A DNA stretch of 64,000 nucleotides from positions 1-64,000 of the forward strand of contig JAPLTN010000109.1 of assembly GCA_026398135.1 (NCBI GenBank). The letters are read 5' to 3'. Each line of letters starts with the position of its first letter. Positions within the stretch are counted from its first letter, which is position 1. The notes under the pieces are model-generated. The model did not search any database, had not been told where the DNA came from, and worked only from the letters and a program-made list of their open reading frames with translations. The translations under genes and the position numbers were made by a program. Shown one piece after another: positions 1-64,000 of the stretch. Source of the stretch: Verrucomicrobiota bacterium. Lineage in GTDB: Bacteria > Verrucomicrobiota > Verrucomicrobiia > Opitutales > Opitutaceae.

Positions 1-842
1 CGGTTGGAGACGCCGTTGCCGTTGGAGTCGGCGTCGGGGTCCACGCCGGTGTGGCCGAAGTAGCGCAGTTCCCACGCATCCGGCAGGGTGTTGTGGTCGG
101 CGTTGGCCAGGAGGGCGGAGTCGGAGGACAGGTCGCCTTCGGCGGCAAGCGTGACCACACGGTAGGCCACGCCGTCGTAGCCGGCGAGCTGGGTGTCGGT
201 CCAGATGGTGACATCGGGGCCGAGGGTGGCTTTGCGCACCCAAGTCTGGCTGACGGGGTCGAGTTTTTCGACGGCGTAGCCGGTTTCGGTGACATTGAAA
301 TCGCTCCAGCGAACGATGACGCGGACTTCGTCTTCCACGGTTAGGGCGAGATTGGCCGGGGCTTGCAGGGGCGGATGCGGAGCAATCGAGAAGTACAGGC
401 GGAGGAAGCGTTTGGGACCGATGGGAAAGGGGTCGCGCAGGGTGATGTCGGCGTAGCCGGGGCCGTTTACGCGGGCGATTTCCTCCAGGGTGTTGAAGGT
501 GGCCCAATGGGCAAGGTCGTCGCCGCCTTGCAGCCAGACCTCGGTGCCGGTGAGGTCGGCGCGTTCGCGGTAGGTGAGGGTCAGGTGGCCGCCGGATACG
601 GCACTCAAGGGTAATAGGCCGGAGTCGGAGAAGAGCGGGTCGCCGGTGAAGACGTATTCGGCGAGGTTGCTCAGGTAGTCGCCGTCGGGGTCGGCGGCGG
701 GCGCGATCAGGGCGGGGTTGGCCAGTTGTCCGGCGCTAAAGTGGACGCTTTGCCACTCGGTAAAAGTCAGGGCGTGGGCGGGAACGCACGCCGCAAGCAC
801 ACCAAACAGGCGGGCGACAGGGAGGAGGGAGACGCGGGACAT
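1..842 (-). CDS. Secreted protein with FnIII-like and DPDGD-type motifs (C-terminal part outside window)
   Basis: The frame opens at an ATG at 842 and stays open for 280 codons to the window edge, so the C-terminus is missing. The N-terminus is a typical signal peptide (basic MSR, hydrophobic core, AHA-like cleavage site near residue 23). It is followed by a WQSVHFSAGQL...DPDGDYLSNLAEY segment and, near residue 265, a second LPDAWELRYFG...DPDADSNGNG segment. These aspartate-rich motifs resemble calcium-binding thrombospondin-3 or dockerin-like repeats, which are common in verrucomicrobial exported proteins. The middle (about residues 150-250) reads like a fibronectin-III module (VRWSDFNVTETGYAVEK). 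It is likely cell-surface or secreted; the catalytic domain, if any, is not visible. A long palindrome begins about 29 bases upstream of the start. Confidence 0.75.
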   Translation of the reverse strand, partial: MSRVSLLPVARLFGVLAACVPAHALTFTEWQSVHFSAGQLANPALIAPAADPDGDYLSNLAEYVFTGDPLFSDSGLLPLSAVSGGHLTLTYRERADLTGTEVWLQGGDDLAHWATFNTLEEIARVNGPGYADITLRDPFPIGPKRFLRLYFSIAPHPPLQAPANLALTVEDEVRVIVRWSDFNVTETGYAVEKLDPVSQTWVRKATLGPDVTIWTDTQLAGYDGVAYRVVTLAAEGDLSSDSALLANADHNTLPDAWELRYFGHTGVDPDADSNGNGVSN

Positions 843-870
843 AAAAAGAGGGACGCACTTACTAACGCCC

Positions 871-983
871 CTACCTCAGGCACCTTGGAGAGCCCACGAA
901 AAGGCGCTTTCGATGCGCCCCAGGACGGGGCGCGTGTCGATGCGCTTTTCGTGTCCATCGAAGTTTCCAAGGTTTCGAGGTAG
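871..983. repeat. Long imperfect palindrome (about 113 bp)
   Basis: The two halves pair over most of their length. The outer arms are CTACCTC (871-877) and GAGGTAG (977-983). Moving inward there is ACCTTGGA with TCCAAGGT, then CACGAAAAG with CTTTTCGTG, then GCGCCCC with GGGGCGC around a short loop near 921-926. It lies just upstream of the exported protein that starts at 842. A small GCAGC-CGAA-GCTGC hairpin follows at 988-1001. The rest of 843-1147 shows no convincing gene. It may be a mobile palindromic element or a leader structure; a copy elsewhere in the genome would decide. Confidence 0.6.
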
Positions 984-1147
984 GACAGCAGCCGAAGCTG
1001 CGCGAAAGGGATGTGCCGGGTTTGGGTGGCTGGGTGGCGGGTGGGAGGGGCGCGAATGTGGCGAAATGCTTGGTCGCGCAAAAATAGGCAAAGACAGTGG
1101 ATCGAGTTTAGGCAAGCTGGGAGTCTCTTTCCGCCGCAAACAGGCAC

Positions 1148-1175
1148 AAAAAAAGCCGCCCTGAATCGGGCGGCT
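1148..1175 (-). terminator. Rho-independent terminator of the Cys-rich exported protein gene
   Basis: On the minus strand an AGCCGCCC / GGGCGGCT stem with a five-base loop is followed at once by a run of seven T. It lies about 45 bases beyond the stop of the gene at 1221-1421. Confidence 0.85.
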
Positions 1176-1220
1176 TGCGAGAGCTGAACCCAGGGCGCGC
1201 GACACGCGTCCCTGGTTAAA

Positions 1221-1421
1221 TTACTTGGTCTTGCCCTTGGCTTTTTCGCCGGTGCAGCAGCAGTCCTTGTCCACGCCGCAAGCTTTGCCGTCCTTGCCGA
1301 CTTCGCAGCCGCAGTCGGACTTGGCGGGCTTGGCATCGGGCTTCTTTTCGGCCGCTTGGGCGACGGTGCCGGCGAGGGCGGCGGCAAAGGCGAGAGCGAG
1401 GAGGGAACGGAGGGATTTCAT
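1221..1421 (-). CDS. Small exported cysteine-rich, lysine-rich protein (66 aa)
   Basis: A signal peptide (MKSLRSLLALAFAAALAGTVAQA) precedes a mature peptide of about 43 residues. The mature part has six cysteines in a CGC...C...CCC pattern within a Lys/Asp/Gly background. The cysteine pattern suggests metal binding, like a metallothionein, or disulphide knitting in the periplasm; no family is recognised. It is monocistronic, with its own terminator. The next gene on the same strand (an aminotransferase) ends about 97 bases upstream. Signal peptide, cysteines and terminator together make it a real gene despite its size. Confidence 0.75.
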   Translation of the reverse strand: MKSLRSLLALAFAAALAGTVAQAAEKKPDAKPAKSDCGCEVGKDGKACGVDKDCCCTGEKAKGKTK

Positions 1422-1518
1422 AGTGTTTTTGATAACTGGGTTAAAGGTTGCGGAACATGTTACGCGCGGACTTGGCGGATCCCTTGGAGTATTTTGTCCA
1501 TGAAATCCCGCCGGGGGA

Positions 1519-2700
1519 TCATTTGCGCAAGGTGCCAGCGTAGCGCTCGATGCGGTCGCAGGCCACGATCAACTGCTCGTAACTGGTGGCGAAACAGGCG
1601 CGCACGTGGCCGAGGCCATTCGCGCCGAAAGCCGAGCCAGGAACGACCGCGACCTTTTCCTCGCGGAGCAGACCGACCGCGAAATCCTTCTCGCTCACGC
1701 CCATGTTTTGCGTGCTGGGGAAGGCGTAAAAACTGCCTCGGGGCGCGTGGCAGATCAGGCCGATCTCGTTGAAACGGCGCACCACCAAATCCCGGCGGCG
1801 GTGATACTGGTCGCGCATCTTGCACACGCTATCCCAACCGCGCAGCAAGGCCTCCAGCGCCGCCTCCTGGGCGATGATCGAGGCGCAGAGCATGGTGTAC
1901 TGGTGCACCTTCATCATCGCGTCGATCAGCGGCTCCGGCCCGCAGGCGTAGCCGATGCGCCAGCCGGTCATGGCAAAGGCCTTGGAAAAGCCGTGGAGGA
2001 AAATCGTGCGCTCCTGCATGCCCGGCAGGCTGGCAATGCTGGTGTGCGTTCCTTCAAAAGTGAGCTCGGAGTAGATCTCGTCGCTCATCACCAGCAAATC
2101 CTTCTCGCGGCAAAAGGCGGCGATGGCCTCCAGTTGCACGCGGTCACAGGTGCCGCCCGTGGGGTTGCACGGCAGGTTCAACATCAGGATTTTGCACCCC
2201 GGCACCCAGGCGGCGCGCAAGGCCTCGGCGGTGAGGGCAAAGTGGTCCTTGGCAAAGGTCGGCACCGCCACTCCCTGCGCGTGAACGAGTGCCACGCTGG
2301 GGTGATAGGAAACGTAGCACGGTTGGTGATACATCACCTTGTCGCCCGGATTACAGAGCGCGCGCAGGGCGAGGTCGATGGCCTCGGAGACGCCGACCGT
2401 GACGAGGATCTCGCTCTCCGGCTTGTAGCTGACGTTGAAGTGTTCGGACACGTAGCCGGCGATGGCCCGGCGCAGCTCGATCATGCCGAGGTTGGAGGTG
2501 TAGTAGGTCTTGCCCTTTTCCAGGGCGTAGATGGCGGCCTCACGGATATGCCACGGGGTCACGAAGTCGGGCTCGCCGACTCCGAGCGAGATGACGTCCT
2601 GGCCCTTCATCTTGGCCACCAACTCGAAGAAATCGCGAATGCCGCTCTTGGGCAGCGCGGCCACATGGCCCGCCACCCAGCGTTTGGAATCGACGCTCAT
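1519..2700 (-). CDS. PLP-dependent aminotransferase, class I/II (AspC/PatA-like)
   Basis: Fold-type I aminotransferase of 393 aa, the usual length of the family. It transfers an amino group between an amino acid and a 2-oxo acid using pyridoxal phosphate. Visible are the N-terminal SLGVGEPDF motif, YTSNLGMIELR, the NPTGG loop near residue 182, SDEIY, and the PLP lysine in HGFSKAFAMTGWRIGY near residue 240, with a C-terminal arginine-containing RACFATS segment. The substrate cannot be told from sequence. The gene for an Lrp/AsnC regulator ends 16 bases upstream on the same strand. That pairing is common for aminotransferases and suggests co-transcription and amino-acid-responsive control. Confidence 0.92.
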   Translation of the reverse strand: MSVDSKRWVAGHVAALPKSGIRDFFELVAKMKGQDVISLGVGEPDFVTPWHIREAAIYALEKGKTYYTSNLGMIELRRAIAGYVSEHFNVSYKPESEILVTVGVSEAIDLALRALCNPGDKVMYHQPCYVSYHPSVALVHAQGVAVPTFAKDHFALTAEALRAAWVPGCKILMLNLPCNPTGGTCDRVQLEAIAAFCREKDLLVMSDEIYSELTFEGTHTSIASLPGMQERTIFLHGFSKAFAMTGWRIGYACGPEPLIDAMMKVHQYTMLCASIIAQEAALEALLRGWDSVCKMRDQYHRRRDLVVRRFNEIGLICHAPRGSFYAFPSTQNMGVSEKDFAVGLLREEKVAVVPGSAFGANGLGHVRACFATSYEQLIVACDRIERYAGTLRK

Positions 2701-2716
2701 GGGGAGTTAAAAGGGC

Positions 2717-3205
2717 TTAAGGAGTGACGGTCAGACGCGTGGAAGACGCCTCGTTCTGGTCGATCAGGAAGCCGCCCTCCTTGTAAGAACGCAGCATAAA
2801 GTGGGTGCTGGTCGAGAGCACGCCCTCAAGGGTGGAGAGTTTTTCCGACACGAACGCCGCCACTTTTTGCAGGCTGGAGCCGTCCACGAAAACCAGCAGG
2901 TCGTAGCCGCCCGACATCAGGTAGCACGACTCCACCTCGTCGAAACGCGCGAGGCGCTCGGCCAGACGGTTAAAACCGCCGCCGCGCTCCGGCGTGACCT
3001 TAACCTCGATCACCGCGCGCACGGCGGCACCGGCGGCCTCGGCGCGGGAGAGATCGAGCACCGGACGCCAGCCGAGGAAGATTTTATCTTTTTTCAGCTG
3101 CTCCAGGTGCTGTTGCACTTCGGCTTCGGACAAGCCCACCACCTGCGCCATTTGCGCCGTGGAGAGGTGACCGCCTTCGAGTAACAGCTTGAGAACAGGA
3201 TTCAT
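2717..3205 (-). CDS. Lrp/AsnC-family transcriptional regulator
   Basis: 162 aa from the ATG at 3205. The same frame runs upstream into modB, but that part reads as low-complexity Gly/Ala/Arg shadow. The N-terminus (about 1-60) is a winged-helix reader (LSTAQMAQVVGLSEAEVQQHL). The rest is a RAM/ligand-binding domain (VIEVKVTPERGGGFNRLAERLARFDEV...LMSGGYDLLVFVDG), including the glycine turn that usually contacts the effector amino acid. It probably senses an amino acid and controls the aminotransferase 16 bases downstream, a local regulator-enzyme pair. Confidence 0.9.
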   Translation of the reverse strand: MNPVLKLLLEGGHLSTAQMAQVVGLSEAEVQQHLEQLKKDKIFLGWRPVLDLSRAEAAGAAVRAVIEVKVTPERGGGFNRLAERLARFDEVESCYLMSGGYDLLVFVDGSSLQKVAAFVSEKLSTLEGVLSTSTHFMLRSYKEGGFLIDQNEASSTRLTVTP

Positions 3206-3273
3206 GGGAGGACGCGCAGCCCACAAGCCCCGCGCGCCCGACGCCACACCATTTTTTGTCAAAGCCCGTTCCG

Positions 3274-3939
3274 TCACGCCCGCGTGCGCGCCAGACGCTC
3301 GCCCCACCACACCGCGCCAAACGCGATCAGGCCGGAAATCGCCACCAAGCCGTAGGCCTCCGCGTCCCGCCCCAGCTGAACCAAGTGATAAATCGAAAGC
3401 GCGAGCGTGGCCGTCTCGCCCGGGATAAAGCCCGCGACCATGATCGTGGCCCCGAACTCCCCCAAGGCGCGGGCAAAGGCCAGCAAGACTCCCGCCAGCA
3501 CGCCGTTGCGCGCCGTTGGCAAGGTCACCCGCCACCACGTTTGCCAGCCGTTCGCGCCCGCCAGTCTCGACACTTCCTCCAGGTGCGGATCCACCGCCTC
3601 GAACGCCACCCGCGCCGTGCGTACCAACAAGGGAAACGACATCACCGCCGTCGCCAGCACGACGCCCACCCAGGTGAAAACCACCTCCAGCCCAAACCAT
3701 CCCTCCAAGACCTGCCCGATCGGCCCGCGTCGTCCGAAAAGTTTGAGCAACACCAACCCCGTCGCCACCGGCGGCACCACCAGAGGCAATGCCACCAGCG
3801 TCTCCACCACCGATTTCCCCCGCCAGCTCCGCCGCGCCAGCAACCACGCCAGCGCGAGCCCGGGCGGCAAAATCACGAGCGTGCTCAGCGTGGCTACGCC
3901 AAGGGTGAAAATCGTGATCTGCCAGGTCTCGGGTGACAT
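3274..3939 (-). CDS. modB: Molybdate ABC transporter permease ModB
   Basis: 221 aa, the family's normal size, with about five membrane segments. The permease loop RALGEFGATIMVAGF (near residues 148-162), where the cytoplasmic ATPase docks, is the classic ModB/CysT signature. With the binding protein ModA it imports molybdate for molybdenum-cofactor enzymes. It starts two bases after the modA stop, so the two are translated as one operon. The expected third gene, the ATPase modC, is not present; the next gene downstream is the Lrp-like regulator. Confidence 0.93.
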   Translation of the reverse strand: MSPETWQITIFTLGVATLSTLVILPPGLALAWLLARRSWRGKSVVETLVALPLVVPPVATGLVLLKLFGRRGPIGQVLEGWFGLEVVFTWVGVVLATAVMSFPLLVRTARVAFEAVDPHLEEVSRLAGANGWQTWWRVTLPTARNGVLAGVLLAFARALGEFGATIMVAGFIPGETATLALSIYHLVQLGRDAEAYGLVAISGLIAFGAVWWGERLARTRA

Positions 3940-3941
3940 GC

Positions 3942-4709
3942 TTAAGGGTTCCGACCGCTCAACAGGAAACCGTGCTTGATAAACACCGCCGCCGACTTCG
4001 GCGAAGCCAGATAATCCACAAAACGGCGCGCCGCCTCCCTCTGCCTCGCGCCAAGCAAAACCGCTACCGGATAAGCGATTTTCGGACCCTCGGCGGCGCG
4101 AACCTCAAAGGCGATTTTTACCTTTTTGGAAATGAGCGCGTCGGTTTTGTAAACGATGCCGGCGTCGGCGTTGCCCGCCTCCACCGCCGCCAGACAAGCG
4201 CGCACGTTTTCGGTCCCCACGACTTTTTTCTCCACTGCCGGCCAGAGACCGGCTCGCTCCAGCCAGGCTTTGGCATAAATGCCGGCCGGCACCGTGGTCG
4301 GCTCGGCCAGCGCGAGACGGCGGATCGTCCCGCCCGCGAGGTCGGCTGCCGCCGCGACTGGTGCGCCGCGCTCGGCGTTGACCACGACCACCAGCGTATT
4401 GCCGAGCAAAGTCCTCCGCGTAGCGGTGGCGAGCAGACCGGCCCGGGCGAGCTCGTCCATCCTGGCTTCGTCGGCCGAGAAAAACACATCGGCCGACGCA
4501 CCTTCTTTGAGCTGGCGGGCAAGCGCGCTGGATGCCGCCAGATTGAGCAGCACCTGGTCCCCGCTGCTTGTCGTGTAATCGCGCCCGATCTCGCCCAAGG
4601 CATCCGCGAGGCTGGCCGCTGCGAACACCCTCAGTTCGGCCGCATCCGCGCCGAGGTTCGCCGCCAGCCAGAGACACAGAAATGCGAGACTGCGAGGCAA
4701 CGTGCTCAT
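3942..4709 (-). CDS. modA: Molybdate-binding periplasmic protein ModA
   Basis: 255 aa with a signal peptide ending near residue 23 (ADA-AELRVFAAASL). The mature start LRVFAAASLADAL and the following SSALARQLKEGASADVFFSAD are hallmark ModA substrate-binding segments, as is VVGTENVRACLAAVEAGNADAGIVY later on. It captures molybdate (or tungstate) outside the membrane and hands it to ModB. It is first gene of the modA-modB pair. The 200 bases between it and the divergent scpB hold the promoters; I saw no clear ModE-type operator. Confidence 0.93.
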   Translation of the reverse strand: MSTLPRSLAFLCLWLAANLGADAAELRVFAAASLADALGEIGRDYTTSSGDQVLLNLAASSALARQLKEGASADVFFSADEARMDELARAGLLATATRRTLLGNTLVVVVNAERGAPVAAAADLAGGTIRRLALAEPTTVPAGIYAKAWLERAGLWPAVEKKVVGTENVRACLAAVEAGNADAGIVYKTDALISKKVKIAFEVRAAEGPKIAYPVAVLLGARQREAARRFVDYLASPKSAAVFIKHGFLLSGRNP

Positions 4710-4908
4710 GATTAATTTTTAGCCAAAAGACGGCGGCGTGGTATGCTAGATTAATTTTCTGGAGTCAGCGGTGTGGCATCGGCCCAAGGGGGCGACGAAA
4801 CCCGTTCCGCCGGGTGCTTCCTGTAAGCGGCGAGCGGGATGAACCAGGATTGTTTTTCAAGATTGCGCGGCGGCGGGGGCGGCGGACTAACTGCATGCTT
4901 TTCCGCGC

Positions 4909-5781
4909 ATGGCGTTTAATCTCAAACTGGTTCTCAAGGCCCTGCTTTTTTCGTCGAGCCAATCGCTCACGATTAAAGACATCCAAACCGTATTCGCGCG
5001 CTACCACGAACAGACTTTGTTGCCGGGGGTGGCGGCGGGTGCCCCGGCATTGGAGGCCGAGGTGTCGGGCGGTGCTGAGGCAGAAGCCGGAGTGGCGGAG
5101 CTTGGTGCGTTGACCGTGTTGGATACCGAGGTGGAGGAGGTGGTCGCGCCGGCGGACGATGAACTTTACGCCGAGGTGCCTTCGCTGGTCACGGCGGCGC
5201 AGATTCGCGAGGCGATGGAGCAGTTGCAGACCGAGTTAAAAGCGGCGAACGACATCTATCTCCTCGTGGAGGGCGCGCAGGGCTACCGACTCGTCACCCA
5301 GCCGCGTTTCGCCAAATGGATCCGCACCCAGCGCGACGAGCCGCCGCCGGTGAAGCTGACCCCCTCGGCGCTGGAAACCCTCGCGGTGGTCGCCTACCGG
5401 CAACCGGTGACGCGTTCCGAGATCGAGGCCATTCGCGGCGTCGCGGTGGAGAACGTGCTCAATAAATTGCTCGAACGGGAATTGATTTACGTGGTCGGGC
5501 GGGCGGATTTGCCCGGTCGGCCCATTCAATACGGAACCACGGATAAGTTTTTGGAGTTTGTAGGTGTTAAGTCGCTGATCGAGTTGCCGTCCTCGGATGT
5601 GCTGTCGCCGCGTCAGATCGACGAGTGGTTGAACCGCTCCGTGAACGTCACCCCGCCGGCTGACGCCGAAATGGGCCTGCCCCTGGAGGCCGGGGAAGGC
5701 GAATCGCCTAACTTCGCTCCGGTGGAAATCGCTCCGACGCCCGCTCCTTTGGCCGCAGATCCCGCACCCGCCGCCGAGTAA
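4909..5781 (+). CDS. scpB: Segregation and condensation protein B (ScpB)
   Basis: 290 aa; the conserved core LETLAVVAYRQPVTRSEIEA (near residues 160-180) and VAVENVLNKLLERELI identify ScpB. This is the kleisin partner that bridges SMC heads with ScpA during chromosome compaction. Compared with typical ScpB (about 180-200 aa) it has an Ala/Glu-rich insertion within the first winged helix (about residues 35-85) and a Pro/Ala-rich C-terminal tail of about 50 residues. scpA is not adjacent in this window. pheA follows after 20 bases on the same strand and is probably co-transcribed. Confidence 0.92.
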   Translation: MAFNLKLVLKALLFSSSQSLTIKDIQTVFARYHEQTLLPGVAAGAPALEAEVSGGAEAEAGVAELGALTVLDTEVEEVVAPADDELYAEVPSLVTAAQIREAMEQLQTELKAANDIYLLVEGAQGYRLVTQPRFAKWIRTQRDEPPPVKLTPSALETLAVVAYRQPVTRSEIEAIRGVAVENVLNKLLERELIYVVGRADLPGRPIQYGTTDKFLEFVGVKSLIELPSSDVLSPRQIDEWLNRSVNVTPPADAEMGLPLEAGEGESPNFAPVEIAPTPAPLAADPAPAAE

Positions 5782-5801
5782 TCACTTTTAACGAAAAACG
5801 T

Positions 5802-6890
5802 ATGTCCGCCGACCCCCTGCAGCCTATCCGTGAAGGTATTGACCGACTCGACCGCGAGCTGGTGCGCATTTTGAACGAGCGTCTTACGCTGGCTTGCGAG
5901 ATCGGCCGGTTGAAGCGCAGCGCGGGCGGCCAGATTTATGTGCCCGAGCGTGAGGACGCGGTTTTCCGCAAGGTCAGTACGCTCAACGGCGGACCGATCA
6001 AGCAGGAAGCCTTGCACGCGATTTATCGCGAGATCATGTCGGCGGCCATCGCCTTGGAGAAACCGCTGCAAATCGCCTATCTCGGACCGGAGGCAACCTA
6101 CACCCACGCGGCGGCGATCAAGAAGTTTGGGGCCAGCGTGGATTATCAACCCATCGCGACCATCGGGGATATTTTTACGGCGGTGGAAAAGGGCGAGGCG
6201 GACTACGGCATCATTCCGATTGAAAACTCCACCGAGGGTTCGGTGCGCGAGGCGCTGGATGGGTTTGTGGAGAGCGATTTGAAGGCGGTGGCGCAGATTT
6301 ATCTGGAGATTAACCACGCCCTGATCTCGGCGACGCCGATGGAGAAAATCGACAAGGTGTATTCCAAGGACCAGGCGCTGGCCCAGTGCCGGGCGTGGCT
6401 GCAACGGCACCTGCCACACGCTCAATTGATCGAAACCGCGAGCACGTCGCGCGCGGTCGAGATTGCCCGGGCCGAGCCCGGCGCGGCGGCAATCGCGGCC
6501 GAGTTGGCGGCGCAAGTTCAGGGGGTGCCGGTGCTGGCGCGCAACATTCAGGATCGGAACGACAATACCACGCGTTTTTTTGTGATCGGCAAAAAGGCTT
6601 CGGGACCGGTCGGCGGCGGCCGGGATATGACCAGTCTCGTGGTATCGCTGGGCGAGGCGGCGGCGGCCAATTCCGGCTCCTTGATGCGTATGCTCACGCC
6701 GTTCGGGCAGCGCGGGCTGAATCTTTCCAAGGTTGAGTCGCGGCCTAGTAAACGGCGGCCTTGGGATTATCTGTTTTTCATCGACGTTTCCGGTCACTAC
6801 GAAGACGCGGCGATGCAGGAAGCGGTGGCCGAGCTGCGGGCGTTTTGCCCCTTGGTGAAATGGCTGGGTAGCTATCCCAGCGTGAATTGA
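5802..6890 (+). CDS. pheA: Bifunctional chorismate mutase / prephenate dehydratase
   Basis: 362 aa in three domains. An AroQ chorismate mutase is at about 1-88 (IDRLDRELVRILNER, then REDAVFRKV). A prephenate dehydratase is at about 90-275 (AYLGPEATYTHAAA, PIENSTEGSVREALD, and the TRFFVIG active-site motif). An ACT domain ends the protein, and its ESRPSKRRPWDYLFFID segment is the phenylalanine-binding region. It converts chorismate through prephenate to phenylpyruvate in phenylalanine synthesis, and the ACT domain implies feedback inhibition by phenylalanine. It lies 20 bases after scpB. Confidence 0.95.
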   Translation: MSADPLQPIREGIDRLDRELVRILNERLTLACEIGRLKRSAGGQIYVPEREDAVFRKVSTLNGGPIKQEALHAIYREIMSAAIALEKPLQIAYLGPEATYTHAAAIKKFGASVDYQPIATIGDIFTAVEKGEADYGIIPIENSTEGSVREALDGFVESDLKAVAQIYLEINHALISATPMEKIDKVYSKDQALAQCRAWLQRHLPHAQLIETASTSRAVEIARAEPGAAAIAAELAAQVQGVPVLARNIQDRNDNTTRFFVIGKKASGPVGGGRDMTSLVVSLGEAAAANSGSLMRMLTPFGQRGLNLSKVESRPSKRRPWDYLFFIDVSGHYEDAAMQEAVAELRAFCPLVKWLGSYPSVN

Positions 6891-6902
6891 GTCTGGTTTC
6901 TG

Positions 6903-7304
6903 TCAGCGCCGGTAGTGCACAAAATACCACACCGCGAAGATACCGACCAGGATCAGGCCCGCTCCGACGGCGATGGCGATGCAGCCGCGCTTGGTGGCGG
7001 ACGGGTCGAAGCGATCCGCCATGCTGTAGGAGGCGATGATTTGATCGGCTTTTTTGTTCGCCAGCGATGCCGGATCGTCTTCGGCAAGGGGAGGGGGCGG
7101 ATTCGATGCAGGGGAGGGAAGCGGCGATTTGGTTTTGACGAAAATAGCGTTGTCGCCGTCCACCGGCACAGCGGTTGAAGTCTTGTCCGTCGGTGCGGGA
7201 ATGATTTCGCCGTGGGCGGAGGCGATTTCGGTGTCGAGCCAAGCGAGATGCTGAGAGAGCAGGGCGCGCTGCCGAAGCAGGTGGGTGAGGCGTTCTTGGG
7301 ACAT
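6903..7304 (-). CDS. Hypothetical tail-anchored membrane protein
   Basis: 133 aa, not recognised. The N-terminal 30 residues (LTHLLRQRALLSQHLAWLDTE) look like a short coiled helix. The middle is Pro/Ser/Thr-rich and probably disordered. A single hydrophobic helix near the C-terminus (GCIAIAVGAGLILVGIFAVWYF, about residues 107-128) ends in HYRR, so the protein is likely anchored by its tail with the bulk in the cytoplasm. It converges on pheA with only 12 bases between the stops. Confidence 0.6.
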   Translation of the reverse strand: MSQERLTHLLRQRALLSQHLAWLDTEIASAHGEIIPAPTDKTSTAVPVDGDNAIFVKTKSPLPSPASNPPPPLAEDDPASLANKKADQIIASYSMADRFDPSATKRGCIAIAVGAGLILVGIFAVWYFVHYRR

Positions 7305-7400
7305 GGCGGGGCAGGCGATTAGCTTCAGTCGGTTGTGCGGATTCCGTCAATGCCTGCAGAAGGGGTCCGGAGCGCCGGAAATCGCCCGATTTTGAGGCAT

Positions 7401-7431
7401 AAAAAACGCCGCCTCCGAGATGGAGGCGGCG
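7401..7431 (-). terminator. Terminator of the rplU-rpmA operon
   Basis: On the minus strand a strong CGCCGCCTCC / GGAGGCGGCG stem with a five-base loop is followed by six T. It lies 33 bases beyond the rpmA stop. Confidence 0.9.
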
Positions 7432-7463
7432 CATAAAGCGAACGGAAGCGGAAGCGGGACGGT

Positions 7464-7703
7464 TTAGACAACGGCCACGCGGCGGCGGGCTTTGTCGAAC
7501 TTCACGACGCCATCCTTGAGGGCGAAGAGGGTCCAGTCGCGGCCGGTGCCGACGTTGTCACCAGCGTGCAGCTTGGAGCCGCACTGACGGACGATGATAT
7601 TGCCGGCGATGACTTCCTGGCCGCCGAACTTCTTGACACCGCGACGCTTGCTTTGGCTTTCGCGGCCGTTGGTTGTTGATCCTGCACCTTTTTTATGCGC
7701 CAT
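7464..7703 (-). CDS. rpmA: 50S ribosomal protein L27
   Basis: 79 aa with the canonical N-terminus [16 protein letters not shown] and the core [18 protein letters not shown]...[13 protein letters not shown]27 reaches the peptidyl-transferase centre through its N-terminal tail. The N-terminus begins directly at AHKK, so it lacks the pre-cleaved extension seen in Firmicutes L27. It is the second gene of the rplU-rpmA pair, 46 bases after rplU, and is followed by a strong terminator. Confidence 0.97.
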
Positions 7704-7749
7704 GACTTAGGGTCTCCTGATGTGGTTATTGTTGAAAGAGGGCGGCAGA

Positions 7750-8064
7750 TTAGGCCGAGATGGTCTCGATCTTGATGACGGAGAGCTCCTGGCGATGGCC
7801 GCGCTTGCGCTGCATGCCCTTGCGCTTGCGCTTTTTGAACACGATGACTTTGTCGCCGCGTTTGTTTTCGAGGATCTTGGCGGTGACTTTAGCACCGGCG
7901 AGGGTAGGTGTACCGACCTTAAAGGATGCGCCTTCACCGAAAGAGAGCACCTCGGTGATCTCGACGATGGAGCCGGCCTCGGTGTTCGGGTAACGGTTAA
8001 CGAAAAGGACGTCGCCTTCGGTGACGGCGAACTGCTGACCCTGAGTTTTGATGGTCGCTTTCAT
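7750..8064 (-). CDS. rplU: 50S ribosomal protein L21
   Basis: 104 aa from the ATG at 8064 ([18 protein letters not shown]). The frame upstream of this ATG is not conserved in character. The typical L21 segments are present, [10 protein letters not shown] and the basic [20 protein letters not shown] near the C-terminus, which contacts 23S rRNA. It is the first gene of the conserved rplU-rpmA operon. obgE, which often follows, is absent. Confidence 0.96.
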
Positions 8065-8178
8065 GGAAATAAAGGCGAGAAGACAGAGTTTCGATTCGGC
8101 GCGTGCAAGGACAATCTCTGAGAATAAAGCAGGAATTTTCGCGTGGCGGAGTGAGCGGGCATCTCTACCGTGATTTAC

Positions 8179-8856
8179 ATGACCCACCCCGGTTACCCCC
8201 TGTGTCGTGCGTTTTGCGTTCTCGGTCTCCTCGCTATTGCGGGATTAAACAGTTTGGAGGCGCGTATCGGCGATAGTGTGGACCAAATGAACGGGCGCAT
8301 GCTTCAGCCCGACCTCGGGAAGTATTTTAGCTGGCCCAAAGACATGGATGAACGGGCACGCGAGCGGGCGATTAAGGAGAATCCCATTTATGCGTTCGCT
8401 AGTTTTTTGCCCACCGCGGCGGAGGATTGGCGCGAGCAGATTTACTGGAAAAGCGCGATGAAGCGCCAGTTGAGCAACGAAGATGGCTGGCGGATACACG
8501 TCTATTTCCTGCGCGGCAGTTCGGTCTTGGAATGCTATCGCAGAGTAGGCAACCCATTGAATGAATTTGAGATAAATGCTATTTTAACCCGCTTTCGGAG
8601 TAATCAGGCCTGGCGCAAAGTGGCGCGCAAGGACGGCGGAGATACTGTGCTCGGTTTTGAATACGAGCTGGGCGATAACGGTCAGGAGAGTTTGCGAGCC
8701 CGTCGCCAAGGCGACTGGTTGATCATTTATCATAAGCGTCTCGATGACCTGCTGTTGGCGCGTAAAGCCAAGTGGGACGCGGAGGAGGAAAAACGCAAGG
8801 CGCTGGAACGCGCCGAGCAGGAACGTACCGCTCCGGTGAGTGTGGAAGGCTTCTAA
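8179..8856 (+). CDS. Exported hypothetical protein
   Basis: 225 aa from the ATG at 8179; a GTG at 8170 is an alternative. A signal peptide ([20 protein letters not shown]) precedes a soluble domain beginning [13 protein letters not shown]. That domain is rich in charged and aromatic residues and ends in a short Lys/Glu-rich coiled helix ([18 protein letters not shown]). No family is recognised. It diverges from rplU, with about 115 bases between the starts that presumably hold both promoters. Confidence 0.65.
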
Positions 8857-8902
8857 GGCTGGCTACGGTCGCGGGGGCGGGGTCGTTCCATTAATCCCGG
8901 TT

Positions 8903-9529
8903 TCAGCGCACGACCACATTCCAACGCAGGGAATTGCGCGCTCCGGCCAGGGTAATCACATGCTCTCCCGGGGGCAGCAATCCGGCCGGTAAAGTGAGCA
9001 ATACGTTGCTCTCTCGGGTGCGGGTTTTCAGATCGCCGGGTATGGGTTCAAAAGTGGGTACGATCACTACCGAGCCTTCGTGAATATAAATCTCCGCGCC
9101 GCCGAGCTGTTCGTGGTCGGATTCGAGTTTGGCGGTGAACTGTACCCGGGTCGGCAGTAAAGCGGTGATTTCGGCCGGCGCGAGCAGGTCGTGGTAACTC
9201 GCGGGCAGGCGCGGCATCTCGACCAAGGTTTTACCCAAGGGATCGGGCAGCCCTCCGGCCAGCGGGTTGGCCTGCGCGGCCGAACCGCGGGTAATATCCT
9301 TTGCGGCCAGGGCAGGGAAGGGGCGTTCGGCGCGCAGGCTGGAGCGCACGTAACCGGCCTCGACCAGCCTCTTCACGTTGGCTTGGGCCTTCATATCCGC
9401 GTAGGGCTCGAAGGGTTTTTCGGGTTTGCGGTATTTGAACGTGATATAGGTGTACGGCACCAAAAAGATAATGATCGAGGCGACGACCCAGCGCATGGGC
9501 CAAGGTTTTCGGGAAGGGGCGGCGGACAT
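8903..9529 (-). CDS. Membrane-anchored hypothetical protein
   Basis: 208 aa from the ATG at 9529 (MSAAPSRKPWPMRWVV). The longer open frame upstream is antisense to proS and reads as a shadow. One membrane helix at about residues 14-32 (VASIIIFLVPYTYITF) anchors the protein, and the rest lies outside the membrane. The C-terminal 80 residues (LLPTRVQFTAKLES...GEHVITLAGARNSLRW) look like a beta-sandwich, but no domain name can be supported. The gap to proS (9530-9652) contains a tract resembling the small dispersed repeats described in the findings. Confidence 0.6.
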   Translation of the reverse strand: MSAAPSRKPWPMRWVVASIIIFLVPYTYITFKYRKPEKPFEPYADMKAQANVKRLVEAGYVRSSLRAERPFPALAAKDITRGSAAQANPLAGGLPDPLGKTLVEMPRLPASYHDLLAPAEITALLPTRVQFTAKLESDHEQLGGAEIYIHEGSVVIVPTFEPIPGDLKTRTRESNVLLTLPAGLLPPGEHVITLAGARNSLRWNVVVR

Positions 9530-9652
9530 GATAAGGTAAAAGTGTCTTATGACGCGGGAGCGCCTGCGAATGACGAGCGGAGAATGCGGCCGCAGAATGG
9601 GAAATACGATTGCGAGGGCGGGGCGCGCGGGTTTGGTAACGCGACTCATCGC

Positions 9653-11443
9653 ATGAAACGCTGGTCCCACTACTTCGTCCCCACGCTCAAGGAAAGCCCC
9701 GCCGACGCCGAAATCGCCTCGCACAAGCTCTTGGTTCGCGCCGGGCTGGTCCGCAAGTTGAGCGGCGGTCTCTACACGTTCATGCCGCTCGGTCTGCGCG
9801 TCATGCAAAAGCTCTCCGCGATCTGCCGCGAGGAACTGGAACGCGAGCAACCGTCCCATGGCCGCGCCGGGGCCATCGAGCTGTGGATGCCCCACATCCA
9901 TCCGGTCGAGCTCTGGGAACAAGGCCCGCGCTGGGCGGCCGCCCGCGAAATCATGTTTCGCACCGACCACGCCGGCGCCGGCAAGGGGCGCGCCAAGGAG
10001 CCGGAGTTTGTCCTGGGGCCGACTCACGAGGAAATCATCACCCCGCTCGTCAAACAGGAGATCACCAGCTACCGGGATCTGCCGAAGAATTTTTATCAAA
10101 TCGCGACCAAGTTTCGTAATGAGATCCGTCCGCGTTACGGCCTGATGCGGGCCCGCGAGTTCGTGATGATGGACGCCTATTCCTTCGATGCCGACGACGC
10201 CGGCGCGGTGAAAAGCTACCTCGCGATGAAGGCTTCCTACGAGGCGTTCTTCAAACGCATCGGGGTAAAAGCCATCGCGGTCGAAGCCGATACCGGCGTG
10301 ATGGGCGGCAGTTATTCGCACGAGTTCATGGTGCCGGCCGAGATCGGCGACGATGACGTGATCTATTCCGATTCCGGTTACGCGGCCAATCGCGAGAAGG
10401 CGTCCAGCTCCCTCGTGCCCAAGGATCTCGCCGACGCCGCCCCGGCGGGCGCGGTGGAAAAGTTCGCCACTCCCGGCGTAGTCACCATCGCCCAGTTGGC
10501 GGCCGCGCCGTATGCCATTTCCGGGGACACGCAGTTCAAGACCCTCGTTTACATGGGCGACGGCAAGCCCTTCCTGGTCATTCTGCGCGGCAGTGACGAA
10601 CTGGAAGAGGCCAAGCTGGGCTCTCTCGGGTTCACCCTTTTCCGGGCGGCCACGGCCGAAGAAATCGAGCCGGTCCTTGGGGCCAAACCGGGCTCGCTCG
10701 GAGCGGTCAAAGGCACGATCAAAAACCCCGCCGCGCTGGCCGGAGTATTTGCCGATCATGCCATCCGCCTGATCGGCAACGGCGTGACCGGAGCCAACGA
10801 GGACGGCTTCCACTTGAAGAACGTCAATGTGACCCGTGACCTCGCCATCACGCAGTTCGGCGATTTCCGCCGCGTGCGCACCGGCGAGCCCTGTCCCGTC
10901 TCCGGTCTGCCCTTGCAGTCGAAGCGCGGGATCGAGGTCGGCCATATTTTCAAACTCGGCACCAAATACGCGGATAAGTTCGGCGCGGTTTACACCGATG
11001 ATCAGAAGCAGTCGCACCCCATGGTGATGGGCTGCTACGGCATCGGCGTGAGCCGCACACTTCAGGCGATTATCGAGCAGAGCCACGACGCCGACGGCAT
11101 CATCTGGCCCTGGGCGGTCGCGCCCTTCCAAGTGCTCATCTGCCTGCTTGACCCGAAGCTGCCCGAAGCAATGGAAATGGCGGAGAAACTCGCCGCCGCC
11201 GCCGAGGCGGCCGGGGCCGATGTGTTGCTCGATGACCGCGATGAGCGTCCGGGCGTGAAGTTCAAGGATGCCGATCTGATCGGCATACCCTTGCGCATCG
11301 TGATCGGTGGCAAGGGCCTGAAAGACGGTATTATCGAACTTAAGCCGCGTGCTTCCAAGGACGTGCAGAAAATCGCGGTGGCCGACGCCCCCGCCAAACT
11401 CGCCGAATTGGTGCGGGCCAACGCCCAAGGGGTAACCGCCTGA
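9653..11443 (+). CDS. proS: Prolyl-tRNA synthetase
   Basis: 596 aa from the ATG at 9653 (MKRWSHYFVPTLKESP). It charges tRNA-Pro with proline. The bacterial-type class II layout is visible: motif 1 (GLYTFMPLGLRVMQK), motif 2 (RPRYGLMRAREFVMMDAYSF, near residues 160-180) and motif 3 (GCYGIGVSRTLQAIIEQ). Between motifs 2 and 3 is the inserted editing domain that removes mischarged alanine. The C-terminal anticodon-binding domain (VLICLLDP...DDRDERPGVKFKDADLIG) completes it. Its stop overlaps the clpS start by one base. Confidence 0.96.
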   Translation: MKRWSHYFVPTLKESPADAEIASHKLLVRAGLVRKLSGGLYTFMPLGLRVMQKLSAICREELEREQPSHGRAGAIELWMPHIHPVELWEQGPRWAAAREIMFRTDHAGAGKGRAKEPEFVLGPTHEEIITPLVKQEITSYRDLPKNFYQIATKFRNEIRPRYGLMRAREFVMMDAYSFDADDAGAVKSYLAMKASYEAFFKRIGVKAIAVEADTGVMGGSYSHEFMVPAEIGDDDVIYSDSGYAANREKASSSLVPKDLADAAPAGAVEKFATPGVVTIAQLAAAPYAISGDTQFKTLVYMGDGKPFLVILRGSDELEEAKLGSLGFTLFRAATAEEIEPVLGAKPGSLGAVKGTIKNPAALAGVFADHAIRLIGNGVTGANEDGFHLKNVNVTRDLAITQFGDFRRVRTGEPCPVSGLPLQSKRGIEVGHIFKLGTKYADKFGAVYTDDQKQSHPMVMGCYGIGVSRTLQAIIEQSHDADGIIWPWAVAPFQVLICLLDPKLPEAMEMAEKLAAAAEAAGADVLLDDRDERPGVKFKDADLIGIPLRIVIGGKGLKDGIIELKPRASKDVQKIAVADAPAKLAELVRANAQGVTA

Positions 11444-11796
11444 TGCCGGTGACGCTTCCAGTTTTGCTGCCCGGGCGCACCCCTTTGCGTGAAGCGGGCA
11501 CGCGCACCGGAGTCGCGCCAGCGGAAGTGGCGGAGACCGAGACCGTGCTTGCGCCGCAGGGTCCGTGGCGGGTGGTCGTTATTAATGACCCGGTAAACAC
11601 GATGAGCTACGTCGTGCTGGTATTTCGCAAGGTCTTCGGCTTCTCCGAGGCTCTCGCGAGCAAACACATGATGGAGGTCCATGAGCGCGGGCGCTCGGTG
11701 GTCTGGTCGGGTCTGCGCGAGCAGGCCGAGCTCTATGCTTTCGCCCTGCAACAATGGCATCTGACCGCCGTGCTCGAATCCGATGAAACGCATTGA
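11443..11796 (+). CDS. clpS: ATP-dependent Clp protease adaptor ClpS
   Basis: 117 aa. The ClpS core lies at about residues 40-115: WRVVVINDPVNTMSYVV, VFRKVFGFSEALASKHMMEVH, then a final ALQQWHLTAVLE. ClpS delivers N-degron substrates to ClpA or ClpC. The N-terminal extension of about 40 residues is Pro/Thr-rich and probably flexible; in known ClpS proteins this tail inserts into the ATPase pore. It is coupled to proS by a TGATG overlap and overlaps the next gene by 14 bases, so the three genes form one translational unit. Confidence 0.94.
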   Translation: MPVTLPVLLPGRTPLREAGTRTGVAPAEVAETETVLAPQGPWRVVVINDPVNTMSYVVLVFRKVFGFSEALASKHMMEVHERGRSVVWSGLREQAELYAFALQQWHLTAVLESDETH

Positions 11797-12328
11797 GGTA
11801 AAACTAAGTCTGCCGGTCGTCGCCCCCTTGCTCGACCTGATGAAGGCCTCCAGCGATGTGCTCGAAGCCCAAATCGCCGCGCCGCTCACGCTGGAGGATA
11901 TCGACGCCGATTTTCGCGACGAATGGAAAGCCGAGTTGCTCAAAGGCCAGCACGAGGAGCTGCACGCTTTGATGGGGCTGTTTAACAGCGATTTCTTCGT
12001 GAACGGCGTGGTGGCGTTCGACGAGGAGAACGCCGAGGTGATCGTGCGCGCGTGCTCCGCGCTGCGCCTGCGTCTGCGGCGGCATGATTTGAAGGTGCTT
12101 GATGACGAGCAGTTAGAGAGTGGAAGCGTTGATTTGGAAGATATCACCGTGCCGCTGCAAAAGCCTTATATGTGCTATGTTTTTCTCGGCACTATTCAGG
12201 AGTTGGTGATCCAGCATCTGGATAGCGCCATTCTGCGTGGCCCTGCGTCCGAACGTTCGACCGGGAGTGATGACGACGAGGCGGGTGATGACGACGAACG
12301 CGGCGGTTTCGGCGACAAGACCGATTAG
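11783..12328 (+). CDS. ClpS-linked hypothetical protein (possibly DUF2017-like)
   Basis: 181 aa, starting inside the clpS coding end. It is mostly helical and acidic, with a helical core SLPVVAPLLDLMKASSDVLE...DEWKAELLKGQHEELHALMG, a segment RACSALRLRLRRHDLKVL, and a highly acidic tail (GSDDDEAGDDDERG). In actinobacteria clpS is followed by a helical DUF2017 gene. The position and helical make-up here are similar, but I cannot establish homology by eye. The overlap implies stoichiometric production with ClpS, so a role in regulated proteolysis is a reasonable guess. Confidence 0.6.
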   Translation: MKRIEVKLSLPVVAPLLDLMKASSDVLEAQIAAPLTLEDIDADFRDEWKAELLKGQHEELHALMGLFNSDFFVNGVVAFDEENAEVIVRACSALRLRLRRHDLKVLDDEQLESGSVDLEDITVPLQKPYMCYVFLGTIQELVIQHLDSAILRGPASERSTGSDDDEAGDDDERGGFGDKTD

Positions 12329-12349
12329 TCGGGGCGCGACGACCTGGCG

Positions 12350-12832
12350 ATGAAGGTAATCTGCGAACACTGCAGTCTGCCCTTTGTGGTGGCGCGCGTC
12401 GCGCCAGGCCGTCCGGTTTACTGTTGTTCCGGTTGCGCTCTGGCGGCTCGCGTGCCGGTCGATGCGCAGGGTCAATTTCCGATCAATGCTGCGTTGGGCA
12501 CGGCACTCACGCTGGCCTTCGTCGGTTTTAACCAGGTGTTGTTCTGGCTGCTTTCGGTTTTGCTGTCCCGCGATCCGGACGCGTTGGTTAACGCACTACG
12601 CTTCGGGTGGGCTTCGCTGGGCACTGGCGTGGCGTTTTGGCTGGTCGTGGCGGTCACGCAATGGCGACTGGGTGCTCGCAGCTCCTCGGATGCGGTGGTG
12701 CTTTTGCTAAGCGGCTCCGGGATGGTGATGGCACTTGCAACCGGCGCTCCGGCGCACGCGGCGGTGGCCAATCTGGTGCTGGCCGGTTGGTCGCTGCGCG
12801 GACTGCGGCGCAAGCGACCAACGGTAAACTAG
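12350..12832 (+). CDS. Zinc-ribbon membrane protein (ATPase-cat_bd-like N-terminus)
   Basis: 160 aa. The N-terminal 30 residues carry CEHCSLPF followed 15 residues later by YCCSGCALA. This is a CxxC...CCxxC metal-binding pattern like the domain found at the front of CcoI/FixI-type copper ATPases. The rest holds three or four membrane helices (about residues 45-75, 85-105, 112-150) and no P-type ATPase motifs. It is therefore a free-standing metal-binding module on a small membrane protein. It follows the clpS-linked gene by 21 bases and may share its transcript; its function is unknown. Confidence 0.6.
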   Translation: MKVICEHCSLPFVVARVAPGRPVYCCSGCALAARVPVDAQGQFPINAALGTALTLAFVGFNQVLFWLLSVLLSRDPDALVNALRFGWASLGTGVAFWLVVAVTQWRLGARSSSDAVVLLLSGSGMVMALATGAPAHAAVANLVLAGWSLRGLRRKRPTVN

Positions 12833-12845
12833 TCAGGCGCGCGGG

Positions 12846-14090
12846 CTAACGACCGCCGTAAAGCTTGGTGCCGAGGCGGCCGGCGGCCTTGGGCGCGAAG
12901 GGCGACAGGGCTGAGACCGGCTTGGCGGGTTTTCCAGCCGTCTTGGCGTTGGCGTCGGGTTTGGTCGCCTCTTTGGCGGCGGCGGCGGCCAAACGGGCGG
13001 CAGTCGAGGGGTGAACTTTGGCCGGCACCGAGGCACCGGGGCGGCGGGTGATTTGCGTGGACTTTTCGGCCTCGGGGGTGCGGGAGGAGATGAATTCACG
13101 GATGATCTGCTCGCGGGCGCGCTGCTTGTCCTCGATTTCGATCTCTTCGGTGGTGCGCTGCTCTTCCTGCTCGGTGATGGCTTTGCGCATCTTGGAGAGC
13201 GCGAGGTTTTGCAGCTGGCGCACGCGCTCGCGGGTGACGCGGAATTTGGCCCCGACTTCTTCGAGGGTGAGCTCGTCGCGGTTATCGAGACCGAACCGGT
13301 AGCGAATGATCTCCGCTTCGCGCGGATCGAGGGAGTCCACCAAGCTGCGCAGCGCGGTATTCTGGGTGCTGTCGCGCAGTTGCTCGAAGGGGCTGGCGGC
13401 GTTTTCATCGCCCACGATTTCGCCAAAAGTAGTGGAATCGCCGTCCTCGCCGATCGGGGCGTCGAGGGATGCCGGGCGCACGCTGACCGATTTCAGATGG
13501 GCTACCTTGCTGGTGGGAATCTGGAGCTCGATGGCGATTTCTTCGTCGGTGGGCTCGCGGCCGAGCTCCTCGGTGAGCGCCATGGCGGTGCGGCGCATTT
13601 TCGAGATTTTGTCCACCAAATGGACGGGCAGGCGTATGGTTTTCGACTGGTTGGCGAGGGCGCGCTTGATCGACTGTTTGATCCACCAAGCGGCGTAGGT
13701 GGAGAGTTTGCCGCCCTTGTCCGGGTCGAAGCGCTCCACCGCCTTGATCAGGCCGATGTTACCCTCGCTGATGAGGTCGAGCAGTGGGAGGCCGAAATCT
13801 TTGTAATCCATCGCGATCTTCACCACGAGGCGCAGATTGGCCGAGATCATGTGATCGCGGGCGGCCTTGTCGCCTTTGAGGATGCGTTTGGCGAGGCGCA
13901 CTTCCTCGTCGATGGTCAGGAGCGGGGTCTTGCCGATTTCCTGAAGGTAAAGCTGCAAGTTGTTGCGCTCCGGGGTTTCAGAAGGCGCGGCCGCCGCCCG
14001 GATCGGCTCCAAAAACGACGGCACGGAATCGACAGCCATCGTGCTGTTATTGGGGCTGGTGGTTTCGCTGGAATAGGTGGTGGCGGACAT
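12846..14090 (-). CDS. RNA polymerase sigma-70 factor (RpoD/RpoS-like)
   Basis: 414 aa from the ATG at 14090 (MSATTYSSETTS); an in-frame start at 14159 is less likely. Region 1.2 (NLQLYLQEIGKTPLLT) and region 2 (LRLVVKIAMDYKDFGLPLLD, SEGNIGLIKAVERFDP, STYAAWWIKQSIKRA) are clear, as are region 3 and a region 4.2 helix-turn-helix (LTLEEVGAKFRVTRERVRQL). There is no long region 1.1, so it resembles a group 2 factor more than a full-size housekeeping sigma. About 100 residues after region 4 are Ala/Lys/Pro-rich and probably disordered, which is unusual. Its partner genes are not adjacent. Confidence 0.9.
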   Translation of the reverse strand: MSATTYSSETTSPNNSTMAVDSVPSFLEPIRAAAAPSETPERNNLQLYLQEIGKTPLLTIDEEVRLAKRILKGDKAARDHMISANLRLVVKIAMDYKDFGLPLLDLISEGNIGLIKAVERFDPDKGGKLSTYAAWWIKQSIKRALANQSKTIRLPVHLVDKISKMRRTAMALTEELGREPTDEEIAIELQIPTSKVAHLKSVSVRPASLDAPIGEDGDSTTFGEIVGDENAASPFEQLRDSTQNTALRSLVDSLDPREAEIIRYRFGLDNRDELTLEEVGAKFRVTRERVRQLQNLALSKMRKAITEQEEQRTTEEIEIEDKQRAREQIIREFISSRTPEAEKSTQITRRPGASVPAKVHPSTAARLAAAAAKEATKPDANAKTAGKPAKPVSALSPFAPKAAGRLGTKLYGGR

Positions 14091-14119
14091 GATGGTTAAA
14101 GGACGAAGGGTGCTGTAAC

Positions 14120-14653
14120 TCAGAACGTTTCGGGCCAACTCGGACTGATCATCGGGCAACTGCTCTGAACTGCTTTACGATATACGGTTCCAAAAATCTG
14201 CGCTGAATTTAGGCCTGATACTAAACGGACTAAGGGGCCAAAGGTGCGCCTATGTGACGCATTTATTGGCTCGATCTGGGCGTTATTTGTCAAAAAGGCC
14301 TTGGGCTTACGGCTTGCTTCGGGGGCTTGTTGCAGGACGAGCAACAGTTCTTCGGGTATCTGGGTGTCATCCGGTTGCGGGTCTGGGCGGAGTTCGACAC
14401 TGATTTGTCCGCCGATCTTGAGACCGATGGTTTTGAGCAGATCTTGGCCGAGAACAAAGTAACTGCCGCCATCGGCGTGGTTTTGCAGTGCGCGCCGGTA
14501 AGCAACCCCTTGGAGGGATACGAGCAGTCGGCGCACTCCAGCGTTTTTAAGCGTGGCAGCGACGGCGTCGGGCACGGGAAGGGCGTGGTGGCGAAGGCCG
14601 TGATCAAGCCGAACCAAGGTTGCGATGAATCGGTGTGACGCGGGTTTTCCCAT
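14120..14653 (-). CDS. DUF1905-domain protein, apparently truncated at the C-terminus
   Basis: 177 aa from the ATG at 14653. Residues 5-115 (FIATLVRLDHGLRHHALPVP...GVRRLLVSLQGVAYRRAL... GQISVELRPDPQPDDTQIPEEL) match the DUF1905 beta-barrel pattern. In many homologues this domain is followed by a YdeI/OmpD-associated helical domain with a terminal RxxR motif. Here the sequence after KPKAFL loses that character, so the second domain may have decayed or never existed. The stop lies 29 bases before the sigma-factor start. The biochemical role of this family is not established. Confidence 0.55.
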   Translation of the reverse strand: MGKPASHRFIATLVRLDHGLRHHALPVPDAVAATLKNAGVRRLLVSLQGVAYRRALQNHADGGSYFVLGQDLLKTIGLKIGGQISVELRPDPQPDDTQIPEELLLVLQQAPEASRKPKAFLTNNAQIEPINASHRRTFGPLVRLVSGLNSAQIFGTVYRKAVQSSCPMISPSWPETF

Positions 14654-14717
14654 GTTGAGAAACCTTGCCGATGCATGGTGGGGGGCGCAACTAATCGCAG
14701 GCTTAGGGTGGTTTTTC

Positions 14718-14933
14718 TCAAGGCAGGATGAGTGCGTTTTGCCGCTCGAAGTCGGATACTCCGGTGAGCTCCAGTTTGGCTTGTTCATAGTCGGTCTGGG
14801 ATACGTAGGGCGGGGTGCGTCCAGCCCGGGCGGCGAGATCTCGGGTGTGGGCGGAAATCATGGCACGCGTCACTTGGAGGTGAGTCGGCAGATAGTTAAT
14901 GCGCGTTGAGGGCGCAGTTAGGGTTAGGGGCAT
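14718..14933 (-). CDS. Small DUF2934-like protein
   Basis: 71 aa from the ATG at 14933 (MPLTLTAPSTRIN). The segment ISAHTRDLAARAGRTPPYVS followed by QTDYEQAKLELTG resembles the short helical DUF2934 module, in which an R/A-x-A-x-x-x-W/Y-G turn precedes a helix with an A-E-x-E-L motif. It shares strand and direction with the DUF1905 gene 64 bases downstream. Its function is unknown. Confidence 0.45.
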   Translation of the reverse strand: MPLTLTAPSTRINYLPTHLQVTRAMISAHTRDLAARAGRTPPYVSQTDYEQAKLELTGVSDFERQNALILP

Positions 14934-15236
14934 GACTGAAGTATTTGAAAGCTGTGGGCGGGGTGGGGAATCGGCTGGGCTCGGTGGGCTCAGACTATGC
15001 CGATTTGGCGCTTGGGTTTCGATGGGGTGTTTACCGCCATTCATCATGCAGGTTGTCGGGTTTGGCGGCTGCGGCTCCGTGGGTGGGTGCCGATAGGTAG
15101 GGTATTAACCTATGGCTTATTCGTGGGGGGCGGCGCTAAATACCGCGTCCACGGCAGGCTCGGGTCTAAACCCCCGGCCCGTGCGGGATACACACGCGGG
15201 GCGCGGCGGTGGCAGGGAGCTTACTTTTTTAAAAAC
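14934..15236. other. Intergenic region, divergent promoters
   Basis: This is about 300 bases between the DUF2934-like gene and the response regulator. It is GC-rich with no convincing open frame; the apparent coding extension of the regulator here reads as Gly/Arg-rich noise. It presumably holds the promoters of both flanking genes, but I could not pick out a clear -35/-10 pair. Confidence 0.4.
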
Positions 15237-15932
15237 ATGACATCACCTTCCAGAATCACGGTTTTATTGGCTGAAGATCATTCCATCGTGCGGCAGGGGC
15301 TCTGTGCTCTGCTCAATGCGGACGGTCATTTTGTGATTGTGGGCGAAGCGCATGATGGGCGCGAGGCGGTGGCGCTCGCGCGCAGTTTGCGACCCCAAGT
15401 CGTGCTTATGGATGTAGCCATGCCTGAGCTAAACGGAATGGAGGCGGCGCGGCAGATATTTGAATTCGAGCCGCTTACGCGTGTTCTTATCCTTTCCGCA
15501 CACGCGGATGATGAATATGTGCAACGTGCGGTGGCGATGGGGGTGGCGGGATTTTTGGAGAAACAGACCTCGGCGGAAATCCTCACCAAGGCGATTCGCG
15601 AGGTTGCCGCTGGCAGGGCGTATTTTAGTCCGCGCATCGCGCGACGCATGAAGGATGAAGCGGCCCGGCCTCGGGATCGCGAGGGTATGCGGCGCGTCGA
15701 TGCCGCGCGACTGACCAGTCGCGAAGCGGAAGTGTTGCAGCTTGTCGCCGAAGGCTCGGCCAACAAACAGATCGCCGGAGTGCTGGGCATCAGCATCAAA
15801 ACGGTTGAGAAGCACCGGCAGCATTTGATGGATAAGCTCAACATTCACGACACCGCCGGGCTGACCCGTCACGCCATCGCAACCGGCGTGATCGAAAGTA
15901 GTGTGCAGCGCACTACCGCCGATCCGGCCTGA
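15237..15932 (+). CDS. NarL/FixJ-family two-component response regulator
   Basis: 231 aa from the ATG at 15237 (MTSPSRITVLLAEDHSIVR). The receiver domain (about 6-125) has the acidic pair in AEDH, the phosphoacceptor aspartate in VLMDVAMPELNG near residue 60, and the conserved lysine in GFLEKQTS. The C-terminal LuxR helix-turn-helix (LTSREAEVLQLVAEGSANKQ, then SIKTVEKHRQHLMDKL) binds DNA. No histidine kinase is adjacent, so it is an orphan here. The following BON gene, 75 bases downstream, could be a target or a co-transcribed partner. Confidence 0.93.
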   Translation: MTSPSRITVLLAEDHSIVRQGLCALLNADGHFVIVGEAHDGREAVALARSLRPQVVLMDVAMPELNGMEAARQIFEFEPLTRVLILSAHADDEYVQRAVAMGVAGFLEKQTSAEILTKAIREVAAGRAYFSPRIARRMKDEAARPRDREGMRRVDAARLTSREAEVLQLVAEGSANKQIAGVLGISIKTVEKHRQHLMDKLNIHDTAGLTRHAIATGVIESSVQRTTADPA

Positions 15933-16007
15933 GGTCTTCCGTGGTAGGGCAAGGCCCCATGGTGGGGCTCACTTTGGTCGGTTAGGATGCCGGTCCAGTC
16001 CTATCCT

Positions 16008-16751
16008 ATGAAAATCAAAAACCTATCCGCTTTGCTCGTCATCACCGCCAGTCCGCTCGTGGCTTTCGCCTCTTCCGAGACCGACAACAAAATCGAGGAG
16101 GCCGCCAAGGCTTCCTTTAATTACCGCACGGTTTTGGAGAACCATGTGAATGTGAAGGCCAAGGATGGCATCGTCACCCTCACCGGTTCGGTGCAGGATT
16201 CCGACGACAAGGCTCTCGCCGCCGACACGGTGGAAAACCTGCCCGGTGTCGTCGCGGTTAAGAACGATATCACGATCAAATCCGACCAGCCCGAGCATTC
16301 CGACGGCTGGATCGCGCTCAAGATTCGCAGCCGCCTTTTGGTGAAGGCCAACGTGAGTGCCTCCAGCACCACGGTGGCGGTCAAGGACGGCATCGTCACC
16401 CTCGGCGGCACGGCTGAAAACCAAGCCCAGAAGGAGCTCACCGAAGTTTACGCCAAGGAGATCGATTGGGTGAAGTCGGTTAAAAACGACATCGTGGTAA
16501 AAGAGGCCACGCCCAAGTCCGAGACCATTGGCGACAAAATCGACGATGCGTCCATTACCAGCCAGCTCAAATACGCCTTGTTGCACCACAAGGCCACCAG
16601 CGCGCTCAAGACGAAGGTCACGACCGTGGACGGCGTGGTGGTAATCAGCGGCGACGCGAGTTCGGATGCGGAAAAGACCTTGGTCACCAAGCTCGCGCAG
16701 GACGTCCGGGGCGTTAAGTCCGTCGTTAACAACATGACGGTGAAGGCCTGA
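16008..16751 (+). CDS. Periplasmic protein with three BON domains (OsmY-like)
   Basis: 247 aa from the ATG at 16008 (MKIKNLSALLVITAS), a signal peptide cleaved after AFA. Three BON repeats follow at about 30-92, 97-160 and 172-247. Each has the pattern V...KDGIVTLTG (or GVVVISG) and a closing GV..V.ND/NN. BON domains bind phospholipid surfaces, and OsmY-type proteins protect the envelope under osmotic stress, so an envelope-stress role is inferred. The terminator at 16803 ends the transcript. Confidence 0.9.
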   Translation: MKIKNLSALLVITASPLVAFASSETDNKIEEAAKASFNYRTVLENHVNVKAKDGIVTLTGSVQDSDDKALAADTVENLPGVVAVKNDITIKSDQPEHSDGWIALKIRSRLLVKANVSASSTTVAVKDGIVTLGGTAENQAQKELTEVYAKEIDWVKSVKNDIVVKEATPKSETIGDKIDDASITSQLKYALLHHKATSALKTKVTTVDGVVVISGDASSDAEKTLVTKLAQDVRGVKSVVNNMTVKA

Positions 16752-16802
16752 GTCCTTGCTTGAGCGGCACTCCCCGGGATCGCAGGGAGTGGTGGAACGG
16801 TC

Positions 16803-16830
16803 CGGCCGGCGCAACAGCGCCGGCCGTTTT
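16803..16830 (+). terminator. Terminator after the BON-domain gene
   Basis: A CGGCCGGCG / CGCCGGCCG stem with a six-base loop is followed by TTTTGATTT. It lies about 50 bases after the stop of the upstream gene. Confidence 0.8.
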
Positions 16831-16908
16831 GATTTGGCGAAACAGGATGGTTTCGTGGCGAGCGAGTAGTCGGTTGCGAGCAGTATTGGCTTGCGAGTTC
16901 AGCCCATG

Positions 16909-16947
16909 AAAAACCCCGCCGCACCCTGTCTGAAGGGTGGAGCGGGG
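16909..16947 (-). terminator. Terminator of the PRC-barrel operon
   Basis: On the minus strand CCCCGC...CACCCT pairs with AGGGTG...GCGGGG and is followed by five T. It lies 21 bases beyond the stop of the gene at 16968. Confidence 0.85.
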
Positions 16948-16967
16948 CGGCTTTGGGGGTTGTTAAT

Positions 16968-17252
16968 TTAAGCGGCGAAGCCGAAGCGGTCTTTGACCTC
17001 GGCCCCATCCAGCGCGAGCGATTCGCGCAGCAGGGTGGAGGCGATGCGTTCGGCGGCGATTTTGAGCAAACGGTCGAACCAGGCGCGGTCCATCCCGGCT
17101 CCGTCGTGACGGATGGCGACCACACGCACCCGGGCGGCGAGCAGGTGCATAAGGAAATCCTCCAGCTCCACGGGGTCGTCGGTGTGGTGGGTCAGCACAC
17201 CGCGCGGGTGGTGGGTGTTCAGTACGTAATCTATGGCGAATTTTTTCAACAT
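16968..17252 (-). CDS. Hypothetical protein (94 aa)
   Basis: The protein is soluble and mixed alpha/beta, with no recognised family. It begins MLKKFAIDYVLNTHHPRGVL and has regularly spaced hydrophobics (LEDFLMHLLAARVRVVAIRH, then WFDRLLKIAAERIASTLL). It follows the PRC-barrel gene by 27 bases on the same strand and shares its terminator, so it is very likely in the same operon. A stress-related or envelope-related role is suggested only by that position. Confidence 0.6.
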   Translation of the reverse strand: MLKKFAIDYVLNTHHPRGVLTHHTDDPVELEDFLMHLLAARVRVVAIRHDGAGMDRAWFDRLLKIAAERIASTLLRESLALDGAEVKDRFGFAA

Positions 17253-17279
17253 GGCGGTGGTTTGCTTGGGGATAACGGG

Positions 17280-17990
17280 TTAAACGGAGGCTTGGGCGAC
17301 GTCGTGCCTCACGGTGTGCTCGATGTCGGATTTGCTGAGGTTTACCGACAAGGTGGATTCGGAGTAGCTGATGCGGGTGATGTTCTTGGGCAGGATATAA
17401 ATCTCTTTGCCGGCATACCAATGGCCGGTCTCCACCACGAGTTCGCGGATACGCCAGTTGAGCCCTTCAACCATGTAGCCGTTGACGAAGCCGATGGTCT
17501 CTTCGCCGGCCCGGATGGCATAGCCGTCCACGGCCTTGGTGCTGCGCAGATGCGGATCGTCGCGCTGGTGGTCGCGCTCGGGTGACGGGCGGACTTGGTC
17601 GCCGATGGGAATCCCAGGCGGGAGGCTGATGCCGCCCGCCATTCCGGCTTCCATCCAGTAAGCGGGCCAACCGTAGTAGTTGTAGTAGGCCTCCTCGTGC
17701 TGCCGCGATACGGGTTTGTGGGTTTCGATGGACGGGCTGTCCTCGATTTGGCGGCGGGTGAGGTTGGTCTGCATCAGCTTCAGGTCGGTGTCGGTCTTGC
17801 CGAAGGGGCGGGGACCGAAGGCGTGGGGCGGCAGGAGGACTTGGCGTCCGGCGAGCCAGGCGCCGGTATCGACCACGAGGTAGCGGACCATCCAGGTGAC
17901 GTCGTCGAAGTAAAAGTCTTTAACGTGGCCGATGTCGCCGTCGGTGGCGCCGATTTTCTTACCGTAGAGGAGTTTGATGTTTTGTAGCAT
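17280..17990 (-). CDS. Double PRC-barrel domain protein
   Basis: 236 aa from the ATG at 17990 (MLQNIKLLYGKKIGATDGDI); an ATG at 18005 would add five residues. The first PRC barrel (about 1-85) has the signature IGHVKDFYFDDVTWMVRYLV, and a second sits at about 150-215 (AIRAGEETIGFVNGYMVEGL... WRIRELVVETG). The linker is Tyr/Trp-rich. PRC barrels occur in RimM and photosynthetic reaction-centre H subunits; free-standing tandem forms are frequent in stress-induced bacterial genes. It is transcribed away from the BON gene and the toxin-antitoxin region. Confidence 0.85.
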   Translation of the reverse strand: MLQNIKLLYGKKIGATDGDIGHVKDFYFDDVTWMVRYLVVDTGAWLAGRQVLLPPHAFGPRPFGKTDTDLKLMQTNLTRRQIEDSPSIETHKPVSRQHEEAYYNYYGWPAYWMEAGMAGGISLPPGIPIGDQVRPSPERDHQRDDPHLRSTKAVDGYAIRAGEETIGFVNGYMVEGLNWRIRELVVETGHWYAGKEIYILPKNITRISYSESTLSVNLSKSDIEHTVRHDVAQASV

Positions 17991-18135
17991 AGGTGGAGTG
18001 ACCATCTAGATTACGCCCCGCCAGAGCGGCGGGTAATGGGGTGTAACCCGAAAACCCAGAGGGTTTTTTGTGAGCGGGTATAACGCGCGGCCGCACAAGG
18101 GGAGTTGGGCTCGGCGCGGTGGTCCCCCCTGGGTG

Positions 18136-18182
18136 GCTTCGGCAACAAAACTATGCTGCTGGCAAAAGCGTACTTCGAATTT
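18136..18182 (+). repeat. Diverged direct repeat, copy A
   Basis: 47 bases (GCTTCGGCAACAAAACTATG through TTCGAATTT) that match 20045-20091 at about 36 of 47 positions by hand alignment, in the same orientation and without gaps. The two copies enclose the BrnT/BrnA and PIN/Phd genes. The rest of 17991-18281 has no supported gene. Confidence 0.55.
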
Positions 18183-18281
18183 GTGTAATGTAACCATGTG
18201 GCGGGCCGCCCCCATTTTCAGGCGCGTAACCAACCCGAAACGGTGCTTGCCTCACCTGAAATCAGGCGCACGTTTTCAAAA

Positions 18282-18554
18282 ATGCAATTTGAGTGGGACG
18301 CCGGCAAGGCAGCCGTCAATCTGGCCAAGCATGGCATCAGTTTTGAGCAGGCCGCCCTTGTCTTCGCCGACCCGAATCGCCTCACCGTTATCGACACCCG
18401 CCACGCCGCCGAATCCCGAGAAAATACCACCGGTCTCATCATCGGCGTGCTTATCGCCACGGTCACCCATACCGATCGCGCAGGCGTCATCCGCCTCATC
18501 TCCGCCCGTCCCGCCAGCCGCCAAGAAAGGAACCGCTACCATGCCCACCGTTAA
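18282..18554 (+). CDS. brnT: BrnT-family toxin
   Basis: 90 aa from the ATG at 18282. The hallmark opening FEWDAGKAAVNLAKHGISFE and the following EQAALVFADPNRL identify BrnT, a RelE-fold ribonuclease toxin. The later IRLISARPASRQERNRYH carries the conserved arginine-rich catalytic end. It inhibits translation by RNA cleavage unless neutralised by BrnA. It is complete and overlaps the antitoxin start by 14 bases, the normal toxin-first BrnTA order. It lies in the accessory region between the PRC-barrel gene and purL. Confidence 0.9.
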   Translation: MQFEWDAGKAAVNLAKHGISFEQAALVFADPNRLTVIDTRHAAESRENTTGLIIGVLIATVTHTDRAGVIRLISARPASRQERNRYHAHR

Positions 18555-18873
18555 AATGACCCTCGCTGAGGTCCGCTCCCGTCCCTTCACCGTCATCGAA
18601 AAAGCCCGCCTCGCCGATCTCGCCGCCAAGCCGGACTCGGCCATCGATTTTTCTGAACAACCGGAAATTACCGACGAAGCCATAGCCGCCGGCGTCTTCC
18701 GCCTGGTAGGTCGCGGTGGTGCGCGCACCGGTGCTGGCCGTAAAACCCTCGGCAAGGCCCGCAAAACCGTAAAACTCTCCCCCGCTGCCATCCGCCGCTT
18801 TGAGGCCTATGCCCGCCGCCACAAACTCCGCTATTTTTCCGACGCCCTCGAAGCCGCCAGCCGGCTGATTTAA
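18541..18873 (+). CDS. brnA: BrnA-like antitoxin
   Basis: 110 aa from the ATG at 18541, which has a clear Shine-Dalgarno-like AAAGGA nine bases upstream inside brnT. The N-terminal half contains IDFSEQPEITDEAIAAGVFR, close to the D-S-D-x-P-E-L-T-D motif of BrnA. The C-terminal half (SPAAIRRFEAYARRHKLRYF, then SDALEAASRLI) is a ribbon-helix-helix-like DNA-binding module. A basic glycine-rich linker (GRGGARTGAGRK) joins them, which makes the protein longer than a typical BrnA. It should bind BrnT and repress the operon. Confidence 0.75.
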   Translation: MPTVKMTLAEVRSRPFTVIEKARLADLAAKPDSAIDFSEQPEITDEAIAAGVFRLVGRGGARTGAGRKTLGKARKTVKLSPAAIRRFEAYARRHKLRYFSDALEAASRLI

Positions 18874-18877
18874 GGTC

Positions 18878-19150
18878 TTATCGACCTGCTCCCGGCACCG
18901 CCTGCCACGCCATAGGAACGATTCTCCGGTCTGGCCCCCAACTCCTAGCACCTTTGTTGAGTTGATGTTCGGTAATCGCGGTCCGAACAAAATCCGCCAA
19001 ATGCGCAGGCCGGTCGAGTAATGGTTCCAGCGCTGTTATGTCTGCGAGATTTAAGTCCCGAACCACGGGGCTTGCGTTGCACAGAAGCCCAATCGTTTTC
19101 AGGAGTTTTTTATCATCGCCCGGTTGCGACTGGTTCGCGTGTGCTGCGCC
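18878..19150 (-). pseudogene. Open but start-less frame, possible gene remnant
   Basis: After the TAG that ends the PIN gene the same frame stays open for about 90 codons to 18878, with no ATG. The only conventional start is a GTG at 19066. The stretch around NLADITALEPLLDRPAHLAD reads like real protein; the final 20 codons do not. It could be a decayed gene or chance. No family is recognised. Confidence 0.25.
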
Positions 19151-19156
19151 AAAAAG

Positions 19157-19567
19157 CTACGTGCTGACAGCAATAGTTTGAAGGGCGGCGGACGGGGTAA
19201 GCACTTTGGCTGGGCGGCAGATTTCCGCCGGGAAATGAGCGGTGTTGCCGGTCACTAAAATCTGGTCGCTTGTGGCGAGGGCGGCGGCGAGAAAAATCTC
19301 ATCATCCGAATCGGGCAATGCAGGCGCTACGCCGACCGGAACTTGATGCGCCGGGTCAAAGGCCGCCAGCAAGGCCGCTACGGCGGAGCGCGAGAGTTTG
19401 AACTTGGGGCGTAAAAGAACCTCCCGGTATTCAGCGAGCATCGGGGCGCTCCAAGCCAGCGTCACGCGGCCGTCGATGGCGGCGCGCAGCACTTGATCGC
19501 AGGTGCCGCCGGCGGTCAGCGCGGCGGATACGAGCACGTTCGTATCGAGCACCCAATCGGGTTTCAT
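19157..19567 (-). CDS. PIN-domain toxin of a type II toxin-antitoxin pair
   Basis: 136 aa from the ATG at 19567. The opening VLDTNVLVSAALTAGGTCDQ carries the first catalytic aspartate, followed by E near residue 47 (LAEYREVL). The pair of aspartates in LPDSDDEIFLAAALATSDQ and the closing ILVTGNTAHFP complete the nuclease site of the COG1569 PIN family. It should be a metal-dependent RNase toxin. Its start overlaps the antitoxin stop by four bases (ATGA), so translation is coupled. Length is normal for the family. Confidence 0.88.
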   Translation of the reverse strand: MKPDWVLDTNVLVSAALTAGGTCDQVLRAAIDGRVTLAWSAPMLAEYREVLLRPKFKLSRSAVAALLAAFDPAHQVPVGVAPALPDSDDEIFLAAALATSDQILVTGNTAHFPAEICRPAKVLTPSAALQTIAVST

Positions 19568-19869
19568 GCGACCGCTGGCTTGGCGCGTCGTGCACGCCGA
19601 ACGGTGGCGATTTCGGCGGCGATCTCGGCTTCGGTGAGTGCGGATGCTCCGTTGCGTGCGGCCTCCGCTTGAGTCGCGTCGAGGGCTCGGCCGAGTAATA
19701 GTCGGCGCAATGCGTCCAAGTCGGCTTCGATTCCGCGCCCGCTGGCAGGAATCAGGTAGGCGGCAGGAGTTCCGTTCTGGGTGATGACCTGCGGCCCGTC
19801 CTTTTTCACTTGCCGCAAAACCCGCCCCGGTTGCTTGGAAAGTTCTCGAGTGGAAATAAAGGAAACCAT
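19564..19869 (-). CDS. Phd/YefM-type antitoxin
   Basis: 101 aa. The N-terminal DNA-binding part has the standard pattern: ISTRELSKQPGRVLRQVKKD, then GPQVITQNGTPAAYLIPAS. The C-terminal half is helical and Ala/Arg-rich and should wrap the PIN toxin (TEAEIAAEIATVRRARRAK). It is first in the operon, overlapping the toxin by four bases. A perfect palindrome at 19880-19893, 11 bases before the start, is a likely autoregulatory operator. Confidence 0.88.
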   Translation of the reverse strand: MVSFISTRELSKQPGRVLRQVKKDGPQVITQNGTPAAYLIPASGRGIEADLDALRRLLLGRALDATQAEAARNGASALTEAEIAAEIATVRRARRAKPAVA

Positions 19870-19879
19870 GCCGCACCGT

Positions 19880-19893
19880 CGGACATTTGTCCG
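19880..19893 (-). promoter_or_regulatory. Candidate operator of the Phd/PIN operon
   Basis: The perfect palindrome CGGACA-TT-TGTCCG lies immediately upstream of the antitoxin start. A possible -10 box (TATAAA on the minus strand, about 19917-19912) sits further upstream, so bound antitoxin could block elongation or promoter escape. Antitoxin autorepression is established for this family; this particular site is inferred. Confidence 0.45.
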
Positions 19894-20044
19894 GCAGGGT
19901 CAATAAACTTGATTTATATACGCAACGCTTGGCAGGCGAATGGACTGACGCGCGACGAGCGCTTCACCCGGCGTGTACGAATGGATAATCCAACCCCCAC
20001 AACCAAACGAGGGAGCTTTGCACTCCGAAAAAAGTGCTGGCCGA

Positions 20045-20091
20045 GCTTTCGCAACAAAACGATGCCGCCGGAAAAGGCGTGCGGTGAATTT
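20045..20091 (+). repeat. Diverged direct repeat, copy B
   Basis: Partner of 18136-18182, with roughly 77 percent identity by hand and the same orientation. It sits just outside the 3' end of the restriction gene. The surrounding gap 19894-20111 has no supported gene. Confidence 0.55.
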
Positions 20092-20111
20092 ACCGTATCT
20101 CAGAGAGCCGC

Positions 20112-21134
20112 CTAATTTAAAAAGGGTAATGCGGTGCTTACCGACTGAGGGCAGGTGAAGCTGCCGTTCCCATCCCACACCAACAGCACGTCGCGATCTT
20201 GCACGAGATAGTCTTCGAGCCAGCCGAACCTGCGCGGAAGCGGATTCTCGATGACCAGGACGAGTTTGGCGGCGGGGATATTCTGGATATAGCGATACTC
20301 GTAGAGCTGGGAAATACCGCGCCGGATTTGAGCGTGAGGATTATCCTCGGTGGTTGATTTCATCTCGAACAGGTAATCAACGCCATCACATCGCGCCGAT
20401 AGATCGACGTAGCGGTTGGCCTTGGGCATGGCACCATGGTTTCTCAGGCGTTGCGCCATGAGATTAACTAAAGATTCGTGACTGGCGGTCGCTCGTTCAA
20501 TTGCAGCGTGATTTACATAGAACGAAACCGCTTCACGAGCAGACCTGACACGGCGTGCCTGCTCCTCGTATTCATTCAGCGCGAAAAGGCGCGGTAAGAT
20601 CGGTTCCGAGTCGGACTTTAAGTGTAGAATGGGGGCAGAGTCTGGAAGTATTGTTGCTTGTAGATTTGAGCCATTACCCGCAATCAACCCGAAATATTTC
20701 AACCATGTAATGTAAGTTGAAGCTCGTCGCTGTGCAGTTCCTATCGTGCCGATCTCAGCAACTGCATGTAGAAATGAAGCAAGTTCTTTTGTGCTAACCC
20801 CTAATTGGCTGCGTGAATGTAAAAATGGTAATAGTCTTTGAATTACTGGATCCTTTAATAAGTTCTGGATAAAAATAATATTACGTCGCGCTACAGGTGA
20901 ATTAAAGAATTCGTTGCCTAGGGATGTAAGTTCTGATGCGTTGCCTTTAATTCGTGTTATGAAGCCTAACGCTTCTGTGGCTCTGCGATAATATCTGCCT
21001 TGTCTAGCGTCTAAATTTCCTATTGCTTTAGCTATTTCCTTATCTGTACGGGCACCATTACCTACTGCAATGATGCATTTTATCGCCCTGTCGGGTGTGT
21101 TGGCCTGTAGGATGTCTTCGCTTGGTATTTTCAT
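20112..21134 (-). CDS. Putative type II (possibly type IIS, FokI-like) restriction endonuclease
   Basis: 340 aa. Two winged-helix-like segments come first: DKEIAKAIGN...GRYYRRATEALGFITRIKG at about residues 30-80, and STKELASFLH...ASTYITWLKYFGLIAG at about 113-155. The C-terminal third resembles a PD-(D/E)xK nuclease: E220 in a helix, D250, then E257-M-K259 and a following ISQLYEYRY helix. FokI likewise places winged helices before its nuclease, but homology is my inference. It overlaps the stop of the methyltransferase gene by four bases (ATGA), so the enzyme is made after its protective partner. Base composition is low (23-27 G+C of 60 in sampled lines), indicating transfer. Confidence 0.72.
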   Translation of the reverse strand: MKIPSEDILQANTPDRAIKCIIAVGNGARTDKEIAKAIGNLDARQGRYYRRATEALGFITRIKGNASELTSLGNEFFNSPVARRNIIFIQNLLKDPVIQRLLPFLHSRSQLGVSTKELASFLHAVAEIGTIGTAQRRASTYITWLKYFGLIAGNGSNLQATILPDSAPILHLKSDSEPILPRLFALNEYEEQARRVRSAREAVSFYVNHAAIERATASHESLVNLMAQRLRNHGAMPKANRYVDLSARCDGVDYLFEMKSTTEDNPHAQIRRGISQLYEYRYIQNIPAAKLVLVIENPLPRRFGWLEDYLVQDRDVLLVWDGNGSFTCPQSVSTALPFLN

Positions 21135-23236
21135 TTTGCAATAAATAGGTATTCAAGTGCCTCGTTGTTGTTGTTTCCTATCTTGTGGGCATGATTTCCA
21201 TGATGGTAGCGGTGTGGAATTTCAAAAACGGTCACCGTTTTCTTTTCCCGTTCAAGCAATTCAATCATCTCAGCTTTTTTCGGTATTGAATTTGAAGAAT
21301 ATGACACCACCAGGGTAGATTTTCTGAATAGATGGAACAGTTTTTGAAAAGCAGCCAAAGCACCGGCCTTGGTCGCAAAAGCTGTGTCATATGAACGAAT
21401 CTTTTTGGTCGATGTATGCTCCATGATCTCCAAATTTTTCCAGTATTGGCAGTAACCCTCCACAAAATGATAACGACGAGTATAGTCACAGTCCGATAAA
21501 GGACTTATATAAGGACTATCAATGTAAACTACGTCAGCCAGACTCGGATCTAGATCAAATACGTCGCAATTAAATGCACGATTTTCCTGACCATTAGAAA
21601 ATACCGAGCTATTGAAGCCGTTTACCGCGAGGAGGAATTGTTCACTCATGCTCAATTTAAGATCTGCGCGAGCATCCCATCCCTTTTTGCCGGTGACTGT
21701 AAACATTCCACGAGGTCGTTTTTTCATCGCCGCCCTTGATGCAGCCGCCAAAGCAAGCGATACTTTCAGCGGAGAGTCTAACTCTGTAACGTTGGCCCAC
21801 AAATTATCTAAAAAAGAGCAGTCCTCTTCCTCGAAAAATATATCCTTGTAGGTGTCTCGAACGAAAGTTGGAGCACTGGAATTACGCCTCAACAATCGAG
21901 CAATATCATTTTCAGTCAAAAGGGTGGAGTTATTCTCAACTGTCGCCCGTGCGGTGTGAAAACAGAATTTAAGGAAATCGTTAGAGTAAACACGGGCTCC
22001 CGTTTGCTTTAGAGCATAACCAACGCAACCGCTTCCAGAAAAGGCATCTAACACCGATTCAAATTTTATAGATCCTAAATTTTTAAGTATAAAAGGAAGC
22101 AATTTTCGCTTACTTCCCATATATTTTGTTTCTGGGAAAATTGGCTCTGCAGGAGTTGTAAATTGTAAGGGCGGGCTCTGCTTCTTGCGCGTGTTGGTTA
22201 CGACAAGTTCTGCGATATTTCCACGACCACCCGGCTTGCAGTTAATAAACCGAGGCGCGGAAACGACCGAGACAGTGAAGCCGCTGTAAAGTTCGCGAAC
22301 GCGCGGGTGCTCGGAGTTGGAAAGGGCTATCTGGCAGCCCTTCGCGTCTAGTTCACGCACTAGTTGGGCTAGTTCCACTTGGTCCGCTTCGCGGAATTGT
22401 CCTGCGGTATAGCGCTGAAAATCAGAGAAGGACGATATGGGTAGGTAGGGCGGGTCGAAGTAGATAAAATCCCCCCGGCGCACCTCGGCGGCGACGGCGC
22501 GGAAATCCTGTACCTCGAGCTGCGCGTCTTGCAGGGCGGCGGAGACGGCGAGGATATTGGAACGGTCGTAGAGGCCGGGGGTTTTATTGGAACCCACGGG
22601 GGTGTTGAACTCATTGCGGGCGTTGACGCGCCAGAGTCCGTTAAAGCAGGTCTTGTTGAGGAAAATCGTGCGGGCGGCGCGGGCAAGATCGTCGGTCAGA
22701 TCGTGCTGCGAGCGGACGTTGTAGTAGTAGGCGTCGCCGATGACCTCGAAGCTGTTGGAATGTTCGTCGAGCAGGCGCATCAGCGCTTCGGGGCGGTCGC
22801 GGACGGCGCGGTAGGCGTTGATGAGCTCGCGGTTGCTATCGCGCAGAAAGGCACGCAGGCGGGGAAACCGGTGTTTTAAGTGGAAGAATACCGCCCCGCC
22901 GCCGAGGAAGGGCTCGAAGTAGCGGTCGATGGTGGCGGGAAAGTGGGCGGTGAGCTGGGAAAGGAGACTGTTTTTGCCGCCAACCCACTTGAGAAACGGC
23001 TTGGCTTCAATAGGAGGGACGGTCGCCGCAAACGGCATGGCGAGCTGGCCGGGGCTGTTTTTGCGCCACGTCGCCACGGGTTCGGCGAGCACGCCGTCAT
23101 CGTCCGTCGGTGCTTCTTTCCGAGCCGATTTTTTACGGAGCCCCTTGGCTGGGCGCGCTGATTTTAAAGAAGACCCCTTGGGGTATTTGGTGACGCTGGG
23201 TTTGCTGGTCGGGAGGCGTGGCGAGGCTTTGGGCAC
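21131..23236 (-). CDS. Fused double adenine-N6 DNA methyltransferase of an R-M system
   Basis: 701 aa from a GTG at 23236. A basic, Lys/Ser-rich N-terminus (1-75) precedes a first Dam/D12-class domain: FLKWVGGK near 81, FEPFLGGGAVFFHL near 107, catalytic DPPY at 261-264. After a linker (about 350-365) a second domain begins KYMGSKRKLLPFIL, has VLDAFSGSGCVGYAL near 395, and a variant DSPY at 573-576. Two adenine methyltransferase domains in one chain are known from M.FokI, where each modifies one strand of an asymmetric site. The first domain is GC-rich like the genome; the second is much poorer in GC. Its stop overlaps the nuclease start. Confidence 0.88.
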   Translation of the reverse strand: MPKASPRLPTSKPSVTKYPKGSSLKSARPAKGLRKKSARKEAPTDDDGVLAEPVATWRKNSPGQLAMPFAATVPPIEAKPFLKWVGGKNSLLSQLTAHFPATIDRYFEPFLGGGAVFFHLKHRFPRLRAFLRDSNRELINAYRAVRDRPEALMRLLDEHSNSFEVIGDAYYYNVRSQHDLTDDLARAARTIFLNKTCFNGLWRVNARNEFNTPVGSNKTPGLYDRSNILAVSAALQDAQLEVQDFRAVAAEVRRGDFIYFDPPYLPISSFSDFQRYTAGQFREADQVELAQLVRELDAKGCQIALSNSEHPRVRELYSGFTVSVVSAPRFINCKPGGRGNIAELVVTNTRKKQSPPLQFTTPAEPIFPETKYMGSKRKLLPFILKNLGSIKFESVLDAFSGSGCVGYALKQTGARVYSNDFLKFCFHTARATVENNSTLLTENDIARLLRRNSSAPTFVRDTYKDIFFEEEDCSFLDNLWANVTELDSPLKVSLALAAASRAAMKKRPRGMFTVTGKKGWDARADLKLSMSEQFLLAVNGFNSSVFSNGQENRAFNCDVFDLDPSLADVVYIDSPYISPLSDCDYTRRYHFVEGYCQYWKNLEIMEHTSTKKIRSYDTAFATKAGALAAFQKLFHLFRKSTLVVSYSSNSIPKKAEMIELLEREKKTVTVFEIPHRYHHGNHAHKIGNNNNEALEYLFIAK

Positions 23237-23312
23237 GCGAATATCGGATCGATCCGCAGAAAATGGGCGGCAAGCCGATTGTGGTTATCCCCCTGCACAA
23301 GCGTGGTGACGA

Positions 23313-23507
23313 TTAGAGGTCGAGCTTCCGCTTGAGGTCGTCCCAGTTAACCTTGCGACCGGCGTCCATTTCGGCGTGGCGGCGGGAGAGTTCCGCGCGG
23401 TTTTCGGCGGTGTCTGCGCGCAGGCGACTTTTGAGAAAGGCCAGAGCTTGCAGCATGTCCGCGTGGGGAAGCTGGGCCATTTGCGGTTTAAGTTCGGCAA
23501 AACTCAT
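23313..23507 (-). CDS. Small antitoxin-like protein (64 aa)
   Basis: The protein is helical and charged, beginning MSFAELKPQMAQLPHADMLQ and ending DAGRKVNWDDLKRKLDL. This kind of ending (a short E/D-A-G-x-x-V-x-W-x-D-x-K motif) is typical of small addiction-module components paired with RelE/ParE toxins. A good Shine-Dalgarno-like AAGGTG lies six bases before the ATG. No toxin gene follows; the next gene on this strand is the methyltransferase 76 bases on. It may be an orphan antitoxin left from a decayed pair. Confidence 0.5.
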   Translation of the reverse strand: MSFAELKPQMAQLPHADMLQALAFLKSRLRADTAENRAELSRRHAEMDAGRKVNWDDLKRKLDL

Positions 23508-23661
23508 GGGATCACCTTATGCGATGCAGTGCGTTCGGCAAGCCCGCTGTCCGTCGTGTGGAGGCCTCGGGTTCGGCGAGGCGGGCTTGATGTTCGGTGT
23601 CTGTCCGGTATGCGCGGTCGTCGGCAAGCGACGCCCCTACGAAGTTGAAAACGAGTTGGGT

Positions 23662-26600
23662 TTAGCCGACCCAGGCGCGGGCGTTTTGGAAGAGGCGGAG
23701 CCAGGGGGCGTTTTCCTGGCCGCGCCAGGCGGGGGGGATGTAGCTTTGCTGCACCACGCGGAAAACGCGTTCGGGGTGGGGCATCATCAGGGTCACGCGG
23801 CCGTCACGGGTGGTGATCGCAGTGGTGCCGAAGGGGCTGCCGTTGGGGTTGAGCGGGTAGTGCTCGGTGGGGCGGTGGTGGTTGTCCACGTAGCGCGCGG
23901 CGACCAGGCCGGAGGCGGAAAACGCGGCGGCGGCCTCGGCGGACGGGAATTCGGTAAAGCCTTCGCCGTGGGCGACGGCGATGGGGAGCACGCTGCCTTC
24001 CATGCCGGCGAAAAGCACGCTGGGGCTCTTCTCGATGAGGAGCGAGGCGACGCGGGCCTCGAAGCGTTCGGACTGGTTTTGCACGAAGCGCGGCCAATGT
24101 TCCGCGCCGGGGATGATGGAGTGGAGGTTGCTCATCATCTGGCAGCCGTTGCACACGCCGAGGGCGAAGGTGTCGGGGCGGGCGAAAAAGGCGGAGAATT
24201 CGTCGCGGGCGCGGGGGTTGAAGAGGGCGCTCTTGGCCCAGCCTTCGCCGGCACCGAGTACGTCGCCATAGCTGAAGCCGCCGCAGGCGACCAGGCCGCG
24301 GAAATCGCGCAGGGAAACGCGACCGGAGAGAATGTCGGTCATGTGGACATCCACGGCGCGGAAGCCTGCGCGGGTGAAGGCGGCGGCCATCTCGACTTCG
24401 CCGTTCACGCCTTGCTCGCGTAGAATGGCCAAGGGCGGGCGATTTTTAACCACGGAGGGCACAGAGAGCACGGAGGAGGCGGAAGTGGATTTCTTCGTGA
24501 GATCGTTTTGACGCTCCGTGGCCTCCGTGCGCTCCGTGGTTAAGTCTCCGAAAGCGAAGGTGACCTTCGGGGTGAGGCCGGGGTCGGTGGGGTCGAGGCG
24601 GAGGGCGTGCTCTTGGGCGGCGCAGGCGGGGTTGTCGCGCAGGGTGGCCATGCGGCGGGTGACGTCGCTCCACAAGTCGCGCAGGGCGGGGAGCGGTTCG
24701 TCGAGCAGGGTGTTGCCCGCCTGGGTGACGCGGAAAGCGTAGTCGGAATTGAGCGTGCCGACGCGGTGGGTGCAGCCGGCCAGGCCGTGGGCGGCGAGGG
24801 TGGCGGTGACGGCGGGGAGATCGGCCTCGCGCACTTGGATGAGGGCACCGAGTTCTTCGGCGAAGAGTGTGGCGGTGGCGTCAGCCTTGACGGGTAGATC
24901 GAGGGTGAGGCCGGTGTGGCCGGCGAAGGCCATTTCGACGGCGGTGACAAAGAGGCCGCCGTCGCTGCGGTCGTGGTAGGCGAGGAGTTTGTCTTCGCGG
25001 CCGAGTTGCTGAATGGCGTTCCAGAAAGCTTTGAGGTCGGCGGGGGAATCGACGTCGGCGGGGGCCTGCCCGGTTTGGGAGACAACTTGGGCGAGGGTGG
25101 AGCCGCCGAGGCGGTTTTTGCCTCGCCCGAGGTCGATGAGAAGGAGAGTGGTCGCACCGATTCTTTGAACCACTGAGGACACGGAGTTCACGGAGGAGGA
25201 GACCGAGTTGTTCTCTTGAGCATGAACTCCTGCCTCCTCCGTGCTCTCCGTGGTTAAGAATTCAGAATCATACTGCAGTTGCGGGGTGAGGGATTGGCGG
25301 ATGTCGGCGACGGGGGCGAAGGCGGAGATGATGAGGGAGAGCGGGGCGGTGACGCGTTTCTGCGCTCCGGTGGCGGCGTCTTTCCAGACGGTGGACATGC
25401 TCATGCTGTCCTTGCCGACCGGTATGGTGATGCCGAGGGCGGGGCAGAGTTCCATGCCGACGGCCTGGACGGCGGCGTAGAGGTCGGCGCCGTCGCCGGG
25501 GAGGGCGGGGGCGGACATCCAGTTGGCGGAGAGGTTGACCTTGCCGAGGTCGCCGATTTGGGCGGCGGCGAGGTTGGTGAGGGCTTCGCCGACGGCGAGG
25601 CGGGCGGAGGCGGCGGCGGAGTTGACCGCGACCGGGGTGCGTTCGCCCATGGCCATGGCTTCGCCGGTGTAAACGTCGAAGGCGGCGGCGGTGACGGCGC
25701 AATCGGCCACGGGCACCTGCCAGGGGCCGACCATCTGGTCGCGGGCGATGAGGCCGGTGACGGTGCGGTCGCCGATGGAGATGAGGAAGGTCTTGTCGGC
25801 GACGGCGGGGTGGCGGAGGACGAGCTCGGCTAGATTTTTCAATGACCAATGACCAAGGACCAATGGCTGCAGGGGGCGGGTCAGGGTCGTATCCGTGCGG
25901 TGCATGCGCGGGGGTTTGCCGAGCAGCACTTCGAGGGGGAGGTCGATGGGGCGGTTTTGAAAATGGGGGTCGTCGAGGACGAGGTGTTTTTCCTCGGTGG
26001 CTTCGCCGACCACGGCGTAGGGGCAGCGTTCGCGTTCGCAGAGGGCGGCGAAGGTGGCGAGGCGGGCGGCGGGCACGGCCATCACGTAACGCTCCTGGGA
26101 CTCGTTGCACCAGATTTCCAGCGGGGACATGCCGGGCTCGTCGTTGAGCAGGGCGCGGAGGTCGAATTTGCCGCCGCGACCGCCGTCGTTGACCAGTTCG
26201 GGGAGGGCGTTGGAGACGCCGCCGGCGCCGACGTCGTGGATGAAGGAGATGGGGTTTTCGTCGCCGAGGGCCCAGCAGCGGTCGATGACCTCCTGGGCGC
26301 GGCGCTCCATCTCGGCGTTGTCGCGCTGGACGGAGGCGAAATCGAGGTTTTCCTGGCCGGACCCGCTGGCCATGGAGGAGGCCGCGCCGCCGCCGAGGCC
26401 GATGAGCATGCAGGGCCCGCCGAGGACGATGAGTTTGTCGCCGGGGAGGATCGCGCCTTTTTTAATGTGGCCCTCGCGGATGTTGCCGAGGCCGCCGGCG
26501 AGCATGATGGGCTTGTGGTAGCCGCGGAGCTCCGAGGGGGCGGTGGACCCGGCAGGGGAGGGCACTTCCTGCTCGTAGGTGCGGAAGTAGCCGTTGATGG

Positions 26601-27759
26601 CGGGGCGGCCGAATTCGTTGTTGAAGGCGGCGGCGCCGAGGGGGCCGTCGAGCATGATGTCGAGGGCGGAGACGATGCGGCCGGGTTTGCCGTGGTCTTT
26701 TTCCCAGGGCTGGACGGCGTCGGGGAGGCGGAGGTTGGAAACGGTGAAGCCGGTGAGGCCGGCCTTGGGCTTGGAGCCGCGGCCGGTGGCACCCTCGTCG
26801 CGGATCTCGCCGCCGCTGCCGGTGGCGGCGCCGGCCCAGGGGGAAATGGCGGTGGGGTGGTTGTGGGTTTCGACCTTGCAGAGGATGTGGATCGGCTCGG
26901 GGTGGGCGGCGTATTCGCCGGTCACGGGGTCGGCCCAGAAGCGTCCGCCGGTGGTGCCGGCGAGCACGGCGGCGTTGTCCTTGTAGGCGGAGAGGATGCC
27001 CTCGGGGTGGAGGGTGTAGGTGTTCTTGATCATCTGGAACAGCGAGCGGTCCTTGGCGAGGCCGTCGATTTCCCAGGTGGCGTTGAAGATTTTGTGGCGG
27101 CAGTGCTCGGAGTTGGCCTGGGCGAACATCATGAGCTCGATGTCGTTCGGATCGCGGCCGAGGGTGTGGAAGGCGTTTACCAGGTAATCGATCTCGTCGT
27201 CGGCGAGGGCGAGGCCGAGGGTGGTGTTGGCGGAGACGAGCGCGGCGCGGCCTTGGGCGAGCACGGGCACGCTGGCGAGCGGGCGGGGGGCGGCTTGGTG
27301 GAAGAGGGCGGCGCAGGCGTCGAGCGAATCGAAGACGACCTGGGTCATGCGGTCGTGGAGCTTTTGTTGAAGCAGCGAGTAGTGAGTAGCGGGTAGCGAG
27401 TGGCCGGAGATAAATTCGATAGTGAACTCGACTACGCGTTCGATGCGTTTGATGACGGCGAGGCCGCAGATGTGGGCGATGTCGGTGGCCTTGGACGACC
27501 AGGGGGAGATGGTGCCTGGGCGGGGGGCGATGATCTGGGTGAGTCCGGTAACGGCTGCGGCGGGGGCGCGGCGGGGGCCGTAGGTGAGCAGTTTTTCCAG
27601 GGTGGCGTGCTGGTCGGCGGCGAGCGGGGAGGCGAGATCGACCACGTGGACGAAGCGGGCGGCGAGGGCGCGCACGGGCAGGCCGGCGGCGGCGAGGTCG
27701 GCGCGCAGTTTTTCCAGGCGAAACGGGGAGAGGGCGGAGGAGCCGCGGAGGGTCAGCAT
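23662..27759 (-). CDS. purL: Phosphoribosylformylglycinamidine synthase (single-chain PurL) with repeat-derived insertions
   Basis: 1365 aa, about 70 longer than the roughly 1295 aa of the E. coli enzyme. It makes FGAM from FGAR, glutamine and ATP in purine synthesis. The layout is N-terminal PurS-like, linker ([20 protein letters not shown]), paired AIRS-like synthase halves ([23 protein letters not shown] region; [14 protein letters not shown]), and a C-terminal glutaminase with the nucleophile cysteine in [15 protein letters not shown]. The extra length lies largely in two insertions at about residues 833-866 and 1073-1105, encoded by palindromic repeats. Two shorter repeat-like tracts fall at about 119-130 and 631-643. 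All leave the frame open and fall between conserved blocks. It diverges from purF. Confidence 0.95.
24446..24543. repeat. Palindromic CCACGGAG-type repeat inside purL, copy 1
   Basis: The ends are TTAACCACGGAG and CTCCGTGGTTAA, perfect 12-base inverted repeats. Each arm continues with further CACGGAG/CTCCGTG units. The element is about 98 bp and sits in frame between the synthase and glutaminase parts of PurL, encoding a Thr/Ser/Glu-rich peptide. Sequences of this type are usually intergenic in bacterial genomes. Confidence 0.8.
25163..25260. repeat. Palindromic CCACGGAG-type repeat inside purL, copy 2
   Basis: The right end is GCTCTCCGTGGTTAAGAATTC; the left arm (25168-25200) is a slightly decayed inverted copy with ACCACTGAGGACACGGAG. 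Length about 98 bp, in frame. It encodes an extra stretch (ESTEEAGVH then [13 protein letters not shown]) between the conserved TPQL and LLLIDLGRG blocks of PurL. Confidence 0.8.
25832..25870. repeat. GGTCATTGGTC-type repeat tract inside purL
   Basis: On the minus strand CATTGGTCCTTGGTCATTGG runs on into TCATTGAAAAATCTAG. This resembles a small dispersed repeat often found between genes. Here it encodes [11 protein letters not shown] within PurL, before the conserved [14 protein letters not shown] block. Confidence 0.55.
27372..27404. repeat. CTACTCGC-type repeat tract inside purL
   Basis: On the minus strand CACTCGCTACCCGCTACTCA continues as CTACTCGCTGCT, an imperfect tandem of an eight-base CGCTACTC unit. 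It encodes [11 protein letters not shown] between the conserved VEF and KLHDRM segments of PurL. Confidence 0.5.
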
Positions 27760-28019
27760 GGTCGGGAAAAAGCGGGCATGTTTCGGAACGGGGGCGGCGC
27801 GGTCAAGGAGCGCGGTGGGTGCGGCGGTGTTTTACGTTTCGAGGTTTGTGAGGGGGCCGGGAAAAAGCCGTTGACCACCCCGGTCTTCCTTCCGTGATGA
27901 ATTCCTTTTACGCCGTGAGAGCCCTTCCCTTGATCGTTCGTCCCAGCCATAGCAGTTCGACCCGGGCGGGTTGTGTCGGGGCGTGGAAGTGCAGCTAATT
28001 TTTCCATCCAAAGTATTCT

Positions 28020-29930
28020 ATGTCCGACAAGATCACCCACGAATGCGGCATCGCGCTGGTCCGGCTGTTAAAGCCGCTTTCTTATTACCAGGAAAAATAC
28101 GGCACGCCCTTGTGGGGATTCACCAAGCTATTTCTCCTCATGGAGAAGCAACATAATCGCGGTCAGGATGGCGCGGGTGTGGCCTGCGTGAAACTCGACG
28201 TGCCGGCGGGGGATCCCTTCATGTTTCGCGAGCGTTGCGTGAAGGTGAATCCGCTTGATCGCATTTTCAAAACCCTGCTCGCGCAATACGACGAGAAGAA
28301 GGCTTCGGGGGAGATTCACCCCGAGTTCCCCGATACGGTCAAAAGGCACTTCGATTTCGGCGGCGAACTCTTGGTCGGCCATCTGCGTTACGGCACCTCG
28401 GGCGGTTACAACATCTCGTCGTGTCACCCGTATTTCCGGCGTTCGCCGTGGCCGACGCGCAACCTCGCGCTGTGTGGTAATTTTAACATGACCAACACCG
28501 ACGAGCTCAACCAGGCGCTCATCGGCATGGGGCAGCACCCGATTTTCGCCACCGACACCCAGGCTTTGCTGGAGAAAATCGGCTTTTTCCTCGATGAGGA
28601 ACACGAGGACATCTACCGCGAACTCCGGGCGCAGGGGCTCACGGGCGAGGAGATTTCCCGCCAGATCAGCGAACGCCTCGACCTTGGGCGCGTGATCACC
28701 CGGTCCGCTTCGAGGTGGGATGGCGGTTACACGCTTTGCGGGCTGATCGGCAACGGCGATGCCTTCGTGGCTCGTGACCCTGCCGGTATCCGTCCGGCGT
28801 TCTATTTTCAAAATGACGAAGTGATCGCTTTCGCCTCCGAGCGTGCGCCGTTGCAGACGATTTTTGACCTCAGCATCGCGCAAGTGAAGGAGGTGCCGCC
28901 CGGCCATGTGATCGTGATGAAGGCCGATGGACGGATCAGCGAAACGCAGTTCACCGCGCCGCTCCCGCGTGCGTCCTGTTCGTTTGAGCGGATCTATTTT
29001 TCTCGGGGCAACGACTTCGACATCTACCGCGAGCGCAAGGCCCTTGGCGGACACCTCGGCGCGCAAGTAGTGAAGGCGATCGGCGGGGATTGGGGACGCA
29101 CGGTTTTTAGCTTCATCCCCAATACCGCCGAGGTGGCTTGGTTCGGGCTCATGCATGCGTTGCGCGAGATTCGCCGCTCCGAGGTAAAAAAGGGCATTCT
29201 GGAGGCCGCCGCCAAGGGCACCATTACCGAGGCGCTGCTCGACGAACTCATCACCAACAACTGGCCGCGCGGGGAAAAAGTCGTCTCCAAGGACATCAAA
29301 ATCCGCACCTTTATCGGCCAGGAAAGCATGCGTAACCATCTGGCGAGTCACGTTTACGACATCAGTTACGGCTCGGTGCAGCCGGGCGACAACCTGGTGT
29401 GCGTGGACGACTCCATCGTGCGCGGCACCACCCTGAGAAAATCCATCCTGCGCATCCTCACCCGTTTGAAGCCGCGCAAGATCATCATCGTCTCCACCGC
29501 TCCGCAGATCCGTTATCCGGATTGTTACGGCATCGACATGTCGCAACTGGGTAAGTTCATCGCCTTTGAAGCGGCCATCACTTTGTTGAAAGAGCGTGGC
29601 CAGCACGCCCTGCTCACCGAAGTTTATCAACTTTGTCGCGATGCCGTGGCCCATGGGGATTCGGTGAATCACGTGCAGCGGATTTACTCCCAGTTCAGCC
29701 CCGAGGAAATCTCGGCCAAGATCGCCGAGTTCGTGCGTCCGACCGAGGGTGATTGGCACGGCGAGATCGAGGTTATTTTCCAGACCTTGGAAAACCTCCA
29801 TGCCGCCTGCCCCCAGCACAGCGGCGACTGGTATTTCTCGGGCAAGTATCCGACCCCCGGCGGTTACCGGGTGGTGAATCAGGCTTTCGTAAACTACTAC
29901 GAAAACAGCGAGGGCGGCCGCAGCTATTGA
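28020..29930 (+). CDS. purF: Amidophosphoribosyltransferase, long PurF-like form
   Basis: 636 aa, well above the roughly 500 aa of E. coli PurF and matching the long form seen in Bacteroidetes-type genomes. The nucleophilic cysteine is Cys9 (HECGIALVRLL) and the glutaminase domain continues with EKQHNRGQDGAGVACVK. The phosphoribosyltransferase domain has the PRPP loop LVCVDDSIVRGTT. A C-terminal extension of about 100 residues is unassigned. It catalyses the first committed step of purine synthesis. It diverges from purL across about 260 bases that must hold both promoters, and purM follows. Confidence 0.9.
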   Translation: MSDKITHECGIALVRLLKPLSYYQEKYGTPLWGFTKLFLLMEKQHNRGQDGAGVACVKLDVPAGDPFMFRERCVKVNPLDRIFKTLLAQYDEKKASGEIHPEFPDTVKRHFDFGGELLVGHLRYGTSGGYNISSCHPYFRRSPWPTRNLALCGNFNMTNTDELNQALIGMGQHPIFATDTQALLEKIGFFLDEEHEDIYRELRAQGLTGEEISRQISERLDLGRVITRSASRWDGGYTLCGLIGNGDAFVARDPAGIRPAFYFQNDEVIAFASERAPLQTIFDLSIAQVKEVPPGHVIVMKADGRISETQFTAPLPRASCSFERIYFSRGNDFDIYRERKALGGHLGAQVVKAIGGDWGRTVFSFIPNTAEVAWFGLMHALREIRRSEVKKGILEAAAKGTITEALLDELITNNWPRGEKVVSKDIKIRTFIGQESMRNHLASHVYDISYGSVQPGDNLVCVDDSIVRGTTLRKSILRILTRLKPRKIIIVSTAPQIRYPDCYGIDMSQLGKFIAFEAAITLLKERGQHALLTEVYQLCRDAVAHGDSVNHVQRIYSQFSPEEISAKIAEFVRPTEGDWHGEIEVIFQTLENLHAACPQHSGDWYFSGKYPTPGGYRVVNQAFVNYYENSEGGRSY

Positions 29931-30084
29931 GTCACAGGAGGGAAGACATCGAAATCCAATCCCGCTTCCGGCTTACGTGCTGCAACCGTTGGCAAAATCT
30001 CTGACCTTCGTCTGCCCGGTGGTTTTTCCCTTGGGCATTCGTCATCAGGCATCGGTCATTATTCAACTTTCCCACTTTTAATCC

Positions 30085-31191
30085 ATGTCCCTCAGCTACG
30101 AATCCTCCGGCGTTAACTACGACCAGCTCGATGCCTTCAAGCGCGCCTGCCAAAAAGCGGCCAAGACCACCGCGCCCCTGCTTGAGCTGCACGGGTATGC
30201 CGAACCGGCCAATACCCGCGGCGAAAGCTGCTACCTCATGGAGGCCGCCGACCATTTCCTCGCCCACGTCGAGGAGGGGCTCGGCACCAAGAACCTCGTG
30301 GCCGACGCCGTCTATGCCCAGACCGGGAAAAATTTCTACCGCGAGATCTCCATCGATACCGTCGCCACCATCGTCAACGACCTCGTGACCTGCGGCGCGT
30401 TGCCCATTTCCGTGGCGATGCACGCCGCCGTGGGCGAGTCCGCCTGGTTCACCGACACCGCGCGCATGGAGGCGCTGGTGGCGGGCTGGGCCGAGGGTTG
30501 CCGCCAGGCCGGGGCCGTCTGGGGCGGCGGTGAGACGCCGACCTTGCGCGGCATCGTCAACGCCGACGCCATCGTGCTGGCCGGTTCCGCCATCGGCAAA
30601 ATCGAGCCCAAATCGCAACGCATCACCGGCGGCGTGCAGGCCGGCGACGAGATCGTGTTTCTCGCCTCTTCCGGCGTGCAGACCAACGGTCTGTCTCTCT
30701 GCCGCCTCATCGCTTCCAAGCTGCCGCAGGGCTACCAGACGCCCATCGGGCATGGCGACACCCGCACTTATGGCGAAGCCCTGCTCGCCCCGTCGGTCAT
30801 CTACGTGAACTTCGTGCGCGAGTGCCAGCAATCCGGCATCACGCTCAACTACGTGTCGCACGTCACCGGCCACGGTTGGCGCAAGATCATGCGCCTCGAC
30901 GAGCCCTTCGTTTACGAGATTCACACCCCGGGCGCGGAGCCGGCCTTGTTCAAGTTCCTCCGCGAAGCCGGCCCGATCGACCTGCGCGAGGCCTACGCCA
31001 CCTTTAACCAAGGCGTGGGTTTCGCGGCCTACGTTTCGCCGGAAAACCTGGAGGCCACTCTCGCCGCCGCGAAGGCTTCCGGTTACACCGCCTGGCACGC
31101 CGGCACGGTTAAAAAAGAAGGCGACCGCAAGGCCGTGACCATCCCCTCGCTCGGCCTCGCCTACGACGGAAGCACGCTGCAAGTGCGTTGA
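30085..31191 (+). CDS. purM: Phosphoribosylformylglycinamidine cyclo-ligase-like (PurM)
   Basis: 368 aa. The AIRS-type ATP-binding start (SYESSGVNYDQLDAFKR), then ISIDTVATIVNDLVTCGALP, GGGETPTLRG, and the C-terminal LNYVSHVTGHGWRKIMR and YATFNQGVGFAAYV segments fit PurM-family aminoimidazole ribonucleotide synthase. That enzyme closes the imidazole ring on the PurL product. It follows purF by 154 bases, a gap that includes a GTCATTCG-like repeat tract (about 30030-30064). With purL it gives three steps of the pathway in one locus. Confidence 0.85.
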   Translation: MSLSYESSGVNYDQLDAFKRACQKAAKTTAPLLELHGYAEPANTRGESCYLMEAADHFLAHVEEGLGTKNLVADAVYAQTGKNFYREISIDTVATIVNDLVTCGALPISVAMHAAVGESAWFTDTARMEALVAGWAEGCRQAGAVWGGGETPTLRGIVNADAIVLAGSAIGKIEPKSQRITGGVQAGDEIVFLASSGVQTNGLSLCRLIASKLPQGYQTPIGHGDTRTYGEALLAPSVIYVNFVRECQQSGITLNYVSHVTGHGWRKIMRLDEPFVYEIHTPGAEPALFKFLREAGPIDLREAYATFNQGVGFAAYVSPENLEATLAAAKASGYTAWHAGTVKKEGDRKAVTIPSLGLAYDGSTLQVR

Positions 31192-31257
31192 CCGAGGCCT
31201 GGCTACTGCGACCGTTTCCTTAACGCATTTAGCGGACGAGCCGCTTTCGGGAAACCG

Positions 31258-32013
31258 TCAAAGCGGGTTGTCCGTGGCGATAAATTCCCACGGCAAACCG
31301 AAGTGAGCGGCGGCGGCGGCGGCGAGGGCGCGTACGCCGTGAACCTCGGTGGCGTAGTGGCCGCAGCAGTAGAGGTTCAGCCGGTGTTCCTCGGCGAAGT
31401 TATACCATTCCTCGCGCAGCTCGCCGGTCACCAGCGTATCCACGCCGAGCGCGGGGAGCTCGGGCACGGCGCTGTTGCCACTGCCTGAGCAAAACGCGAT
31501 CCGGCGCGGTACGGCGGAACCGTGCTCGATCGCGACGACCCGGCTGTAATGGGTTCGCAGCCCGGCCAGCAGTTCCGCGCGAGTGGCTCCGATAGGCGCG
31601 GTCCACGCCACCGGCTCGCTGCCCGGCGGGGTCAAAAAGGTTTGATCGGGGACAAGCCCGAGTTGGCGTGCGAGCAGGGCATTGTTGCCCAGTTCGGAAT
31701 GGCCATCGAGCGGGAGGTGGCAGCCGTAAACCGCCAGATCGGCCCGGATCGCGGTGGCGAAACGAGCATAGTGCTGCCCCACCATGGGCTGGGGCGCGGT
31801 CCAGTAAAGTCCGTGATGAACGATGAGAAAGTCCACCCCGGCGGCGGCGGCGCGGGCGAAGGGCACGCGGCCCGCGTCCACTGCGGCGCCGATCTTGGTC
31901 ACGCGGCCGGAGTTTTCGAGCTGGAGGCCGTTCAGCGCGTTGGCGTGGTCTTTCCATGCGGTGCGGCGCGTGGTGTGGTCGCAAAATGCTACGAGTTCGG
32001 CGAGGGTGGGCAT
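31258..32013 (-). CDS. Nif3-like dinuclear-metal protein (GTP cyclohydrolase 1 type 2 family)
   Basis: 251 aa from the ATG at 32013 (MPTLAELVAFCDHTTRRTAW). The family signature is clear: NGLQLENSGRVTKIGAAVDA, the metal ligands in FLIVHHGLYW and YGCHLPLDGH, and a C-terminal LVTGELREEW with CCGHYATEVHGVRAL. These histidines and acids bind two metal ions. The physiological role of the family is still poorly defined. It is transcribed away from the dCMP deaminase gene. Confidence 0.92.
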   Translation of the reverse strand: MPTLAELVAFCDHTTRRTAWKDHANALNGLQLENSGRVTKIGAAVDAGRVPFARAAAAGVDFLIVHHGLYWTAPQPMVGQHYARFATAIRADLAVYGCHLPLDGHSELGNNALLARQLGLVPDQTFLTPPGSEPVAWTAPIGATRAELLAGLRTHYSRVVAIEHGSAVPRRIAFCSGSGNSAVPELPALGVDTLVTGELREEWYNFAEEHRLNLYCCGHYATEVHGVRALAAAAAAHFGLPWEFIATDNPL

Positions 32014-32158
32014 AAGAGGTGTGATTAACGCCGCAGAAAGCGCGGCGCGGAGCAAGTCGGGTAAGCGGCGTAAGCGGAAGCGTTGCCCGAAAGACTACGA
32101 GGCTGGGTGCGGCAGACCGATTCGGCTCCTTCCTCATGCCGCAAAGTCAGAACGACCA

Positions 32159-32179
32159 AAGTAACCTAATAGGTTACTT
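32159..32179. promoter_or_regulatory. Perfect inverted repeat between divergent genes
   Basis: AAGTAACCT-AAT-AGGTTACTT, nine-base perfect arms, lies 146 bases upstream of the Nif3-like start and 95 upstream of the deaminase start. The lack of a T-run and its position argue for a protein-binding operator rather than a terminator. Confidence 0.4.
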
Positions 32180-32273
32180 GATGCTGGGGCGGCGTGGGTG
32201 ATGGGGGAGTCGGGTGCGGTGGGCGACGGTTTTTGGGGTGGCGTTTTGTGGCTTGGGGCATTGCCTCGGCGCG

Positions 32274-32747
32274 ATGTCGCAAGCGTCTTCGCCCGTCGAT
32301 CTCATCGCCGCCGCCGCCGCCGAATTCGGGGGCCGTCCTTCGTGGGATGATTATTTCATGGCCACCGCCGTGCTGCTCTCCACCCGCAGTCCGTGCGAAC
32401 GTCTCCATGTGGGCTGCGTGATCGTCACCGCCGGTGAGCGAAAAAACCGCATCGTCGCCGCCGGCTACAACGGCTTCCTGCCCGGCACGCCGCACACTTC
32501 CCGCCTGCGCGATGGCCATGAACAGGCGACCGTGCACGCCGAGCAAAACGCCATCGCCGACGCCGCCCGGCGCGGCAGTTCGGTCGAGGGCTGTGTGGCC
32601 TACGTGACGCATTTCCCGTGCATCAACTGCGCCAAAATCCTTGCCGCTTCGGGCATCGCCGAAGTGCGCTATCGCGCGGACTATAAAAACGACCCCTTGG
32701 TCGCCCCTTTGCTTCAAGATGCCGGGGTGCGGGTCCTAAAGCTCTAA
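32274..32747 (+). CDS. Deoxycytidylate (dCMP) deaminase family protein
   Basis: 157 aa from the ATG at 32274 (MSQASSPVDLIAAAAAEFGG). The zinc site is complete: TVHAEQNAIADAA supplies His and the catalytic Glu, and THFPCINCAKILAASGI supplies two Cys. The upstream SWDDYFMATAVLLSTRSPCE and VGCVIVTAGERKNRIVAAGY fit the ComEB/dCMP deaminase type, which makes dUMP for thymidylate synthesis. The start was chosen because the frame before it is not protein-like. yqgE follows after 29 bases. Confidence 0.9.
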   Translation: MSQASSPVDLIAAAAAEFGGRPSWDDYFMATAVLLSTRSPCERLHVGCVIVTAGERKNRIVAAGYNGFLPGTPHTSRLRDGHEQATVHAEQNAIADAARRGSSVEGCVAYVTHFPCINCAKILAASGIAEVRYRADYKNDPLVAPLLQDAGVRVLKL

Positions 32748-32776
32748 ACGGTGCAACCCGGCTAACTCCTCGACTG

Positions 32777-33352
32777 ATGCGCGATTCCACCAAGACGACC
32801 TTCACCGAAGGCAATTCCCTCGCGGGCAGGCTGTTGCTGGCGCATCCGGTGTTGAAGGACGAAAACTTTCGCCGCACCGCCGTGCTCATTTCCAGTCACG
32901 ACGCACAGGGGGCGATGGGCGTGGTCTTGAATCGTCCGCTGGCGAAAAAACTGGGGGAACTCGGCGGCGATTTCGCGCTCGGCCCGCTGGCGCAGGTGCC
33001 GGTTTTTGACGGCGGCCCGGTGGCGCGGCGGCAAATCATCATCTGTGCCTGGCGCCGGCATGCCGGCGACGAGGAGGAGAACTACGAGTTGTTATTCGGA
33101 TTGGATCGAAACCGGGCCAACGACCTCGCCGGGCAGGCGGACGTGCAGCTGCGCGCTTACCTCGGCCACGCCGGATGGAGTGCGGGGCAACTCGAAGGCG
33201 AGCTGGCGCGCGATACCTGGGTGATCGCCGAGTTGGAGACGGATGTGATCCAGCATCCGGCCGACGAAAGTCTCTGGCGTCGCGTCCTGGGCGGGCTTGA
33301 CGCTCAATGGCGATTGCTGGCCGACGAGCCCGATGAACCGGGTCGAAACTAG
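32777..33352 (+). CDS. YqgE/AlgH family protein (UPF0301)
   Basis: 191 aa. The family pattern is GRLLLAHPVLKDENFRRTAV, GAMGVVLNRPLAKKLGEL, VFDGGPVARRQI and a C-terminal ALF/AYLGHAGWSAGQLEGEL-like stretch (YLGHAGWSAGQLE). This fold is widespread in bacteria but has no firmly established biochemical function. It is probably co-transcribed with the deaminase gene 29 bases upstream. Confidence 0.9.
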   Translation: MRDSTKTTFTEGNSLAGRLLLAHPVLKDENFRRTAVLISSHDAQGAMGVVLNRPLAKKLGELGGDFALGPLAQVPVFDGGPVARRQIIICAWRRHAGDEEENYELLFGLDRNRANDLAGQADVQLRAYLGHAGWSAGQLEGELARDTWVIAELETDVIQHPADESLWRRVLGGLDAQWRLLADEPDEPGRN

Positions 33353-33392
33353 GCCCGGGCGAAACATAGTTCCGGCGCGGAGAAGTTTCCGT

Positions 33393-33421
33393 TTGACACA
33401 CCCCATGTCGAACCGGTGTTT
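33393..33421 (+). promoter_or_regulatory. Candidate promoter of rpmJ-rpmE2
   Basis: A consensus TTGACA at 33393-33398 lies 34 bases before the rpmJ start. The -10 at the right spacing (GTGTTT) is weak, so only the -35 half is persuasive. No Zur-box-like palindrome was seen here. Confidence 0.3.
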
Positions 33422-33432
33422 TCTTCCTTTTT

Positions 33433-33558
33433 ATGAAAGTTGTTTCCTCCATCAAATCCGCGAAGAAGCGTCACCCTGACTGCCAAGTCGTGCGCCGCAA
33501 GGGCCGCATCTACGTGATCAACAAGACCGACCCGCGCTACAAGGCTCGCCAAGGCTAA
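33433..33558 (+). CDS. rpmJ: 50S ribosomal protein L36, zinc-independent (C-minus) form
   Basis: 41 aa, [20 protein letters not shown] then [21 protein letters not shown]. The zinc-binding L36 has four ligands (C..C...C....H); this one has a single cysteine, so it belongs to the zinc-free YkgO-type paralogue group. It is followed after 33 bases by a zinc-free L31, the same pairing as ykgO/ykgM in E. coli. The downstream terminator closes the operon. Confidence 0.95.
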
Positions 33559-33591
33559 TCCGGCTAACGCCGACCTAACTAACTCACCACC

Positions 33592-33855
33592 ATGAAGAGC
33601 GAAGGCCATCCCTCCCTTAACGACGTCTGCTTCCTAGACGTCGCCTCCGGTAAGAAATTTCTCACCAGATCCACCGTCAAGTCGGCCCGCAAGGAGACGA
33701 TCAACGGCGTTGAATACCACGTCATCATCCGCGACGTGACCATGGACTCGCATCCCGCCTACACCGGCGAGAAGCGCATCGTGGACACCGCCGGTCGCGT
33801 GGAGAAGTTCACCACCAAGTTCCGCCGCGGCGCCGCTCCGGTCGCCAAGAAGTAA
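33592..33855 (+). CDS. rpmE2: 50S ribosomal protein L31, type B (zinc-independent)
   Basis: 87 aa, MKSEGHPSLNDVCFLDVASG then KFLTRSTVKSARKET, DVTMDSHPAYTGEKR and a basic end. The length and the lack of the CxxC pair mark it as type B. L31 bridges the two ribosomal subunits. In organisms that own both forms, type B replaces the zinc form under zinc starvation; whether a zinc form exists here cannot be seen in this window. Confidence 0.95.
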   Translation: MKSEGHPSLNDVCFLDVASGKKFLTRSTVKSARKETINGVEYHVIIRDVTMDSHPAYTGEKRIVDTAGRVEKFTTKFRRGAAPVAKK

Positions 33856-33885
33856 GTTTTCAACGACTGCCTTTCGGTGTTTTTT

Positions 33886-33922
33886 AAAAACCCGCCGCAC
33901 TCTTCGGAGCCGGCGGGTTTTT
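33886..33922 (+). terminator. Terminator of rpmJ-rpmE2
   Basis: AAAAACCCGCCG pairs with CGGCGGGTTTTT around a 13-base loop, about 30 bases after the rpmE2 stop. It has A and T runs on both sides and could work in both directions. Confidence 0.88.
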
Positions 33923-33999
33923 CGTGTCGGGTGGAGCATTCCTGCGGCGGGGATACAACCGGCCTTGCCTAGCGCCTGGGGCTTTACCAAGTTGCGGCG

Positions 34000-34497
34000 A
34001 TGGAATCCCACGAGTTGCTCAAGGACGTCCTCAAACGCACCAGCGCGAAACAGATCGCGGCGGATATGAATTTGTCGCTTTCGCTGATCTATAAGTGGGC
34101 GGAACCGCCGATCGACGTGGCGGGCAGTGGTTCGAGTAATCCGCTGGATCGGATCGAGCAGTTGATCAAATCGACCGGGGATGTGCGGGTGGCGCACTGG
34201 GTGTGCTGCCGGGCAGGGGGCTTTTTTATCGCCAATCCACCGGTGAAGGCGACGCGGCAGGCACTGGTGCCCGCGACCAACGAAATCGTGCGGGATTTTG
34301 CCGATCTTTTGGGGGTGATATCGGCTGCGAGCGCCGACCAGCAGGTGACGGCGGCCGAGGCCAAGAGCATCCGCGCCAAATGGGAGGAGTTGAAGACCGC
34401 GACCGAGGGTTTCGTGAACGCGGCGGAAAAAGGCGCTTACCGCGATCACCCGCCCGCTGCTTCGGCGGCCACGCCGGCTCCGGCAAAGCCTCGCTAG
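34000..34497 (+). CDS. Helix-turn-helix protein resembling phage CII-type regulators
   Basis: 165 aa. The N-terminus MESHELLKDVLKRTSAKQIA, then ADMNLSLSLIYKWAEPP, is a clear helix-turn-helix. It is followed by NPLDRIEQLIKSTGD and HWVCCRAGGFFI, a layout like the Phage_CP76 regulator family. The C-terminal half is helical (ADQQVTAAEAKSIRAKWEEL) and ends in an Ala/Pro tail. Nothing else here looks like a prophage, so it is probably a domesticated chromosomal regulator. It converges on the HAD gene with six bases between. Confidence 0.65.
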   Translation: MESHELLKDVLKRTSAKQIAADMNLSLSLIYKWAEPPIDVAGSGSSNPLDRIEQLIKSTGDVRVAHWVCCRAGGFFIANPPVKATRQALVPATNEIVRDFADLLGVISAASADQQVTAAEAKSIRAKWEELKTATEGFVNAAEKGAYRDHPPAASAATPAPAKPR

Positions 34498-34503
34498 GCG
34501 GCG

Positions 34504-35181
34504 TCAGGCGGCGATGAAGGCGAAAAAAGCCTCCGCTTCGGCTGCGAGGTTTTCGATCAATAAATCCGGGGCGGCGGCGACCAGGCTTTCGCGGCTGGAG
34601 TAGCCGGTGTTTACCGTGATGGTGCGGGCACCGATGACCCGGCCGCAGGCGACGTCGTGCGGGGTATCGCCGATCACAAAAACGCGTTGTGGCGGGATGT
34701 CGCGGCCCAGGTGGGTGCGGGCGCGTTGGAGCGCATGAGGACCGAGTTCGTCGCGCGTCTCGCTGTCGTTGGCAAAGGCGCCGAAGGCGAAGCGCGACCA
34801 GAGGCCGTGGTGGTCGAGTTTGATTTTGGCGCCGGCGACCAGATTGCCGGTGAGGAGTGCGTTGAGGTAGCCCGAGGCGGCCGCGCGTTCGAGTGCGGCC
34901 TCGACGCCCGGCAGGACACGTGACGTGGCGGAGAGCCGGGCAGGCAATTCGGCAAAATAAGCTTCCGCCAAACGGGTGAGATTCGCCTCGTTGTATTCGT
35001 GGCCGGTGCGGGCGAAAATCTGGCGGATGATCCAGCGATCGGTGCGGCCGGCGAAGTCGATGTCATCCAGCGGGCGGTCGATGCCGAACGCGTTGTGCAG
35101 ACCGGCCCGAAGCGCGGCCATGCCCGAGCCGCCGGAGGCGAGCACGGTGCCGTCGATGTCCCAGAGGAGAAGCGTGTCCAT
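34504..35181 (-). CDS. HAD-superfamily hydrolase (phosphoglycolate phosphatase-like)
   Basis: 225 aa. Motif I is LLWDIDGTVLASGG, with the nucleophile aspartate; motif II is LLTGN near residue 110; motif III/IV is VFVIGDTPHDVACGR. The helical cap between them (IRQIFARTGHEYNEANLTRL) puts it in the subclass IA phosphatases. It probably dephosphorylates a small phosphometabolite; the substrate is not predictable. The final LLIENLAAEAEAF is also typical of the group. Confidence 0.85.
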   Translation of the reverse strand: MDTLLLWDIDGTVLASGGSGMAALRAGLHNAFGIDRPLDDIDFAGRTDRWIIRQIFARTGHEYNEANLTRLAEAYFAELPARLSATSRVLPGVEAALERAAASGYLNALLTGNLVAGAKIKLDHHGLWSRFAFGAFANDSETRDELGPHALQRARTHLGRDIPPQRVFVIGDTPHDVACGRVIGARTITVNTGYSSRESLVAAAPDLLIENLAAEAEAFFAFIAA

Positions 35182-35259
35182 AAGTGTGTTGGAAAAGCCG
35201 GGAGCCCAGTCGAAGCGCCGGCCGCTTGCGAGCTTTCGGTCCCGCGTTTACCTGTCGGC

Positions 35260-35709
35260 ATGAAAGCTTGGTTTCCTGTTTTCCATTTCGGTGTACGTTT
35301 GTCGGTAATCGTCGCGGCTGTGCTGCTGGCGGGCGGGTGTGCGACGACCGAGGCCCGCATCCGGCGCAATCAGACGGAATTCGACCGGCTCACGCCCGGG
35401 CAGCAGCAACTAATCCGCGAGGGGAAAATCGCCTTGGGGTTTACGCCCGAGATGGTGACGCTCGCCGCCGGCGCGCCTGATGAGCGCTGGGTCCGCACCG
35501 ATGCAAAAGGGCGTACGGAAATCTGGAGTTACACCCGTTACGCGTCTTCGGACGGCGTGCCGATTTACACCGGTTTTTATCACCGTTATCGCGGTTTTTA
35601 CCCCGGGTTTTACGATGAAAACGCTTTGGCGGCGGCGCGGGCGGTGGAGTATTTCCGGGTGGAGTTCACCGAGGGCAAGGTAAGCGTGGTGCAGCAGCAG
35701 GAACGGTGA
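35260..35709 (+). CDS. Putative lipoprotein, SmpA/OmlA-like small domain
   Basis: 149 aa from the ATG at 35260. The signal sequence ends in a lipobox-like VLLAGGC near residue 28. The mature part, TPGQQQLIREGKIALGFTPE, MVTLAAGAPDERWVR, then GRTEIWSYTRY, has the helix-helix-beta pattern of the SmpA/OmlA family, small outer-membrane assembly or stress lipoproteins; this resemblance is suggestive rather than certain. The C-terminus is Tyr/Phe-rich (YTGFYHRYRGFYPGFY). A small GGGCGG/CCGCCC hairpin lies beyond the stop at 35783-35801. Confidence 0.65.
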   Translation: MKAWFPVFHFGVRLSVIVAAVLLAGGCATTEARIRRNQTEFDRLTPGQQQLIREGKIALGFTPEMVTLAAGAPDERWVRTDAKGRTEIWSYTRYASSDGVPIYTGFYHRYRGFYPGFYDENALAAARAVEYFRVEFTEGKVSVVQQQER

Positions 35710-35820
35710 GACGCGAGAAGCGGGCGGGCGGGTGGGGTGCGGTCGCTTAAAGTCACATTTTAGACGGGAAAATGCCGTTGCCGGGCGGAGTGCAGCCGCC
35801 CTTTATATCGACTTTTACCT

Positions 35821-37242
35821 ATGGCATCGCACCCACTTGTCGCAGCGTTCCAACAGGCCGGCCAAGGCCATGTATTCGCCCACTTCGAGCAGCTAACTCC
35901 TGGTCAACAGGCGGAGTTGCTGGCCGATGCCGGTGAGATCGATCTCGCCGAGATTGCCGAGTTGGACCGCACGCTGGTGCAAAAGAACGCGGCGGCGGGC
36001 CTCGATCTGACGGATTTGACGCCCGCTTCCTACGAGGCCTTTCCCCAAAACGGCGGAGATGCCGCGGCTTGGGCGGTGGCCAAGGCCGAGGGCGAGGACG
36101 CGTTGCGCGCCGGTCGTGTGGCGGCTTTCGTGGTCGCGGGCGGGCAGGGCACGCGGCTGGGTTACGACGGCCCCAAGGGCACCTATCCGGTGACGCCGGT
36201 GTTGAAGAAAACCTTGTTTCAGGTCTTTGCGGAAAAGATCCGCGCCGCGGGTGCGCGTTATGGCCGGCCGCTGCACTGGTTCATCATGACCAGCCATATC
36301 AACCACGCCGCCACCGAGGCGTTTTTCCGCGAGCATGGTTTTTTCGGGCTGGCGGAGAACACGGTGCATTTTTTCCGCCAAGGGCGCATGCCGGCGGTTG
36401 GGTTTGATGGAAAGATCCTGCTGGAGGCGAAGCACCGCATCGCCATGTCGCCCGATGGCCACGGCGGCTCGCTCCGGGCTTTGCAGCGCAGCGGCGCGCT
36501 GGATCTGATGCAGCGCGAGGGCATCGACATCCTGAGCTATTTCCAGGTGGACAATCCGATGGTGCGTTTCATCGACCCCGCCTTCGTGGGCTGGCATCTG
36601 CGCACGCGCTCCGAGATGAGCAGCAAGATGGTGCCGAAGGCCTACGCCGGGGAAAAAGTGGGGCACTTCTGCGCCCAGCGCGGCCGCACCGTGGTGATCG
36701 AGTATTCCGATCTGCCCAAGGAGCGCCAGGAGGAGGTCGATCCGGCGACCGGACGCCTGCGTTTCATCGCGGGTTCGGTGGCCATTCACCTGCTGGATCG
36801 CGAATTCATCCGCCGCATGGCGACGGGCGCGGATGCGCTGCCCTTCCATCGCGCGGACAAAAAGATCCCCTGCCTCGATGCGGCCGGCAATCTGGTGAAG
36901 CCGGAAAAGCCGAATGGCGTGAAGTTCGAGCTGTTCGTTTTCGACGCGCTGCCTTTCGCCAGCAACCCGGTCGTGATCGAGGCGAGCCGCGCCGACGATT
37001 TCTCCCCGGTGAAAAACGCCGAAGGCATCGATTCGCCCAAGACCTGCGCCGACGACCAGGTGCGGCAGTTCACCCGCTGGGCCAACGCCCACGGCGCGGC
37101 CTTGCCGATGGATGCCACCGGTTTGCCGCCCTTCGCCTTTGAGGTGTCGCCGCTCTTTGGTTACGATGAAGACAGCTTCGCCGCCGCCTGGGCCGCCCGT
37201 TCCGACGCGCCCGTCATCGCTGCGGGTTCTGTGCTTTCATAA
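35821..37242 (+). CDS. UDP-sugar pyrophosphorylase, eukaryotic UAP1-like (UDPGP family)
   Basis: 473 aa. The nucleotide-binding loop GGQGTRLGYDGPKG near residue 108 and the following TYPVTPVLKKTLFQ mark the UDPGP family. HWFIMTSHINHAATEAFF, then FFRQGRMPAVGFDGK, SPDGHGGSLRAL and YFQVDNPMVRFIDP give the UAP1-like uridyltransferase pattern. It should join UTP and a hexosamine (or hexose) 1-phosphate. The next gene, 44 bases on, is a phospho-sugar mutase that could supply the 1-phosphate, so the pair probably makes a nucleotide sugar for cell-wall or storage polymers. Confidence 0.88.
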   Translation: MASHPLVAAFQQAGQGHVFAHFEQLTPGQQAELLADAGEIDLAEIAELDRTLVQKNAAAGLDLTDLTPASYEAFPQNGGDAAAWAVAKAEGEDALRAGRVAAFVVAGGQGTRLGYDGPKGTYPVTPVLKKTLFQVFAEKIRAAGARYGRPLHWFIMTSHINHAATEAFFREHGFFGLAENTVHFFRQGRMPAVGFDGKILLEAKHRIAMSPDGHGGSLRALQRSGALDLMQREGIDILSYFQVDNPMVRFIDPAFVGWHLRTRSEMSSKMVPKAYAGEKVGHFCAQRGRTVVIEYSDLPKERQEEVDPATGRLRFIAGSVAIHLLDREFIRRMATGADALPFHRADKKIPCLDAAGNLVKPEKPNGVKFELFVFDALPFASNPVVIEASRADDFSPVKNAEGIDSPKTCADDQVRQFTRWANAHGAALPMDATGLPPFAFEVSPLFGYDEDSFAAAWAARSDAPVIAAGSVLS

Positions 37243-37286
37243 ATCGCACGCTCCCCAATCGCTCCTCGCCCACCACGTTTTTAACC

Positions 37287-39248
37287 ATGTCCCTCCCGAC
37301 CGCCCTTCGAGCCGCCGCAGCCTCCGGCCAGCTGTTGCCCGCGACCCTGAAAAACCTCGAAATCTGGCTCGCCGCCGGTCTGCCGACCTGGGCGACCGCC
37401 AGCCTCGACGAACTTGCCGCCAAGCAGGCCTGGGGCGAACTCAATGACCGTTTTTACCGCGATCTGGAATTCGGCACCGGCGGCATGCGTGGCCGCACGA
37501 TCGGCGCGGTGACGACCTCCGCCGAGCAGGGGCAGGTGGGCCCGCTGGGCACGCCCGAGCATGCCGCCATCGGCAGCAATATCCTTAACGATTACACGCT
37601 GGTCCGCGCCACCATCGGACTTTTCCGCTACACCGCCGGCTATCTGGCGGCCAAGGGTGACCCGCGCCTGCCCGCTCTGGTGATCGCGCACGATGTGCGG
37701 CACTTCTCGCGGCATTTCTGCGAACTGGCCGCCTCCACCTGGTCGCGCCTCGGCGGACAGGCGTATATCTTCGCCGGTCCCCGCTCCACGCCCCAGCTCA
37801 GCTTCACCGTGCGCTGGCTCGGCGCGCACACCGGCGTGGTGATTACCGCCAGCCACAACCCGCCGCACGACAACGGCTTCAAGGCCTACTTCGAGGACGG
37901 CGCGCAGGTGATCGCCCCGCATGACAAGGGCATCGTCACCCAGGTCGGCCAAGTGCCGCTTTCCGAAATCGCCGCCTACTTGGTCAAGGACCTCTTGCGT
38001 GTGGTCACGTTGGGTGAATCCGCCGATGCCGCCTACCGCGCGGCCGCCGCCACGGCGGTGATCGACCGTTCGGTTTTCGCCGCCGCCAAGCTCAAGGTCG
38101 CGTTCACTTCCATCCACGGCGTGGGTAACATCATGTCCATGCCGCTGCTCAAGGATTGCGGCGTGGAGCTCCACGAAGAGCCCGCCCAGGCGGTTCACGA
38201 TCCGCGTTTCCCTACCGTAAAATCCCCCAACCCTGAAAATGCCGACGCGCTCGCCCTCGCGGTGAAGCTGGCCGAGGAGAAGGGGCTGGATTTGGTGATG
38301 GCGACCGATCCCGATTGCGACCGCATGGGGTGCGCGGTGCGCGGCAAGGACGGCAAGATGCACCTGCTCACCGGCAACCAGATCGGCGCGCTGATGACGG
38401 ATTATCGCATTTCACGTTACAAGGAGCTGGGCGTGATTCCCCAGGCCGGAAGCCCTCAAGCGGCTTTAGTTAAGACCTTTGTGACCACCGGCTTGCAAGA
38501 TGAGATTGCCCGCAGCCACGGCGTGAAAGTCGTGAACACCCTCACTGGTTTCAAGTGGATCGCGGCCAAGATTCGCGGTTACGAGGAACAACTCAAAGCC
38601 GGTTATCTGGCCAAACACGGGGCCGCGCTTGATTACAACGCCACGCCCTTCGCGGCCCGCGCCAAGTTGCTCCAAGAGTTTTCCACCTTCTATGTTTTCG
38701 GCTGCGAAGAGAGCTATGGCTACCTGGCCAACGACCTCGTGCGCGACAAGGACGGCAACTCCGCCTGCCTGATGCTGGCCGAGGTGGCCGCTTACGTGAA
38801 GAGCCGGGGACTCACCGTGCCGGAGTATCTCGACGAAATCTACCTGCGCACCAGCTACTACCTCGAAGGCGTGGTGAATCTTTACTACGAAGGCGCGAGT
38901 GGCGCGGCCAAGATCAAGCGCATCCTCATCACCTATCGTGAAAATCCGCCGACGGCGTTTGGCGACGTGGCGGTGACGAAGTTCGAGGATTTTGGCCGCA
39001 TGGACATCCGCGACGCCGACGGAGAACTGGTGCCCAAAAACGATCTCTACGTGGTGACTCTGGCCAACGGCTACACCTTCGCCGCGCGCGGTTCGGGCAC
39101 CGAGCCGAAGATGAAGTTCTATGTTTTCGCCAAGGCTACGGTGCAGACTGCCGCCGAACTGCCCTCCGTGAAGACGGCGGTGAAAGCAGAACTGGACCGC
39201 GTGAAGGCCCTCATCGAAGCCGACGCCCAGCGCCGAGCCGAGGGCTGA
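37287..39248 (+). CDS. Phospho-sugar mutase (phosphoglucomutase/phosphomannomutase family)
   Basis: 653 aa, longer than the roughly 580 aa of PgcA-type enzymes. The phosphoserine loop is GVVITASHNPPHDNGFKAY, the metal loop ATDPDCDRMGCAV, the sugar-binding loop GCEESYGYLANDLVRDKDG, and the C-terminal phosphate-binding loop ARGSGTEPKMKFYVF. The N-terminal GTGGMRGRTIGAV is typical too. It interconverts sugar 6- and 1-phosphates. It directly follows the pyrophosphorylase gene. Extra length lies mainly in the C-terminal half. Confidence 0.92.
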   Translation: MSLPTALRAAAASGQLLPATLKNLEIWLAAGLPTWATASLDELAAKQAWGELNDRFYRDLEFGTGGMRGRTIGAVTTSAEQGQVGPLGTPEHAAIGSNILNDYTLVRATIGLFRYTAGYLAAKGDPRLPALVIAHDVRHFSRHFCELAASTWSRLGGQAYIFAGPRSTPQLSFTVRWLGAHTGVVITASHNPPHDNGFKAYFEDGAQVIAPHDKGIVTQVGQVPLSEIAAYLVKDLLRVVTLGESADAAYRAAAATAVIDRSVFAAAKLKVAFTSIHGVGNIMSMPLLKDCGVELHEEPAQAVHDPRFPTVKSPNPENADALALAVKLAEEKGLDLVMATDPDCDRMGCAVRGKDGKMHLLTGNQIGALMTDYRISRYKELGVIPQAGSPQAALVKTFVTTGLQDEIARSHGVKVVNTLTGFKWIAAKIRGYEEQLKAGYLAKHGAALDYNATPFAARAKLLQEFSTFYVFGCEESYGYLANDLVRDKDGNSACLMLAEVAAYVKSRGLTVPEYLDEIYLRTSYYLEGVVNLYYEGASGAAKIKRILITYRENPPTAFGDVAVTKFEDFGRMDIRDADGELVPKNDLYVVTLANGYTFAARGSGTEPKMKFYVFAKATVQTAAELPSVKTAVKAELDRVKALIEADAQRRAEG

Positions 39249-39278
39249 GCGCCCGACGCGCGGACGGACCAAGCAGTC

Positions 39279-39354
39279 GTGACACAGGCATTCTTGCCTG
39301 TGGGCTCGATTCGGGTGCAAACGAACCGAGCACAGACAGGAATGTCTGTTTCAC
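39279..39354. repeat. Dispersed CAGGCATTCTTGCCTG-type palindromic repeat
   Basis: Arms GTGACACAGGCATTC and GAATGTCTGTTTCAC are imperfect inverses, and the left arm itself contains the palindrome CACAGGCATTCTTGCCTGTG. It fills the space between the converging mutase and cheW genes and may serve both as terminator. A related shorter element with CAGGCAAGAATGC lies at about 60147-60195. Confidence 0.6.
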
Positions 39355-39849
39355 TCAAACGATCTTGGCCAGGCGCTCGATGGTCTCGGGGGCGACCACG
39401 CGCTCGATGTCGAGCAGGGTTTTCACCACGCCTTTGATCTTGGCCAAACCGAGCAGGTAGGAGGTGTCGATGCGGGCGCCGAATTCCGGGGTGGGCTCGA
39501 TCTCGGCCCCGGTGAGGCTGACGACTTCCTCGACGCTATCCACCACCAGTCCCATCTGGACGTTGCGACCTGCTTCGAGGGCGATTTGCACCACCACCAC
39601 GCAGGTGCGTTCGGCGAGTTCGGCTTTGAGGCCGAATTTGATCCGGAGATCGATGACCGGAATCACCCGGCCTCGAAGATTGATCACACCCTTCACAAAG
39701 ACCGGCATTTGCGGCACGGGGGTAATCTTTTGCAGGCGAATGATTTCTCGGACCTTTAATACGGCGATGCCGTAGGCCTCGTTGTCGAGGACAACGGTCA
39801 GGTATTTGCCGGCGAGCCGGGCGGTGTCGGACGTGTTAACAGTGCTCAT
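39355..39849 (-). CDS. cheW: Chemotaxis coupling protein CheW
   Basis: 164 aa from the ATG at 39849 (MSTVNTSDTARLAG). The CheW fold is evident: KYLTVVLDNEAYGIAVLKVR, EIIRLQKITPVPQMPVFVKG, VINLRGRVIPVIDLRIKFG and GLVVDSVEEVVSL. It couples chemoreceptors to CheA. It stands back to back with cheA, 198 bases between the starts, so a divergent promoter region probably drives both. No receptor gene is in the window. Confidence 0.94.
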   Translation of the reverse strand: MSTVNTSDTARLAGKYLTVVLDNEAYGIAVLKVREIIRLQKITPVPQMPVFVKGVINLRGRVIPVIDLRIKFGLKAELAERTCVVVVQIALEAGRNVQMGLVVDSVEEVVSLTGAEIEPTPEFGARIDTSYLLGLAKIKGVVKTLLDIERVVAPETIERLAKIV

Positions 39850-40047
39850 TGAGGGGAAATAAGTTTTTTCGAATAAGCTTGGGCTATAAAATAGGCACAA
39901 AGACTTATCGGGCCGAACGAAGGGAACTTTACCGGTATTTGAACTATTTTTAGACCTATGAAAACCGGCTTAACTCCTAAAGTTGGGGGGCTTGCGTGCC
40001 GTAGGGAGCTGCGCCGCTCACATAGCGTAACCCCTTACCCGTCGTTT

Positions 40048-42147
40048 ATGACCCTCCAGGCTTCTGCTTTTGCCCTCCTTGACGATCTTGCCAGCCGCTT
40101 TGCCGGCGAATCCATATTCGCCCAGGCGGGCAGCGATGAGGGTTTAATCCCTTGTTATAGTTTACTTTCCGAAATGCTGGGACAGGTCGCGGATTTACCT
40201 GATTTCATCGGGGTTCTAAAGGGCCTGCACACGCGGCTGGATGTCTTGCTAAACGAGGCGAAGCCCTTGGATGCGAGCGCCGCGCAACACATCAAAGACA
40301 TTGCCGGCTGGCTTACCGGCGCCTTGGCCGCTGTGCGTCAGGGCAAAGCGCCCGACCCGCTCGTTACGGCCGCAACGAGCGCGCCGGTGGCGGCGGTGTC
40401 AGCGGCGGCGACGGCTCCCGTGGCGGTTCCCGCAGTCGATGAAATCATGCAGCTCGATCTGGCGGAGAACCGCGAGCTGCTGGGTGAGTTTCACTCCGAA
40501 GGTTTGGATCATTTACAGCAAATCGAGGCCGCTTTGCTGGCACTCGACGCCGTGCCCGGTGATCGTGATGCGCTCAACGGGCTTTTCCGCTCGTTTCACA
40601 CTATCAAGGGCGTGTCCGGATTTCTTCACTTAGTGCCGATGCACAAACTCACCCACGAGGTGGAGTCTCTGCTGGATTTGGCGCGGACTGATCGTTTGCG
40701 GCTCACCCCGGCCATTATCACGGAGGTTTTAAATAGCCGGGATGCGATTCAAGAGATGATGGGGCAGATCACGGTGGCCCTGGAAAACGGCCGCCAGCCC
40801 GACAAAGCCGTCCGCGTATCGCATCTGATCGCGGCGGTGCGTCGCTTATCCGTGCCCGATGTTGCCGGCGCCGCTTCGGCACCGGTCTCTGCTGCACCCG
40901 TGCCTTCCGCACCGGTGACACCGGTCGAGGCGAGCACCGCCACGACGGCTCCGCTTGCGAGCGAAGCCGGGGCCAAGCCGATGGCGGTGGCGGCCTCGTC
41001 CTCAGTACGGGTTAACACCGAGAAACTCGACTCGCTGGTCGATGTGGTGGGCGAGTTGGTGATCGTGCAGAGCCAGTTGATCGAGTCGGCCAAGGGCGTG
41101 GATGCCAGCGGCTCCACCCTGGTGCGGAATCTTGCCCAGCTCACACGCATTACGAAGGAGCTGCAACTTACCGCGATGTCGCTGCGCATGGTGCCGATCA
41201 AACCGACTTTTCAACGCATGGAGCGCCTGGTGCGCGATCTTTCGCGGGATTTCGGCAAGCAGGTCGCCTTTGAGACGCGAGGCGAGGAAACCGAGATAGA
41301 CCGTACCGTGGCGGAGGAAATCGTGGATCCGCTGGTTCACATGGTGCGCAACTCGCTCGACCACGGACTGGAGTCCCCTGCGGACCGGAGCAAGGCCGGC
41401 AAGCCGGAGCAGGGCCGGCTGCGACTCGCGGCGTTTCACGAGGGCAGCAATCTGGTGATCGAATTGGTGGACGACGGACGGGGCATCAACCGTGCCCGCG
41501 TGCTCGACAAGGCGCGCCGTCAGGGCCTCGTCGCGGAGGGGGTCAACCCTTCGCCGGATGAAATTGTTAACATGATTTTCCTCCCCGGGTTTTCCACGGC
41601 GGAGAAGGTGACGGCGGTCTCCGGTCGCGGTGTCGGCATGGACGTGGTGAAGCGCAATATCGAGCGGCTGCGTGGCCACATCCAGATCGATACCGAGGAA
41701 GGTCAGGGCACCACGTTCCGCATCCAGTTGCCGCTGACCACGGCCATCATCGACGGTTTGCTGGTCCGGGTGGGAGCGGACCGCTTCATCCTGCCGACCA
41801 TCATGGTGCAGGTCGCGTTGCGGCCTTCGCGCGGGATGCTCACCACCATTCAGGGCCGGGGCGAGGTCATGGATCACCGTGGCAAAATCCTGCCGCTGCA
41901 TCGACTGCACCGGCGTTTTGGCATCGAAGGCGCGGTGGAGGATCCCACCCAGGGCATCGTGGTCATTATCGAGCTGGGCGGCCGGGTGTATGCGCTGTTG
42001 GTGGACGAATTGCTCAACAAACAAGAAGTCGTGATCAAAAATCTCGGCGCTTATCTGCAAAACCTTCCGGGCGTGGCGGGCGGGGCGATTCTGGGCGATG
42101 GCACCATCGCGTTGATTTTGGATCCGGCGTCGCTGTGCTCGGGTTAA
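40048..42147 (+). CDS. cheA: Chemotaxis histidine kinase CheA
   Basis: 699 aa from the ATG at 40048; an earlier ATG at 39958 gives an implausible basic leader. An N-terminal helical region of about 125 residues of unknown type comes first. Then an HPt domain with the phosphorylated histidine in FRSFHTIKGVSGFLH, an Ala/Pro/Thr-rich linker, the dimerisation helices, and a kinase domain follow (VHMVRNSLDHGLESP; DDGRGI; GRGVGMDVVK; GQGTTFRIQLP). A CheW-like domain ends the protein. No separate CheY-binding P2 domain is obvious. Without cheY, cheB or cheR nearby, it may run a non-flagellar chemosensory pathway. Confidence 0.92.
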   Translation: MTLQASAFALLDDLASRFAGESIFAQAGSDEGLIPCYSLLSEMLGQVADLPDFIGVLKGLHTRLDVLLNEAKPLDASAAQHIKDIAGWLTGALAAVRQGKAPDPLVTAATSAPVAAVSAAATAPVAVPAVDEIMQLDLAENRELLGEFHSEGLDHLQQIEAALLALDAVPGDRDALNGLFRSFHTIKGVSGFLHLVPMHKLTHEVESLLDLARTDRLRLTPAIITEVLNSRDAIQEMMGQITVALENGRQPDKAVRVSHLIAAVRRLSVPDVAGAASAPVSAAPVPSAPVTPVEASTATTAPLASEAGAKPMAVAASSSVRVNTEKLDSLVDVVGELVIVQSQLIESAKGVDASGSTLVRNLAQLTRITKELQLTAMSLRMVPIKPTFQRMERLVRDLSRDFGKQVAFETRGEETEIDRTVAEEIVDPLVHMVRNSLDHGLESPADRSKAGKPEQGRLRLAAFHEGSNLVIELVDDGRGINRARVLDKARRQGLVAEGVNPSPDEIVNMIFLPGFSTAEKVTAVSGRGVGMDVVKRNIERLRGHIQIDTEEGQGTTFRIQLPLTTAIIDGLLVRVGADRFILPTIMVQVALRPSRGMLTTIQGRGEVMDHRGKILPLHRLHRRFGIEGAVEDPTQGIVVIIELGGRVYALLVDELLNKQEVVIKNLGAYLQNLPGVAGGAILGDGTIALILDPASLCSG

Positions 42148-42160
42148 GTGCGCCCGAATC

Positions 42161-43027
42161 ATGATCACGCTCGATGAAGTCTGCGCGCGGGCGCTGAAGT
42201 TGCCCTGCTCACCGGCGTTATTGCCTCGCTTGGTTGCGCTTCTGGAGCGTCCGGACGCAGGGATCGACGAACTCGCGGCCTTGATCCAGCTCGATCCGGT
42301 GCTGGCGAGTGCCACGGTGCGAATCGCGAATTCGGTGTATTTTTCCGGCGGGTCTCCGGTTGCAACGGTGGGCGAGGCGGTGATACGGCTCGGCTTGCGC
42401 GAGCTTTACCGGCTCGCCGCGCTTTCCATGGCCTCACGCTGGATGTCGATCAAGGTCGAAGGCTATTGCTGGGAAGCCGGCGATTTTTGCCGGGCATCGC
42501 TTATCAGTGCGGTGGCGGCGGAGGCGCTTGCGCAGCGGACAGGGCGGGTCGATCTGGCCATGGCCTACACCTGCGGTCTGGTGCACGACATCGGCAAACT
42601 GGCGGTGGCGTTCAGCTGCGCGCCGTCTTTTGCGGGCATCCGCGCGCGCCGGGCCGAGCTCGGTGGCACCTGGCTGGAGGCGGAGACGGCCGAGCTGGGC
42701 TTCAACCATGCGGCGGTGAGCGCGCGTTTGCTGGCCGAGTGGCGTTTCCCCGAGGCGTGCGTGGCCGTAGCCAAATTTAATCCGCCCACCGCCGATCTGC
42801 CGCCGGAGCATGCCGCGCAGGCCGCGCATATTCACGCCGCCCAGCACATGGCGGCGGCCTTCGGAGCGGGCCAGGGAGAGGACGCGTTTTTTTACACGCT
42901 CGATCAAGAGCTGCTCGCCGCGCACGGCCTCAACGCCGAGATTCTGGAAGCGACTCTGCCCACGGTTTTCGAGCGGGCCACGCGTTTGCTGCAGGACCGG
43001 TTGAACACCGGCCAAGTGGATTTTTGA
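42161..43027 (+). CDS. HDOD-domain protein
   Basis: 288 aa. HDOD domain at about residues 12-215: LPCSPALLPRLVALLERPDA, ELAALIQLDPVLASATVRIA, NSVYFSGGSPVATVGEAVIR, LGLRELYRLAAL and GLVHDIGKLAVAF. Here the HD motif is present (HDIGK). HDOD proteins act in signalling, often with chemosensory or cyclic-di-GMP systems. It begins 13 bases after cheA, so it is very likely an output or accessory part of the same pathway. Confidence 0.88.
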   Translation: MITLDEVCARALKLPCSPALLPRLVALLERPDAGIDELAALIQLDPVLASATVRIANSVYFSGGSPVATVGEAVIRLGLRELYRLAALSMASRWMSIKVEGYCWEAGDFCRASLISAVAAEALAQRTGRVDLAMAYTCGLVHDIGKLAVAFSCAPSFAGIRARRAELGGTWLEAETAELGFNHAAVSARLLAEWRFPEACVAVAKFNPPTADLPPEHAAQAAHIHAAQHMAAAFGAGQGEDAFFYTLDQELLAAHGLNAEILEATLPTVFERATRLLQDRLNTGQVDF

Positions 43028-43044
43028 CCGCCACGGGCGCGGGC

Positions 43045-43083
43045 AAAAAAGACCCGCGAGGCGTTTTAACGCGCTCGCGGGTC
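43045..43083 (-). terminator. Terminator of pnp
   Basis: On the minus strand GACCCGCGAG pairs with CTCGCGGGTC and is followed by six T, 50 bases beyond the pnp stop. A second stem (AAGGTCGCC / GGCGACCTT, 43096-43121) lies between, which may protect the 3' end. Confidence 0.85.
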
Positions 43084-43132
43084 GAGGATCACACGAAGGT
43101 CGCCGAGTGGCCGGCGACCTTGTGGTTATTAC

Positions 43133-45361
<2,229 letters not shown>

Positions 45362-45390
45362 GACGGATGCTTTTGTAACGGATACGGTTA

Positions 45391-45428
45391 CGCGTCGCGG
45401 ATGGTAGAATCGAACAGCCGGCGACGCG
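45391..45428 (-). promoter_or_regulatory. Stem-loop in the pnp leader
   Basis: CGCGTCGC and GCGACGCG form perfect eight-base arms around a 22-base loop, 30 bases upstream of the pnp start. In E. coli the pnp leader holds an RNase III-cut stem used in autoregulation; an analogous role here is only inferred. Confidence 0.35.
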
Positions 45429-45696
45429 CAGCCGCTGGTTCGATATTTGTTGGGTTTTTAAGGCCGTTCGGCGGGACAACGAGAATCCATAAAGGAGCTT
45501 ACGTTGAGGGGGCGCTGAAGGCGCAAAAAGTGGGAAATCTAAGGAACGGTCGGTCGGCCCATGAGGGGCTCGAACCGTGGCCGCTTACTCGGTCGTCGGC
45601 GGGACGAGAGATTTCTATTTGCGGCCCGTCCCACGGGGGGCAGGGAGGCAGATGGAAAAGTCTCGGTCCTAGGCGCGGCGATGTCGGTAAAGACAA

Positions 45697-45723
45697 GAGG
45701 CGACCCGCGGATCGGGTCGCCTC
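45697..45723 (-). terminator. Hairpin between rpsO and pnp
   Basis: GAGGCGACCCG pairs with CGGGTCGCCTC just 13 bases after the rpsO stop, followed on the minus strand by TTGTCTTT. The T-run is weak, so it may only attenuate, leaving some readthrough to pnp. The rest of the 375-base rpsO-pnp gap (45362-45736) has no supported gene. Confidence 0.6.
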
Positions 45724-45736
45724 TTAGAGTGGGCAA

Positions 45737-46000
45737 TTACTTGCGGAGGCCGAGCTTGGAGAGCAGCTCGACGTATTTGTTAACGTCCTGGCGCTTCACG
45801 TAATCGAGAAGCTTGCGACGGCGGCTGGCCATCTGGAGGAGACCGCGGCGGCTGTGGAAGTCCTTGCGATGGGTGCGAAGATGTTCGGTGAGGTGATTGA
45901 TGCGGCCGGTAAGGATCGCGATCTGGACCTCGGACGAGCCGGTATCCTTTTCGTGATGCTTGAATTGGGCGATGGTTTCGATGCTGACTGCGGTGGACAT
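45737..46000 (-). CDS. rpsO: 30S ribosomal protein S15
   Basis: 87 aa, with the typical [40 protein letters not shown] and [15 protein letters not shown]. It binds the central domain of 16S rRNA early in assembly. It is followed by a hairpin and then pnp on the same strand. The upstream gap (46001-46250) holds no gene I can support. Confidence 0.97.
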
Positions 46001-46250
46001 ATTGTATTGGTTTATTGTAAGTTACATAACTGCAGGGGGCCTTGGGGGCTCCGTGTCACCCGCTTCGCCCGCGGTGTCAAACGCGAGGTTGGCCGGTGCC
46101 ACCGTTTTAATCCGGCGGGATGCCGGACCAGTCATGGTGCGACCCCTTAACCGTCGAGGTCTCACTAACGCAGGTGTGTAAGTTCTTAATCGGTTGTGCG
46201 TGGTGCAAGGATTTTTTTGGGCCGCGTCAGGTTTAAACGCAGTGTTGATA

Positions 46251-47084
46251 TTATCCGTTGGATTCAAAAAACCTGCGGAGCGTCTCTTCCAGCGTCCAAT
46301 GCAGGCCGCGACCGCGGGCGATCCCGTAAAAACGCAAAAACGGCACCACTTGATGCGTCCCTGTCTCGATCTCTCGATAGAACAACTGCCCGAGCGGCCC
46401 GGCGCGGTCCAGGTAACCGGATTCGCGAAAGCGGCGCAGCGTCGCACCCACATCGTAACGAACCACGCGGTGCCGCCCTGTCCACGTGCCGTCGGTATGG
46501 CGCTCCAAGACCAGGAATTGCGCCGCCGGGTTGCCGTCCTGCGGCAAGCCCACGCTTCCAGAGGTATAGATTCGCCGGGCACCCCATTCGCGTTGGGAAC
46601 AGAAGTGGTTATGGCCGCGCACGATGAGACGCACCGCCGGGTCAATGCCTTCGAACAAGGGGTCGATCTGGGCGTCCGGCGTGTAGGGGAAAATCGAGTC
46701 GTTGTCGCCGCGCAGGGATGCGTGCACGACCAGCAGTTCGGGCAGGGCGGGATCGCGCCAAATGGGAGGCAGAGCGGCCATTTCGGCGATTTCTTCGGGC
46801 TTCAACTCCGCCCGCGCCACCCGCAGGGGGGCAAATTGAGGCGATGACCAGGCCGGATCGGCCCGGGGCGTGCCGTAGTCGAAAACGTAGCGCTCGTGGT
46901 TGCCACGAATCACCGGGCAGCCCAGCGCGCGCACCCGACGCCAGCATCCGGCGGAATCCGGTCCGCCGTCCACCACGTCGCCCGCCACCACCAACTGGTC
47001 GGGTCGCAGGGTTTCGATTTCGGCCAATACTGCCTCCAGCGCGGGGAGGTTGCCATGGATGTCGGCGATGATGGCGATGCGCAT
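46251..47084 (-). CDS. Metallophosphoesterase (calcineurin-like)
   Basis: 277 aa. The five metal-ligand motifs are in order: IADIHGNLPALEAV, VAGDVVDGGPDS, VIRGNHERYVFDYG, a histidine in LLVVHASLRGD, and IVRGHNHFCSQREWG with the final pair of histidines. The later YTSGSVGLPQDGNPAAQFLV is typical of the YfcE/DevT-like group. It should hydrolyse a phosphodiester or phosphomonoester; the substrate is unknown. It lies 57 bases downstream of recJ on the same strand. Confidence 0.92.
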   Translation of the reverse strand: MRIAIIADIHGNLPALEAVLAEIETLRPDQLVVAGDVVDGGPDSAGCWRRVRALGCPVIRGNHERYVFDYGTPRADPAWSSPQFAPLRVARAELKPEEIAEMAALPPIWRDPALPELLVVHASLRGDNDSIFPYTPDAQIDPLFEGIDPAVRLIVRGHNHFCSQREWGARRIYTSGSVGLPQDGNPAAQFLVLERHTDGTWTGRHRVVRYDVGATLRRFRESGYLDRAGPLGQLFYREIETGTHQVVPFLRFYGIARGRGLHWTLEETLRRFFESNG

Positions 47085-47141
47085 GCCGCAGTTAACACGC
47101 GCCGCGCCGTGCCCGCCAAGCGTTTTGCTTGCACTTGGGTC

Positions 47142-48863
47142 TTAAGTCTCGGTCGGACGCCAGTCGATTAACTCGAGCTGGATGGTGCGGCGGTCGTTGA
47201 AGAAATTCCACGCCAGCTCGACCGCGAAATCCAGCGGCACCCCGGTCGGCGGGATGCGGTCGGCCATTTTCCAGGCCACGCCGAAGAGCCTCTTGCGTCC
47301 GTCGCCGGTCTCCAGCGCGAAGCGGAAATGCACGCCTTTGAACACATCCGGACGCCGCCGCAAAACCACTCCGCGCAAACCGAAGCGCGGTTCGGGGTTG
47401 GACTGACCGAACGGGTGCATGAGCGCCAGTTCGTCCATCAGCTTTTCGTCGATCTGCTCGATTTTCAACCAGGCGGACAGCGTGAGCTCGGGCTCGATCG
47501 CCCGGCCGCCGGTCCACGTTTTGACCGCTTCGGAAAACCGCACCCGAAACGCGTCCAGTTGTGGTTTTTCCAGGGCCACGCCGACCGCCATCGGATGGCC
47601 GCCCCAGCTGGAGAGCAGATCGGCGCAACCGCTCAGCACCTCAACCAAGTTAATCCCGTCCACGCTGCGTCCGGAGCCCTTGGCCAGCGCGCCTTCGTTG
47701 CCCAGCACGATGCAGGGGCGGTGGTATTTTCGGCTAACGCGTCCGGCTACGATGCCGACCACGCCGGGGTGCCAGCCGTCGGCGTAAAGCACGATGCCGG
47801 ACTGGTCCAGCAAACCGCCCTCGATCATGCGCTCGGCCTCGTCGGTGATGCCGCGCTCGATGTCCTGCCGCTCGCGATTAAACGAATCGAGCTGCTCGGC
47901 GGTCTCGCGGCAGAAATGCGCGTCCTCGCTCAAGATCAATTCCACCGAAAGCGCGGCGTCGGCCAAGCGCCCGGAGGCGTTGATCCGTGGCCCGAGGCGG
48001 AAGGAAATGTCCACCGGCATCAAATCCTGGCCGGGCCGAACCCCGGCCACGTCCATGAGCGCGCGCAGTCCGGGGCGGGCGGCCTCCTTGAGGGTGCGCA
48101 GGCCGTAGCTGGCGAGGATGCGGTTTTCCTCCTGCAAGGGCACCAGATCGGCCACCGTGCCAAGCGCGACCAAATCCAGGTAATCCCGCAGCTTTATCGC
48201 CTGCGCCTCGGTGCTGCCCTCGGCCCGCAGTTCCTTGATGAGGCCGTGCACGAGTTTGAATACGAGGCCGACCGTGCACATTTGCCGCCAGGCGTCGTCG
48301 CCGGGCTGGTCGTGGGCATGGGGGTTGATCAGGATGCCGTGCGCCAGGGGTTTTTCTTTGGAGCGATGGTGGTCCACCACGATCACATCGACGCCGAGCG
48401 CGGCCAGGTGGGCCACCTCTTCGTGCGAGTTGGTGCCGCAATCCAGGGCGATAAAGAGCTTGGGCACGCCAGGCTCCAGCGCGCGGTCGATGGCGCTGCG
48501 CGAAAGCCCGTAGCCGTCCTCCATGCGCCGGGGCACCACGAAGCGTGGATTCGCTCCGAAGCGGCGCAGGATGCTGACAAGGAGCGCGGTGCTGCTTACC
48601 CCGTCCACGTCGTAATCGCCCAGGACCACGACGCTCTCCCCGGCGGCGAGCGCCCGGCGCAAGCGGGCGGTGGCGAGGTCGAGATTTTTGAGCAGGAAGG
48701 GGTCGGCCAGCCTCGCCAGCGCGGGTTTGATAAACGCGTCCGCCGCTTCCGGTGTGGTCTGCCCGGCGCGAAGCAGCAGCTCGGCGAGCACGGGACTGAT
48801 CCCGAGCGCGGCTTCGAGGGCCGCCACCTGTTCGGGTGGCGGCGTATGATGGATCCAACGCAT
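47142..48863 (-). CDS. recJ: Single-stranded-DNA-specific exonuclease RecJ
   Basis: 573 aa from the ATG at 48863 (MRWIHHTPPPEQVAALEAAL). DHH-family motifs are VVLGDYDVDGVSSTALLVSI, FIALDCGTNS and the signature VIVVDHHRS, followed by GVGLVFKLVHGL-like CTVGLVFKLVHGL. The DHHA1 domain has ASGRLADAALSVELIL and the glycine-rich SGRSVDGINLVEVLSGCADL. A C-terminal OB-like domain ends it. It is a 5' to 3' exonuclease in recombination and mismatch repair. It follows secDF on the same strand. Confidence 0.94.
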   Translation of the reverse strand: MRWIHHTPPPEQVAALEAALGISPVLAELLLRAGQTTPEAADAFIKPALARLADPFLLKNLDLATARLRRALAAGESVVVLGDYDVDGVSSTALLVSILRRFGANPRFVVPRRMEDGYGLSRSAIDRALEPGVPKLFIALDCGTNSHEEVAHLAALGVDVIVVDHHRSKEKPLAHGILINPHAHDQPGDDAWRQMCTVGLVFKLVHGLIKELRAEGSTEAQAIKLRDYLDLVALGTVADLVPLQEENRILASYGLRTLKEAARPGLRALMDVAGVRPGQDLMPVDISFRLGPRINASGRLADAALSVELILSEDAHFCRETAEQLDSFNRERQDIERGITDEAERMIEGGLLDQSGIVLYADGWHPGVVGIVAGRVSRKYHRPCIVLGNEGALAKGSGRSVDGINLVEVLSGCADLLSSWGGHPMAVGVALEKPQLDAFRVRFSEAVKTWTGGRAIEPELTLSAWLKIEQIDEKLMDELALMHPFGQSNPEPRFGLRGVVLRRRPDVFKGVHFRFALETGDGRKRLFGVAWKMADRIPPTGVPLDFAVELAWNFFNDRRTIQLELIDWRPTET

Positions 48864-48977
48864 GGGCGCAGGGTGGGGGGAGGCGAATGGCCCGCGAATC
48901 TGGCCGCCGATCGGATTCGCGAAGAACCCGGCGAACACGACTCGCGGGCGCGGCGCGCTCCCGGCACAGGCAAGGGC

Positions 48978-51587
48978 TTAGGCCTGTTTGTCGGCGCCGA
49001 CCGGCTTGGCACCGGCGATCTTGCCGCCCACTTCCCAGCCGTAAACCGGGCGGGCCTCTTCGTGGTCCACCTTGTCGCGGTCGCCCTTGTGCCACCAGTA
49101 GAAGACCGGCGCGGCGATGAACACCGAGGAGAAGGTGCCGGTAATGATACCGATGATAAAGGTGAACGCGATGTCCCGCATTACCCCCGTGCCGGACACG
49201 AAAAGCGCGATGGCGGCGAGCAGGGTGGTGACGCTGGTGAGGATGGAGCGCGAGAACACCCGGCGCAGCGAGTCGTTGATGATGTCGCGCAGGTTGGCCG
49301 TGGCGTTGAGTTTCATCTCTTCGCGGATGCGGTCGAAGACTACGACGGTGTCGTTGATCGAGTAACCGGCGATGGCGAGGATGGCCGCCACCATCGGGGC
49401 CGAGAATTGGTGGCCGAACAGCACGAAGATGCCTATGGTAAGCAGGATATCGTGAATCGACGCCACCACCGCGCCGAAGCCGAAGCCCCACTCGAAGCGC
49501 AGAGCGACGTACAATAGGATAATCACCATCGAGATCGAGAGGGCGACGAGCGCATTGGTTTTCACCTCGCTGCCGATGGTGGCGCCGATGCTGTTGATGC
49601 CGATCTGTTCGAACTTGGCCTCGGGGTGCGCTTTTTGGAGGGCCGCGACCAGAGGGCCGGACTTACCCACGGCAGTTTCCAGCCGAAGCGTCTCGCCGCC
49701 TACGCCGCCGATGGCGGCCACGTAGGTGGGAGTGACTTCACCGGTGCCGGCTTTTTCGGCCACGGAACGAATCTCGGCGGTGTCGAGGCGTTTGCTGAAA
49801 TTCAGGGTGGCGATGTCGCCGCCGAGGAAGTCCACGCCGTAGATGCGGTCGCCTTTGTTGAACACAAAGACGGCGGAGCTGAGCACCAGCACCCAGGATA
49901 TGATGAAGGCGGGTTTGCCCAGCTTCACGAAATCCACGTTGCCGATGCGGATCGGGCTCATCATGGGCAGGCGTTTCAGGATGCCGCCCGTGATCAGCCA
50001 ATCGAGGACGAGGTGGCCGAAAATCAACACCGAGAACAGGGTGGAGAACACGCCGATGGCGAGGGTCACGCCGAAGCCCTTGATCGGGCCGCTGCCGAGG
50101 CCGATCATCACCGCGCAAATCGCGAGCTGGGTGATGTGCGCATCCAGAATGGTGGTGAAGGCGCGGTCGTAGCCGGCGTTGTGCGCGGCGGTGAGCGATT
50201 TGCCCAGGCCGAGTTCATCGCGCATGCGCTCGAAGATCAGGATGTTCGCGTCCACCGCCATGCCGAGGGTGAGCACGATGCCGGCGAGACCGGGGAGGGT
50301 GAGCGTGGCGCCGATCGAGGCCATGCAGGCCAGAATCAAGGCCACGTTGAAGGCCAGGGCGACCAGGGCGATGCCGCCGCCGATGGTGTAATAAGTGATC
50401 ATGAAGGCGGCGACCAGGGCGGTGCCGATCACGGAGGCGCGCACGCCGCTGTCGATCGCGTCCTGGGCGAGCGAGGGTCCGACTTCGTATTGTTCCTGCA
50501 CGACCAGCGGGAGGTCGAGCGGGTTGTTCAAGACGTTGGCCAGATCCACCGCTTCGCGCTGGGAAAACTGGCCGGTGATCTCGGCGGTGTCGCTGTTGAT
50601 CTCTTCCTTCACGCCGGGGGCGGAGTAGAGGCGGCCGTCGAGCAGGATGGCGAGCTGGGCGCGCGCCTCGGGATTGCCGGTGCGCTGAACCACTTCCTGG
50701 GTGAGCTTGGCGACCTCGCGGGTGGTCTCGGCGAACTGTTTGCGGCCCTCGGCGTCGAACTTGAGGATGATGCGGAAGCGGCCCATTTCGTCCATGGTCG
50801 CGTAGGCATTGCTTACGTGCTTGCCGGTCATTTCCCAGAGGCGTTTCACGAAGTATTCCTGGGTGACGGTGCGGCCGTCGCGCAGGTCTTGTTCCTGACT
50901 CTTGATCTCGTAGCCCGCAGGAATGTCGCCGGGGGCGGCGGTCGCGGGGCGGTTGAAGGGATCGACGAGGTGAAAGGAGAGGCGCGCGGGCTTTTGCACG
51001 GCGTCGAGCACGTCGGGGTTGTCGCGGGTGTTGACGCCCGGGAGCTGCACTTCGATGCGGTTGGCACCGACGGCGCGGATGAGGGGCTCGGCCACGCCGA
51101 GGCCGTTGATGCGGTCGCCGATGATCTCGATCGCTTTGCTCAATTTCTCCTCGCGTTCGCGTTCGCCGAGCGCACCGGCGGCCTGTTCGTCCACCGCGAG
51201 GGTGAAGGCGACGCCGCCCTTGAGGTCGAGACCGAGCTGGAGGCGGCCCTTTGACTTGGCCATGAGGTGCTCCAGCAAGAGGGTGTTTTTCTTAACTACG
51301 TTGGTGAGCGAGCTCTCCAGCTTCACGCCGGGGAAATATTCCTTGGCGAGGTCGATGCGGCGCTCGTTGGCCAGGTCACGCAAGGCGACGAACACCGACG
51401 GGGCCTTCTTGGCTTCAAAGCGGGCGCGGGCGTCGGCCAGCAGTTTTTGGAAGTCGGCGTTCTTGGTCTCGACCTGATCGCCGATGTAGGTCGGCACGTC
51501 GCGGTCGCGGACGGGCACGAGCGAAAGCACGGCCCACAGCATGATGGTGAAACTCAGGATGAGCTTCCACAGATTGCGTTTAAGCAT
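48978..51587 (-). CDS. secDF: Fused protein translocase subunit SecDF
   Basis: 869 aa. The SecD half begins LKRNLWKLILSFTIMLWAVL, with a large periplasmic domain (RLQLGLDLKGGVAFTLAVDE near residue 115; PGVNTRDNPDVLDAVQKPAR) and six helices including AGIVLTLGMAVDANILIFER. The SecF half starts near residue 600 with IYGVDFLGGDIATLNFSK and ends with YSINDTVVVFDRIREEM. It uses the proton gradient to pull secreted proteins across the membrane. A single-chain SecDF is also known in Bacillus and several other phyla. It follows yajC, its partner. Confidence 0.95.
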   Translation of the reverse strand: MLKRNLWKLILSFTIMLWAVLSLVPVRDRDVPTYIGDQVETKNADFQKLLADARARFEAKKAPSVFVALRDLANERRIDLAKEYFPGVKLESSLTNVVKKNTLLLEHLMAKSKGRLQLGLDLKGGVAFTLAVDEQAAGALGEREREEKLSKAIEIIGDRINGLGVAEPLIRAVGANRIEVQLPGVNTRDNPDVLDAVQKPARLSFHLVDPFNRPATAAPGDIPAGYEIKSQEQDLRDGRTVTQEYFVKRLWEMTGKHVSNAYATMDEMGRFRIILKFDAEGRKQFAETTREVAKLTQEVVQRTGNPEARAQLAILLDGRLYSAPGVKEEINSDTAEITGQFSQREAVDLANVLNNPLDLPLVVQEQYEVGPSLAQDAIDSGVRASVIGTALVAAFMITYYTIGGGIALVALAFNVALILACMASIGATLTLPGLAGIVLTLGMAVDANILIFERMRDELGLGKSLTAAHNAGYDRAFTTILDAHITQLAICAVMIGLGSGPIKGFGVTLAIGVFSTLFSVLIFGHLVLDWLITGGILKRLPMMSPIRIGNVDFVKLGKPAFIISWVLVLSSAVFVFNKGDRIYGVDFLGGDIATLNFSKRLDTAEIRSVAEKAGTGEVTPTYVAAIGGVGGETLRLETAVGKSGPLVAALQKAHPEAKFEQIGINSIGATIGSEVKTNALVALSISMVIILLYVALRFEWGFGFGAVVASIHDILLTIGIFVLFGHQFSAPMVAAILAIAGYSINDTVVVFDRIREEMKLNATANLRDIINDSLRRVFSRSILTSVTTLLAAIALFVSGTGVMRDIAFTFIIGIITGTFSSVFIAAPVFYWWHKGDRDKVDHEEARPVYGWEVGGKIAGAKPVGADKQA

Positions 51588-51661
51588 GTTGGTATTTGGT
51601 TAAAAAACGGGGGGCGCGGCGCGTGGCCGACGCTACTCTGAATGGATGGGGTAAAAACAAA

Positions 51662-51688
51662 GCGGCACCGGCAGGTGACCGGTGCCGC
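51662..51688 (-). terminator. Hairpin between yajC and secDF
   Basis: GCGGCACCGG pairs with CCGGTGCCGC 21 bases after the yajC stop, followed on the minus strand by TTTGTTTTTAC. It may be a partial terminator that lowers secDF expression relative to yajC. Confidence 0.6.
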
Positions 51689-51708
51689 GGAGGCGAAAGG
51701 GGGCGGAG

Positions 51709-52035
51709 CTACTTTTTGACGCTATCCTTGCGCACCACGTCATGCACAAAGCTCTTGGCGACTTCCACCTTCACGCCTTCGGCGATACGGATCACGTAGC
51801 GGTCGTCGCGCTTGGCGGTGATCTCGCCGTAGATGCCGCCGGCTGTTACGATTTCGTCACCTGTCGTCAGTGCCTCGATCATCTTGGCGTGCTCTTTTTG
51901 CTTTTTGCGCTGGGGCTGAATGATGAGGAACCACATCGCAGCGAACATGAAGCCGATGAAGAGAATGTTCATCAGGCCGGCACCGCCGGGAGCAGCCTGG
52001 GCGACAAGGAGCAGTGAATTGGAGGGAGTGTTCAT
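51709..52035 (-). CDS. yajC: Preprotein translocase subunit YajC
   Basis: 108 aa with one membrane helix (ILFIGFMFAAMWFLIIQPQR) followed by the defining QPQRKKQKEHAKMIEALTTG and GDEIVTAGGIYGEITA motifs. It associates with SecDF. The short N-terminal region before the helix is Gly/Ala-rich. It diverges from speA with about 140 bases between the starts. Confidence 0.95.
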   Translation of the reverse strand: MNTPSNSLLLVAQAAPGGAGLMNILFIGFMFAAMWFLIIQPQRKKQKEHAKMIEALTTGDEIVTAGGIYGEITAKRDDRYVIRIAEGVKVEVAKSFVHDVVRKDSVKK

Positions 52036-52174
52036 TTTCGGAATTGCGGGTCGTGGTTTTTAGACGAGGAATCGCGAAATAACCGCGCCCGCCTCCGCGA
52101 ACGCAAGCCATAACCCGACCGTCCTCTCCGCTCGACATTCGCCGCCACCCCGGCCCTCCTCCCTTTCCCAATCC

Positions 52175-54190
<2,016 letters not shown>

Positions 54191-55075
54191 TCAGGGCGAG
54201 GCGACCAGGTCGTCGCCCGTGCCCTGCGTCGAGCCGCCGCCCTGCGCCTCGGCGATGAAGCGGGGCAGGGTTTGCCAGAGGGCAAGCGGGATGTCCTCGG
54301 GACGGACCGTCTCCGACTGGCCGGCGGCGACCAGGGAGTCGATCCAGGCCCGGCCTTGATCGGGCAACTGGCCGCGCAGGAGGGTGCCGATTTGTTTCCG
54401 GCGTTGCTGGAAGCAGGCGCGGATAACGAGCTTGGCGCGGCGGGGGAAAATCACCGGCTGCGGTTTGCGTACGATGTTGAACAGATACGAATCCACATCA
54501 GGGCGCGGGTGGAAGCAGTGGCCGGAAACCTTGTGACCGGGCGCGATGTCGAAGGCGCTTTGCAGGAAGATCGAGATCGAGCCGAAGAGTTTGGAGCCCG
54601 GCTTGGCCATGTAGCGCTGGGCGGCTTCGTATTGCAGCATGAGCACGAGACGGGAGGGCAGGGGGCCTTCCAGAACCGCATCCATCCATGGGGTGGAGAT
54701 CGCGTAGGGCAGGTTGGCCACAACCTTGAAGGGCAAATCGAGGGGAACGCCCGCGATGGGGTGGTCCATCGCATCGGCTTCCAGCAGATGCAGGCGACCG
54801 GGGTGGAGAGGGGCCACTTCTTCGTTCAGATAACGGGCGAGCATGGCGTCGCGCTCGACCGCCCAGACCTCGGCGCCGGCTTCGAGCAAGGTGCGCGTCA
54901 AAGTGCCCAGACCGGGGCCGACCTCGACCACTCGGTCGCCGGGGGCGACTTGGGCGAGTTCGATGGATTTGCGCACGATGTTGCCATCCACGAGGAAGTT
55001 TTGCCCGAAGGCGCGCTTGGGAAAAATGCCCAGTTTGGCGAGGGCGTCGCGGGTTTCGGAGGCGGTGAGTGGCAT
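54191..55075 (-). CDS. rsmA: 16S rRNA dimethyladenosine transferase RsmA (KsgA)
   Basis: 294 aa. SAM-binding motif VVEVGPGLGTLTRTLLEAGA, acidic loop VERDAMLARYL, catalytic motif VVANLPYAISTPWMD, and the FGQNFLVDGNIVRKS start. The later HPRPDVDSYLF and CFQQRRKQIGTLLRG are typical. It dimethylates two adjacent adenines in 16S rRNA helix 45. It has an extra C-terminal tail of about 20 residues. It is downstream of trpC on the same strand with 24 bases between. Confidence 0.94.
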   Translation of the reverse strand: MPLTASETRDALAKLGIFPKRAFGQNFLVDGNIVRKSIELAQVAPGDRVVEVGPGLGTLTRTLLEAGAEVWAVERDAMLARYLNEEVAPLHPGRLHLLEADAMDHPIAGVPLDLPFKVVANLPYAISTPWMDAVLEGPLPSRLVLMLQYEAAQRYMAKPGSKLFGSISIFLQSAFDIAPGHKVSGHCFHPRPDVDSYLFNIVRKPQPVIFPRRAKLVIRACFQQRRKQIGTLLRGQLPDQGRAWIDSLVAAGQSETVRPEDIPLALWQTLPRFIAEAQGGGSTQGTGDDLVASP

Positions 55076-55099
55076 GGGCGGCGGCGCGTTGGGACTGGT

Positions 55100-55900
55100 T
55101 TAGGCGGAGCGGAACTCGGCGATGAGGGCGGCCGGGTCGGGCGCTTTCATCAGGGCTTCGCCGCAGAGAATGGCATGGGCCCCGCAGCCGCGAACGCGGG
55201 CGGCGTCGGCGCCGTTGAAAATACCGCTTTCACTGATCGCGGTGACGTGGGCCGGGAAACGCGGGATGAGGCGCTCGCTCAGGCCCAGATCGCATTTGAA
55301 AATCGCGAGGTCGCGGTTGTTGACCCCGATTATCTGGGCGTTTTGGGCGAGGGCGCGGTCGAGTTCGGCCTCGTTGTGAATCTCGAAAAGGGCGGCCAGA
55401 CCGGCGGCGCGGGCGGCGGCGTGCAGGTGGGCGAGCTCGGCATCGGCGAGGGCGCGCACGATCAAGAGGATGGCACTGGCTCCGGCGGCGCGGGCTTCGA
55501 GTACCTGAATCGCATGGACCATAAAATCTTTGCGAATGCAGGGCAGGGCGGGCGGGGTGGCGCGGAAGTGGGCGGAGACGTTCTCCAGGTCGGCGAGAGT
55601 GCCGCCGAAGTATTTTTCGTCGGTGAGCACGGAGAGGGCGTCGGCCCCGGCGGCCTGGTAGCGGCGGGCTTGGTCGAGGGCGGGCACGCCGGCTTTGATG
55701 TCGCCGGCGGAGGGCGAGCGGCGCTTGATTTCGGAAATGACCGCGAGGCGGCCATCAGAGCGGCGCAGGGCGGTGGCGAAGCAGGGCGGGCGGGGCAGGC
55801 GGGCGTTGAGTTCGCCCAGTTCGGCGAGGGAAACATCGCGGGCCCTCGCGGCGACTTCGGCCCGCTTGTGCGCCATGATTTCGGTGAGTTTGTCGGACAT
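55100..55900 (-). CDS. trpC: Indole-3-glycerol phosphate synthase
   Basis: 266 aa from the ATG at 55900 (MSDKLTEIMAHKRAEVAARA). TIM-barrel motifs are AVISEIKRRSPSAGDIK, ALSVLTDEKYFGGTL, PCIRKDFMVHAIQVLEARAA, AILLIVRAL, IIGVNNRDLAIFKCDL and ISESGIFNGADAARVRG. It closes the indole ring in tryptophan synthesis. Other trp genes are not nearby, so it is unlinked here. It is probably transcribed with rsmA. Confidence 0.95.
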   Translation of the reverse strand: MSDKLTEIMAHKRAEVAARARDVSLAELGELNARLPRPPCFATALRRSDGRLAVISEIKRRSPSAGDIKAGVPALDQARRYQAAGADALSVLTDEKYFGGTLADLENVSAHFRATPPALPCIRKDFMVHAIQVLEARAAGASAILLIVRALADAELAHLHAAARAAGLAALFEIHNEAELDRALAQNAQIIGVNNRDLAIFKCDLGLSERLIPRFPAHVTAISESGIFNGADAARVRGCGAHAILCGEALMKAPDPAALIAEFRSA

Positions 55901-56007
55901 GGAGGGACTATGGCCGCAAAGGGCGGTCATCGGCGCAAGCGTCAACCCCAGCGCTTTTCCAACGCCGCAGACTTGCCCGCGGCAAGGCGGACGCGTAGCA
56001 AACGGTG

Positions 56008-56412
56008 ATGTCTGTCACCCCGTCAGCGGCCTTGGTCGCGTGTTTGTCGCTGATCGCGCTTACGGTGTGCGGAGGTTGCGCCAAAACCCGCCCCCCCGAG
56101 CGAGCTCAACTGGCGCGGGTAAGGTTTGAGAACCATACTGATTTACCGTGGAAGATAAGTTTGAGCGCCGGGCCCGGTGGAGTGGCCGAAGCAGGCTTGG
56201 CGGACAAGGCCCTTCGTTTGGCTCCGAGGGAAATTCGCGTGCTCGAAGTCGGGGCCGGTTCTTACCGCGTGCGGGCGCTTCCCGAGGACACGCATGCAAG
56301 CATAGATACCTGGGCGTTGGCTCCCGAGGGTGAAGCGGTACAACTGGGGGCCGGGCTCAGTTATGTCTGGCCGCTGGCCACCTTGCTTTCGGAAGGGGGG
56401 GCCGCGCGATGA
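56008..56412 (+). CDS. Putative lipoprotein, unknown family
   Basis: 134 aa from the ATG at 56008; a GTG three bases earlier is possible. The signal sequence ends in a lipobox-like TVCGGC near residue 24. The mature domain, ARVRFENHTDLPWKISLSAG and later LAPREIRVLEVGAGSYRVRA, looks like a small beta-sandwich. No family is recognised. Its stop overlaps the start of the next gene by four bases (ATGA), so it forms a two-gene unit with the large disordered membrane protein. Confidence 0.6.
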   Translation: MSVTPSAALVACLSLIALTVCGGCAKTRPPERAQLARVRFENHTDLPWKISLSAGPGGVAEAGLADKALRLAPREIRVLEVGAGSYRVRALPEDTHASIDTWALAPEGEAVQLGAGLSYVWPLATLLSEGGAAR

Positions 56413-58841
56413 GTCGCGAAGTCGTGGCCTGGCGGGCGGAGGATGCCGAGCACGCCGCCTTGCAAGTCGGCCGCCGACCAGTTCAGGCGCTTTGGCCTCT
56501 GTTGCGGCCGAATTTCCGGACCGTGTTTTTGGCCCCGCAACGCCGGGCAGGCAGTGGCGTGGTGGCCTGGCGTTGGCGGGGTGCGCAGACTCCACCGACG
56601 CCTGCCGCCGCCGATCTGGCCGGACTGCGCCGTCGGCTCGGCCATGCGCTGCAGGATCTCTCCGCCGAGCTGGATCACCGCGAGGGGGTGGTGGCGGGCG
56701 TGGGTTCGTGGGAGTTGCACGTCACGATGGAGAAACTCGTTGGCGCGCTTGCGCAGGCTTCCGATGCGCAGCTTGCGAGCCATGCGGTGCAGACCGAGAA
56801 CGGCTGGCTGATTCGGAGCTGGGGCTTTGCAAAGCCGGGCGCGGCTGAGATCGAGACCACTTCCGAAAATTCCGAAGCCGAGCCGGAGGATGCGGTCGCG
56901 CCCGAGCCTGATCCTGTATCCGCGATCAAGCCTGCGGAGCAGCGAGGCTGGTTGCCGCCCTTGATCTGGAGTGTGGGCGCGGCGGTTTTCGTCGGTGGGA
57001 TGTTTTTCGCTTACCGGAGCGGTTGGTTTACGCCTGCTGCGATTCGCGAGAAATCCGGAGGTGTGGCTTCGTCCGCAATTCAATCGACCGCGTCGTTTAA
57101 GTCCGCACCCGCGGCCAATCCAAGCGCACCGGAATCGTCGTCGCGCAGTACACCGGGGGGTGTGGGCGGAGTTATCGGATTAAAACCGATCCGGGCCGAG
57201 CTTGGTTTACCCGCGTCGCCACCGCTTTCGCTAACCAGTGGCTTAACACCCACGACCCAGGCGGGCAGCGCGGCGGCGGATTTACTCGCTCCAGCCGTCA
57301 TCCCGGGAGCCACGGTCGGCGGGATGAGGGGAGGGCCCGATGCGGCGGAGGCTCAGGCCGGTCCGGCCGGTACGCCCGCTGGCGCGGACGAGCCTGGTTC
57401 GCCGTCGTCGGAAAAGAAGGGTGCGGAGCCCCAGGATACGCCAGCGGAGGCCAGCGAAGCCCGGACGGGAAAGGGCAACGACGCGCAAACGGGAAACAAG
57501 CCCGAGGCATCGCCAAATCCGGACGCAAAGTCGCCGAGCCCGGACTCCAGCAAGCCGCAGTCCCAGTCGCCCGGAAAAACGGCGTCCGAGACCGCCGTGC
57601 CGCCTGCTGCGACCAAGAGTGCCGCAAAGCCCGAAATCGCAGCCAGGCATGCGGCTTCAGCTGCCAAGCCATCCGGAATGCCGCCAGCCGGCGCCACCAA
57701 AGAGGTCAAAGACGGGGCGGCTTCCAGCGAAGAAACCAAAGAGGAAACGCGTACGACGGTTGTGGTGCACGCTAACGAGCGGAAAACTCCGACGCCCGCG
57801 AGTCAGCCTGCCACTGCGGAAAAACCGAAAACTCCCGCCGAGCGTAACCGTAAACCGGAGAAGACCACGGCGTCTCGCGAGGAGGAGAAAACTCCGGAAC
57901 CCCCTACAAGCGCGCCCTCCGTTCCGGAAAACCTTTCCCGTGTCCGCGCCCAACCGGAAGCGCCGGAGGGACAGCCGACGCCGGTAAAAAAGGAAAAACC
58001 GGAAGCGTCCTCCCCATCCCTTCCGCAGCCCGAAAATTCGACGGCGCAAACGATGATCGAGAACGAAGGCGAACGAACTTCAGACGCCAGCGCGGTACGG
58101 GCGGCGGGCGGGGCGGAGTTGGCTCCGGCGCGAAGTCAGGCCGGCGAAGCAAGGTCTTGGGCTTATCACATAGGCGGGTGGCAACTCCGGCGGGTGCGCG
58201 ATGTGGTTTTGGCCACCGCGCCTCGACCGGAGGGCGATTCTGCCGCGGCTGCTGCGCTCGCGGCCGCGCGATCCCGGGCTTGGGAAGAGGCGCGCCGCCG
58301 GGTGCCGGCTATTTTTGAATCCCCGAAGACCCGCTCAGGTTGGTCCTTTGAACTCTCGCCGACGGCTTGGCCGGCGAGTTGGGTGTTGAGTGGCGGCGGG
58401 GCTGGCGTGACCACCGTGGCGGAGCGCGCAGGGGAGGCGCAGATTCAATGGCCGGATCTGTTACCCATTGATGCTCTGGAGGCCAGGCTGGTGCGCGCGG
58501 ATGGCGGCGAGATAGCCCGGTTAACGATTTCGGTGCTTGAGCGCACCATTCGCATAAAAGGATCGGCCGAACTGATCCGAGCGGTGCCGGTTTTTTCGAT
58601 ACAGGAGGCGGAAAGCGGTTCCGCGACCGGTAAAACTCCGGACGGTGCGGCGTTGGCCTGGCGCAGCCTGGAGCGGACCCGCTGGTCCGATACAAGTTGG
58701 ATTACGGAACGCGAGGGGAGGAGTTTGGGCGTGCGCTGCGTGCCCCAGGCCGGGACCGCGCCTGCGGTTAACGGTGGCACCCTCGGCGTGGTCGATAACG
58801 CAAGTGGATGGGCCTTGAGCGTTACCATCCGCGCCGAATAG
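56409..58841 (+). CDS. Large single-pass membrane protein with long disordered region
   Basis: 810 aa, not recognised. The N-terminal part (about 1-140) is a cytoplasmic-looking globular domain (LRRRLGHALQDLSAELDHRE, WELHVTMEKLVGALAQ). One membrane helix lies at about 181-203 (WLPPLIWSVGAAVFVGGMFF). Residues about 210-560 are Pro/Ala/Ser/Lys/Glu-rich and surely disordered. A C-terminal domain (about 565-810) is globular with beta-like segments (ARLTISVLERTIRIKG, GWALSVTIRA) outside the membrane. This topology resembles an anchored periplasm-spanning linker. It is translationally coupled to a lipoprotein gene, which hints at an envelope-spanning pair. Confidence 0.65.
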   Translation: MSREVVAWRAEDAEHAALQVGRRPVQALWPLLRPNFRTVFLAPQRRAGSGVVAWRWRGAQTPPTPAAADLAGLRRRLGHALQDLSAELDHREGVVAGVGSWELHVTMEKLVGALAQASDAQLASHAVQTENGWLIRSWGFAKPGAAEIETTSENSEAEPEDAVAPEPDPVSAIKPAEQRGWLPPLIWSVGAAVFVGGMFFAYRSGWFTPAAIREKSGGVASSAIQSTASFKSAPAANPSAPESSSRSTPGGVGGVIGLKPIRAELGLPASPPLSLTSGLTPTTQAGSAAADLLAPAVIPGATVGGMRGGPDAAEAQAGPAGTPAGADEPGSPSSEKKGAEPQDTPAEASEARTGKGNDAQTGNKPEASPNPDAKSPSPDSSKPQSQSPGKTASETAVPPAATKSAAKPEIAARHAASAAKPSGMPPAGATKEVKDGAASSEETKEETRTTVVVHANERKTPTPASQPATAEKPKTPAERNRKPEKTTASREEEKTPEPPTSAPSVPENLSRVRAQPEAPEGQPTPVKKEKPEASSPSLPQPENSTAQTMIENEGERTSDASAVRAAGGAELAPARSQAGEARSWAYHIGGWQLRRVRDVVLATAPRPEGDSAAAAALAAARSRAWEEARRRVPAIFESPKTRSGWSFELSPTAWPASWVLSGGGAGVTTVAERAGEAQIQWPDLLPIDALEARLVRADGGEIARLTISVLERTIRIKGSAELIRAVPVFSIQEAESGSATGKTPDGAALAWRSLERTRWSDTSWITEREGRSLGVRCVPQAGTAPAVNGGTLGVVDNASGWALSVTIRAE

Positions 58842-59249
58842 CGAGTCCATAAATGTTTATTTAGATTTACGCCTAAGAGCGTGAAAACATTAAGGGATTC
58901 CTCGCAACGTGTAGGAATCAATTTGTGCAATTTACCCTTAAACACTCGTTGCGCGACCCCCAAAAAAATCGGACGCCGCTATCGGGCTCCCGAGAGCGCT
59001 CATCCTCACTTCTATATCCTTGGGCTTCGGGCCATAGCGCGTGTGTCCGCAACCTCACGACAGATTGTTTTAGCATAACGACTGACCACCCTACTGTTAT
59101 TTGGCTCGATCACGTTGATCATCGCGCAAATCCCAAACGGGGCTGGCCGCTGTTTTTCGAATCACGAATGGGGCCAGATTGAGCGTTATTTGTGAATCAA
59201 TCAGCTTCCACTCACACAATTCGTGAAGACGCAATTTTTAAAGGAGTGC
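58842..59249. other. Intergenic region of lower GC
   Basis: About 410 bases with no supported gene. The open frames here (for example at 58925-59182) have no protein-like composition. No clear terminator or repeat was found. Confidence 0.4.
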
Positions 59250-59807
59250 TTAGCTGGCATCATTTTTTTTTAATATCCAGTTTGATATTGTGCAAGCCCG
59301 GCATGTGCCGAGAACATTTATCTTTACAGTAACCGTAAACTTTGATGCCTTCTTAATAAATATTGTTTGCGTCGGCCTGACTGCGTCCTCCGTCATACTT
59401 ACAGTATATTGCAGTTTGATCGGCTGCATACCGCGATCCGCATATTTGTTGATCGTCTTCTGTGTGACCAGGGGCAGTACTACTTTTAATCCTGAATACA
59501 AAGACTTTACGCTAATGTCATTGTAGCTTAGGTTTACGATTTCACTTTCATATGTTCCGGTGTTGCCCGGGGCGGCTTTATAAAAGGTGATTGTTACTTG
59601 GGAACTTAAATCCACACTTTCTCCGGTAAAGGCGGGGGGCCTGCTTAACTTGATTTTCATCAGGTGCTGCCCCAAACTGTTTTTGCCTGCATAGGCAGCA
59701 GTCAGTGAAGCATCATTTGATGCAGCGGTATAGGCGTAAGCTGCGAAGTTGAATGCAAAGGTTAGGATTAGGGTCAGGACTAACCTGACGGAACTTATGA
59801 TGCTCAT
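59250..59807 (-). CDS. Exported orphan protein, low GC
   Basis: 185 aa with a signal peptide (VRLVLTLILTFAFNFAAYAY). The mature protein is Ser/Thr/Lys-rich with alternating hydrophobics suggestive of a beta-sandwich: SSQVTITFYKAAPGN, SIKL-like VVLPLVTQKTINKY, KFTVTVKINVLGTC. Two cysteines near the end (GTCRACTI) could form a disulphide or metal site. GC content is clearly below the neighbours, and about 400 bases of AT-richer gap lie on each side, so transfer is likely. No family is recognised. Confidence 0.6.
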   Translation of the reverse strand: MSIISSVRLVLTLILTFAFNFAAYAYTAASNDASLTAAYAGKNSLGQHLMKIKLSRPPAFTGESVDLSSQVTITFYKAAPGNTGTYESEIVNLSYNDISVKSLYSGLKVVLPLVTQKTINKYADRGMQPIKLQYTVSMTEDAVRPTQTIFIKKASKFTVTVKINVLGTCRACTISNWILKKNDAS

Positions 59808-60249
59808 TTATTTTAGGATGATTTTTCTAGTTTTGATTTTGGTTTTAGGCTCTCGCACACGTTAAGTTTATTTCCGTTAATGGTAATTAACTTGCTTTAC
59901 TGATAAACTTATCGTGCGGGCGACATATCCTAACCAAGTGTAATCGGCGCCACAAAAGCAAGCGACCGGGGTTGTTTTTTTCAAATACGTGAATCTAACA
60001 CAACTCCGTCAAGTGCCTTGAATAGGTAAAAGAGTGTGGTCAGGGTGCGACGCAATGATGACAGCGCGGCAAATCATTAAAATCCCAAAAGGGTCTGTGA
60101 AATCCCATAAAATAAGTAACAAAGGCAATTCCTGAATTCATTTTTGCCTGTGCTTGGGTTGCGTGGCTCCGCGACAAAGCCGCAGGCAAGAATGCTTGGG
60201 TCACCACCGGAGCTGACATCACTTTGGCTTACACCGCCGCGAGGACGGG
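59808..60249. other. Intergenic region with a palindromic repeat
   Basis: About 440 bases without a supported gene. At about 60147-60195 an inverted repeat TTGCCTGTGCTT / AAGCCGCAGGCAA is followed by GAATGC, resembling the dispersed element at 39279. The remainder is AT-rich and featureless. Confidence 0.45.
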
Positions 60250-60456
60250 TCAGTTTTTTTTGCGGCCGAAAAAGAAAAAGAAATACGTGCCCAGAGCGGC
60301 CAGCAGCACCAGCCACCAGAGGTAGCGCAGCTCGCGCGCGGCGAGTTCGGTGAAGGCCAGGACGCGCGGAAACAGCAGGCAAAGGGCGAGGATTAACAGG
60401 GCGACGGCGACGCCGGCCAGCAGTCGCGGTAGCTTGGAGGGCGTGACGTTGCGCAT
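60250..60456 (-). CDS. Small membrane protein (68 aa)
   Basis: Two hydrophobic helices (LLAGVAVALLILALCLLFPR and LWWLVLLAALGTYFFFFF) with a short loop, ending in GRKKN. No family is recognised. It follows the SPFH gene by 28 bases on the same strand, so it is probably co-transcribed and might be a small partner of that membrane protein. Confidence 0.55.
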   Translation of the reverse strand: MRNVTPSKLPRLLAGVAVALLILALCLLFPRVLAFTELAARELRYLWWLVLLAALGTYFFFFFGRKKN

Positions 60457-60484
60457 AACTCGAAAGCCGGATGCGGAAGACCGT

Positions 60485-61318
60485 TTAGCGTTTGGCGGCG
60501 GGTGCGGAAGGCAGGGTGTTCAGCGGCAGGATGAAGTTGGTGCCGGAGTTTTCTCCGCCCGCGCCGCCACCGATCACGAGCGGGGAGCGGCCGTCCCATT
60601 TTTCTACAATCTGAAGTTGGATAAGTCCTGGGGTGTCGCGCAGGGCCTCGCCGCGAATGCGGATGGCCTCGGCTTCGCCTTTGGCGCGGATGATGGCGGT
60701 GTCGGCTTCGATCTGGGATTTTTGCTGGGTGAAGCGGGCTTTGGCGGCTTCCTGCTCCTGCACCATTTTGGACTCGATGGCGGCTTCGAGCTCCTTGGAG
60801 AGAGTGATGTTTTCCAGCACGATATCCTCGATAATCAGGAGGTCTTTGATTTTTTCGCGGGCAGAGTGAAGGGCGCGGCTCTTGATTTCTTCGCGCTTTT
60901 TCACGATTTGCTCGGCGCTTTGCAGGGCGGTGACTTCTTTGAGCGCTTCCTGCACGCGGGGGGCGACGAGGCTGTCAAAGGGGTCGCCGGCGTATTCCTG
61001 ATAAATCTTCACCACCGAGGCTTCGGGGATGCGAAAGAGGACGCGCAGCTGGACGTTTACCTGTTGAAGGTCGGCGGAGTAACACTCGGCGGGCAGGTCG
61101 CGCGTCTGCTGACGGATCTTAACTGGCAGAACATGCGAGATAAAGGGAGACTTGGTGCCAAAGCCCTCAAGCAACGGGGCAGGCGAAACCTTGCCCAAGG
61201 TTATCATGACGCCGCGGGTGCCGGGCTCGACCACGTAGGTGGCCTGCGAGGCGGCGATTACCAGAACCAGTATTAGGAGGACGCTGCCGATCAACTTGCC
61301 CAGTGCGGAGGGTTGCAT
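60485..61318 (-). CDS. SPFH/prohibitin-family membrane protein (HflC-like)
   Basis: 277 aa from the ATG at 61318 (MQPSALGKLIGSVLLILVLV); an ATG at 61405 would add 29 residues. One N-terminal helix is followed by an SPFH domain (YVVEPGTRGVMITLGKVSPA, ADLQQVNVQLRVLFRIPEAS) and a long coiled region (IESKMVQEQEAAKARFTQQK, AKGEAEAIRIRGEAL). Such proteins form ring-like membrane scaffolds and often modulate the FtsH protease. The upstream ATG shares its bases with the start of the divergent NYN gene. Confidence 0.88.
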   Translation of the reverse strand: MQPSALGKLIGSVLLILVLVIAASQATYVVEPGTRGVMITLGKVSPAPLLEGFGTKSPFISHVLPVKIRQQTRDLPAECYSADLQQVNVQLRVLFRIPEASVVKIYQEYAGDPFDSLVAPRVQEALKEVTALQSAEQIVKKREEIKSRALHSAREKIKDLLIIEDIVLENITLSKELEAAIESKMVQEQEAAKARFTQQKSQIEADTAIIRAKGEAEAIRIRGEALRDTPGLIQLQIVEKWDGRSPLVIGGGAGGENSGTNFILPLNTLPSAPAAKR

Positions 61319-61403
61319 GGCCGCGAGCAAGCGCCGGGCGCGAAGGAGCGCAAGCGCATCCGGCTTGCCGCGATGCGCGGGCTGGGCAGGAATGGGATGA
61401 GTC

Positions 61404-61886
61404 ATGCCGACGCCTGCCACGCATCTCCTGGTCGATGGATCCAATGTCCTTCAGGCTTGGCCCGATACGCGGGCGCTGGCACGGCGCGACCGGGAGGCGG
61501 CCAAGGCGCTCTTGCTGCGCACCGTGGCGGTGTTGCACGATTTTTCCGGTTGGCGGGTCACGGTGGTTTTTGATGGGCGGGGAGACGAGTTGAACATCGA
61601 AGCCATCGGGGGCGCGGCGGATTTCGCCTGTCTGCACACTCCGGCGGGCGCTACGGCGGATGATATCATCGAACAACTCGTGGGCCGTGCGGCCGAGCCG
61701 TCGCGCTGTTTGGTGGCCACGGCGGATCGGGCGGAGCGCGCCACGGTGGAGGCGGCCGGAGCGGCCTCGTGCGACCCCGAGGAACTGGCGAGCCGCATCT
61801 CGGCGGCGAGCGCTCAGCAAGCGCGTACGGTGGCGCGAAAAAACGACGGGGCCGAGCGGGCTTGGCGCCAGGGAGGCAAGGCGTGA
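61404..61886 (+). CDS. NYN-domain (YacP-like) ribonuclease-related protein
   Basis: 160 aa. The NYN/PIN-like fold begins THLLVDGSNVLQAWPDTRAL, with the first catalytic aspartate, and continues LHDFSGWRVTVVFDGRGDEL, GATADDIIEQLVGRAAEPSR and LVATADRAERATVEAAGA, supplying further acids. YacP (Rae1) in Bacillus is a ribosome-associated endoribonuclease; membership here is by fold motif. The stop overlaps the next start (GTGA), so it is coupled to the DUF2851 gene. Confidence 0.82.
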   Translation: MPTPATHLLVDGSNVLQAWPDTRALARRDREAAKALLLRTVAVLHDFSGWRVTVVFDGRGDELNIEAIGGAADFACLHTPAGATADDIIEQLVGRAAEPSRCLVATADRAERATVEAAGAASCDPEELASRISAASAQQARTVARKNDGAERAWRQGGKA

Positions 61887-63136
61887 GCGCCGGGCGTAAA
61901 GACGAGGCGGTGGCGGAAATGGCCGGGCTGCATGGTGCGTTCTCGTTTCCCGAACACCTGCTGCAACGCATCTGGCTGCGCGGCGATTTTGACCAACGCG
62001 CGCTGCGTTTGCGCGATGGCCGCAAGGTGACGCTGCGTTTTCGCGGACGGTGGAACCGGCTGGCGGGGCCGGATTTTTCCGGGGCGGAGCTTTTGTTCGG
62101 CGACAGTGAGACGCGCGAGCTGGTGCGCGGGGCGGTGGAGGTGCATCTGCGCGCGGTCGATTGGGACCGGCACGGCCACGCCCTGGATCCGGCCTATGAC
62201 GCGGTGGTGTTGCACGTGGTGCTTTTCCCCTCGATGCGGGAATGGACGGAGGGGGCCGGGGGACGGCGGATTCCGATCTTGGAGTTGTTGCCCCTGCTTG
62301 AAAGGGATTTGGAAGCCTATGCGGAGGATGCGGCGGTGGAAGCGATCGCGGGACGTCCTTACAGTCATTTACGTGAAGTTTTAGGCGGTGTGACGCCGGA
62401 AAAACTACAAGCGGAGGTGCGCCAGTATGCGTCGCGCCGCTGGCAGGCCAAAGTGCACATCGCCCGGGCGCGCATCGAGCGTTTGGGGTGGGCGGAGGCG
62501 TGTCATCAGGCGACTCTGGAGGTGCTTGGTTACCGGCCCAATCGAGTTCCGATGCTGGCCGTGGCCGAAGCTTGGGGGCTGGCGCGCTGGCAGGCGGGCG
62601 AAGTGGATATCGAGGCGGTTTACGCGGCCCAAGCGGAAGGGTGGCGAATAAACGGAGTGCGTCCGGCCAATCATCCCCGGGTGCGACTCGCGCAATACGC
62701 ACGCTGGGTCGGGGCGAATCCGGATTGGCCTGAGGCGCTGGAGCGGTTGAGCGAGAGTTGGCTAGGCGATGAGGGTGGAGCGGAAACCGTTCGTGTGCAT
62801 CGCAAAATGCTGCGGCTGAGCTTTAAGCGCGTGGAACTGGCGCGGGAAGTTTGCGGCGGGGCTTTGACGGGCACGCGGTTGGATACCTGGGTTTGCGATG
62901 CGGCACTGCCCTTGCTCGCGGCGCGGGCGGCGGCGGCGGGTGAGGCCGACCTGGTTGCGCTCTATGAGGTGCATTGGCAGGCGTGGTTTCCGGGCGATGC
63001 GCCGGCCGAGTTGGTGCATTTGATGAGGGAGTTTGGCCTGGCGGGCATACGAGGTGAACCGGTGGGGCAGGGGAGTTTACAGGGCTTGCTAGGTTGGTTG
63101 GCCGTGCTCGCGAATCCGGTTGGGCGCGGGGCTTGA
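61883..63136 (+). CDS. DUF2851-family protein
   Basis: 417 aa from a GTG at 61883 that overlaps the previous stop; an ATG at 61919 would drop 12 residues. The conserved start [20 protein letters not shown], then [40 protein letters not shown] and [10 protein letters not shown] match the DUF2851 pattern. The C-terminal part has [20 protein letters not shown]. The family has no assigned function; the acidic/His-rich N-terminal segment could suit a nuclease-like fold. Confidence 0.75.
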
Positions 63137-63161
63137 CAGGGTTTTACCCCGTTCGCTTACT
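63133..63161 (+). promoter_or_regulatory. Candidate nusA promoter
   Basis: TTGACA at 63133-63138 overlaps the stop codon of the upstream gene; 17 bases later CTTACT is a weak -10. A strong terminator then stands between this site and nusA, so if active it would be attenuated. Confidence 0.3.
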
Positions 63162-63190
63162 GCTGGATTCTATCACAGTTCACTTTCCAA

Positions 63191-63220
63191 AAAGTGGGCC
63201 TTCCGGCCCGCTTTTTTTTT
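63191..63220 (+). terminator. Terminator upstream of nusA
   Basis: AGTGGGCC / GGCCCGCT stem with a four-base TTCC loop followed by nine T. It ends the upstream operon 22 bases before the nusA start. Confidence 0.85.
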
Positions 63221-63242
63221 CCCCAACACCAACGATTTTCAC

Positions 63243-64000
63243 ATGAGCCAAGAAATTCTCGCCGTCCTCGAATACATGGAGAAGGAGCGTGGCATCGCGC
63301 GCGCCGATATGATTTCGGCAATCGTAAATGCCATCAAAGCCGCAGCCTTGAAAGGCGTTAACTCCGGTCAGGACTTAAAGATCGAGATCAGCCCGAAGAA
63401 CGGCCAGCTCAAGGCTTGGGCGATCATGCGGGTGGTCGATTCGGTGAGCGACCCCAAGGTCGAGATGCATGTCGAGAAAGCCCAGGCGGTGCGCGCGGGC
63501 GCTCAGATCGGCGAAGTCGTGGAGAAGGAAATCAACCCCTCCGAGCTTGGCCGAATCGCGGCTCAGACCGCTCGTCAGGCCGTGATGCAGAAGTTGCGTC
63601 AATTTGAGAAGGACCGCATTTACGACGACTACAAGGATAGCGTCGGCAACATTGTGACCGGCACCGTCCGTCGTCGTGAGCGCAACGACATCTACATCGA
63701 TCTTGGCAAATCCGAAGCCGTCCTGCCCGGTCGCGAACAAGTGCCCGGCGAGGAATATCAACCCGGCGACCGCATTCGCGCCTTGTTGCTCGCCATCGAG
63801 AGCACGCCCCGCGGCCCCGAGCTCATCCTGAGCCGCGCCAGTCCGAAGTTCGTTCGGCGTTTGTTTGAAGTGGAAGTCGGAGAAATCGCCGACGGCACGG
63901 TCAAAATCGAAGCCTTCGCCCGCGAGCCCGGTTACCGCACCAAGATCGCCGTAACCAGCACCGATCCCAAAGTCGATCCGGTGGGCGCGTGCGTGGGCGC
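63243..64000 (+). CDS. nusA: Transcription termination/antitermination protein NusA (5' part)
   Basis: 252 codons are visible from the ATG at 63243; the gene runs off the window. N-terminal domain: [35 protein letters not shown] and [20 protein letters not shown]. The S1 domain follows ([40 protein letters not shown]) and KH1 begins with [20 protein letters not shown]. NusA binds RNA polymerase and modulates pausing and termination. Confidence 0.96.

Follow-up and report, generated by a model that had tools for sequence, protein, structure and literature searches.

Two adjacent genes in a 64,000-nucleotide stretch of Verrucomicrobiota DNA (hereafter the window) encode a methyltransferase and a nuclease. 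Which kind of restriction-modification (R-M) system do they form, and which site would it read? A first-pass annotation had taken FokI as the model for both proteins. We compared each of them, and the operon as a whole, with known systems and with related loci in other genomes; the features discussed are collected in Table 1.

Table 1. Features of the operon and its surroundings, in window coordinates
Feature	Coordinates	Strand	Basis
Fused double adenine-N6 methyltransferase, 701 aa, GTG start	21131..23236	-	full-length match to PADLOC type II MTase PDLC03261
N-terminal K/R/S/P-rich extension, residues 1-77, ahead of the first D12 domain	23006..23236	-	sequence
M1, residues 78-349: Dam/DpnM-like D12 methyltransferase, FxGGG and DPPY	22190..23005	-	
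M2, residues 365-701: divergent D12 methyltransferase, DSPY	21134..22144	-	PF02086 and alignment to AlwI-type M2
Overlap of methyltransferase stop and nuclease start (ATGA), translational coupling	21131..21134	-	4 shared bases
Nuclease, 340 aa: FokI-like reading head and PD-(D/E)xK cleavage domain	20112..21134	-	
Reading head, residues 5-163, DUF7226, FokI D1-D2 fold	20646..21122	-	structural match to 1fok_A
PD-(D/E)xK cleavage domain, residues 209-340	20115..20510	-	alignments, model, Foldseek match to XisH (2inb)
Predicted catalytic stretch D244 ... E257-M-K259	20358..20405	-	27/27 relatives
Low-GC core over M2 and the nuclease head, GC about 0.35-0.48, GC3 0.28-0.48	20690..22190	-	
Approximate inserted segment with the operon	19904..23308	.	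congener G747 lacks it between purL and the Phd/PIN pair

The gene pair and its methyltransferase

Both open reading frames are intact and lie on the minus strand, the methyltransferase gene first and the nuclease gene second. The translational coupling proposed for them is borne out by their ATGA overlap; in many relatives, too, the nuclease start overlaps, abuts or sits a few bases from the methyltransferase stop, and the position of the GTG start is kept in the related locus L036. Scanning one genome per prokaryote species with the cleavage domain of the nuclease yielded 58 loci. Among the 33 closest (L036-L068), some of them cut by contig ends, 21 carry both methyltransferase domains (M1 and M2) together with the nuclease, the methyltransferase and nuclease genes being adjacent as in the window. 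These intact operons come from Verrucomicrobiota, Bacteroidota, Ignavibacteriota, Acidobacteriota, Planctomycetota, Chloroflexota, Armatimonadota, Peregrinibacteria and others, with M1 and M2 fused in the Verrucomicrobiota relatives, as in the window, and encoded by separate genes in most of the remaining ones. Since 21 other loci from many phyla have the same pair or trio, the pairing goes far beyond chance; the two genes almost certainly constitute an R-M operon. A phage collection contained no match, and among viral contigs one search found none and another a single weak match.

A double adenine methyltransferase, with DPPY and DSPY in one chain, had been recognized from the outset, and both halves of the protein do match PF02086: the match to the entire protein (1.8e-69) has its best stretch at residues 84-326, and the second half alone scores 3e-15. 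M1 is near Dam and DpnM (TIGR00571, E 1e-83; DpnM crystal structure, 5e-63) and retains the LKW lysine and the NGLxRVN/EFNxPxG loop, the reading residues of Dam and DpnM. An N-terminal extension comparable to that of the window protein is present in L039. In the host genome, no other D12 methyltransferase and no DpnI were matched. The two-domain adenine methyltransferase agrees with what is expected of an R-M operon for an asymmetric site, and to this extent the first reading is supported.

Its further proposal, a methyltransferase of the M.FokI kind, did not hold up. Such an enzyme should have an M2-like domain followed by a Dam-like one and should match the PADLOC model PDLC03287 best; the window protein does neither, and we rejected this assignment. 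The FokI-paired methyltransferases of two plasmids, for which PDLC03287 is the best model, have the opposite domain order and are 22-30% identical to it. In the window protein the full-length match is to PDLC03261, the model of a two-domain type II methyltransferase (E 9e-184), which is also the best PADLOC model for two AlwI-paired methyltransferases. Moreover, it shows 42-45% collinear identity, both target-recognition regions included, to the AlwI-paired plasmid methyltransferases in our comparison set (Geobacillus pHTA426 and pGS18, Priestia, Acinetobacter, pSM0227-02). With a Dam-like M1 fused to a following divergent D12 M2 and similarity over the full length, the methyltransferase is, as judged by sequence, one of the AlwI/GmeI architecture. 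In a tree of M2 domains, the window M2 falls into a clade of nuclease-paired enzymes and the AlwI-paired enzymes form a separate one (support 100/100). According to two papers, AlwI-type methyltransferases (M.AlwI, and also M.EacI and M.GmeI) are fused proteins whose domains divide the two strands, one modifying GGATC and the other GATCC (PMC3526280, PMC4081073); for M.GmeI, this marking was established from whole-genome SMRT data (PMC3526280).

Reading head and cleavage domain of the nuclease

Two winged-helix-like modules had been proposed to precede the nuclease core, and they are found at residues 1-163 of an AlphaFold model that was built from 27 sequences and has a mean pLDDT of 89. Within this region, residues 29-147 match DUF7226 (PF23871) with 48.3 bits against a Pfam cut-off of 27. 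A Pfam scan of the nuclease returned DUF7226 and AAA_assoc_C only, and neither PF09491 nor the FokI cleavage domain. The best row in the VIA-align list for the model is 1fok_A, whose residues 7-270 align with residues 5-163 of the nuclease (Z 11.5, rmsd 2.5 Å, 157 aligned residues, 20% identity). The modeled head thus really does resemble subdomains D1-D2 of FokI. To our knowledge, DUF7226 is a domain without an assigned function, and it gains a testable role here, that of a FokI-type reading head. The invariant residues of the head are Q10, A11 and R44-x-G46-x-Y48-Y49-R50. Profile comparison added weak alignments of RRATEALGFI...LT..G with LRWAHALGFI...IT..G of FokI and with the GRKWRAALMQLGFI-type sequence of AlwI (P about 3e-4 in both cases); against PDB sequences, the nuclease profile gave no credible match, just weak ones to EDF1 chains. 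In a Foldseek search, the top matches of the model were structures of Nt.BspD6I, in which both the head and the catalytic part align, in a different mutual arrangement; identity is 10-14%, and the large intervening regions of Nt.BspD6I are absent from the window nuclease.

The likeness to FokI that had been suggested therefore stands for part of the protein. The two enzymes share the D1-D2 recognition fold and the separate C-terminal PD-(D/E)xK cleavage domain, but the window nuclease is much shorter (FokI has about 580 aa) and structure prediction, which had been proposed as a check, recovers D1-D2 and not D3: past residue 163, the model continues with a one-helix linker that leads into the cleavage domain. 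When compared with the nuclease profile, the FokI cleavage domain reached a probability of 0.8%, that is, no sequence similarity. The C-terminal part of the model resembles XisH (2inb) in the Foldseek search, and its conserved motifs are N240, D244, E257-x-K259, N265, Q269, R271 and SQLYEYRY. A catalytic core of D250...E257-x-K259 had been read from the window sequence. E257 and K259 are indeed identical in all 27 aligned relatives, and so is D244, whereas position 250 is variable; D244 is thus the likely catalytic Asp. The domain is accordingly a predicted PD-(D/E)xK module other than that of FokI, a distinction drawn at the level of sequence. It also occurs on other N-termini, for example in a 516-aa protein adjoining a cytosine methyltransferase in Tolypothrix. 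In 345 genomes around that of L066, the search found, besides the known locus, almost solely DUF7226 relatives. A modular endonuclease of 340 aa whose head and blade are separate and which occurs across many phyla could serve beside FokI in DNA tools.

Recognition site and mode of cleavage

We regard a compact type IIS-like R-M system, acting on GGATC or a close GATC-containing site, as the likely identity of the operon. M1 and M2, in one chain, would share the two strands of GGATC/GATCC between them, each methylating the adenine of one, as the architecture of M.AlwI and M.GmeI suggests; the FokI-D1-D2-like head would find the same site in its unmethylated state, and the separate PD-(D/E)xK domain, on a flexible linker, would cut a short fixed distance outside it. 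The parts of this reading differ in strength. An asymmetric site containing GATC is highly probable and cleavage outside the site quite probable, type IIS being suggested by the two-domain methyltransferase and by the separation of head and blade; that the site is exactly GGATC is reasonably likely by analogy with the AlwI system, in which the methyltransferase is alike in architecture and the site presumably the same. AlwI cuts at GGATC 4/5 and FokI at GGATG 9/13. The AlwI endonuclease itself (PF09491, about 565 aa) differs from the window nuclease, which has no match to that family. A GATC-containing mark fits the finding, described below, that DpnI replaces the operon at three relative loci. 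The five operons that combine the nuclease with an AlwI-family enzyme, also taken up below, count in favor of our reading as well. Since the window methyltransferase and the AlwI-paired ones belong to different clades, a drift of the site is possible, and GGATC is likely and not certain. GGATC occurs at 0.70 of expectation in the window and at 0.67 in congeners without the operon. Its depletion is thus a genus-wide and uninformative trait, and we rejected GGATC avoidance as evidence of the site.

The kinship of M1 with DpnM and its retained Dam reading loop would equally suit a type IIP system of the DpnII/MboI kind, in which M1 is an ordinary Dam-type enzyme, M2 a helper and palindromic GATC the target of the nuclease. 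The DpnI replacements would suit it as well, and so would the presence of DUF7226 in the DUF6996-DUF6997-DUF7226 type II enzymes (PADLOC PDLC03513). These enzymes share with the window operon the DUF7226 head and a Dam-like methyltransferase as neighbor, and they differ in the C-terminal position of the head, in the catalytic domain and in having a single methyltransferase. Yet a GATC methyltransferase alone would protect palindromic sites, and M2 is kept in 21 of 21 intact relatives. M2 is, by its PF02086 match, a D12 enzyme, whereas the second methyltransferase of DpnII/MboI systems is of the DpnA class, which is not D12, and the M1-M2 architecture is that of the GGATC enzymes. We consider a palindromic site improbable. 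To the same degree we doubt a type IIS system with another asymmetric GATC- or GAT-type site, such as GGATG or a longer one. The resemblance of the head to FokI, whose site is GGATG, and the separate clade of the window methyltransferases speak for it, but the domain order and identity of the methyltransferase are AlwI-like and not FokI-like, and the recurrent replacement by DpnI suggests that GATC lies inside the site.

The AlwI-family nickase Nt.BspD6I has a partner, and the window nuclease, rather than being the main restriction enzyme, could likewise assist an AlwI-family enzyme, as its partner or as the subunit for the second strand, like the small subunit of heterodimeric BspD6I. Indeed, five loci hold the nuclease and an AlwI-family enzyme in one operon (L057, L074, L075, L079, L082), and in L075, L079 and L082 a nuclease of 334-341 aa lies between the methyltransferase and the AlwI-family enzyme. 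This role is nevertheless very unlikely, for most operons contain this nuclease alone, with no AlwI-family enzyme, and the nuclease is equipped with a reading head of its own; L074 combines a split nuclease gene with an intact AlwI. No AlwI-family gene was found in the host genome, in a search whose positive control gave no signal either. The GmeI locus of Geobacter metallireducens resembles the window operon in its fused two-domain adenine methyltransferase with an adjoining ORF of about 330 aa and differs in the presence of an AlwI-family enzyme (GmeIP), none of which adjoins the window operon. There, the GGATC methyltransferase gene and its AlwI-like partner flank a 333-aa ORF that has few relatives; next in closeness is a protein of 509 aa that adjoins a further methyltransferase. 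Of this locus, the methyltransferase alone was characterized (PMC3526280). From the description and position of this ORF, we infer that it belongs to the family of the window nuclease. Least credible is a methylation-dependent nuclease (type IIM/IV): winged helices do read m6A in DpnI and its relatives (PMC11037411), but methyltransferases co-encoded in 22 loci including the window, where the gene is intact and co-conserved, would make such an enzyme self-destructive, and the head is matched by that of FokI, which reads unmethylated DNA.

Acquisition of the operon and its broken relatives

The operon is horizontally acquired. In congener G747, window bases 23610 and 19903 are nearly adjacent, and in congener G741 the shared sequence extends down to 23308 and leaves out the operon; these comparisons show that the operon was recently inserted, with purL on one side and a Phd/PIN toxin-antitoxin pair on the other. 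L036 is the closest relative of both operon ends (89% and 85% DNA identity), its middle is altogether different, and the operon alone is common to the two regions. Composition within the window operon is a mosaic, GC3 being up to 0.84 in M1, 0.28-0.48 in M2 and the nuclease head and up to 0.71 in the cleavage domain; in the intact relatives L038 and L039 it is more even. The mosaic, together with the matching ends and different middle of L036, points to recombination in the middle of the operon, of which the low-GC core is a sign.

In 10 of the 33 closest loci, all of these broken ones from metagenome-assembled genomes (MAGs), the middle of the operon is missing. In nine of the ten, the gap, or a spot directly upstream of what is left of the nuclease, is filled either by DpnI (n=3: L041, L049, with PF06044 at E 1e-83, and L055) or by a 238-aa protein (n=6: L036, L037, L040, L056, L063, L067); L065 has a plain deletion. 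The 238-aa protein, often accompanied by a small CarS-type SH3 protein, is wHTH/nuclease-like, with an N-terminus resembling a winged helix and an E-V-E motif that is conserved; its AlphaFold model, at a pLDDT of 51, is of too low a quality for conclusions on the fold. Where M1 remains, the residue at which it ends, and that at which the nuclease resumes, differ from one broken locus to the next, and the flanks resemble different intact operons, so that several independent replacement events are the simplest reading. These gene contents and breakpoints suggest that the operon has repeatedly been replaced by methyl-directed nucleases. Among 14 contexts of DpnI or the 238-aa protein taken from a phylum sample without selection, none held remnants of M1, M2 or the nuclease, and one (L189) has a distant AlwI-like gene; the link between these proteins and the operon thus rests on the broken loci.

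The target that DpnI cuts is fully methylated GATC. Because GGATC methylated on both strands contains this target, DpnI would be acceptable only if the methyltransferase were lost simultaneously. Against a strict exclusion, one MAG (G326) has both an AlwI-type methyltransferase and an intact DpnI, in L094 an intact Dam-like methyltransferase has as its neighbor a 339-aa protein distantly homologous to the 238-aa one, and in L189 a 28% homologue lies between a methyltransferase and the AlwI-like gene. Replacement of a methyltransferase by a DpnI-type gene is described for Neisseria drg in two earlier reports (PMC4269198, PMC516771), and DpnI-like genes beside frameshifted methyltransferases have been noted before (PMC11037411). 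As in the alternative DpnI/DpnII cassettes and the Neisseria dam-replacing gene, a methyl-directed nuclease would occupy the former place of a methyltransferase; the present loci differ in that a putatively asymmetric-site R-M operon is replaced, in several lineages and with different breakpoints, and in that the replacing protein is sometimes not DpnI.

We tentatively propose, as a possibility that falls a little short of an even bet, that the DUF7226-PD-(D/E)xK proteins are an unrecognized and widespread family of compact FokI-headed endonucleases whose operons are recurrently overwritten in place by DpnI or by an undescribed 238-aa family, which would then be a novel reader of that m6A mark. 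If this is true, the locus toggles between methylation as protection and methylation as target. The importance of the system would lie in a nuclease family that spans many phyla and in an operon repeatedly broken and overwritten by DpnI, the cutter of the sites that such a methyltransferase would mark; its broken relatives would be a natural record of the conflict between restriction that methylation protects against and restriction that depends on it, and would supply candidates for new m6A-dependent nucleases. A mirror case is found in L054, where the operon is intact and a truncated DpnI lies upstream.

Broken operons and the proteins found in them

Nine relatives of the window operon were broken, at breakpoints that differed from one to another, and the place of the missing part was taken by DpnI or by a 238-aa wHTH/nuclease-like protein. 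The family of this 238-aa protein gave no Pfam match and weak similarity to type II restriction endonucleases in PADLOC; we consider it a candidate methylation-dependent nuclease. A methylase neighbour is usually absent beside genes of this family. In the broken loci, a small CarS-type SH3 protein was found with DpnI as well as with the 238-aa protein (L036, L037, L040, L041, L055, L056, L063 and L067).

Coordinates of features in the relative loci and the window
Feature	Location	Remark
Broken operon	L036:3867-6465	
Broken operon	L037:4510-6465	
Broken operon	L040:264-3615	
Broken operon	L041:1-2095	
Broken operon	L049:4358-6468	
Broken operon	L055:4806-6462	
Broken operon	L056:4229-6470	
Broken operon	L063:4115-6460	
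Broken operon	L067:5077-6324	
238-aa protein	L036:4905-5621	further copies in L037, L040, L056, L067
238-aa family member	L148:4001-4729	Halobacterium plasmid
CarS-type SH3 protein	L036:5612-5875	PF18354
BrnT and likely BrnA-type antitoxin ORF	window 18270-18873	toxin-antitoxin beside insertion
PIN protein and Phd/YefM antitoxin	window 19157-19869	toxin-antitoxin beside insertion

Related methylases and nuclease domains elsewhere

In Sporomusa acidovorans (L074:1025-6444), the double methylase was accompanied by an intact AlwI-family enzyme and a TIR-like 205-aa ORF, and the nuclease gene copy was split. A single MAG, G326 (L180 and L095), carried both an intact DpnI and an intact AlwI-type methylase, an apparent conflict that could reflect contamination.

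At L020:6343-8452, and likewise in L019, L023, L024 and L094, a Dam-like methylase precedes a DUF6996-DUF6997-DUF7226 enzyme, which shares its head with the window nuclease but bears it at the opposite end of the protein and has a different catalytic domain. The window nuclease's cleavage domain is also C-terminal in proteins of ~510 aa whose N-termini are unrelated (L016:2855-4405, L071, L078, L080, L086); in L016 this protein adjoins a cytosine methylase.

Composition of the window

A second low-GC stretch lies at 58001-61000 (~0.51-0.53 vs ~0.63) and contains ORFs that had no Pfam matches. Genus-wide (the window and loci L137-L145), GGATC was rarer than expected, at ~0.7 of expectation, with or without the operon.
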